Virus record (IMG/VR): IMGVR_UViG_3300011445_000481
Span: 1-30,664 of that record
Reading direction: 5' to 3' (one strand)
From: a virus
Length of the DNA: 30,664 bases
Shown: positions 1-30,664 of the stretch, piece by piece
Layout of the letters: each line of letters begins with the position of its first letter
How positions within the stretch are numbered: the first letter of the stretch is position 1
Made by a program: the position numbers and the translations under genes
Notes under the pieces: model-generated
What the model was told of the DNA's origin: nothing
The model's database searches: none
What the model saw: only the letters and a program-made list of their open reading frames with translations

Positions 1-259
1 CGCCGTCAGACATCGCGCCATCGGCGTGACGGAGACGCCGCGCCGACAGATCGCCGTACAGCGCGCCCGCGTGCTCGATGATCAACGCCTTGAACTGCGC
101 AAGATCGTTGTGCGGATCTGGCAACGGCGCGAGCCAGTGCATCCGCCGCCACGCTTGCACCACATCGGCATCGGTCATCCCTGTCAGGTGCTGGCCATCG
201 TTGAATTCCAGTAGCACGCGCCAAGGCTTGCGTACTGGCACCGGGTAGATTCTGTTCAT
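1..259 (-). CDS. Hypothetical protein, 3' end beyond the window
   Basis: Last visible gene of the leftward operon. It starts with ATG at 259 (MNRIYPVPVRKPWRVLLEF) behind a purine-rich GAGAGAGG ribosome-binding site, 11 bases after the stop of the amidotransferase gene. The frame stays open to the window edge, giving at least 86 residues. The visible part is soluble, with several Trp, Asp and His residues and no recognisable motif, signal peptide or membrane segment. A frame on the same strand at 6-356 overlaps the amidotransferase and has no ribosome-binding site, so I preferred this start. Its position directly after an amidoligase/amidotransferase pair suggests co-expression with that pathway, but no function can be assigned. 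Confidence 0.75.
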   Translation of the reverse strand, partial: MNRIYPVPVRKPWRVLLEFNDGQHLTGMTDADVVQAWRRMHWLAPLPDPHNDLAQFKALIIEHAGALYGDLSARRLRHADGAMSDG

Positions 260-270
260 TCTTGCCTCTC

Positions 271-1305
271 TCACTTGTAAAGTGCGACGCCATCGGCGCC
301 ACATTCCTGGTCGAATAGAGCCATCGCCTCGTCATCGAACGGATCAACCATTTCATCCGCGGGCACGCTTAGCGTGCTCCGCGAGCGGAAAGGGATGACC
401 GTAGTCTTAGCCTTGCCAACCTTGTACGTTTCGATGGCCTTGTCTATCTTCGTAACGGCCGGGTCCAGTTCCGCCGCGCGCTTAGCCTCTAGCCATGTCT
501 GCGTGGCGCTACCCTCGACCGGCTTGAACGTTGTCACCCCCGGCCGCGTTTCTGACACGGTGGCGACGTACTCGCGCACACCGTAGGCCCGCGGAGCTAG
601 CGCGATCTTGCGCTCGTCCACGATCTCACCTCGCACGACCTGTAGGTAGGTCCCCATGCCAACGGTGCGACGGTTGACAATCTTGCAACGGCCTTTCGTC
701 GCAAGTTGGATCGCCGATGTCGTTGACGCCATGATCAGATCGCCGGCCTTAGTCCACGCTAGCTCCATCGGTCGATCACGCAAGCGCGCGAGGTGTAGAA
801 CCTCTGGCGAGTTTGCGTCAAGCCACGCGATCGCCGCGTCGCCTTTCACAAGCTCCAGAAGCTGCGCAGGGTCATCCTCGCCGAACGCGTTCGGACCGTA
901 CGCGAGCAGAGCCGCTAACGCCTCTGAGTCAACCTGGCCGCGACGCTCGCACTCCAGAAGCGCGAATAGCTCATCATCGTTGCTCAGCACGCCGTTATGG
1001 ACCAACGCGATCCCTGGCGCGATCACCGGGTGATTGTTCTCTTCGTCGGTGGGCGAGCCCTGGGTCGCCCATCTGGTGTGAACGATCGCGGTCCTCATCC
1101 ACCGCTGTAGCGGAGCTTGATCAACCGCGTACATCGCGGGTTCATCCCACTTCCAATACTCTGGCCAACCGTGCTCGCCGATCCACGCGAACCCGGTAGC
1201 GTCCCAACCGCGCTCCTGTAGTCCGGTAGCGAGATCACCTAGGACTAGGTCCGCCCTGGTGATGATTGATCCGTCCGCCCGTGATAGGGCGCCTATTCCG
1301 CACAT
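271..1305 (-). CDS. Class II glutamine amidotransferase-like protein
   Basis: 344 residues. The protein begins Met-Cys-Gly-Ile-Gly, so after Met removal Cys2 becomes the N-terminal nucleophile typical of class II (Ntn-type) glutaminase domains, which release ammonia from glutamine. Other family signatures are HTRWAT (about 76-81), NHP (91-93) and HNG (103-105), matching the glutamine-binding and oxyanion-hole motifs of GlmS/PurF/AsnB-type domains. The last 150 residues show no synthetase or sugar-isomerase domain, so the acceptor enzyme must be separate; the amidoligase gene 12 bases upstream is the natural partner. A strong GGAGGG site precedes the ATG. The family assignment is firm. The substrate and the partnership are inferred from adjacency. 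Confidence 0.9.
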   Translation of the reverse strand: MCGIGALSRADGSIITRADLVLGDLATGLQERGWDATGFAWIGEHGWPEYWKWDEPAMYAVDQAPLQRWMRTAIVHTRWATQGSPTDEENNHPVIAPGIALVHNGVLSNDDELFALLECERRGQVDSEALAALLAYGPNAFGEDDPAQLLELVKGDAAIAWLDANSPEVLHLARLRDRPMELAWTKAGDLIMASTTSAIQLATKGRCKIVNRRTVGMGTYLQVVRGEIVDERKIALAPRAYGVREYVATVSETRPGVTTFKPVEGSATQTWLEAKRAAELDPAVTKIDKAIETYKVGKAKTTVIPFRSRSTLSVPADEMVDPFDDEAMALFDQECGADGVALYK

Positions 1306-1317
1306 ATTCCCTCCGTT

Positions 1318-2670
1318 CTAGACCGCGATACCTAGATCGCGCTGTCTGTCTGTCGTTGCGTGGCGTCGGAATGCCACGCTGGTTGCGTCCGTGATCAATT
1401 CGTGGTCGACCAACACGGTGAGCATGTCGTCAACATGATCACTGGTCGGTATCGGCAATTCGCGCCGTGCGTACTCGACTATTGCCTGAGTAACGCGTAC
1501 CCACGGATCGACCTTAGCGTAACTCAGTGTATGGCCTAACCCGCGGAATTCCACTGTGCCATAGGTCATAACCGGTTCAAAGTTGATCGACCAGTAACGA
1601 CCATGAGGCACAAAGCCGCGACCATCGGAACGACGCGGAGTCAGGGATTCCGCCTCCAACCAATCCCACTCATACTGGCCGAGTATTGACGCTCCACACG
1701 TATTCCCACCGCGCCAACGGTGGGCGGGAACGAATGCCATAACCGGACGCTCCCACACGCGTAGAACGCGGACCAGGTGCCGAATCTGCTCGCGCGTGAA
1801 ATCGGTCACGTCATGATGAACGTGCATACCGACGTTATCGGCGGTACTGCCACCGTTGTCTTTGACAGCGTCAAGCGCTATCTTGACCTGCTGTAGTCCG
1901 GTCTCGGTGCGCATCGGAGGTGAGACGAATTCGCCACCCGACACGGTAGAATCTGTCGTCATCTTCCACCAACGGAGCGTGTTGTGGTTGTAACGTTCCA
2001 CGCGCGCTTGCAAACCCTGGTCGCGGCACGCTTGCGCGATCGCTTCTTGCATGTCGTCTACGTAGAGGTCGCAATCGTTAGACCGATTGAATTCGATTTC
2101 AATCCCGAATCGCCGATTGATCAGACCGGGCGCGACGCGTGGCAGCACCATACCGTGCCGTTTGCGCGCGCGGTACGCGGCCCACCGTGCCAGCGAGTAC
2201 CGACCTGCTGTAGTGGGAGGTAGGCCCATCGTCCTGGCTACTTCGTTCCACGTGTAGCCCTGCTGGCGGAGATCGAGCGCGCGATCCTCGTCCTGCTCGC
2301 TTAGTTGACGATGGGAGGTGCGTGGCGTCGTTAACGGCGTGAATCTCTCATCCACGATCCAACTAAACGGCGAAGGGGCCTGCTCAGCGCTCCGCCGGCA
2401 CTCCGCGCAGTGACACGGACCCCACGGCGCTCCCCGCGTGACTGCCACGCGGTGCACGTTCTCGCGGTGGGCCGTCTCGGTGTAGACGTAGCCACGATTC
2501 GCTAGGTCGTGCGCTAGTACGTCTCGACCGGCGATGGCTTCGCAATAATCGACAAAGCGAGCGCCGATAGTGATCGGACTGAGCATCCCGTCGATCGGCT
2601 CGCCCCCGTCCCACGACAGCACGTCGCCGCGGCGGAGATCCGACCAGGCCACATCAGTCAGTCGAGGCAT
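1318..2670 (-). CDS. Putative amidoligase (glutamine synthetase-like fold) with internal HTH-like segment
   Basis: 450 residues. The C-terminal half carries the conserved pattern of the Amidoligase_2 / COOH-NH2 ligase family: RFGIEIEF (188-194, paired acidic residues), TDSTVSGGEFVSPP (239-252), a GMHVHHD histidine cluster (281-287), YWSINFEP (359-366) and TVEFRGLGHTL (372-382). Such enzymes are predicted to join a carboxylate to an amine using ATP. Residues 122-163 (LSEQDEDRALDLRQQGYTWN, then EVARTMGLPP) resemble a helix-turn-helix, and residues 86-91 form a small Cys-rich CHCAEC motif. The N-terminal 120 residues are not recognised. The start overlaps the end of the upstream gene by 13 bases and has a GGGGGTGG site. 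With the downstream glutaminase it may form an amide-modification system for peptide, cell wall, protein or nucleotide; the substrate is unknown. Confidence 0.85.
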   Translation of the reverse strand: MPRLTDVAWSDLRRGDVLSWDGGEPIDGMLSPITIGARFVDYCEAIAGRDVLAHDLANRGYVYTETAHRENVHRVAVTRGAPWGPCHCAECRRSAEQAPSPFSWIVDERFTPLTTPRTSHRQLSEQDEDRALDLRQQGYTWNEVARTMGLPPTTAGRYSLARWAAYRARKRHGMVLPRVAPGLINRRFGIEIEFNRSNDCDLYVDDMQEAIAQACRDQGLQARVERYNHNTLRWWKMTTDSTVSGGEFVSPPMRTETGLQQVKIALDAVKDNGGSTADNVGMHVHHDVTDFTREQIRHLVRVLRVWERPVMAFVPAHRWRGGNTCGASILGQYEWDWLEAESLTPRRSDGRGFVPHGRYWSINFEPVMTYGTVEFRGLGHTLSYAKVDPWVRVTQAIVEYARRELPIPTSDHVDDMLTVLVDHELITDATSVAFRRHATTDRQRDLGIAV

Positions 2671-2834
2671 GACAGCGCCACCCCCGTGTAGTCGGGATTC
2701 GACCAGCGCGATTCGCGCCGTTCATCGATCGTGCGAGAGTCCAGCGTCAAGCGCTGGACCGCGTACGCACCGCGACCCGCGCGCCATTCGGCGAGCGTAA
2801 AAGTGTCGTACGTGGCAAGGGCGTCAATGCTCAT
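2658..2834 (-). CDS. Small hypothetical protein (58 aa)
   Basis: I place the start at ATG 2834 (MSIDALATYDTFTLAEWRAG) because it overlaps the upstream stop codon as ATGA, the junction style of this operon. A longer in-frame start at 2885 would lie deep in the upstream gene. The product is 58 residues, soluble, with no Cys motif apart from one C-terminal Cys and no membrane segment. Its end overlaps the amidoligase start by 13 bases, implying translational coupling. No family is recognised. Confidence 0.65.
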   Translation of the reverse strand: MSIDALATYDTFTLAEWRAGRGAYAVQRLTLDSRTIDERRESRWSNPDYTGVALSCLD

Positions 2835-3031
2835 CGCGTGACTCCGTCGATCCATTGGATCTCCGCGCGTGCCAGGTCGATCCACTGTTGCGCTTCATCA
2901 ACTACCGCTTGAGCAGAGTCGCGCGCCGTTTCCCACTTGGCGACTACCGCTTGAGCAGAGTCGCGCGCCGTTTCCCACTTGGCGACTTGGCGTTCCCAGT
3001 AGGCGCGATCGTCGTTCAGTGACCGACTCAT
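2831..3031 (-). CDS. Small helical protein with internal 14-residue tandem repeat
   Basis: 66 residues, starting MSRSLNDDRAYWERQ. The centre holds two exact copies of a 14-residue unit (VAKWETARDSAQAV) and ends in a Trp/Glu/Ala-rich helix, so a short coiled coil is likely. The repeat is encoded by a perfect 42-bp tandem duplication at 2901-2984. The gene overlaps both neighbours through ATGA junctions, which supports it being real. No function is recognised. Without the extra repeat it would be about 52 residues. Confidence 0.7.
   Translation of the reverse strand: MSRSLNDDRAYWERQVAKWETARDSAQAVVAKWETARDSAQAVVDEAQQWIDLARAEIQWIDGVTR
2901..2984. repeat. Perfect 42-bp tandem duplication inside a small gene
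   Basis: Positions 2901-2942 and 2943-2984 are identical over all 42 bases (both begin ACTACCGCTTGAGCAG and end CCCACTTGGCG). The unit is 14 codons, so it preserves the frame. A third partial copy, ACTTGGCG, follows. The lack of any difference between copies suggests recent slippage or unequal recombination. Confidence 0.95.
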
Positions 3032-3207
3032 CGCGCGCCCTGCAAGATCTCACCCGCGAGTGGGTGGAAATCGGTCACCGTCGCGTGGAAGTCCGACCAA
3101 CGATGCTGATCGATCCATGCCGCTTCAAGGTCGCGCTCCAGACGCTCCGCGGCCGCGCGGTCGTTCTCATCCGCGAGCCATGCCTCAAGGTCATCGAACC
3201 TGCTCAC
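3028..3207 (-). CDS. Small acidic hypothetical protein, GTG start, first gene of leftward operon
   Basis: This 59-residue frame starts with GTG at 3207, seven bases after a canonical GGAGG, and reads (M)SRFDDLEAWLADENDR onward to ...ILQGAR. Its TGA overlaps the ATG of the next gene as ATGA. An ATG-only search for genes would miss it. The product is acidic and helical, rich in Asp/Glu/Ala with two Trp, and has no membrane segment or known motif. It is probably the first gene of the leftward operon, since upstream there is only the noncoding hairpin region. Confidence 0.7.
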   Translation of the reverse strand: MSRFDDLEAWLADENDRAAAERLERDLEAAWIDQHRWSDFHATVTDFHPLAGEILQGAR

Positions 3208-3230
3208 CGTCTCACCTCCGGTCTTGTGCC

Positions 3231-3262
3231 GGTCTCATACCGACACTCACACGGTCTCATAC
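3231..3262. promoter_or_regulatory. Pair of GGTCTCATAC direct repeats upstream of leftward operon
   Basis: Two exact copies of GGTCTCATAC (3231-3240 and 3253-3262) lie 22 bases apart start to start, about two helical turns. They closely resemble the GTCTGATAC half-elements of the sites at 4405, 8741 and 30272, which are about one turn apart. Their location just upstream of the GTG-start gene suggests a regulatory role. Orientation is opposite to that gene, so they may instead drive rightward transcription into the hairpin region or bind a regulator. Confidence 0.45.
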
Positions 3263-3311
3263 GCGGGCGAGACTGTCAAGCGACCGCGCGCGAATAGCGC
3301 GAGAAACGCAA

Positions 3312-3331
3312 GTGAACGTGCACACGTTCAC
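3312..3331. repeat. Palindrome GTGAACGTG-CA-CACGTTCAC
   Basis: A perfect 9-bp inverted repeat around a 2-base centre. The half-site GTGAACG recurs at 3561-3566 within the strongest dyad, so it may be an operator for a dimeric DNA-binding protein rather than an RNA hairpin (a 2-base loop cannot close). Confidence 0.6.
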
Positions 3332-3551
3332 AAGGATCTGAGCTTGCGCGCGCGATGTGAGAAATTTGAAAGATTCGCGCGCGAGCGTGGCGCGCTCGAC
3401 GTGCGCGACGCACGCACGTGCGTCGCTAGGTTGCGTGCGTGCGTCGCACGCTGAGCTAGAAGCTGCGCTTGCTAGCGCAAGCTCCGCTACGCGGCTACCA
3501 TGACGAGAAGCAACCTAAGGTTGCGGATCGTCACTCCGACGGTGGTGCGAG

Positions 3552-3578
3552 AATGTTGAGTGAACGTCACTCAACATT
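3552..3578. repeat. 12-bp perfect dyad with 3-base loop
   Basis: AATGTTGAGTGA pairs perfectly with TCACTCAACATT around ACG. It is AT-richer than its surroundings. An overlapping dyad, TGAACG (3561-3566) with CGTTCA (3581-3586), shares the sequence, so alternative folds or two operator sites are possible. Confidence 0.7.
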
Positions 3579-3640
3579 GAGCGTTCATTGTGTTGGTACA
3601 AACGAACGCACGCGCGCGTGCGAAATTTGTATGACGCGAG

Positions 3641-3666
3641 CGAGCGAGCGAAGCGAGCGAGCGAGC
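3641..3666. repeat. GCGA/GAGC short tandem repeat
   Basis: The segment is a run of GAGC/GCGA tetranucleotides interrupted by one AAGC unit, giving two near-identical halves. Low-complexity repeats of this kind arise by slippage. It lies between two hairpins of the noncoding array. Confidence 0.6.
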
Positions 3667-3713
3667 ATGCAGCGTGCACCACACGCTGCCAAGACAAGAG
3701 AACCAATCTTCTC

Positions 3714-3733
3714 GCAGGGGGTATACCCCCTGC
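3714..3733. repeat. 20-bp perfect palindrome
   Basis: GCAGGGGGTA joins directly to TACCCCCTGC with no spacer, so it is perfectly symmetrical as DNA. It opens the densest, almost contiguous series of hairpins running to 4008. Confidence 0.75.
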
Positions 3734-3778
3734 TCGACTAGCTCAGCACCCCCTAGACCGGGGGTGCTTCAAACCGCG

Positions 3779-3805
3779 CCCTCCCACCTCTAGGAGGTGG
3801 GAGGG
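3779..3805. repeat. 12-bp perfect hairpin with TAG loop
   Basis: CCCTCCCACCTC pairs with GAGGTGGGAGGG around TAG. The descending strand is purine-rich and is followed by AATATTT, which on the plus strand is only a weak T-tract. It could terminate plus-strand transcription, but the same array holds many similar stems without any T-tract. Confidence 0.7.
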
Positions 3806-3985
3806 AATATTTCAGGCACAGCTTTCTGGGTCGATCTCGGTAGAGATCGGCCAGCTCCGGCTGTCGCCTCCGCTGCCCGATGTTGGTGCCCGCCCTTGGG
3901 GGCGGGCGGATGCTCGCCTTGAAGGCGAGCAGGCTTGCTCGGCTTCCTCCGTACGCCTCGGGAGGAATCCTCCTGGCGGAGGATG

Positions 3986-4008
3986 CTCTTTCTTCCGCGA
4001 AGAAAGAG
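3986..4008. repeat. 10-bp perfect hairpin with CGC loop, end of array
   Basis: CTCTTTCTTC pairs with GAAGAAAGAG around CGC. It lies 65 bases past the stop of the minus-strand gene ending at 4073. As a terminator for that gene it would be followed by CATCC on the minus strand, not a T-tract, so this role is doubtful. Confidence 0.65.
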
Positions 4009-4072
4009 GGGGGCCTTCGTAACAATTCTGTCACGGAGGACCCAGAATCACTCCCTAGTACACCCCGAACTC

Positions 4073-4396
4073 TCAGCGGTACACGTCAGCTACGAGCTGG
4101 TAGTCCCTGGCCCCAGGTGAGCCCGTCCTCGTTCGAGGCACCTTCGATCCCTGCTCGCGGGAGATCTTGTACACGGTGTCAGCCTGCTTCCGGGTGACAC
4201 CTCGTCCGATCCCGTCACCGCAGTACTTCACGATCCTGCGGCAGTACTGGTTCTGGCCGGCGTACGCCGCCGCGATCGCGAGCACCTGCTTCCGCTCGGC
4301 CGAGTCCACGTAGTCGTCGCGGACTCTCGGGACCCAGGGCTCGCGCGAAGCAGCCCGTTGACGGGCTGCTTCCTTCTCCCAATCGAACTTGGCCAT
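4073..4396 (-). CDS. Small basic hypothetical protein (107 aa)
   Basis: Starts MAKFDWEKEAARQRAASREP and is rich in Arg, Lys, Gln and Tyr, with two Cys (about 52 and 59) and no membrane segment. The charged, helical composition could suit a nucleic-acid-binding or regulatory protein, but no family is recognised. The start has no convincing ribosome-binding site. A TANNNT-type -10 element (TACACT, minus strand 4410-4405) lies only 8 bases upstream of the ATG, so the mRNA may be leaderless, which is common in actinobacteria. It is transcribed away from the terminase gene. Codons 9-17 include a 10-bp perfect hairpin (4348-4371). Confidence 0.7.
   Translation of the reverse strand: MAKFDWEKEAARQRAASREPWVPRVRDDYVDSAERKQVLAIAAAYAGQNQYCRRIVKYCGDGIGRGVTRKQADTVYKISREQGSKVPRTRTGSPGARDYQLVADVYR
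4348..4371. repeat. 10-bp hairpin with TTGA loop inside coding region
   Basis: AAGCAGCCCG pairs with CGGGCTGCTT around TTGA, within the first 20 codons of the minus-strand gene. On the plus strand it is followed by a pyrimidine-rich TCCTTCTCCC. It resembles the members of the hairpin array to its left and could affect translation, or stop antisense transcription. Confidence 0.55.
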
Positions 4397-4404
4397 AGGT
4401 CTCT

Positions 4405-4429
4405 AGTGTATCACACCAGTATCAGACTC
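4405..4429 (-). promoter_or_regulatory. Paired GTCTGATAC/GTGTGATAC promoter-like element
   Basis: Read on the minus strand it is GAGTCTGATACTGG followed by TGTGATACACT. The second half ends in TGA-TACACT, an extended -10 of the TGN-TANNNT type. The same arrangement occurs at 8741-8765 and 30272-30296, each time directly ahead of a transcription unit. No good -35 hexamer lies 17 bp upstream. The upstream GTCTGATAC may replace it by binding a phage factor. It would serve the small leftward gene. Confidence 0.6.
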
Positions 4430-4443
4430 CACTCGGGGGAGTC
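4425..4443 (+). promoter_or_regulatory. Hairpin overlapping the terminase ribosome-binding site
   Basis: GACTCC (4425-4430) pairs with GGAGTC (4438-4443), and the loop plus the descending arm contain the GGGGGAG that is the only ribosome-binding sequence for the ATG at 4451. If transcribed, it could limit terminase translation. Confidence 0.4.
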
Positions 4444-4450
4444 TTACGAG

Positions 4451-6565
4451 ATGTCTGACGAACTTGTTGTGTACGACGCGCCTGTCGAACCGAAGCGGCG
4501 CGGGCGCGGCGGGTACCGTCCTCGCACCTGGCAACCAAAGACCAAGGCCCAGGAGACGATGGCCTGGCAGTATCGCTCCTGGTCGTCCACGAAACGGATG
4601 CAGCACGCGCTCAAGTTGGTCCTTGAGGGGACCCACAGCCAGTCCGAGGCCGCTCGGCGGCTCGGAGTCTCCCGTTCGAGGCTCAACGAGCACGTTGGGA
4701 AGTACAAAGCGGAGCTGAGCCGCCGCGAAGAGCGTTCAGCGCGCGCTGCGGTCGACAGAAGGCAGCATCGCAGGGTCGATCCGGCCGATCCGGCCGTTCA
4801 AGCCGAAGCTCAGATCGAAACTCAACCAGAAGTTGAGTTTCCCGACCCGATCCCGCCTGAAACTACAGTTGAGTTGAAGGTTCGGGACCGTCAGCCGGAC
4901 ACCGGGGGCTTCGTGCCTTCCAGTCCTCTCGGCATCAAAGAGGTGCGGCGTATCCCGCCGATCGGCGAGTTCGTCCGGCGCTACTTCGACGGATTCAGGT
5001 GCTTCGACTGCGGAGTCCACCATCCGGTGCCGCAGTTCCACGACGAGATGATGGCGTTCGCGCAGGACCCGACTATCAAACGTGGTCTGATCCTCGTCCC
5101 TCCCGGCCACTCGAAGTCAACCTGTGTGACCGTCTGGGGCACGGTTCACGACCTGTACTGCGATCCGAACATGATGATCTCGATCATCTCGGCTGGCTCC
5201 GATCTGGCTCAGGCTTTCGTCTATCAGATCGCCAATCTGCTCACCAACCCGGATCTGTACGAGGATTGCACCGCCAACCCGATCGATGAGCTTGGTTCGC
5301 TGCGCGAACCGGGCTCAGGCTGGACCGCGAAAGGCTTCTATGTCGGGCGTGTCAGCCCGGAGAAAGATCCGTCGCTGCGCGCGTACGGCTGGGGTTCCGA
5401 CATCTACGGCCGGCGTCAGCACAAGATCATCGTGGACGACATCGCTGGTGTCGACAACCAGAACAACCCCGACATGGTCGAGAAGATGCGGCGCAAGATC
5501 GTCCGAGAATATGACACCCGTGTTGGTGACAACGGAAAGCTGATCATCGTCGGCACCCGCATCCACCCGGACGATGTGTATAGCCACCTGCTTCAACTCA
5601 AGGACTATCAGGTCTACAAGCGCGCGTGTATCATCGATGAATCTGCTGGCATCACGCTCTGGCCCGATCACTTCTCTATCGAAGCCGCGCAGCGCGCGCG
5701 AGGCCGGATGACCCCGGCCGAGTTCGAGCTGGTCTACCAGAACGCCGACCTGCCCACCACCGAGTCGATCTTCACCGAGGAGCAGCTCCGCCGCTGCCAC
5801 GACGATGACCGGATGCTCGGCGAGGTGCCGTCCGGCTGCTACGTGTTCATCGGGATCGATCCCGCCGGCGCGGGGGAGCAGGCCGGCTACACGTCGTTGA
5901 CCGCGTACGCGCTTCATCCAGGTACCGGGATGCGGTTCATCGTTGATGTCGAGAACGTCAAGCAGATGCGCGCGTATCAGCTCAAGGACCAGATCTTCGA
6001 GTGGGTCGAACGCTACAACCCCCGCGAGATCATCGTGGAATCGAACGGCTTGCAGAGCCAGCTCGTCCAGTACAACCAGGATCTTCTCGTTCCTCTCGCG
6101 GAGAAGGGTGTACGTGTCAACGGTCACATCACGCACGCGGGCCGAGGGCAGGGCGGCAAGAAGGACCCTCAGTTCGGTGTCACCGCGATGGCCCCGCTCT
6201 TCCACAACGGTGTGATCCGCCTGCCGTGGGGGGACATCAACGCCAAGCGGAAGATCGGCGAGCTGGAGCACCAGCTCGTGCGCTTCCCGTACGGCATGGT
6301 CTACGACATGGTGATGTCGTTGTGGATCGCGGAAACCGGGGTGAAGGCGTTCTGGTCATCGAACCTGGTCGAGCCGTTCGATCCGCGCACGACGATGAAC
6401 TGGCCGCAACGGATCACGTCGAAACGGACGATCTACGATCCGAGCAACGGTGAGATCCGTTCCCCGACCCGTTCAGAGCAGATGGGCTTCCCGATCTCGG
6501 AGATGGAGGAGCGTCAGCTCGTCAACGTGCGGCGTTCGGTGATGGTTGACCGGGGGGCTTCTTGA
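4451..6565 (+). CDS. terL: Terminase large subunit with N-terminal helix-turn-helix
   Basis: 704 residues from ATG 4451; a longer frame to 4358 would overlap the divergent gene and its promoter. The ATPase has a Walker A-like VPPGHSKST (216-224), a Walker B IIVDDI (326-331) and a coupling-type IIVGTR (365-370). The nuclease domain begins at YVFIGIDPAG (D470) and includes IIVESNG. The motor cuts and pumps DNA into the prohead through the portal. Residues about 58-88 (EGTHSQSEAARRLGVSRSRL) are a clear HTH, followed by a charged linker of 60 residues and a CFDCG motif (184-188). Small terminase subunits carry such HTH domains, and no separate small subunit is visible nearby, so the DNA-recognition function may be fused here. 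Confidence 0.95.
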   Translation: MSDELVVYDAPVEPKRRGRGGYRPRTWQPKTKAQETMAWQYRSWSSTKRMQHALKLVLEGTHSQSEAARRLGVSRSRLNEHVGKYKAELSRREERSARAAVDRRQHRRVDPADPAVQAEAQIETQPEVEFPDPIPPETTVELKVRDRQPDTGGFVPSSPLGIKEVRRIPPIGEFVRRYFDGFRCFDCGVHHPVPQFHDEMMAFAQDPTIKRGLILVPPGHSKSTCVTVWGTVHDLYCDPNMMISIISAGSDLAQAFVYQIANLLTNPDLYEDCTANPIDELGSLREPGSGWTAKGFYVGRVSPEKDPSLRAYGWGSDIYGRRQHKIIVDDIAGVDNQNNPDMVEKMRRKIVREYDTRVGDNGKLIIVGTRIHPDDVYSHLLQLKDYQVYKRACIIDESAGITLWPDHFSIEAAQRARGRMTPAEFELVYQNADLPTTESIFTEEQLRRCHDDDRMLGEVPSGCYVFIGIDPAGAGEQAGYTSLTAYALHPGTGMRFIVDVENVKQMRAYQLKDQIFEWVERYNPREIIVESNGLQSQLVQYNQDLLVPLAEKGVRVNGHITHAGRGQGGKKDPQFGVTAMAPLFHNGVIRLPWGDINAKRKIGELEHQLVRFPYGMVYDMVMSLWIAETGVKAFWSSNLVEPFDPRTTMNWPQRITSKRTIYDPSNGEIRSPTRSEQMGFPISEMEERQLVNVRRSVMVDRGAS

Positions 6566-6819
6566 TGATTCCTGTGTTCGATGACCCTCTCGTCCTCGCC
6601 CCCAACCTTTCTTCGTCCCAGGTGATCGCCTCGACGTTCGTCCCCGATCCCGAGGGCACCTTCGAGTTCGACGGCAAGCGTTTCCGCGACGTGTACTTCC
6701 CGGTGGACAGGGATGCCACCGACGCGCAGATGCGCGAGATCTGCTTCGAGATCCACAACGGCCAGCCGATGGACGACTATCAGCGCTGGGCGCTGTCAGA
6801 AGCGCAGTCTGGTGCTTGA
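6565..6819 (+). CDS. Small hypothetical protein between terminase and portal
   Basis: 84 residues from an ATG that overlaps the terminase stop (TGATG); a TTG one codon earlier is possible. It begins MIPVFDDPLVLAPNLSSSQV and has a mid-segment FEFDGKRFRDVYFPVDRDAT followed by an acidic helix. It is soluble and has no known family. The close coupling to terminase and portal suggests a head-assembly or portal-associated accessory role, by position only. Confidence 0.65.
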   Translation: MIPVFDDPLVLAPNLSSSQVIASTFVPDPEGTFEFDGKRFRDVYFPVDRDATDAQMREICFEIHNGQPMDDYQRWALSEAQSGA

Positions 6820-8659
6820 TCTCAGGGGCGAACTCGATCCAGCCCACTTCTCGGCCTGCTGGACCCGCTACCACGAACGGTGGGGCGAACGCAACCAACG
6901 CATGGAGCGCATCGAGCGCGCGGCGCGTGGCGAATGGTCCATTCGCCTGCCCGATGACAAGCCTGTCGAAGAGTCGCACTCTCCGAACCTGATCCTCACC
7001 GCGTTGGAGGACACCGCCGAGGCTGCCAGCCTCATCCCGTCCGTGCGGATCAAGCCTTCCGGCACGACCGACGCCTCCAAGAAGGTCGCCGGCAAGATGG
7101 AGAAGATCGGAACCTCCTACCTGGAGGGCTCCGAGATCGAGCTTCTGACCATCAGATCGCTGATGAACCTGTCCGGCTTCGGCATGTTCGCGTGGGTGGT
7201 CACGAAGAAGCCGGGCGAGCCGCCTCGAATCCAGTGGCGCGACCCTCGGACATGCTTCCCTGAGCCCACCGAAGGCTTCCTCGGGGTCACCAACCGTTGC
7301 TTCTTCGCGCGCGATTTGTATTTGACGCAACTTGACCCCGTATGGCAGGAGAAGTTCTGCTCTGCGGTGATCGGACGAGGCACCAACCCGAACTACTTCA
7401 TGGATCACGCGGTCACGCTGATCGAGTACTACGATCCCGACGAGACGATCATCGCGGGCGTCTACGACAGCAACATCGTGGAAGGCCACAACCGGCTCCA
7501 GCCGTCTGAGCCGCCCCAATGGGTGTCGATCATCCTGGAGCGCACCGAGAACGAGTCGAAGCAGTCTCCGGTTGTCATCGGCCAACGAGTCACCTTCGAC
7601 GGCGAGCCCCGCGGCCAGTTCGACCAGGTGATCGGCGTGATGGAGGCCCATATCCGCCTCATGCGCCTCACCTTGGACTACGCCGACCAGAGCGTCTACT
7701 CCGACATGTGGGTGAAGGACGTGATCGGCCGCGTCCCGATGGGCGGCGGTTCGCTGATCACGCTCGGACCCAACGGCGAGATCGGCCGCGTGCCGCCCGC
7801 GGTCAGCTCGATCACCGTCCACCAGGAGATGCAGCAGCTCGTGGAGGGCTTGCACCTCGGTGGCCGGTGGCCAAAGACCCGCCCCGGCGACATAGACCAG
7901 TCGAACATCTCCTCGAAGGCGATGGAGTCGGCGGTCGGGATGCTGAACACCGTCATCCGCACGTACCACCTGCTGATGCGCCGCGCGCTCAAGCAGGCGC
8001 AGCGCGTGATGTTCAAGATGGACCACCAGTCCGGCGAGAAGCGGCTGATGGCCGGCGTGTTCAAGAACCAGTCGTACCAGATCGACGTGGACACGAAGAA
8101 GGACATCGACATTTCGGCTGACATCGACGTGACCTACGGTCTCGGACTCGGCCACGACCCGTCGTCCTCGATGGTGATGGGCATCCAGGCGTCGCAGGCC
8201 GGCATCGTGTCGCTGGAGTTCGTCCAGGAGAACTTCGAGGGCATCGAGGACGTGCAACTGGAGAAGGTCCGGGTGGACGCCCAGGACTTCATCGGGATGA
8301 TGAAGGCCGAGCTGCTCGCTGGCGTGCAAGGCGGCACCGTTCCAAAGGGAGCGCTGTCGAAGATGCTGCGCGGTCGTCTCAACGGCGAGACGATCCAGGA
8401 CCTGTTCGACAAGTTCGTCGCCAAGCCCGAAGAGGAAATGCGCGAGTCGATGATGATGTCTGGCCTGACCGGCGGCATGGTCCCGCCCGGCCCTGCCCCA
8501 CAGCAGGGCGGCATGGTCCCACCGGCCCCACCGCCTGAGGAGCTGTTCGCGGCTCTCGGCGCGGGCGGCGGTGAAGCGCCTGTCGAGCAGGAGACGATTG
8601 CCAGAACCTCAATGCCCACCAGCCCAGGTGGGTTCGCTGGCGTGCAGACCACGGGGTGA
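6812..8659 (+). CDS. Probable portal protein
   Basis: 615 residues from GTG 6812, overlapping the previous gene by 8 bases; ATG 6901 is an alternative. It lies directly after the terminase, the usual portal position. It has the portal-like composition of an alpha/beta core (RIQWRDPRTCFPEPTEGF, IRLMRLTLDYADQSVY), a long helical stretch (about 375-420) and a C-terminal low-complexity Pro/Gly/Met tail (GGMVPPGPAP repeated). The portal forms the dodecameric ring at one capsid vertex through which DNA passes and the tail attaches. No signature residue proves it, so the assignment rests on position, size and overall pattern. Confidence 0.75.
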   Translation: MLDLRGELDPAHFSACWTRYHERWGERNQRMERIERAARGEWSIRLPDDKPVEESHSPNLILTALEDTAEAASLIPSVRIKPSGTTDASKKVAGKMEKIGTSYLEGSEIELLTIRSLMNLSGFGMFAWVVTKKPGEPPRIQWRDPRTCFPEPTEGFLGVTNRCFFARDLYLTQLDPVWQEKFCSAVIGRGTNPNYFMDHAVTLIEYYDPDETIIAGVYDSNIVEGHNRLQPSEPPQWVSIILERTENESKQSPVVIGQRVTFDGEPRGQFDQVIGVMEAHIRLMRLTLDYADQSVYSDMWVKDVIGRVPMGGGSLITLGPNGEIGRVPPAVSSITVHQEMQQLVEGLHLGGRWPKTRPGDIDQSNISSKAMESAVGMLNTVIRTYHLLMRRALKQAQRVMFKMDHQSGEKRLMAGVFKNQSYQIDVDTKKDIDISADIDVTYGLGLGHDPSSSMVMGIQASQAGIVSLEFVQENFEGIEDVQLEKVRVDAQDFIGMMKAELLAGVQGGTVPKGALSKMLRGRLNGETIQDLFDKFVAKPEEEMRESMMMSGLTGGMVPPGPAPQQGGMVPPAPPPEELFAALGAGGGEAPVEQETIARTSMPTSPGGFAGVQTTG

Positions 8660-8664
8660 GTCTC

Positions 8665-8742
8665 ATGGAGCGCATCATTGTTCTCGTCATCGCCGTGATC
8701 TTGTTCATCGTCCTGTTGAAGGTCTTGCTCGGCATCGTCTGA
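8665..8742 (+). CDS. 25-residue single-span membrane peptide
   Basis: ATG 8665 follows a GGGGTGAG site and the portal stop by five bases. The product is 25 residues: a short MERI start, then an almost uninterrupted Ile/Val/Leu segment with one Lys near its end. It would cross the membrane once. Holin-like, toxin-like or superinfection-exclusion roles fit such peptides, but nothing in the sequence decides. It is too short for standard gene-length cutoffs. Its stop codon TGA overlaps the start of the promoter-like element. Confidence 0.55.
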   Translation: MERIIVLVIAVILFIVLLKVLLGIV

Positions 8743-8765
8743 GTCTTATACTCGTCTGATACTGT
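8741..8765 (+). promoter_or_regulatory. Paired GTCTTATAC/GTCTGATAC promoter-like element
   Basis: GAGTCTTATACTC is followed by GTCTGATACTGT. Half-elements are 11 bases apart. TGA-TACTGT matches an extended TANNNT -10. It starts on the stop codon of the upstream peptide gene, and a leader of about 20 bases with a strong AAGGGGGG site follows, ending at the protease ATG 8793. It would let the protease and exported proteins be expressed separately from the terminase-portal genes. Confidence 0.6.
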
Positions 8766-8792
8766 AGAAGGCGAGCATCGAAGGGGGGTCGC

Positions 8793-10217
8793 ATGACCTC
8801 ATACACTCGCCGGCTGCTACTGGCCGTAACCGCTGTAACCGCATCTTTCGCCATCGTCCCACCGGGTGCTCCCGCGTTCGCGGAGCTGCCGATGACCGAC
8901 TGGGTCGGCGAGTTCGAGCCGGGCTCCGACCTCGATCACTACTGCGACTGGGTGCTCGAACAGATCGGCGTCCCGGCAGACGAGCGGGCGTCGCGACAAC
9001 CGGACACCGGACCGGACGGCCGGAAGTGTGCGATGCCCGATCTCGACATGATCTGGCTGCGCCTCACCCAGAAGGAGGCCGACGACGCCAACGCCCTGAC
9101 CGGCCAGGCCCCGCTGATGGCTGCCGAGACATCAGGCGTCGTGTCTCTCCCCACACCGATCAGCAACGGCGGCGGGCCTCTCGCCCCGCCAGGACAGTCG
9201 GGGACGCAACAGATCCCTCCCGCGGTGCTGCGCGCCGGGACTCCCGTTGACGAATGGATCAACGGCGCGCCGTCGATGGCCGGGGTCCGGGTGGCGGTCA
9301 TCGACACTGGCATCGACGCCACCCACGATGACCTCGAAGGCCAGGTCGCCACCGGTTTCAACTGCTCGCAGGATTACCGCGGCCCCGAAGGTTGGGGTCA
9401 AGATGCCCACGGCCACGGAACCTGGGTCGCCGGCCGGATCGGCGCGAAGCACAACGACATCTACATCACGTCCACCGCGCCCGGCGTGACCCTTCTGGAC
9501 GAGATCACGTTCTCCACCGAGGGTTCGGCGTCGGAAGCAATGGTGTTGTGCGCGGTCAACATGGCGCTCGAACATGACGCCACGATCATCTCGGCGTCGC
9601 TCGGCGGTCAACACGTCGCGACACGATGCGGCGGGCCGTCTGTCTACACGAACGGCTGGTGCAAGGCCGCGCAGCGGGCGGTCGTTGTCGTCGCTGCGGG
9701 CAACGACAACATGGACGCGATCAACTTCGGACCGGCAAACGTGCCGGGCGTTGTGGCGGTCGGCGCGATCGTTGACTACGACGGCCTGCCTGGCGCGCTC
9801 GATGTCGGCCAGGGTTGCGGGCTCATGCACCTCGATGACGCGCTCGCCGTGTTCTCGAATTGGGGCTCGACCGTCCGCCTTGTCGCCAACGGAGGCTGCG
9901 AACTTGGCCTGCTGCCCGGACAGTCGTGGGGCATATCGTCCGGTACGAGCATGTCCACACCGGAGGTGTCCAGCGTCATGGCGAACACCGCGGCACGGTT
10001 CCCTGACTGTCGCGGCGACGCTCTCATCACGATGGTCATCAACTACGCGAAAGCGTGGGCGCGTGACCATCCCGAGGACGGCTACAGCGACTGGCCGGGT
10101 GCGTTCCCGCCGCCTCTCATCCGCTACGTGGACGAAGAGCCGTATCAGATTCAGCCCGACCCGGAAGAGCCACGTTACTGTGCTTTCGAGTCCGACCGCA
10201 TCGGAGGTGCGTCGTGA
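8793..10217 (+). CDS. Secreted subtilisin-like serine protease (S8 family)
   Basis: 474 residues. An N-terminal signal peptide is plain: TRR, a hydrophobic core, and an Ala-Phe-Ala cleavage site near residue 30. After about 130 residues of possible propeptide come the S8 catalytic motifs: Asp171 in VAVIDTGIDATHDD, His208 in HGHGTWVAG, oxyanion Asn304 in AAGNDN, and Ser386 in SSGTSMSTP. All triad residues are present, so it should be active. Several Cys (for example 51, 79, 191, 253, 280, 290) suggest disulphides outside the cytoplasm. It lies where many phages encode a head-maturation protease, but export argues for an extracellular role: degrading cell-surface proteins, lysis or exclusion of other phages. 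The operon continues into two small exported proteins. Confidence 0.92.
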   Translation: MTSYTRRLLLAVTAVTASFAIVPPGAPAFAELPMTDWVGEFEPGSDLDHYCDWVLEQIGVPADERASRQPDTGPDGRKCAMPDLDMIWLRLTQKEADDANALTGQAPLMAAETSGVVSLPTPISNGGGPLAPPGQSGTQQIPPAVLRAGTPVDEWINGAPSMAGVRVAVIDTGIDATHDDLEGQVATGFNCSQDYRGPEGWGQDAHGHGTWVAGRIGAKHNDIYITSTAPGVTLLDEITFSTEGSASEAMVLCAVNMALEHDATIISASLGGQHVATRCGGPSVYTNGWCKAAQRAVVVVAAGNDNMDAINFGPANVPGVVAVGAIVDYDGLPGALDVGQGCGLMHLDDALAVFSNWGSTVRLVANGGCELGLLPGQSWGISSGTSMSTPEVSSVMANTAARFPDCRGDALITMVINYAKAWARDHPEDGYSDWPGAFPPPLIRYVDEEPYQIQPDPEEPRYCAFESDRIGGAS

Positions 10218-10546
10218 AGCTCTCTGCCGCCCTGACTGTGATTGCTGTCAGCGCCATGCTTGCTGGCGGTGCCAGCCTGATCGGCGACGCGCTCGCCCAC
10301 GACGAAGCGCCACCGTCCACGATCACCGTGCCGGACGACCCGTTCGTGACGACGACCACGCACGCACGCGACCGCGAGCAGATCAACGAATGCCACGTCA
10401 CCCGCGAGGGGATGCGCCCCGGAGAGTACGAGTCGGAGTTCTGGCAGTCGTTCCGCTGCGCCGATGGCTACGAGTTCACTCTCGTGTGGGGGCAAGCGAC
10501 GATCAGAAACACGTTCGGCAACGCACTACGAGAGGACCAGCCATGA
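10214..10546 (+). CDS. Small exported protein with signal peptide (110 aa)
   Basis: Starts at GTG 10214 after GGAGGTGC, overlapping the protease stop by four bases. Residues 1-28 form a signal peptide (KLSAALTVIAVSAMLAGG, then ALAHDEA). The mature part is about 80 residues with a Thr-rich stretch and two Cys (about 60 and 82), likely a disulphide. No family is recognised. Coupling to the protease makes an inhibitor, chaperone or co-acting surface protein plausible, but this is only positional. Confidence 0.75.
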   Translation: MKLSAALTVIAVSAMLAGGASLIGDALAHDEAPPSTITVPDDPFVTTTTHARDREQINECHVTREGMRPGEYESEFWQSFRCADGYEFTLVWGQATIRNTFGNALREDQP

Positions 10547-10869
10547 AGTTCATCATCGGACTCATCGTCGGTGCCGTGCTGGCTGGCGGCACGGTTGCCG
10601 CCAACCTGCCGAACGCCGATAACGGGGAATGCGTCTGGTACAACGTCGCCTTCGATCGCTCCGATCCGACGTACATGGACCCCGATGGGGTCATTACCGG
10701 GGGTCTGGTCTCCCAGGTGTGCGGATACCAGGTGCCGAACTCCAGCGGCCACCTGATCGCCACCGATGACCTGTTCTGGACCGAGATCGATGCCGAACAG
10801 GCCGATGCCATCATTCAGGCCAGCAAGGACATCGCACTCACCGGAGACAACGTGTATCTAGGAGGGTGA
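10543..10869 (+). CDS. Small exported or membrane-anchored protein (108 aa)
   Basis: ATG 10543 overlaps the upstream stop (ATGA). Residues 1-20 (MKFIIGLIVGAVLAGGTVAA) form a signal peptide or N-terminal anchor. The rest is acidic with two Cys (about 31 and 62) and a C-terminal helix (EIDAEQADAIIQASKDIA). It has no recognised domain. The three genes from the protease to here form one unit of exported products. A much longer frame reaching back to 9574 is out of phase with the protease and is not the gene. Confidence 0.7.
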   Translation: MKFIIGLIVGAVLAGGTVAANLPNADNGECVWYNVAFDRSDPTYMDPDGVITGGLVSQVCGYQVPNSSGHLIATDDLFWTEIDAEQADAIIQASKDIALTGDNVYLGG

Positions 10870-10890
10870 ACGCGGTGGGGGTGACCTGTG

Positions 10891-11304
10891 ATGACGAATG
10901 TGAACGCAACCCCCGCCGTCTTGGAGCAACTTCCGGCCGGAGGTAATCCTTCGGCCCCGGCGTCAGGTACGTACGGCGAGAAGGCGGAAGAGGCCCGCCT
11001 CCTCGCTTCGCTTCCCGGCGAAGGCTCGCCGGAACAGGCCGACCAGGTAGCTCCGCTGCCTTCGATGGGCGGTACGCCGCCTCTACCCCCTCCAGCGGCG
11101 GGGCTACCTCGGTCAATCTTCGGTCCCTCCCGCCAGCCGGGAGTTCCGGCGAGCACGCCTCTGACTCCGATGGAACCTGAGGCCAGCGTCCCGCAGTCTC
11201 AGGTCCTCCAGATCTTCGAGATGCTGGCCGCTGATCCTGAGCGCAAGTACTCGGCGACGACGCGTCGGTTCGCTCAGATGATCATGGAGTCGATCCGCAA
11301 GTGA
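10891..11304 (+). CDS. Pro/Ala-rich hypothetical protein (137 aa)
   Basis: ATG 10891 follows GGTGGGGG; a GTG just before it is possible. The first 100 residues are low-complexity, rich in Pro, Ala, Ser and Gly, and probably disordered. The C-terminal 40 residues (SQVLQIFEMLAADPERKYSA to MESIRK) form a likely helix. The disordered arm plus helix could suit a virion linker or an assembly chaperone, but no family is recognised. Its stop overlaps the next start as GTGA. Confidence 0.65.
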   Translation: MTNVNATPAVLEQLPAGGNPSAPASGTYGEKAEEARLLASLPGEGSPEQADQVAPLPSMGGTPPLPPPAAGLPRSIFGPSRQPGVPASTPLTPMEPEASVPQSQVLQIFEMLAADPERKYSATTRRFAQMIMESIRK

Positions 11305-13115
11305 ACGACCCTTACGGCTTCGGAGCGCCGCCGGCTCCACCGGACGTGTCGGCCCTCTTCAAGTCTATCGGGGCCGGCAAGATAGAGGACGCGCCACCCG
11401 AGATCTCCGCGCGCGACCGCCTTCTGGTCGGCGGCAAGATTCTTGCCGGAACGCCCACGGTCGAGCGCCCGCCAGAATTGCCGGACACACCGAGCCTGGC
11501 TCGCGAGATCGCCAACTTCCAGGTCGCCGACAACACGCCCGACGAGCGCCTGGCGCTGATGGCGGCACGGCTCGACCAATACGAGGCCAGCGATCCCGGC
11601 AAGGCAGCGCCCGATTGGCGCGCTTTCAACGAGAAAGGCAGGGCCGGCCGGCTGGACTCCAACATCCAGCCGCTCTACGAGCGCTTCGCTGGTGGTTCCG
11701 ACGTCGAAGAGGAGGACTGGGGCAAGCTGACCGGGCACGTCCGTAAGACGGCCGATGTCGAATCCGAGGTGGGTGTCACCGGCAAGGCTCGGATCGTGGA
11801 CAACGACGGCCGACCACTGGCGGTGGTGGACTTCCCGCAGAATGGTGACGGCTACTATGATCCGGCGCTGCGCGCCGTGTTCAGTGGCAAGTCGGGTGAG
11901 TCGATGCCGTTGAAGGCGCTCACCACGGAGTCCTCTGGCATCACCGTGTTCGCTGACGACTACGACGTGACGATCGCAGCGAAACCGACGCCCGAGACCG
12001 ACTACTGGATGCGCCACATGCATCCGGGTCCGCTCGGCACCGATGGTGTCCCTCGTTGGATGCCGAGTTACCCCCTTTCCTTGCATTCGTTCGACACGAT
12101 CGATTCGTCGGTGCTGCGCACACCCGGCACCGTGGTCGAGACGATGCACGCAGGCTCATACCCCGGCTTCACTCCCGGCGAGTTCATCGCGTTCGACAGT
12201 GACGGCGCAATGCCGCCGTGGGCGCAGGACGCCAAGCGCGTGCCTGGCGGCGCCGCGCGCGAGCGACCGGAGTTCAGCCTGGAGCGCCTTGGTCCCGACG
12301 ACCTGACGGACGGCAATGCGGTGCGCTCGGCGATCGCCTCGCACGCGTGGGCGGTGTTCACGAACCCTGGTGGGCTGGAAGGTGAGTTGAGGGCCGAGGG
12401 CTATCAGCCGATCCCGCTTGTCGATGGCGAGCCGGCCATCCTCGTGATCGGCATGGATGCCGACGAAGCAGCCATGCGCGGTGCGATGCAAGTGAATGAC
12501 GGCGTGCCAGCGAAGCTGAATGACGGCCCCAGCCGGATCAACGAGCTGTCCGACTGGTCGGTCCCGAACGCAGCCGGCGATGATGTTGGGCTGGGCGTCA
12601 CCGGAGAGAAGGTGCCGGCCGGTATCGCGCGCGTCAGCGAGCACGTGGCTCGCTACGTCTACAAGGTGGACCAGTACGACGCCGACAAGATCTCAGGGCT
12701 GGCCGACGACCTGGAGAACCTGGGAGCGTCGAACGTCGTGATCTACTCCCAGCAAGGGGAGATCAAGGGTTTCACGCCGGCCCGGGAGCGCGCCTACACC
12801 GGCCCCGCTGCCTCGGTCAGGGTGATCCGCACCGCTGACTCGACCATCGGCGAACCGAACTCCGTCCCGGTTCACGTCCGTGGTGTCGCAGGTCTGCCTG
12901 GAGCGCCTGTGGCTCTCAATCCCGACGAGGCGACCATCGAGGGCATCCAGTTCGAGGTGCGTGGCAAGAAGGCCGTTGTGGAAGTCGATGCCGAGGGCGA
13001 TCTGTTTCGGCGGTCCCAGGACGCTATCGAACTCGCCCATTGGGTGGGGCACGACAACGTGGAGCTGACCTTCGAGGGGAAGCGCATCTCCTTGTTCAAG
13101 CCTGATATCGCCTGA
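11301..13115 (+). CDS. Large hypothetical protein, probable virion-associated (604 aa)
   Basis: GTG start at 11301 in a GTGA overlap with the preceding gene. Disordered Pro-rich N-terminus (1-80), then mixed alpha/beta. Residues about 355-395 (AWAVFTNPGG, LRAEGYQPIP, AILVIGMDAD) faintly resemble the DUF3293-type modules found in large phage polyproteins. Two later segments read YKVDQYDADKISGLADDLEN and GIQFEVRGKKAVVEVDAEGD. There are no membrane segments. Its place between the protease unit and the giant protein, with tight coupling, makes a virion or co-ejected protein likely. The domain hint is weak. Confidence 0.65.
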   Translation: MNDPYGFGAPPAPPDVSALFKSIGAGKIEDAPPEISARDRLLVGGKILAGTPTVERPPELPDTPSLAREIANFQVADNTPDERLALMAARLDQYEASDPGKAAPDWRAFNEKGRAGRLDSNIQPLYERFAGGSDVEEEDWGKLTGHVRKTADVESEVGVTGKARIVDNDGRPLAVVDFPQNGDGYYDPALRAVFSGKSGESMPLKALTTESSGITVFADDYDVTIAAKPTPETDYWMRHMHPGPLGTDGVPRWMPSYPLSLHSFDTIDSSVLRTPGTVVETMHAGSYPGFTPGEFIAFDSDGAMPPWAQDAKRVPGGAARERPEFSLERLGPDDLTDGNAVRSAIASHAWAVFTNPGGLEGELRAEGYQPIPLVDGEPAILVIGMDADEAAMRGAMQVNDGVPAKLNDGPSRINELSDWSVPNAAGDDVGLGVTGEKVPAGIARVSEHVARYVYKVDQYDADKISGLADDLENLGASNVVIYSQQGEIKGFTPARERAYTGPAASVRVIRTADSTIGEPNSVPVHVRGVAGLPGAPVALNPDEATIEGIQFEVRGKKAVVEVDAEGDLFRRSQDAIELAHWVGHDNVELTFEGKRISLFKPDIA

Positions 13116-13136
13116 TTCCTCGGGGTGTACTCAGAG

Positions 13137-16100
13137 ATGAGTGACACGTCCATCTTCACGCCGGAGGTGGCGCCGGTCATTTCCCGGTTTGACGCTACGC
13201 CCGACCTCGCGCGCGTGGATCGCAACATCCAACAGATCTCGGCTGTCGAGTCCACATGGTCCCTGCCCCCACTGCCCGACGAGTTCAAGGCCGACCTCGC
13301 CACGCTCGGCGACGTTGACGACGTTGGGCTCTTTGACTTCCTGACCGGGATCGAGGACGAGATTCGACAGGCCAGAGAGCCTGAGATTCCCCAGCTCCCG
13401 CCGATCCCGAACCGGGGCATCGATCAGGGCCGAATCATCGTTGCCTCACTCTCGGGTAATCCCGCCCCGCAGGTGGCCACCGAGGACGCCGTGATGCGCA
13501 CCAAGCTGGATATGATCCGGCACGGTCTCATCGACATGGACCCGTCGAAGGTCGATTCGTCGTGGAGCCCGGAGTTCAACCGCTTCCGCAACGATCTGGC
13601 GTTCGAGCGCTACGACGAACGGCTACGCGGCAGCCGCGAGGGCGCGATGCCGCTCTCGGGCGTCATGGACCTGTTGAACGACTTCACGTCGCCGTCCGGC
13701 CTCCTGTCCGCCGCCACCCAGCTCGACATGTTCTGGGACTTCGGCAACATCGGCAGCGAGATCCAGACCTGGGGCGACAAGTGGCGGAAGCTGGGCGAAG
13801 CCAAGAACCCGCTCGACTGGGGCGCGAAGCTGTGGGACGCCCTGACCGGGCCGATCGATGACATCCTGCTTCCGATCATCAACGTCGGCCTGATGTTCGC
13901 AGGCGTCGGCGCTGCGTTCAACACCGGCCGGATCGGGATGCTGATGGCGCGCGGCCGCAACATCGACATGATCGGTGACCTCTTCCGCACCTCGAAGCTG
14001 GCCAAGTTCACGGGCGGCGAGGCTGCCCTCAAGAACTTCACCGAACTCGGCCGTGCATCCTCGATGGCCACCCGTCTCGGGCGGGCTGACAACGCTCTAG
14101 CGCGAGGGGCCGGCGAGGCGCTGCGCAAGTGGCGCGCGGCGCTGCCGGTTGCGACGGCCAAGGGTCTCGTGCAGCCAGGGATGCGCCTCGGGTTCGTCTC
14201 GCAACTGGAAAGTCGGATGGGCTCCTACGAAGGCGGCGTCAGCCTGGCCGACGTCTCAGACCCGGTGAACGAACTCTCGGAACGTCTCTACGCTGCGGGC
14301 CAGACCCCGGTCATGTTCCTGCCAGAGGTGATGATCGCGCCGTACAACATCTTCCGTCCTGGGACGTTCTTCCGCAGGGCCGGCGAAGGCACCGGAGTGG
14401 CGTCGAAGCTTGGCAAGGGCGCACGGTTCGCTCTCGGTACCGCTCCCGGGCGCGCTGGGGTGGGGGCCACCATCGGCGCAGCGGCCGGCACGGCGACAGG
14501 CGATGACGGCGGAGACATAGCGAGAAGCGCTGCTATCGGCGCGGGCGCGGCGGCGATAGCACCCGCTGCGGGCCGCTTGCTGATGCGCGAGAACGTGCCC
14601 GGCGCGATCAAGGCTGCGGCCCTCTCGGCCGGCGCTGGAGCGCTTCTGGGCGACTCGCCTGATGACGCCGCCTGGGGGGCGGCGGCTGGTATCGGCCTGT
14701 TCGGCGTCTCGCCAACTGTTCGACGCATTCTGTCTGAACGCCTGCCGTCTATCAACCGGGCGATCAGGGCCAGCGGCCGGGGCCTCGACCTGATGTCGTT
14801 CCGCCCGATAGCGGACCAGCACGAGCCGGCGATGGCCGTCCACGTCGGCATGGTCGCCCATCTGGAGACCGGCATCACCACCGCCGCCACGGCGGAGGAG
14901 GCCGCTGCGATGCGAGGCCGTCTGAACCAGTGGAACACGAACGTTCGCATGTCGGGTGTGAAGCACGCCTTGGCGGAAGAGATGCGCCTCGCCACCGGAA
15001 ACGAGATCGCCGACGAGGTGGCTGCCGCCACGATCGTCTGGGCGAACACTCTGCTCGGCATCGACCATATCGCGAGCACGCAGGCGAAGAGCTTGACCGG
15101 CGGAGCGTGGCGTGGGCGTTGGCATTTCGCACGCAACAAGCTGGTCAACCAGATCCGCCCGTTCGCGGCCACCGATGACGTGGGAACCGACGCCTGGTTC
15201 GATGACCTGTCGATGGCGATGGCGATGACCGAAGCTGGGCAAGCGGCGTCTCGCCGCGAACTTCTGAGCCGTGCCGGCACGATCCGCGCCAGGCTCGTCG
15301 CTGATCCAGAGCAGGCCGCGCGCCTGGCGGCTGCACACGACAAGACTGCTGTCGAGACCCTGACTCAGCTCTGGCGTCCCGAGAACATGCCGAAGCCGGA
15401 CCCGAACGCTCCGTTCGACCCCGGCATGGAGGCGCCGGGCATACCGGGTATGGCCGGTCTCGGTGCTGAGGGCCGCGCTTTGCTCATGCAGAAGTACATG
15501 CCGCAGATCTGGGACAAGTTCGGCAACTGGCCGAAGTTCACGGCATCCACCGATTCAGTCCGCCGGTCGCGCGCGTCCGGCCTTCTCGATCCGGCCGAAC
15601 TCATCCCGGCCAAGACCCGCACCGGCCGGCGCTCACACATCACCGATGTGACCCGCCGCGACCGCGCCACGCGCGCGGTGAACGAGGCGATGACCGAATC
15701 CGCGCTGACAGAGAAGGGCGATGGCGTCTGGGACGCGGCGACGAGCGTCCTCGCCCCAGGCGTGCTGCCTGGCCGCATGACGATCGCCGACCTTGCCACC
15801 AAGTCTGGCCAGGAAATCTTCGAGCTGCGTGAAGAGGTCTCAGACCTCCTCGACGCCCGTAAGCACCTGGAGCGCCTGGACCGGCTGGCGGGCGGCGCCG
15901 GCCAGCGCGTCGAACGCCTCCTGCCCAGGTCTGTCGAGATGCCGCAGTCGCCGGACTGGCGGAGCGTCATGAGAGACGTGGGGATCGAGGATCTGACCCC
16001 GCAACAGATCGGCCACCTTGTTCGGGAGACGTTCCACCCGAGCACCGTTGACGAAGGCGGCAGAATGGTGAGCCGCTCGTTCCCTGGCGAGGACTCGATG

Positions 16101-18698
16101 ATCTACATCGTGAAGTTCGCCAAGCGCAAAGGTGTCTCCGTCGATCAGCTCACCTCGTACATCAACGACGAGGCGGTCAAGCTGGCCGACGACGCTGCCC
16201 GCTGGGACGAGTACGGCCTGCCTCTCTCGATGGCCGACGAGAACGGCCGCACCCTCACCGGGTTCGACGCGCTCAAGAAGCGCTCGAAGGATCTCCACGA
16301 ACGCTGGCAGTACGCCGCCAAGGAAGTCGATGTCAAGAAGCTGGCTGCCGACTACCGTGCCGCCGGCCGCATGGCCGACGCCGACGAAGTCGAAACCCTT
16401 GCTGCCGCCCTCCAGGCGGACAACTACAAGCTGATGCACGGCGTCGAGTTCGCGATGCCGGAGGATCTCGCCCTGGTACCTGGCGGCATCTGGGCGGACA
16501 TCAACCGCAAGCACATGAACTACGCCACGCTCGGCAACTTCTTCAAGGGCCGGCTGCCGGCCGAAGGCCACATCATCGCTGATCTGCGGCACCGTGCCGC
16601 GCTGGTGAGGGAGCTGTCCGAACTCAAGGATTCGACGTTGAGCGGAGTTCGCACCGACTCGGAGGAGGTCGACGGCATCCTCGACTTCCTCCAGCGCTGG
16701 GTGCGTGCGGACCAGGATCGCGTCGAGGATCTAACCCGCCACATGGATCTCGGTTCGGTCACCAGGCGCACCGTCCAGAGGGTCACCACATCGATGACCC
16801 CGGTGAACGTCGAGGACGTGCAGTCGCGCGGGAAAGAGATCCGCAACGCTCTGATGAAGGAGGCCGGCTTCTCTGACTCGGAGGCGCGCGCGATCGTCCG
16901 CGCCACGGCGAAGTTCCGCAACGGCACGTTCAAAGACATGGGCCTGTACGCGTTCGAGGCCAAGGCTCGCTCGGGCAACCAGGCGGCATGGGCGCTCAAG
17001 ACGCTTTCAGGCGCCAAGTACGGCGAAGGCTTCCTCGCGCGCGGTCGAGGGCAGCGCGCTCTTGGTGCCACCGCTGGTGCGATAGCTGGCAGCCAGGCCG
17101 AGGCCGAGGGTGACACGTTCGAGAACCGCCTCGCCAAGGTTGTGCTCGGCGGCGCAGCCGGCGCGGCGGTGGGAACCGTAGCCCCGAACGTCCTCAAGAA
17201 GGTCGCCGACCCGCTGGCCAGCGCGGCTCGCGACTGGCGCTACGGCTACCTCGCCGACAACCTGGCCCGCGCGCGTGACTCACTGCGCTTCACAATCTCG
17301 CCGATCTTCGATGCATCTCGGTACACGGAAGGTATGATGCTCGCCCAGACGGGCGCGCCGATGCGCTACACGCGCGAGGTGAAGGACGCCGCCGGGCAAG
17401 TCGTCCACAAGGTCGGCGATCGGGTGATCCTGCCGGGGAATATGACACCCCGCGCGCTCAAGAAGAAGATCGGCGTTGAGGCGTACGAGCGCCGCATCGG
17501 CCAGTTCCAGAAGTTCTCCCGTGACCGCCAGGACTTCGACCCGGAGGCGCTCGACTCGACCGGCCGTTGGTTCAAGCAGGTCGGGATTCTGGGCTTCTCG
17601 CCTGTGGACTGGATGGGCACCGCTTTCGCCCGACTCATGGGTGAAGGGTTCAACGCCGACGAGGCATACGACGCCACCCGTCGTATGTATACCTACGCCA
17701 CCGGCAAAGGTGTCGGTCGCGCGCGGTCGGCTGCCGAGATGTCGGTGAACTTCATGTTCTTCCCCTTCTCATTCCAGAAGAAGGCGATGAGCCACCTCGC
17801 CAAGTGGATGAACGACGACCTCGGTCGTTCGATCATGCTCCACGACGCGTTCAAGACGTACGAGCTGCTCGATGAGCAGTTCAACCTGGAGGACCGCTGG
17901 CGGGACTACTTCCCGTGGATTCAGCAGCTCCAGCGGCTCAACCTGTTCGCGTACGGCCTGTCGATGGGACGCTTCGGCGGCATCAACTCGCAGATGTTCG
18001 AGACCGGCGGGAAGCTGGCCTGGAACATGTTCGTCCCGGTCGGCATGAAGATTGAGACCGACAACGCCGAGGAAGTCAAGGCGCTCACCCGCAACCTGCT
18101 GCCGGTGCTCAACGACATCAACTGGATGTCACGCAACCTGCACGAGCAGGCCAACGTGATCAGCTCGCCGGCCCACGTAACGCGCGCGTCCGAGCGCAGC
18201 AAGGGCTGGGAGGAGTGGAACCAGTTCAAGGCCGACTTCGACGCCCAGCTCCGTGAGCGTGGCTACACGCTGGAGGACATCCACAACAAGCCGTGGCTGA
18301 GCGACGCGCTCGCGTTCTATGAGGACAAGCGGACCGAGCTGCAACGCAAGTACCCGGCGTGGTGGGAGTCCCGCAACGAGACGATCGGCAACATCATGGC
18401 GGAGGAGCAGGAGCGCAACGACGCCATCGACCGCTTCGCCACTGACACGCGCGCTGGGATCGCGCCGTCGATGGACGACGCCATGATCAACGAGTTCGAG
18501 ACGGTGCTCGCCGAGATCAAGGATCGCTTGCGGCTCACGGCCGGGATCACCTCATTGGAGGACGCGCCGCCCGAGGTGATGGACATGATCCGCAAGATGG
18601 CGGTGGGCTTCGCCCAGCAGAATCCGCGGTGGGTGTCGATCTGGGAGCGGTTCTACCTGAAATCGTTTGGACCCCTTACTGTGGAACGTCGGCTCTGA
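13137..18698 (+). CDS. Giant probable internal virion / ejection protein (1853 aa)
   Basis: ATG 13137 lies ten bases after GGGGTG; the frame opens at a GTG at 13125. The protein is mostly charged helix, interrupted by hydrophobic or Gly/Ala-rich segments at about 240-262 (ILLPIINVGLMFAGVGAAF), 435-500 (GVGATIGAAAGTATGDDGGD) and 1305-1355 (GGAAGAAVGTVAPN), which look able to enter membranes. A late region reads FMFFPFSFQKKAMSHLAKWM. Giant proteins of this kind near virion transglycosylases often are ejected with DNA or line the channel through the envelope. A tape measure is the alternative, but no tail-assembly frameshift pair is seen. The extreme C-terminus (YLKSFGPLTVERRL) is repeated at the end of the following HNH gene. 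Confidence 0.8.
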   Translation: MSDTSIFTPEVAPVISRFDATPDLARVDRNIQQISAVESTWSLPPLPDEFKADLATLGDVDDVGLFDFLTGIEDEIRQAREPEIPQLPPIPNRGIDQGRIIVASLSGNPAPQVATEDAVMRTKLDMIRHGLIDMDPSKVDSSWSPEFNRFRNDLAFERYDERLRGSREGAMPLSGVMDLLNDFTSPSGLLSAATQLDMFWDFGNIGSEIQTWGDKWRKLGEAKNPLDWGAKLWDALTGPIDDILLPIINVGLMFAGVGAAFNTGRIGMLMARGRNIDMIGDLFRTSKLAKFTGGEAALKNFTELGRASSMATRLGRADNALARGAGEALRKWRAALPVATAKGLVQPGMRLGFVSQLESRMGSYEGGVSLADVSDPVNELSERLYAAGQTPVMFLPEVMIAPYNIFRPGTFFRRAGEGTGVASKLGKGARFALGTAPGRAGVGATIGAAAGTATGDDGGDIARSAAIGAGAAAIAPAAGRLLMRENVPGAIKAAALSAGAGALLGDSPDDAAWGAAAGIGLFGVSPTVRRILSERLPSINRAIRASGRGLDLMSFRPIADQHEPAMAVHVGMVAHLETGITTAATAEEAAAMRGRLNQWNTNVRMSGVKHALAEEMRLATGNEIADEVAAATIVWANTLLGIDHIASTQAKSLTGGAWRGRWHFARNKLVNQIRPFAATDDVGTDAWFDDLSMAMAMTEAGQAASRRELLSRAGTIRARLVADPEQAARLAAAHDKTAVETLTQLWRPENMPKPDPNAPFDPGMEAPGIPGMAGLGAEGRALLMQKYMPQIWDKFGNWPKFTASTDSVRRSRASGLLDPAELIPAKTRTGRRSHITDVTRRDRATRAVNEAMTESALTEKGDGVWDAATSVLAPGVLPGRMTIADLATKSGQEIFELREEVSDLLDARKHLERLDRLAGGAGQRVERLLPRSVEMPQSPDWRSVMRDVGIEDLTPQQIGHLVRETFHPSTVDEGGRMVSRSFPGEDSMIYIVKFAKRKGVSVDQLTSYINDEAVKLADDAARWDEYGLPLSMADENGRTLTGFDALKKRSKDLHERWQYAAKEVDVKKLAADYRAAGRMADADEVETLAAALQADNYKLMHGVEFAMPEDLALVPGGIWADINRKHMNYATLGNFFKGRLPAEGHIIADLRHRAALVRELSELKDSTLSGVRTDSEEVDGILDFLQRWVRADQDRVEDLTRHMDLGSVTRRTVQRVTTSMTPVNVEDVQSRGKEIRNALMKEAGFSDSEARAIVRATAKFRNGTFKDMGLYAFEAKARSGNQAAWALKTLSGAKYGEGFLARGRGQRALGATAGAIAGSQAEAEGDTFENRLAKVVLGGAAGAAVGTVAPNVLKKVADPLASAARDWRYGYLADNLARARDSLRFTISPIFDASRYTEGMMLAQTGAPMRYTREVKDAAGQVVHKVGDRVILPGNMTPRALKKKIGVEAYERRIGQFQKFSRDRQDFDPEALDSTGRWFKQVGILGFSPVDWMGTAFARLMGEGFNADEAYDATRRMYTYATGKGVGRARSAAEMSVNFMFFPFSFQKKAMSHLAKWMNDDLGRSIMLHDAFKTYELLDEQFNLEDRWRDYFPWIQQLQRLNLFAYGLSMGRFGGINSQMFETGGKLAWNMFVPVGMKIETDNAEEVKALTRNLLPVLNDINWMSRNLHEQANVISSPAHVTRASERSKGWEEWNQFKADFDAQLRERGYTLEDIHNKPWLSDALAFYEDKRTELQRKYPAWWESRNETIGNIMAEEQERNDAIDRFATDTRAGIAPSMDDAMINEFETVLAEIKDRLRLTAGITSLEDAPPEVMDMIRKMAVGFAQQNPRWVSIWERFYLKSFGPLTVERRL
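18654..18698 (+). repeat. Copy 1 of the YLKxFGPxTVERRL coding end
   Basis: The last 15 codons of the giant gene. Protein copy 2 at 19115-19159 shares 12 of 14 residues. Eleven of those 12 shared residues use a different synonymous codon; only the Tyr codon and the stop match. This copy uses AT-richer codons (AAA, TTT, GGA, CTT, ACT, GAA, CGT) unlike its surroundings. Confidence 0.9.
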
Positions 18699-19159
18699 TG
18701 GCTCCGCCACGCCAGGACTACTCAAACGGCAAGACCTGTACGGGCTGCGATCGGAACCTTCCGGTGTCAGAGTTCAGCATCCGAGCTGACCGGCAGCGAC
18801 CCCGGTCTCGCTGCCGCGCGTGTGAGAGCGAGGCGGCGAGACCGCGTGCGAGACATAGAACCCAAACGCAACGGGAGGAGTTGCGGGCCTACCGGCTCCT
18901 CCGCAAGTTCGGGATCACCGTCGAGCAGTACGACGAGATGTTCGCCGCTCAGGGCGGCGTGTGCGCCATCTGCTCTTGCCCACCGCACTACAAGCGCTTG
19001 GCCGTGGACCACAATCACGAGACGGGTCAAGTCCGCGGCCTGCTCTGCGGTTGGTGCAATCGGTCTCTCGGCGGGTTCCGCGACTCTACAGAATTGCTAG
19101 TGAGCGCTGCTCGGTACCTCAAGGACTTCGGTCCGATCACGGTCGAGAGGCGCCTGTGA
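18698..19159 (+). CDS. HNH endonuclease of the endonuclease VII-like family, probable free-standing homing enzyme
   Basis: 153 residues from ATG 18698, which overlaps the stop of the giant gene (TGATG); a longer frame to 18629 lies inside that gene. A zinc ribbon (CTGCDRN at 8-23 region, CRACES) is followed by the nuclease core CAICSCPPHYKRLAVDHNHE, then GLLCGWCNRSLGG: His/Asn catalytic residues and four Cys holding zinc. Such enzymes cut DNA at specific sites and spread by homing. The ends betray an insertion: the protein starts MAPPRQ, as the next gene does (MAPPRN), and ends like the giant protein (FGPxTVERRL). The gene is less GC-biased than its neighbours in places. A role in virion or DNA maturation is the alternative. 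Confidence 0.92.
   Translation: MAPPRQDYSNGKTCTGCDRNLPVSEFSIRADRQRPRSRCRACESEAARPRARHRTQTQREELRAYRLLRKFGITVEQYDEMFAAQGGVCAICSCPPHYKRLAVDHNHETGQVRGLLCGWCNRSLGGFRDSTELLVSAARYLKDFGPITVERRL
19115..19159 (+). repeat. Copy 2 of the YLKxFGPxTVERRL coding end
   Basis: The last 15 codons of the HNH gene. Codon choice (AAG, TTC, GGT, CCG, ATC, ACG, GTC, GAG, CGC) is typical of the phage, so this may be the original end of the giant gene, now fused to the endonuclease. See 18654-18698. Confidence 0.9.
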
Positions 19160-19175
19160 TCTGGGGGGTTCATTG

Positions 19176-21107
19176 ATGGCTCCTCCGAGAAACCTCCCCC
19201 GTGAGGACGACACCGGGCCAAGCCCGCTCGATGACATCGAGGGTCTGTCTCCCGAAGAGATAGTCGAATACATCCGAACGAATCCCGGCCTGTCGAACGA
19301 CGAGGTCACGGAGATCGTCGCGTACTTGCAGACAGCGAGCGCCGGGGACCCGACGCATCAGGCCGAGTGGACTGATGCGATGCTCGCGGCTCAAGACGAG
19401 TTCGACGGCACCGACGAAGAGTTCGATCAAGGGGTTCAGACGGCGCTCACGGGTCAGCCTCCGCCCGGCGACTTCGATGACGTGCAGCTTGACGAGGATG
19501 AGGCGGAGGCGACGGCAGCCACTCTCCAGCAAGCCTACGACGAGTACCTCGCCGCGAACAACGATATTCCTCCTTCGGAGGCGTGGCTGCGGAACACGGC
19601 GTTTGAGCTTGGCATCGAGAACCCGACCCAAGCCGTCGAACAGTTCAGAGCTGATCTAGAGGCTGCCAATGAGGATGATGACGATGACGACGGCAACCCC
19701 AACGATCCCGGCGAGCAGGTGTTCACCGAGACCACCCTCGCCGACTGGGCGCTCCAGAAGATCCTCGGCCTGACCAACGGCCCGATCACGCCTGAGATCG
19801 AGCAGCGGATCGTGGACTACTTCAACCTGTATCACAACGGCAACTTCGAGTCGATCGAGGACGTTGCTCCTTTGCTGGAGGAAGCGACCCGCGAGAACCA
19901 GATCCTTGTCGAGGCGGCGGCGCTGGATGACACGCCGGAGCAGGGCTGGACGGTGCGAGTGCCCAACGGCCGGTCGATCGCTATCCCTGGCAATGTGGCG
20001 GAGAACCTGTTCACGAACTTCGGCTTCGACATCCTGGGCGCCAACCGTCTGGCCCGCCTGATGGCGATGGGGCCGGCGAACGCCCTCCCGTACGAGGACC
20101 CGGTGGAGAACATGCTCGTCGTGGCCGGGCTGATGCGCGGCCTCAACATGCAGGGTGACCTCGCTGGTGAAGAGCAGGCGGACTCGGAGGCGCTCACGGA
20201 CGAAGAGCGCGAACGTCGGCTCCATGAGGGCGAGCTAGCGGTCGGCCGGGCGTTCCCTGGTGGCTTGGAGGCCATCGACGTCGCGTCCACAGCGCGCGTC
20301 ACCGGCCACGCGGCCGGTGGCCAGAACGTCGGCCCGGTGAGCCGCATGCCTACAGGCCGTACCGAGTTCGGCGTGGCGTACGCCACCGAGCGCTTCCGCC
20401 AGGGCTGGGAGCGCTACCAGGACGTGGGTCTCGCGGTGGTGTTCGCGTTGGACGGTCCTTTGGCCGCTCGGATCGCTGCCACGGGTGGCGATCCTGAGAA
20501 GCTGACGCCCGAGGACGAGCTTCTCACCTGGAACATCATCCGGCGCACCAGCGGCCAGACGGCCGAGTCGTGGCTGGAGTTCGCACCGGAGTCACCGCTC
20601 TCGTTCTTCAACCAGCGTTTCGGCCGCGGCGGCAGCGGAGGTGGCGGCGGAGCCGGCCGCATCCGTCCGATCCTCGACCGTGACCAGGTGACCCAGGAGT
20701 TGGAGCGGGTGATGCAGAACCTTCTGCTGATCTCACCGTCCGACGCGCTCAAGGAGCAGTTCTACAACGAGACCCAGGCCGCGCTCGACAACGCCGCCGA
20801 AGGCCAGCAGCTCGACATCACGGCCAAGGTGCTCGCGTTCGCGCGCGGCCAGGCCCGCTACGACGAGCTGTATGGCAACAAGCCGGGCGGCATGACCGAA
20901 GAGGAGTACATGTCCCAGTTCCGTAGCGCCGAGCAGCAGATGCTTGGCGCGGAGCGTGGCGACGTCGGTTCACTGGAGGCCGGCCTCAAGACGGGCAAGT
21001 ACCAGTCAACGATCGGCTCGATCGCCGGCTCGAAGCAGGCGTTCGAGAACTCCCGCTTCATGGGGCGGACCTACGAGGCCGCTGAGATCTTCCAGGCGAA
21101 CACCTGA
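19176..21107 (+). CDS. Acidic probable virion protein (643 aa)
   Basis: ATG 19176 (MAPPRNLPREDDTG) follows a GGGGGG site; a TTG codon just before is possible. The first 190 residues are strongly acidic and helical, ending in a run of six Asp after NE (about 165-172). A Gly-rich patch (GRGGSGGGGGAGR) lies near 485-495. The C-terminus is helical (EQQMLGAERGDVGSLEAG). No catalytic motif or membrane segment is seen. By order, giant protein then this, then a transglycosylase protein then a 357-residue protein resemble a set of internal virion or tail-tube proteins. The last codon overlaps the next start (TGATG). Confidence 0.7.
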   Translation: MAPPRNLPREDDTGPSPLDDIEGLSPEEIVEYIRTNPGLSNDEVTEIVAYLQTASAGDPTHQAEWTDAMLAAQDEFDGTDEEFDQGVQTALTGQPPPGDFDDVQLDEDEAEATAATLQQAYDEYLAANNDIPPSEAWLRNTAFELGIENPTQAVEQFRADLEAANEDDDDDDGNPNDPGEQVFTETTLADWALQKILGLTNGPITPEIEQRIVDYFNLYHNGNFESIEDVAPLLEEATRENQILVEAAALDDTPEQGWTVRVPNGRSIAIPGNVAENLFTNFGFDILGANRLARLMAMGPANALPYEDPVENMLVVAGLMRGLNMQGDLAGEEQADSEALTDEERERRLHEGELAVGRAFPGGLEAIDVASTARVTGHAAGGQNVGPVSRMPTGRTEFGVAYATERFRQGWERYQDVGLAVVFALDGPLAARIAATGGDPEKLTPEDELLTWNIIRRTSGQTAESWLEFAPESPLSFFNQRFGRGGSGGGGGAGRIRPILDRDQVTQELERVMQNLLLISPSDALKEQFYNETQAALDNAAEGQQLDITAKVLAFARGQARYDELYGNKPGGMTEEEYMSQFRSAEQQMLGAERGDVGSLEAGLKTGKYQSTIGSIAGSKQAFENSRFMGRTYEAAEIFQANT

Positions 21108-22792
21108 TGGCTGCCCGGCCGATCTACGACAACGCTCCCGGAGTCGTCCTGACGCGCTTGCAGGTCGCCCAGATCGCGTATCAGGCTGGCGCGCGCGCCG
21201 GCGACCTGGAGTTCCTCGTCGCGCTCCCTGAGCGCGAGTCCAGCTACCGCCCTGGCATCCACGGGAGTGACGCCCCGCGCGAGGCGCTGACCGGCGATCG
21301 CGGCTTGTGGCAGATCAACTCGACCTGGGATCAGCAGCTCATATCTGCCGGAATTATCCGACAGGCGTCCGATTTATTCGACCCGTTGACCAACGCCCGA
21401 GCCGCGATGTACGTGCTTCAACATCAGGGGCGCTCGGCCTGGGGCATGGGCGCGTCGGGCTACGCAGCGGGCGGCGATCCGTACAAGGGTCTCAACGTCC
21501 CTGCTGCTGTCCAGGCGGTGCGCGACGCCGCCAGCCGAGGGCTTCTCGGCCAGGATTATAGAAGCGGCTCCAACATGGAGACCGGCGGCGGCTTCATGAC
21601 TTCCAGTGGTGCTCCCGGCCAGTTGCGCTACGGCACGGACCCGCTCACCGGCAGGCCAGCCGCCGTGGCCGGCGATAGTGGCGAACTGCCGTTCGACCTG
21701 CCCCGTGACGCCATTCTCGTGCGCAACCAGAGCGCCACCGTAGCCCTGTTCAATCTGGGCAACGGGATCTACATCCACTATGCCCTGCCGATGGACGGCT
21801 CGATCAACCTGGGCGGGCGTCCCGTCCAGTCGATGACGAACGCCCAGTACCTGGCGAAGTTTGGTCGTACCGTCTCAGGTGGCCACGCCGAAGAGCTGCG
21901 TCTGATGGCGACCGACTTCGGCAGCTACCGGGAGCATTGGAACCGGATTCTCGACACGGTGATCGGGCGCAACAACCCGGCGCGCAACGACCCCGATGTT
22001 CTGCGTGTCCTCGCCGAGTACGCCGGCCGGCCCGACATGGAGCAGGCCGAGCTGGAGAACAAGCTCCAGGGGACGAAGTGGTTCCAGTCGCGCACCTCCT
22101 CCGAGTTGGAATGGAACTCGCTCGCCGCGGCTGAGCAGCGCACCCGTCGCCAGGAGATGGCGACAAGGATGGCGCAACAGTGGTCCGACTTCACCGGCGA
22201 GACGATCAGCGCCAACGACAGACGAATCACCGCCAGTTTGGAGGCTGTCGTCTCCGGCAAGATGGGCTTCGGCCACTGGACTGAGACGGTGGTCAAGCCG
22301 GCGGCGCTCAAGAACAGCGAGTCGCCGTACGCGCGCGACCGCCGTACCGAGCAGGAGGCTCAGCGCGAGCGTGGCATCACGATCGAGAACACGACCGCCC
22401 GCATCCGCGACGAGCTGGAACGCTACGGCCTGACCTGGGATGCCAAGACGCTGACCACCTGGGCGAAGAACATAGTCGAGAAGCGCAAGTCCGACGACGA
22501 CCTGGTCCAGGCGATGGAGCGCGGCGCGGAGGCGCAGTTCCCCGGCCTCGGCCCCCTCAAGGGCGCCGACGTGGCGACGATGGCCGCACCTTGGCTGGAG
22601 ACCTACGAGCGCACGATGGAGAAGAAGGGCTCGCTCTACACGCCCGAGGTCCGCCGAGCGCTCGCCCAGGGCGCGCTCGTCTGGGACTTCGAGAAGGAAC
22701 TGACCAAATCCACCGGCTGGCTCAAGACTCGCAACGCCGACGAGCGGATGCATGAAGCCAACGGCCAACTCGCTGAACTGTTCGGGTACTGA
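21107..22792 (+). CDS. Virion-associated lytic transglycosylase/lysozyme-domain protein (561 aa)
   Basis: Residues 15-115 form a lysozyme-fold transglycosylase domain: ALPERESSYRPG (probable catalytic Glu44 in the ES pair), GDRGLWQINSTWD (64-75; the GLWQIN motif) and DPLTNARAAMYVLQHQG (90-107, the substrate-groove helix with the conserved Asn-Ala). It would cleave peptidoglycan glycan strands locally during DNA entry. The remaining 440 residues are helical structural sequence with no second enzyme domain. There is no signal peptide, so delivery as part of the virion is more likely than secretion as an endolysin. It overlaps both neighbours (TGATG). Confidence 0.82.
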   Translation: MAARPIYDNAPGVVLTRLQVAQIAYQAGARAGDLEFLVALPERESSYRPGIHGSDAPREALTGDRGLWQINSTWDQQLISAGIIRQASDLFDPLTNARAAMYVLQHQGRSAWGMGASGYAAGGDPYKGLNVPAAVQAVRDAASRGLLGQDYRSGSNMETGGGFMTSSGAPGQLRYGTDPLTGRPAAVAGDSGELPFDLPRDAILVRNQSATVALFNLGNGIYIHYALPMDGSINLGGRPVQSMTNAQYLAKFGRTVSGGHAEELRLMATDFGSYREHWNRILDTVIGRNNPARNDPDVLRVLAEYAGRPDMEQAELENKLQGTKWFQSRTSSELEWNSLAAAEQRTRRQEMATRMAQQWSDFTGETISANDRRITASLEAVVSGKMGFGHWTETVVKPAALKNSESPYARDRRTEQEAQRERGITIENTTARIRDELERYGLTWDAKTLTTWAKNIVEKRKSDDDLVQAMERGAEAQFPGLGPLKGADVATMAAPWLETYERTMEKKGSLYTPEVRRALAQGALVWDFEKELTKSTGWLKTRNADERMHEANGQLAELFGY

Positions 22793-23865
22793 TGGCACTC
22801 TTTGACGACCTCCTCGCACAGAACCCGGTCCTCCGGGAGCTGAACATCTCGCCTCAGTGGCTCCAGATCGCGGTCGCCGAGTCGGCCTCGCCGCGCGAGC
22901 TATACAACCGCATCACGATGCTGCCGCAGTACAAGCAGCGGTTCCAGGGCGCGCGCCGCTCTGACGGCACGATCCGTTGGTCCGAGGCGGAACACATCCG
23001 CCGGGAGAACGAGATCCGCCAACTGCTCCGCCAGTACGGCAAGGAAGCCGAGTACCTTACCCCGGCCTCGATGATCGGATTCCACGAGTCCGAGAAGTCG
23101 CTGGACGAGATCCGCGACAACCTGGAGATCTGGCAGTATGTCCAGACCGGTGGCACGACGATCAAAGAGACGTTCTACGTCTATGCCGGCCTCAACCTGC
23201 AAGACGACGACCTCTACGAATCGATCGTGGACCCCTCCAGGGAGCAGGCGCTCTTCAACGAGTACAACGCCAACCGTGCGGCGATGGCGTTCGACTACCC
23301 GGGCTGGATCACGCGCGCGACCGAGGTCGCCAACCAGCGGGTAGCCACCGAACTCCAGACCCTACAGCGCCAGGGGGCGCTCACCGGCCAAGCAGTTCAG
23401 CGAATCCTGTCGGTGGACCCGACGTTCGCTCGCCAGATGATGGACGTGCTCTACACGGGCGGGCAGATGGGCGGTCACGCCGGCACGCTCGATCTCCAGA
23501 CGCTGATGTCAGCGTACGAGTTCTCGGCGATCGGCGCAGCCGCGCGCGAAGCCGGGCTTGAGCTGCCGACGAAGGAGCGTCTGTTCGAGATCCGAGCCGC
23601 TGGCACGGATCGGGCCGCTGCCATCAAGGGGTACCGCGAGTTCGGCCGCGACCAGAACCGTCTAGCAGCCGCAGTGATGCGCGCGCGAGGGGTTGGGTTC
23701 GGCGTGCAGCAGTTCGAGAGCGCCGAGTTTCTCGGCAACGCCGAAGATTCCCGCAACCTCCGTGCCGGCCTCGGCTACATGGACGCCGCTGGCAAGACGC
23801 AAGGGCAGTTCAGGTTCCGCGAGGACCAGGGCCGCATCACGCAGATGGGGTTCTCCAAGTACTGA
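22792..23865 (+). CDS. Helical probable virion protein (357 aa)
   Basis: ATG overlaps the previous stop (TGATG). Sequence begins MALFDDLLAQNPVLRELNIS; a segment MLPQYKQRFQGARR resembles the 'x-PQYKxRF' patch often seen in phage structural proteins. It is mostly charged helix with no membrane segment or catalytic motif. A Gly/Gln-rich end (GLGYMDAAGKTQGQFRFRED) may be beta. By position it belongs with the two preceding proteins as an internal virion component. No family is recognised. Confidence 0.65.
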   Translation: MALFDDLLAQNPVLRELNISPQWLQIAVAESASPRELYNRITMLPQYKQRFQGARRSDGTIRWSEAEHIRRENEIRQLLRQYGKEAEYLTPASMIGFHESEKSLDEIRDNLEIWQYVQTGGTTIKETFYVYAGLNLQDDDLYESIVDPSREQALFNEYNANRAAMAFDYPGWITRATEVANQRVATELQTLQRQGALTGQAVQRILSVDPTFARQMMDVLYTGGQMGGHAGTLDLQTLMSAYEFSAIGAAAREAGLELPTKERLFEIRAAGTDRAAAIKGYREFGRDQNRLAAAVMRARGVGFGVQQFESAEFLGNAEDSRNLRAGLGYMDAAGKTQGQFRFREDQGRITQMGFSKY

Positions 23866-23895
23866 GCTTCGCTGCACCGCCGGGGTGTGTTCTGA

Positions 23896-24237
23896 ATGAA
23901 ACGCCTCGCTCTCGCTCTCGCTCTCGCCGTTTCCGCAGTCACCGTCGTTGCTGACGGCACCGTAGAGGCTGTCGGGTGCCACGGCGGATACAGCACCTAC
24001 TACGACACGGCCTACGTCTACTGCGATCCAGGCACGACCGGTGTCGCGTCGTGGCGTGTCGCCGCGCTGTGCGACGACAGCCAAGGTACCGGACGGTGGT
24101 GGGCCTGGGATCACGAGAGTCCACTGTGGCACTACTCGTCATCGTCACGGGCTTACTGCTCGTACCTCGAACTGCTCGGTTACGGCAACGGTCACTTGAA
24201 CGCGGTGGGCTGGACCTACAAGACGCGTTCCTACTGA
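23896..24237 (+). CDS. Small exported Tyr/Trp-rich protein (113 aa)
   Basis: ATG 23896 follows GGGGTGTG. Signal peptide residues 1-26 (KRLALALALAVSAVTVVADG) with a hexanucleotide CTCGCT repeated nearly four times (23905-23927). The mature 87 residues have four Cys (at about 28, 43, 59 and 88) and many Tyr, Trp and Gly (YSTYYDTAYVYCD, RWWAWDHESPLWHY), which could form a disulphide-linked beta fold binding carbohydrate. No family is recognised. It is the fourth signal-peptide gene in this virion operon. Confidence 0.75.
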   Translation: MKRLALALALAVSAVTVVADGTVEAVGCHGGYSTYYDTAYVYCDPGTTGVASWRVAALCDDSQGTGRWWAWDHESPLWHYSSSSRAYCSYLELLGYGNGHLNAVGWTYKTRSY

Positions 24238-24259
24238 TGAACCGCAGGGGGGTTCTTCG

Positions 24260-24694
24260 ATGGCAGGTTTCGTAGACACAGTAGAGCAGGCGATCCTCAA
24301 CGGGTTGCTCCAGGACGGATCATGGGCGGGGTACGCCACGCTATGGATCGGCCTGTCAACGACAGCGCCGGCCGAAGCCGGCACTGGAGCCACCGAACCG
24401 TCCTCTGGCTCGTACGCCCGGGTGTCGACCGCTGCGGCTGACTGGGGCGCCGCGTCCGGCACCGCTCCGGCCGTGAAGAGCAACACCGCGGTCAAGACGT
24501 TCCCGACCGCGACCGGCGACTGGTCGTCGGGCGCGGACATGACGCACTTCGGACTTTGGGACGCGTCGACCGCCGGCAACCTCGTTGCGTTCGGCACGCT
24601 CACCGTCGCCAAGCCTGTCCTCAACGGAGACACCGCATCGTTCGCCGCGGCCTCCCTCGTGTTGAAACTCGGCGATCCTGGAGATTCCTACTGA
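24260..24694 (+). CDS. Tail/fibre-associated protein of a common phage family (144 aa)
   Basis: ATG 24260 follows GGGGGG. The sequence has the recognisable pattern of a widespread small phage tail protein: an N-terminal helix (DTVEQAILNGLLQDG), a beta core (YATLWIGLSTTAPA) and the late motif HFGLWDASTAGNLVAFGTLT followed by KPVLNGDTASFAAASLVLKL. It probably forms part of the tail tip or a fibre attachment. It overlaps the next start (ATGA). Confidence in the family is moderate; the exact site in the virion is not known. Confidence 0.75.
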   Translation: MAGFVDTVEQAILNGLLQDGSWAGYATLWIGLSTTAPAEAGTGATEPSSGSYARVSTAAADWGAASGTAPAVKSNTAVKTFPTATGDWSSGADMTHFGLWDASTAGNLVAFGTLTVAKPVLNGDTASFAAASLVLKLGDPGDSY

Positions 24695-25806
24695 TGAAAG
24701 CCCTTCTGGCAGCCGTTCTGGTCGCCGTGTTTGCTGCCGGTGCGACAACTGCCGCCGACGAGCCGGCCGTCACCGAGCCGATCTGTTGGCCCGCGACGCA
24801 GGGAACGGTTGCCGGTGTGGTCTGTCAGACGTTCACGCCGGACTCCACGCCGCCGACCACAACCACGGAGGTGACGACATCGACATCGCCAACGACGTCT
24901 CTGCCGCCGTCGAGCACTACCACCTCGACCAGTTCGTCAACCACTTCTACGACGTCGACTGTCACCACGACAACGGCCGCACCGACCACGACGATCGCAC
25001 CGACGACCAGCACGACGGTTGCACCAACGACCACGACGACGGTTCCACCGACACCGGGCGGGTTCCCTGACGCGTCGACCACCGGCCCCACCGGCACGCT
25101 GACCGCGTACACCGGACCGTTGACGATCACCGTCGCCGGCACCGTCATCGAGAACCGCATGATCAGCGGCTGCGTCCGCATCGAAGCGCCGCGGGTGGTC
25201 ATCCGCAACAGCCGGATCTCATGCACCAACTTCTTCGTCGTCTATTCGCCGACCGTCCGCTCGACCGCTGACCGGGCATTGCTCGAAGATGTCGAGATCA
25301 CCTGCAACGCGTCGAACGGCACCGGGGTTGTCGGGCATTCGATCATCGTCCGTCGTGCTGACATCCACGACTGTGAGAACGGTGCGCACGCAGACCAGTT
25401 CATGACGATCGAGCATTCGTGGATTCACGCCCCGTTCAACGGCAACGGCGCCCACGCCGATGGCGTCCAGGTTTCCATCGGGCTGCGGGGGATGGTGCTC
25501 TTCCACAACCGGATCGAGATCCCGAACGGCACCTCGACGCTGATCGCCGACGTCGCGATCCATTCGATGACCGTGGACAGCAACTTCCTGTCCGGCGGTT
25601 CGTACACCCTGTACTGCTCGACCAGTTTCTCGTCGTTCGAGACGGTGACGAACAACGTGTGGTTGGCGTCGGAGCGGCAGCCTGCCCCGAACGATTACCC
25701 GTATCGGCCGTTCACCCTCTGCGACAAGTCGGGCACCGTGTTCACCGGCAACACGTGGTCTGATGGCCGGCCGCTCACCAAAGACCCGGCCACCCACGTT
25801 GACTGA
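24694..25806 (+). CDS. Exported Thr/Pro-linker protein with right-handed beta-helix domain (370 aa)
   Basis: ATG 24694 overlaps the preceding stop (ATGA). Residues 1-21 are a signal peptide (KALLAAVLVAVFAAGATTAA). Residues about 50-125 are a Thr/Pro/Ser linker of the kind found in actinobacterial surface enzymes. The rest repeats short beta strands (IENRMISGCVRIEAPRVVIR, SIIVRRADIHD, MTIEHSWIHAP, MVLFHNRIEIP, MTVDSNFLSGG), as in pectate-lyase-type parallel beta-helices, which bind or cut polysaccharides. No catalytic set can be assigned by eye. It may coat the infected cell or recognise host polysaccharide in the virion; the signal peptide favours the former. Confidence 0.82.
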   Translation: MKALLAAVLVAVFAAGATTAADEPAVTEPICWPATQGTVAGVVCQTFTPDSTPPTTTTEVTTSTSPTTSLPPSSTTTSTSSSTTSTTSTVTTTTAAPTTTIAPTTSTTVAPTTTTTVPPTPGGFPDASTTGPTGTLTAYTGPLTITVAGTVIENRMISGCVRIEAPRVVIRNSRISCTNFFVVYSPTVRSTADRALLEDVEITCNASNGTGVVGHSIIVRRADIHDCENGAHADQFMTIEHSWIHAPFNGNGAHADGVQVSIGLRGMVLFHNRIEIPNGTSTLIADVAIHSMTVDSNFLSGGSYTLYCSTSFSSFETVTNNVWLASERQPAPNDYPYRPFTLCDKSGTVFTGNTWSDGRPLTKDPATHVD

Positions 25807-25815
25807 GGAGCCCTG

Positions 25816-26400
25816 ATGCCCATCCCCGGATACATGGAGACGATCGCCACCTCACAGGTGGCAGGTCCGGCGTTGGCGTCGTTCACGACTGCTGTGTCAT
25901 GTCTGCCGACACCGGCGCGACATACGATCGCCCCCGACGACTGGTATCTCGGCAAGCAGCTATGGGTCCGGGCGTCGGGTGGCATCAGCAACGTTGTGAC
26001 GACGTCGCCGACGTTCACGTTCGAGTTCAGGCTCGGCCCAACCTCCAACATCGTGGCGTTCACTACCGGCGCGATCGTGACGTCGACCACCGCCCACACG
26101 CTTGTGCCGTGGTGGTTGGAGATCTTGCTGACCTGTCGCGCGATGGGTTCGGGTACGTCGGCGAACCTGATGGGGCAGGCCCGGTTCCATTCTCGGGCCG
26201 TGATCGACGCGTCGGCGGCGGATATCACGACTCACGGTCACCCTCACCTGCTCGCCCCTGAGACGTCCCCTGCGGTCGGTACCGGATTCGACTCGAATGT
26301 CGCCAACATCGCGGATCTGTTCGTCGCCTGTCAGACGTCGAACGCCGCGAACGCGATCACCTGTCACCAGTATGCGCTGATCGACATGGGCGGCGGATAA
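25816..26400 (+). CDS. Probable tail/appendage beta-rich protein (194 aa)
   Basis: ATG 25816 after GAGGAGCCC. Sequence MPIPGYMETIATSQVAGPAL leads into beta strands with aromatic anchors (DDWYLGKQLWVRASGG, TFEFRLGP, WWLEILLTCRAMG, LMGQARFHSR), a pattern seen in phage fibre or appendage proteins. No signal peptide. A His/Gly-rich stretch (THGHPHLL) and DMGGG end the protein. Function is not known beyond a probable structural role. Confidence 0.65.
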   Translation: MPIPGYMETIATSQVAGPALASFTTAVSCLPTPARHTIAPDDWYLGKQLWVRASGGISNVVTTSPTFTFEFRLGPTSNIVAFTTGAIVTSTTAHTLVPWWLEILLTCRAMGSGTSANLMGQARFHSRAVIDASAADITTHGHPHLLAPETSPAVGTGFDSNVANIADLFVACQTSNAANAITCHQYALIDMGGG

Positions 26401-26499
26401 TGATGGGCGCGTGAAATGCCGTGTTGAGAGTATGGGGATTCGACACCAGAGCTGACGTTCACCTGTCGATCAGCGTCCGCTAACTAGGAGGGCGTCGCT

Positions 26500-28275
26500 A
26501 TGACCCCAACCACCCTCCTCGGCGAGATCACCAGCACCGGTCACGGCACCGGCACGTTCGTCACGTCGGCGTTCACGCCACCGAGCAACTCGGTGATGCT
26601 CGTCGGCATCAACGCGATGCTGGACGGCGGGTCGAGCGACGAGTCGTTGACGATCACCGTCACTGGTGGCGGCTGGACGTACAACCGTGAGGTCAACGTT
26701 TCGTCGCTCGTCGCCTACTCGCAGAACCTCGTCATCTTCGCAGCCGAAGTGGCCACCGGGGCGTCGATGCAGTTGACCATCGACTGCGGCGCGATCGATG
26801 TCTACGTGTACGGCGTGTCGGTCGTCGCCTTTGAAGGGTACGACACCGGTACGCCGACCGGTGGAATCGGTACCGTCATCGACACGGCATCCCCGGACGG
26901 CGCCCAGTCGTTCACCCTGGACGTCGCCCCGTCAACCGACGACTACGTGTTCGGGATCATCGGGATGGACAAAGAGTCGCTCGGCTGCACCCCCGGGTCG
27001 ACGTTCACCGAAGTCCACGACCTACAATCCGGTGCGGCGTGCGGGTTCGAGTCGCAGCAACGCACCGGGTCGACATCAGCCACGGTCGACTGGGTTGATT
27101 CGCATACCGGGACTGGCGGCATATTCAAGCTCGCCGCGTGCGGCGTCGTTGTCAAGGCGGCAGCAGGTGGCGCTGGTGGCGCAACGCCGGGAGGTCGTCG
27201 GCGACGCATCCACCCGGCCCGCGACCGCAGGACCGGCAAGGGCGATCGTGCCGGCCCGCTGCGTTCGTTCTATCTTCACCGCAAAGACGCCACCAGCGAG
27301 ACGATCGCCGGGGTCGCCCGCGATCTTGCAGGCGATTCTACTGCAGCAGCCGCTTTCACCGGCAGCGCGACACTTGAACTGTCGCTCGCCTCTTCTGCGA
27401 GCGCAGCGAATAGCGCGACCGGTGCGCTGGTTGTGGACCGGCCGTTCGCCGGGACGTCTCCGGCTGCGGCTGGCTTCACTGGAGCCTTTGCCCGTACTGC
27501 CGGGCTAGCCGGATCAACCCCGGCGGCTGCCGGATTCTCCGGTGACATCGCGCGCGCTGCCGGACTGGCCGCATCCAGCCCCGCGGCAGCAGGATTCTCC
27601 GGGGCAGCAACGCTCGCCGTCGCGCTGTCTGCATCGTCCCCCGCCGCGTCCGGGATCACTGGGGCCATCACGCTCGCGACCGCGTTCGCTGCCACCAGCC
27701 CGGCCGCAGCCGGTTTCTCTGCTGAACTGTCGGTCCAGGGGAGCGTCACTTTCGACGGTGTTGCTTCGGCCGCTGCGGGGTTCTCCGCCGCCATCGCGCG
27801 CGAAGTCGGGCTGGCCGGTTCGATCCCGGCAGCAGCCGGGTTCTCTGGAGCTTCGACCATCACCCGTGCTCTTGCCGCTTCCAGTCCGGCGTCAGCCGGG
27901 TTCAGTGGTGCCGTCGCGCGCGCCGCTGGACTGGCTGCTTTCAGCCCTGCCGCAGCCGGCTTCACCGGGGACCTGTCGAGGTCTGTCACGTTCGCCGGCA
28001 TCGCCTCGGCGGCAGCCGGTTTCTCTGGCGAGGTCACGCGCGCGGCCGAGTTTGCCGGCCTGTCTCCTGCTGCGGCCTGGGCTGTGGGCGACCTGCTGGT
28101 TGCGGGAGACGTCCTGTTCGAGGGCGTTGCCTCGGCAGCGGCCGACATGGCAATGGCGATGCTGATGGTCGAATCACCGCCGGTAGCGGTGGTGCGTACC
28201 GGCCTTTCGGGCGGTGTCGCGTGGCGCCATCGCGAGGCCAGAAACAAGCTCGCCCGGCAGATGCGACGGCGCTGA
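26500..28275 (+). CDS. Probable appendage protein with 20-residue Ala/Ser/Gly repeats (591 aa)
   Basis: ATG 26500 after AGGAGGG. Residues 1-220 are a beta-rich domain (SVMLVGINAMLDGGSS, YVYGVSVVAFEGYD, DDYVFGIIGMDKE) similar in style to phage fibre domains. A very basic, proline-containing hinge follows (about 228-257, with RRRR). Residues 279-542 carry 13 full copies, plus one partial, of a degenerate 20-residue unit with consensus SPAAAGFSG then a variable strand. The C-terminus is basic again (HREARNKLARQMRRR). The repeats could form a fibrous beta-stack. No enzyme motif or signal peptide. A role in host binding is possible from order and composition only. Confidence 0.75.
   Translation: MTPTTLLGEITSTGHGTGTFVTSAFTPPSNSVMLVGINAMLDGGSSDESLTITVTGGGWTYNREVNVSSLVAYSQNLVIFAAEVATGASMQLTIDCGAIDVYVYGVSVVAFEGYDTGTPTGGIGTVIDTASPDGAQSFTLDVAPSTDDYVFGIIGMDKESLGCTPGSTFTEVHDLQSGAACGFESQQRTGSTSATVDWVDSHTGTGGIFKLAACGVVVKAAAGGAGGATPGGRRRRIHPARDRRTGKGDRAGPLRSFYLHRKDATSETIAGVARDLAGDSTAAAAFTGSATLELSLASSASAANSATGALVVDRPFAGTSPAAAGFTGAFARTAGLAGSTPAAAGFSGDIARAAGLAASSPAAAGFSGAATLAVALSASSPAASGITGAITLATAFAATSPAAAGFSAELSVQGSVTFDGVASAAAGFSAAIAREVGLAGSIPAAAGFSGASTITRALAASSPASAGFSGAVARAAGLAAFSPAAAGFTGDLSRSVTFAGIASAAAGFSGEVTRAAEFAGLSPAAAWAVGDLLVAGDVLFEGVASAAADMAMAMLMVESPPVAVVRTGLSGGVAWRHREARNKLARQMRRR
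27334..28125 (+). repeat. 13 degenerate 60-bp (20-codon) repeats
   Basis: Each unit reads about S-S/T-P-A-A-A-G-F-S/T-G followed by ten variable residues with alternating hydrophobics. Two units are 22 codons. DNA identity between units is low enough that copying is old, while the phase of the AAAGF motif is kept. Confidence 0.85.
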
Positions 28276-28277
28276 AC

Positions 28278-28339
28278 TGCTGCACTCTTGGGGAGGGTAG
28301 TAGACCTCCACGGCGTCCCCGTCGCCCAGGAGTGTAGCA
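28278..28339. ncRNA. Three-way-junction RNA candidate upstream of scaffold/capsid genes
   Basis: TGCTGCACTCTTGGG (28278-28292) pairs over 15 positions, with two G-U pairs, with CCCAGGAGTGTAGCA (28325-28339). Inside are two short stems: GAGG/CCTC (28293-28296 with 28305-28308) and ACGG/CCGT (28310-28313 with 28319-28322). It fills the 91-base gap between the repeat protein and the scaffold candidate. It has no T-tract, so it is not a typical terminator. A processing site, a leader regulator or a terminator of unusual kind are options. Confidence 0.5.
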
Positions 28340-28366
28340 CCTAGCGGGAGTAGAGAAGGACGACTG

Positions 28367-28807
28367 ATGAGTGGACCTGCGGGCCAACTAGATCAGAGTG
28401 GAGCAGAGTTCCGACAGAAGTTCGAGGATCTGCAAGCAGCGTACGCACAACTCGCTCAGACCGCCGTAGGTCTGGCGCAGAAGTCGTTCCCGCTGTTGCA
28501 GCCCGGAGACTTCGAGGGGATCGAGCCCGCCAAGTTCATCGAGGTTGCCGAGGCAACGCAGGCCAATCGAGAATCCGACAGAGAGCGGATCTTCGCAGAG
28601 ATGGCAGCGGCCAAGGGCATCGATGTTTCAGCTCTTCAACAGGCTCCGGCCCAGAAGCCACCTGCTGATGCTGCCGCAAGCCGAATCGCGTCACTCGGCG
28701 AGCTAAAGGGCAATCCGCCCGCCGGCCCGGACCCGACACAGGGTCTGGAAGGGCGAGCGCTGCTCGAAGCGGTGTACGCCCGCCAGGAGGCAGGCAGCTC
28801 GAAGTGA
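28367..28807 (+). CDS. Candidate scaffolding protein (146 aa)
   Basis: ATG 28367 after GAGAAGGACG. Mostly helical, Gln/Ala/Glu-rich: EFRQKFEDLQAAYAQLAQTA is a likely coiled coil and RIFAEMAAAKGIDVSALQQA a further helix. Pro-rich end with a charged tail. Small helical proteins directly before the capsid gene are typically scaffolds. There is no protease motif. The assignment is positional and compositional. Confidence 0.55.
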   Translation: MSGPAGQLDQSGAEFRQKFEDLQAAYAQLAQTAVGLAQKSFPLLQPGDFEGIEPAKFIEVAEATQANRESDRERIFAEMAAAKGIDVSALQQAPAQKPPADAAASRIASLGELKGNPPAGPDPTQGLEGRALLEAVYARQEAGSSK

Positions 28808-28848
28808 GCTGAGTCACCTGTCGGTGGGCGAAACCAACGTTTCTCTAC

Positions 28849-28862
28849 CACCTAGAAAGGTG
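28849..28862 (+). promoter_or_regulatory. Small hairpin covering the capsid ribosome-binding site
   Basis: CACCT pairs with AGGTG around AGAA. AAAGGTGA within it is the ribosome-binding sequence for the capsid ATG at 28870. A 5-bp stem is weak, so it would only modulate translation. Confidence 0.3.
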
Positions 28863-28869
28863 ACAACCC

Positions 28870-29829
28870 ATGTCCAGTGGAGTGCTGTCTCTGCTCGAAG
28901 CTGCCAAGTATGGCGGCAATGTCGAGTCGAAGGCAACGATCCAGACGATTCTCGAAGGCTCGACGGTGACGCGTCACCTTGGCTGGATTCCGTTCGAGGG
29001 GCTGGCGTACGTCCAGAACCACGAGGGGACCGTGCCAGGGACCCAGTTCCGTGCCATCAACGCCGGGTACACGCCGTCTCATGGCTCTGACACGAAGAGC
29101 TACTGGGGCACGGCGATCCTCGGTGGCGAGATCGAGATCGACAACTACCTGCTTCGCGTGACTGCCAACAAGGCGTCGCTCAAGGCGAAGCAGGTTGCCA
29201 AGAAGGCGAAGGGCAACCGGATGCGCTTCGAGTACGAACTGTGGTTCGGCACCGGGGCCAACGACGGCCTCGTGGGTCTGCCCACACTCGTCTCGCAGGG
29301 CTTCGGCCAGGAGCACCAGAACAACGCCGGCACCCCTGCCGCCGTCAGCCTGGATGACTTCGATGAGGCCATCGCCCTCTTCCGCAACACCGGCAAGCCT
29401 TCCGTGGCCTTCATGAACCGCAGGGTTCAGAAGTGGATCACGGTCGCCGGCCACTCGAAGTACGACGGCTTCTCGCTGCTCGACATCGGGACCAACCAGT
29501 TCGGTGAGCGCGTCACGATGTACCAAGGTGTCCCGTTCGAGATCACCGAGGACGGGATGAACGGATCGGATGCCGTCGTGCCTCTCCAGCCGTTCACCGA
29601 AGTCGACGGTGCGTCGAACACGTCCACCTCGATCTGGCTGATGAAGTTCGATGACGAGCACGTCTCCGGCCTTCTCGGCGCCAACGGCCACTTCTCGGTC
29701 GACTGGTTCGGCGAAATGGAGTCCGCTCCTCGCCAGAAGGGCCGCATCGAGTGGTACCCAGGCTTCGCGAGCTTCGATCCGTACGGCCTGGTCCGGTTCA
29801 GCCGAATCACCAACGCGGCTCCGGCCTGA
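28870..29829 (+). CDS. Probable major capsid protein (319 aa)
   Basis: Starts MSSGVLSLLEAAKYGGNVES; ATG 28870 after AAAGGTGA. It has the size and pattern of a small HK97-fold capsid protein: an N-terminal helical arm, a GWIPFEGLAYVQNHEGTV strand region, DNYLLRVTANKASLKAKQVA spine-like helix, a middle domain with KPSVAFMNRRVQKWITVAGH, and a final strand pair (RIEWYPGFASFDPYGLVRFS). Hundreds of copies would form the shell. It is flanked by a scaffold candidate and a beta-rich small protein, the usual capsid neighbourhood. No maturation-protease gene adjoins it. Confidence 0.8.
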   Translation: MSSGVLSLLEAAKYGGNVESKATIQTILEGSTVTRHLGWIPFEGLAYVQNHEGTVPGTQFRAINAGYTPSHGSDTKSYWGTAILGGEIEIDNYLLRVTANKASLKAKQVAKKAKGNRMRFEYELWFGTGANDGLVGLPTLVSQGFGQEHQNNAGTPAAVSLDDFDEAIALFRNTGKPSVAFMNRRVQKWITVAGHSKYDGFSLLDIGTNQFGERVTMYQGVPFEITEDGMNGSDAVVPLQPFTEVDGASNTSTSIWLMKFDDEHVSGLLGANGHFSVDWFGEMESAPRQKGRIEWYPGFASFDPYGLVRFSRITNAAPA

Positions 29830-29844
29830 TCCTGAGGAGGAATC

Positions 29845-30273
29845 ATGAGCATCAACATCCGTGACGCCAACGAGGTCAACCTCCTCACCGGCGCAACCCT
29901 GACGGCGGGTGCCGACACGACCGGGACGGCGGTGGCGCTGTACGCAGACGCCACCGCCGTGACTTTCGTGTTGTCCATCCTCACCACGGGCACAACCAAC
30001 TCGTCTGTCGAGATCGAGGTGTCGTACGACAACTCGACGTACCGTTCCCTCGGTACCTTCGACGTGATCACCTCGCCGACGCACAACGCGACCACGCGGT
30101 ACCTGGATCTGTTCATTCCAGGTGCGCCGGGCACTCCGACCACACCGCCTGTCAGCGGTGCGATCTGGGTGCGTGCTCACGTCATCACCGGGGCCAGCGC
30201 CGTGCTGACCGGTTCGACGCTGCGTCCGCGCATCGCCGGATACGGCCGGAACGACCCGACTCGCATGGCGTGA
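29845..30273 (+). CDS. Small beta-rich protein after the capsid (142 aa)
   Basis: ATG 29845 after a strong GAGGAGG. Sequence MSINIRDANEVNLLTGATLT alternates beta strands (TAVTFVLSILTTGTTNSSVE, YRSLGTFDVIT, AIWVRAHVITGASAVLTG) with Thr/Gly/Asp turns and has no helix-rich part. That suits a capsid decoration, head-completion or spike protein. No signal peptide, no enzyme motif. It is the last gene of the operon. Its TGA overlaps the next promoter-like element. Confidence 0.65.
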   Translation: MSINIRDANEVNLLTGATLTAGADTTGTAVALYADATAVTFVLSILTTGTTNSSVEIEVSYDNSTYRSLGTFDVITSPTHNATTRYLDLFIPGAPGTPTTPPVSGAIWVRAHVITGASAVLTGSTLRPRIAGYGRNDPTRMA

Positions 30274-30296
30274 GTCTGATACCAGTCTGATACACT
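30272..30296 (+). promoter_or_regulatory. Paired GTCTGATAC promoter-like element ahead of tRNA genes
   Basis: GAGTCTGATACCA precedes GTCTGATACACT. The two halves are exact copies, 11 bases apart, and TGA-TACACT is a good extended -10. It begins on the stop codon of the last structural gene, as the site at 8741 does. It could give the tRNA cluster its own transcript. Confidence 0.65.
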
Positions 30297-30306
30297 GGTG
30301 ACCGAT

Positions 30307-30348
30307 GGCCCCTGGGCGGTTAGACCGCACCTCCCCCGCCCAGGGGCC
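30307..30348. other. 13-bp perfect hairpin in tRNA leader
   Basis: GGCCCCTGGGCGG pairs perfectly with CCGCCCAGGGGCC around a 16-base loop (an inner GCGG/CCGC alternative exists). It is about 10 bases downstream of the putative -10 and 6 bases before the first tRNA. Without a T-tract it is unlikely to terminate; it may guide 5' processing or protect the transcript. Confidence 0.5.
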
Positions 30349-30354
30349 GGACAT

Positions 30355-30426
30355 AGCAGAGTGGAGCAGCGGTAGCTCGCCAGGCTCATAACCTGGAGGT
30401 CGTGGGTTCGAATCCCACCTCTGCCA
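30355..30426 (+). tRNA. tRNA-Met (CAT anticodon)
   Basis: 72 bases fold into a complete cloverleaf. D-stem GAGC/GCTC, anticodon stem CCAGG/CCTGG with loop CTCATAA (anticodon CAT at 30387-30389), variable AGGTC, T-stem GTGGG/CCCAC with loop TTCGAAT, acceptor AGCAGAG/CTCTGCC with discriminator A. The first acceptor pair is A-C, not a standard pair. The three G-C pairs at the anticodon of bacterial initiators are absent, so this is probably an elongator; tRNA-Ile with a modified CAT is an alternative. No CCA is encoded. Confidence 0.92.
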
Positions 30427-30428
30427 CT

Positions 30429-30451
30429 GTCAAGGACTAATCAGCCTTGAC
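30429..30451. other. 7-bp hairpin between tRNA-Met and RNA candidate
   Basis: GTCAAGG pairs with CCTTGAC around a 9-base loop. It starts three bases after the discriminator base of tRNA-Met and may mark processing of the tRNA's 3' end. Confidence 0.45.
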
Positions 30452-30458
30452 TTGCATG

Positions 30459-30516
30459 GTGAGAGATGCCGTAAGCCGCGAGGCGCGGTGGGGGACGCCC
30501 CTACCACATCTCTCAC
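30459..30516 (+). ncRNA. Compact three-way-junction RNA candidate between two tRNAs
   Basis: GTGAGAGATG (30459-30468) pairs perfectly over 10 bp with CATCTCTCAC (30507-30516). Inside lie GCC-GCGA-GGC (30475-30484), with a GNRA tetraloop, and GGTGGGG/CCCC(T)ACC (30487-30493 with 30498-30505) around GACG. The structure ends two bases before tRNA-Pro. It does not match a cloverleaf, so it is not simply a tRNA. A small RNA or processing spacer would be reasonable. Confidence 0.55.
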
Positions 30517-30518
30517 GA

Positions 30519-30590
30519 CGGCCTCTGGCGTAGTGGCAGCGCACCCGGTTAGGGACCGGGGGATCGGGAGTTCGATTCTCTCGGGGCCGA
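30519..30590 (+). tRNA. tRNA-Pro (AGG anticodon)
   Basis: 72-base cloverleaf: acceptor CGGCCTC/GGGGCCG with one T-G pair, discriminator A, D-stem GCGT/GCGC, anticodon stem CCCGG/CCGGG with loop TTAGGGA (anticodon AGG at 30551-30553, G37 as in proline tRNAs), variable GGATC, T-stem GGGAG/CTCTC with loop TTCGATT. AGG reads CCU. A34 is uncommon in bacterial tRNAs outside Arg-ACG, so decoding may depend on unmodified A34 or deamination to inosine. No CCA is encoded. Confidence 0.92.
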
Positions 30591-30593
30591 CTA

Positions 30594-30660
30594 TGCGGAT
30601 CGTAAGCCGCAGAACCCTCCTGGGGGATATCCAGGCCGGGCCGGGTTGATCACCGGCCCG
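30594..30660. other. Three successive hairpins at the right edge
   Basis: TGCGG/CCGCA (30594-30611), CCTGG/CCAGG (30619-30635) and CGGGCCGG/CCGGCCCG (30637-30660). The third is strong enough to be a terminator stem, but any T-tract would lie beyond the window. The first loop contains CGTAAG and, with its descending arm, repeats the CGTAAGCCGC found at 30470-30479. I could not fold a tRNA from this segment. Confidence 0.45.
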
Positions 30661-30664
30661 CGGA

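Follow-up and report, generated by a model that had tools for sequence, protein, structure and literature searches.

A virus record of 30,664 bases (IMG/VR record IMGVR_UViG_3300011445_000481; the whole stretch was analysed and is called the window here) carries a dense array of perfect inverted repeats at positions 3290–4020, shortly upstream of the gene for the terminase large subunit. The array is real and out of the ordinary, it does not belong to any known class of giant RNA, and a phage lineage preserves both this type of feature and its location. Distant relatives, though not all of them, also have noncoding DNA rich in hairpins immediately before terminase, where pairing ability is kept but sequence is not. 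No published description of hairpin arrays beside a phage terminase was found in the open-access literature.

The gene order of the window is as follows: leftward genes for a glutamine amidotransferase and an amidoligase, the array, and then rightward genes for terminase, portal, protease and further virion proteins. A major capsid protein and two tRNAs are also encoded. The features around the array are:

3034–3207, minus strand: small gene to the left of the array, 57 aa, with a GTG start and GGAGG upstream as read from the sequence; codon log-odds +0.22
3208–4072, no strand: noncoding interval containing the array, flanked by two leftward genes; defined by codon usage
3290–3700, no strand: left half of the array, with some nine perfect hairpins that are rich in GC, part of the sequence being low-complexity GCGC/GCGA
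3714–4008, no strand: right half of the array, eight non-overlapping hairpins (nine with one that overlaps), near-contiguous
4073–4396, minus strand: gene between the array and terminase, 107 aa; codon log-odds +0.24
4347–4372, no strand: perfect hairpin apart from the array, with an 11-bp stem and a 4-base loop, some 80–100 bases upstream of the terminase start
4424–4444, plus strand: hairpin immediately before the terminase start, with a 7-bp stem and a 7-base loop
4451–6565, plus strand: terminase large subunit (PHROG 38, E 4e-68), the anchor gene of our comparison

The 107-aa protein had no relative in viral contigs and no Pfam family above cut-off. At roughly the position of the hairpin at 4347–4372, many relatives also have a hairpin. 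Several other features of the window were recorded. The glutamine amidotransferase and amidoligase genes are adjacent (271–2670, minus strand), here in a phage; a perfect 42-base tandem duplication (2901–2984, 14 codons) lies within a small leftward ORF at 2831–3031; and a protein of 1857 aa (13125–18698, plus strand), with no Pfam or PHROG match, occupies the position of the 1648-aa gene 9 of Streptomyces phage Immanuel3.

Counting perfect stems of 6 bp or longer with loops of 3–12, and allowing no overlaps, we found 17 within 3290–4020, against 2.3 ± 1.4 and at most 6 in 200 dinucleotide shuffles. With overlapping stems included, such as 3967–3984, which overlaps 3944–3967, the number was 18. 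The original prediction, made from the sequence, had spoken of at least 18 perfect inverted repeats in about 700 bases, nine of them between 3714 and 4008; both counts are borne out when overlaps are allowed, and the density is far above that of shuffled sequence. Ten stems of at least 8 bp were observed (0.19 expected from the shuffles) and six of at least 9 bp (0.04 expected). Hairpins cover 344 of the 731 bases of the array and 171 of the 295 bases of its right half, where stems are 7–12 bp long and loops are mainly 3–6 bases. Folding z-scores were −6.0 (plus strand) and −4.5 (minus strand) for the left half, and −8.3 and −10.3, respectively, for the right half. The array is also the densest 700 bp of the window, with 12 stems of at least 7 bp (106 bp of stem); the next best 700 bp has 3 (28 bp), a lead of almost fourfold in stem bases. 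Shuffles of the whole window gave no more than 4 such stems (30 bp) per 700 bp, and the best 700 bp of the entire phiC31 genome contains only 4 (41 bp).

The interval 3208–4072 is noncoding as judged by codon usage, and all ORFs tested within the array region had negative scores (−0.16 to −0.22 per codon). No direct-repeat family linking the array hairpins was found, and their sequences are mutually unrelated; a CRISPR array and REP/BIME repeats were ruled out for lack of a repeated sequence unit. Thus, the earlier statements that each hairpin has its own sequence and that the region is neither CRISPR nor coding hold. The accompanying claim that T-tracts are absent is true of most stems but not strictly, as five terminator-like matches occur in the array where 1.2 are expected.

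The only named phages related by portal protein were 29 Streptomyces phage records (Beephvirinae) and two 'ct2KA10' records, at 24–28% identity. One of the latter is Planktophila phage LanE43AprF5 (PMC10202952). The gene order of the window is similar to that of Immanuel3, and with its homologous terminase and portal the contig falls into the Beephvirinae/Planktophila-phage lineage. Because its portal relatives are Streptomyces and Planktophila phages and its gene order is like that of Immanuel3, its host is probably an actinobacterium. In DNA searches of public phages, neither 8 kb of the window nor the array by itself matched any named phage, and we found no homolog of this array sequence. 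No relatives were recovered with the major capsid protein as query, nor with terminase in bacterial genomes.

Using terminase and portal profiles, we gathered approximately 160 further contigs. When these were ranked by their best hairpin window, many had a hotspot directly upstream of terminase. In 46 terminase-anchored contigs, stems of at least 7 bp occurred at 5–14 times the shuffled frequency from about −1750 to +250 of the terminase start, whereas from +500 on, within the terminase gene, the frequency was about that of shuffles. Among AT-rich relatives, noncoding DNA abutting terminase had 4.66 such stems per kb (0.52 after shuffling), compared with 2.95 in other noncoding DNA 0.4–2.5 kb upstream and 1.65 in noncoding DNA farther away. 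In three compact contigs of about 40 kb (G003, G005 and G007) the stretch upstream of terminase is the longest noncoding stretch, and in G003, G004 and G005 it coincides with or adjoins the 700 bp richest in hairpins. The arrays of L134 and L163 are AT-rich and, unlike in the window, no leftward gene separates them from terminase. Stems of at least 7 bp are scarce in some relatives: the isolate Planktophila phage F5 possesses the noncoding stretch but only 2 of them in 1189 bp, and the marine contigs L091–L099, the closest to the window in portal identity, likewise contain few at this position. ARAGORN detected no tRNAs in the relatives, which rules out tRNAs as the origin of their structure.

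Left contig ends cluster near the same place: 6 of 29 contigs of at least 25 kb begin no more than 1.5 kb upstream of terminase, against an expectation of about 1 for a 40 kb genome. Among IMG/VR relatives of at least 8 kb, 35 or 36 of 88 contigs have their left end 0–1.3 kb upstream of terminase, and several IMG/VR contigs end inside the terminase gene. This clustering may come from genome ends, or from failed assembly through hairpins or G/C runs.

Some local elements close to terminase were also noted. L134, L049, L015, L062, L029, L018 and others have a hairpin 20–90 bases before the terminase start, whose stem varies while a C-T-T-containing loop recurs on the terminase-sense strand; it is probably an element of the late transcript. 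Five contigs (L062, L076, L042, L050 and L051) have three tandem imperfect 13-base repeats (about TAACTGTCTGTAC), iteron-like, between the last hairpin and the terminase gene. In the last 300 bases of group c2 relatives, inspection by eye revealed apparent promoter boxes that face each other, and a hairpin where the late transcript presumably begins; these c2 elements may well act as RNA.

The idea that structure rather than sequence is conserved could be examined in DNA-homologous clusters of the relatives. Of double substitutions at paired positions, 59% restored Watson-Crick pairing, compared with 27–29% when the partner was slid by 1–3 bases, in agreement with this idea; one pair, for example, reads C-G, G-C and A-T across L065, L073 and L045. 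Upstream of terminase, divergence per site was 0.098 in arms, 0.164 in loops and 0.132 in spacers, although the 20 pairs compared share members and these values are therefore not independent. Single hairpins are nevertheless gained and lost. Among 111 hairpins followed between close relatives, 63 were unchanged, 14 were compensated or mixed (only 5 of the 111 showed purely compensatory change) and 34 were broken without compensation. Clusters of differences confined to one arm were found in 17 of 82 hairpins and in 152 of 592 control segments, i.e., without excess. Loops of 3–5 bases were over-represented relative to shuffles.

Hairpins were also seen in coding DNA. Genes of Immanuel3 contain 103 stems of at least 7 bp (21.7 after synonymous-codon shuffling) and those of Rowa contain 9 (12 after shuffling). 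Both Immanuel3 (L008) and JXY1 (L011) carry coding-gene hairpins, and these are quickly turned over between them. In Immanuel3 genes, the arms are not more conserved than the genome (divergence 0.216 and 0.213, respectively), yet double changes were compensated at a frequency of 0.58, against 0.25–0.33 with slid partners.

RNAs with a function should fold more stably on their own strand than on the complement, and their stems should accept G-U more readily than A-C. The excess folding stability of the window array was −0.129 kcal/mol/nt on either strand, about five times that of 16S rRNA, which as a control was asymmetric (−0.026 versus −0.011 kcal/mol/nt). Likewise, the last 900 bases before terminase in the relatives gave −13.77 and −13.82 per 300 nt on the two strands, whereas the E. 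coli rRNA control gave −3.06 and −0.47. There was no strand difference in hairpin energy, and in stems with one mismatch near terminase in the relatives, G-T and A-C departures were about equally frequent; this is a weaker test than folding because rRNA itself reaches only about 1.8 to 1. Farther upstream the relatives lean to the minus strand. Folding favors it from −1800 to −600 (p 2e-5), and at 0.6–1.5 kb upstream, stems of at least 8 bp with one mismatch have 30 A-C and 7 G-T departures on the plus strand, and GNRA loops number 18 on the minus strand versus 5. The lean is absent less than 600 bases from terminase, where the arrays of the relatives are densest. Searches of the window and relatives against Rfam at gathering and relaxed thresholds gave nothing credible; the best relaxed matches in the window were far under the gathering score, and a MIR7526 match in L134 was merely a long hairpin. 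Folding of whole-region RNA alignments was uninformative because the regions are too divergent.

These data bear on the suggestion of a large RNA in the style of GOLLD or ROOL (PMC12286853). Like these RNAs, the array is long, noncoding, highly structured and phage-borne, and its relatives include lake phages; unlike them, with their one conserved ornate fold, it consists of unrelated local hairpins with strand-equal structure. Since no covariance model of a giant phage RNA matched the window or its relatives at any threshold, since neither the folding of the array nor the G-T and A-C departures near it showed strand asymmetry, and since the hairpins are mostly simple and local, membership in a known giant RNA class, or a close analog of one, is very improbable. 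A leftward RNA of another kind is more plausible, given the minus-strand lean at −1800 to −600: the array, which in the window is flanked by two leftward genes, might be transcribed leftward and fold as a long leader, a trailer or an independent RNA of these genes. The lean in mismatches, GNRA loops and folding agrees with this. However, it vanishes within 600 bases of terminase and in the window array, it could stem from minus-strand mRNA structure and terminators in coding DNA, and no Rfam family matched; we consider such an RNA unlikely. Less likely still is a set of tandem intrinsic terminators with little or no U-tract that insulate leftward and rightward transcription from each other in both directions. 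GC-rich, short-loop stems at a transcription junction, able to function on either strand, and the surplus of terminator-like matches would fit, but T-tracts are missing at most stems, 17 terminators are hardly needed where operons diverge, and the AT-rich arrays of L134 and L163 would be left unexplained.

It is also possible, though somewhat doubtful, that the array has no function and is a mutational by-product: template switching at imperfect inverted repeats during phage replication would make and repair perfect hairpins, and these would accumulate in the single long noncoding stretch that is free of constraint. Such switching is known to make and maintain stems and can do so without selection (PMC8794818). 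Strand symmetry, the fast turnover of hairpins and the excess of 3–5-base loops would all be accounted for, and the stem-rich genes of Immanuel3 show compensated double changes with arms no more conserved than the genome. On the other hand, other noncoding DNA of the same genomes is far poorer in stems, the arms of stems before terminase have changed less than the loops and spacers, and one-arm difference clusters, the mark of templated events, are not commoner than in controls. Because of this concentration at one locus, the conserved arms and the lack of a one-arm excess, we rank a functional DNA element above a by-product.

Our preferred, still tentative explanation is that the inverted repeats form an array that acts at the DNA level, sits at the early/late junction and probably serves the initiation of replication or packaging. 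In an actinobacteriophage-like lineage the array would be the chief noncoding control region, placed between the leftward genes and the rightward packaging and structural genes that begin with terminase. The conserved property would be the fold-back ability of each strand, neither one sequence nor one RNA. In single-stranded or negatively supercoiled DNA the hairpins could form fold-backs or cruciforms, and these might mark, or help open, the start site of replication or DNA packaging. The data establish the array itself, its density beyond chance, the presence of similar stretches before terminase in relatives, re-formed pairing when both partners change, and equal folding of the two strands; together with the lower divergence of arms, these speak for the DNA element. 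From them we infer the DNA to be the working form and the initiation of replication or packaging to be its job; the link to these processes is suggested by the position beside terminase, the divergent-operon junction in the relatives and the clustering of contig ends nearby. It should be noted that we located neither an origin nor an initiator site nor a genome end, which counts against this assignment, and that the stem-poor F5 and L091–L099, the turnover of hairpins, the upstream minus-strand lean, the leftward gene before terminase and the failure to find a homolog of the window array all speak against the DNA element. Of the roles originally proposed, a putative locus for replication or packaging and a putative DNA-level element are still the stronger candidates.

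Known DNA hairpins offer partial parallels. The telomeres of Streptomyces linear replicons, which lie at the very ends and bear a terminal protein, carry several short-looped, GC-rich palindromes close together in noncoding DNA; the array has similar close-set GC-rich palindromes but is internal to the contig and beside terminase. Promoters of N4-type virion RNA polymerases are short DNA hairpins with 3-base loops that act as DNA and share sequence. The array resembles them in its short hairpins, but these share no sequence, and no virion RNA polymerase was recognized. Template-switch hairpins (PMC8794818) and the palindromes in mitochondrial coding sequences of Nematomorpha (PMC6649704) are, like the array, unrelated perfect inverted repeats that are strand-symmetric and have compensated changes; unlike them, the array is concentrated at one locus upstream of terminase, and the one-arm mark of templating was not found.

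The boldest form of the DNA-element explanation is that, in a lineage of actinobacteriophages, a rapidly renewed array of sequence-unrelated DNA hairpins serves as a structure-only cis element which starts replication or packaging and is recognized by its fold. This we regard as speculative and rather unlikely. Cis elements are normally recognized by sequence. If the proposal is true, this site would be read by structure, its hairpins being unrelated in sequence and quickly renewed, yet present in the same place across phages with approximately 25–30% protein identity, namely Streptomyces phages and phages of the Nanopelagicales, which are abundant in freshwater. If the array is instead neutral, it would illustrate clearly, in a natural setting, how mutation makes hairpins in viruses, and would caution against naming giant RNAs from folding energy alone.

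Follow-up and report, generated by a model that had tools for sequence, protein, structure and literature searches.

A putative mobile EndoVII-type endonuclease gene in the 3′ coding end of a giant phage gene, flanked by two versions of that end

Introduction

The closest described counterparts of the locus reported here are the mobile ORFs (mORFs) of fungal mitochondria, found in Allomyces atp6 and in Glomus atp6, atp9, cox2 and nad3 (PMC3630166). In these elements, an endonuclease ORF lies in the 3′ end of a gene and is flanked by two versions of that end: a foreign, mostly synonymous C-terminal copy completes the gene, and the displaced native end, which resembles close relatives, is found 3′ of the endonuclease (PMC3630166). 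Among phages, F-CphI of cyanophage collaborative homing is a demonstrated free-standing homing endonuclease with an EndoVII motif, a DHHRN nuclease encoded next to its target gene, and its carrier owes protection to a group I intron in psbA (PMC6083498). The seg and mob homing endonuclease genes of T4 lie between phage genes; homing copies flanking DNA, which seg and mob elements co-convert, their cleavage and insertion sites are separate, and the review of these systems mentions no duplication or fusion (PMC2988022). An engineered counterpart is the home-and-rescue (HomeR) drive, a Cas9 system in Drosophila that is inserted at a 3′ coding end with re-coded last 22 or 27 residues, the re-coded copy keeping function and blocking re-cutting (PMC7968924).

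Here, we describe a locus in a 30.7-kb virus record (the window, by which we mean the whole stretch of DNA analysed) in which an HNH endonuclease gene follows a giant gene and both genes have the same end. Judged from sequence, and with relatives of the window that are distant, the locus has the hallmarks of the Allomyces and Glomus elements, namely two versions of the gene end, a native-like displaced one and a foreign inserted one. Unlike mORFs, which are mitochondrial, encode LAGLIDADG or GIY-YIG enzymes and usually have their displaced ends apart, the phage element is minimal (461 bp) and EndoVII-type, and its nuclease ORF runs on into the displaced end and terminates at the stop codon found there. 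It resembles F-CphI as a free-standing DHHRN nuclease gene adjoining its presumed target, but the replaced end and the split site, rather than an intron, would protect the carrier. The position between phage genes is shared with T4 seg and mob, and the likeness to HomeR is an analogy of logic only. No phage precedent for the arrangement was found in the literature searched, most subscription journals being outside that search.

Results

The giant gene lies between head genes and a gene for a transglycosylase-domain protein, with terminase, portal-like and S8-peptidase genes upstream, and its product gave no Pfam or PHROG match. It is followed by the HNH gene, whose ATG (18698) overlaps the giant gene stop as TGATG, then after 16 nt by the next gene, and after this by the transglycosylase-domain gene. 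The features discussed below are, on the plus strand:

13125..18698, +, giant gene (the target), an intact ORF of 1857 aa, now ending in the 14 codons of copy 1
18654..18698, +, copy 1, the putative replacement for the giant gene's original end, YLKSFGPLTVERRL plus stop, with foreign-looking codons
18659..19119, +, candidate inserted element of about 461 bp, placed by the codon-usage break at 18654 and by the relatives' matches to the flanks
18698..19159, +, gene for an EndoVII-type HNH (DHHRN) endonuclease of 153 aa, assigned by profile matches
18698..18712, +, MAPPR start of the HNH protein, the same five residues as at 19176-19190
19115..19159, +, copy 2, the HNH C-terminus YLKDFGPITVERRL plus stop, beyond the EndoVII domain, with native codon usage and similarity to relatives' DNA
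19176..21107, +, next gene, 643 aa, starting MAPPR, with homologues that adjoin the giant gene in HNH-free relatives

Two further regions of the window are recorded here in their own right. A Peptidase_S8 subtilase gene (8793-10217, +; E=1e-32) just 3′ of the portal-like gene (6713-8659) occupies the slot expected for a head-maturation protease, a role in which this protease type is unusual. At the left end of the window, adjoining amidoligase-like and glutamine-amidotransferase-like genes (271-2670, minus strand) are possible peptide or cell-wall modification genes.

The giant and HNH proteins both end in YLKxFGPxTVERRL, with 12 of 14 residues in common, and copies 1 and 2 use a different, synonymous codon for 11 of these 12. 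A chance match was ruled out by a mispairing control: when HNH tails were set against the upstream genes of other loci (9702 mispairings), the highest tail-match score was 38, as against 65 for the window; the control had been cleaned of EndoVII gene arrays and near-duplicate loci, which inflated its uncleaned form. With the phage's own codon usage, 6.0 codon differences are expected and P(≥11)=0.001 (range 0.001-0.002), an excess that becomes marginal under uniform codon use (P=0.07 for the window), so that the counts are no more than suggestive of synonymous recoding under selection. Copy 1 falls at the 0.5th percentile of 14-codon windows (GC3 0.50 vs 0.85 for the giant gene), whereas copy 2 falls at the 59th (GC3 0.93). 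Since codon usage is normal upstream of copy 1, the change is sharp near 18654. The recoded common ends and the phage-like codons of the HNH copy had both been pointed out in an earlier note on this DNA, as had the MAPPR start common to the HNH protein and the next gene with three of five codons differing, and all of these hold.

The nuclease itself is assigned by its sequence to the endonuclease VII/DHHRN family (PF02945, E=1.6e-24, 86 bits against a cut-off of 23.6, residues 66-142; phrog_2633, E=2.5e-39). All catalytic and zinc residues are present (D104, H105, H107, R113, N121, C89, C92, C117 and C120), and they are nearly all invariant among ten homologues. EndoVII matches occur in 1879 phage records. 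For comparison, 112 distinct EndoVII genes (99 of them non-redundant) were assembled, with an alignment scan built from six sequences. Family members usually end just after "YL", followed by unrelated residues and a stop, and the profile matches to the window's protein stop at residues 142-146. An ending in FGPxTVERRL was absent from every other HNH homologue examined, which rules out a tail natural to the HNH family, the finding that the earlier note had named as fatal to its reading.

Nine distinct homologues of the giant gene were recovered by a motif scan and alignment scans; phage-collection searches with the giant gene and the next gene gave no matches, and a junction-peptide scan gave one, which was unrelated. 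All nine end in a version of W.KFYxxxFGPI, and in seven of them (L046, L047, L048, L049, L050, L053 and L055) a homologue of the next gene follows directly, without an HNH gene. The HNH gene is thus optional between conserved genes, as expected of a free-standing homing endonuclease. Because the relatives' giant genes end alike and EndoVII proteins end otherwise, the giant gene is the owner of the tail; past GPI, the relatives differ freely from one another (TSAVI, TTLVGY, EAEV, EKELR). From the tyrosine on, the relatives' DNA matches copy 2 at 141 of 243 positions and copy 1 at 107 of 243; taken singly, seven relatives favour copy 2, two tie and none favours copy 1, and the FGPIT DNA of copy 2 is identical to that of L049 at 15 of 15 positions. 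Codon usage points the same way, although the two lines of evidence are not entirely separate. Over the six bases before the tyrosine, the relatives instead match the context of copy 1 and almost never that of copy 2. On this evidence, which comes from relatives whose aligned C-terminal parts share only 40-47% identity with the window, no close HNH-free relative having been found, copy 1 is a foreign piece, and the native end of the giant gene survives, displaced, as copy 2.

The ancestral junction would accordingly combine the left side of copy 1 with the right side of copy 2, and therefore the insertion would span about 461 bp between TACCT repeats at 18654-18658 and 19115-19119, with exact ends uncertain by a few bases. 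The repeat is expected from the coding, and we claim no target-site duplication. Overall, the interpretation in the earlier note is partly supported. Its prediction that HNH-free relatives carry a single giant-gene end immediately before the next gene holds in the seven relatives, and their DNA is nearer copy 2, as it had foreseen; a junction matching copy 1 throughout, which would have spoken against it, occurs in none of the nine homologues. The exact YLKxFGPxTVERRL-stop-MAPPR junction that it specified was not found among these distant relatives. Its proposal of an insertion carrying a recoded end of the upstream gene stands as regards the foreign end and the intact gene, but the site lies inside the coding end, near TACCT, and not at the stop/start junction.

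The MAPPR repeat is weaker than the C-terminal match but unusual among the sequences compared: five N-terminal residues are shared by the HNH protein and the next gene here, and at most three in the other 111 HNH loci. The next gene of one relative (L050) begins MAPRP. Copy 1 may carry the whole stop/start junction of the donor, with the HNH gene fused to the start of the donor's next gene, a reading that hangs on five residues. As a general feature, such an N-terminal duplication was rejected, being absent from both sister cases described below.

About three of 99 EndoVII loci, including the window, show a nuclease gene flanked by two versions of its target's end, and so the architecture is not a general habit of the family. 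In Cyanophage Cy-LDV1 (tail-match score 60, null maximum 38), a C5-methyltransferase ends PQLAAEVIRAWMDVRP and the EndoVII protein ends PQVAAEVIGAYLDVRGAA; the copies differ in protein too, and 10 of 11 shared codons differ (P=0.016 with the phage's own codon usage, 0.08 with uniform use). The methyltransferase of Cr-LKS3, a phage of the same host species, ends PQVAAEFIGAYLDG, which by direct count matches Cy-LDV1 copy 2 at 33/42 nt and 12/14 aa, and copy 1 at 28/42 nt. Cr-LKS3 is not a clean empty site, as another methylase gene lies in between. In the Cy-LDV1 record (L069, 1296-2528), the methyltransferase (g54) is annotated in a frame other than that of the 410-aa C5-methyltransferase ORF, and the annotation of Cr-LKS3 g58 also departs from the frame in which the GNAIVPQ end is encoded.

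In the other sister case, an IMG/VR phage (L006), WVREL* occurs twice, with stops TAG and TGA, and the target gene encodes a protein of unknown function. Only five residues are shared, the score of 29 (P=8e-4, 0.08 expected in the set) is exceeded by some mispairings, and synonymous change is not excessive. The score alone is not decisive; the exact C-terminal alignment and an empty site support L006 as a probable case, the two flanking genes being joined directly at SLWVRRQ-TAGTG in phage GX15bay. In all three cases, the nuclease is joined just after YL to the native end of the target and uses the native stop. The three phages are unrelated, as are their three target genes, and the shared tails are unrelated in sequence.

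Discussion

We consider it probable that a mobile EndoVII-type gene was inserted in the giant gene's final ~14 codons together with a replacement end, and that it homes and leaves its carriers immune. The inserted stretch would open with a version of the target's end, stop included, that has diverged by synonymous changes. Next would come the nuclease ORF, which overlaps the replacement stop (TGATG) and brings no stop codon itself; the displaced original end, read in frame, would supply its last residues and stop. In a co-infection, the nuclease would cleave the 3′ end of phages in which this end is uninterrupted, and the element would be copied into them during repair. The replacement end would keep the target gene working; the reading frame of the giant gene is intact with its inserted end. 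Carriers would be immune, because the DNA of copy 1 is different and the left flank of copy 2 is missing. As an intact displaced tail points to a recent insertion and near-saturated synonymous change to an old divergence, copy 1 most likely arrived already diverged. The sharp left edge argues for an illegitimate or microhomology join, or for very short co-conversion, and probably against long-tract homologous repair.

Alternatively, a donor's giant-gene end and HNH gene could have been attached to the native end of the recipient by illegitimate recombination between two diverged phages. The synonymous differences would then reflect donor divergence, with neither homing nor cut-site immunity. 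The mosaic nature of phage genomes, the donor-like codons of copy 1 and the occurrence of the pattern in a minority of EndoVII loci would all fit such passive mosaicism; it is nevertheless unlikely, given that the foreign upstream tract is only ~14 codons long with a sharp edge and that the same precise arrangement recurs in three unrelated phages at three unrelated targets.

Origin of both tails within the phage is very improbable. A tandem duplication of the native end followed by synonymous divergence, selected for example against repeat recombination, would explain two protein-intact tails that differ in 11 of 12 codons. It would require a protein constraint on the nuclease tail, which EndoVII proteins do not need, and it leaves the foreign codon signature of copy 1 and the Cy-LDV1 copies, which differ in protein and of which the second matches a related phage, at odds with it. 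We give still less credence to convergence of both proteins on a functional C-terminal signal, for example for packaging: the exact protein match in different DNA is what such a signal would produce, but the relatives' residues after GPI are free to vary, and the tails of the sister cases, which come from a methyltransferase in one and from an unknown protein in the other, are unrelated in sequence.

If the insertion reading is right, the locus shows a way for a selfish nuclease gene to occupy a coding sequence while the invaded gene stays complete, with neither intron nor intein. More tentatively, the three loci might represent a recurring phage class of natural home-and-rescue elements, made up of minimal EndoVII genes that enter the 3′ ends of genes with protein-preserving diverged ends and take the displaced native end as their own C-terminus, and in which recoding would be kept by selection because it prevents self-cutting. 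Synonymous recoding as a homing gene's protection of its carrier, the principle of engineered rescue drives, is thereby made testable, and a systematic search for the arrangement is feasible because three unrelated target genes show the same trick.

Among the remaining EndoVII loci, L013, L146 and L137 were rejected as further shared-tail cases, their scores being within chance in the mispairing control. In L013 (3900-4420), a methyltransferase ends KASLGWR, the following EndoVII protein ends TASMNWK and its gene overlaps the next one by TAATG, which makes it a possible fourth case with a score within chance. EndoVII genes at the gene 13/14 internal virion protein junction of T7-like phages (L057, L058, L061, L062 and L071) have no shared tails. 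In Synechococcus phage 7B11-B (L068, 1877-3544), three EndoVII genes alternate with the terminase small subunit gene and a small gene, and two of these EndoVII genes have common GHYG tails.
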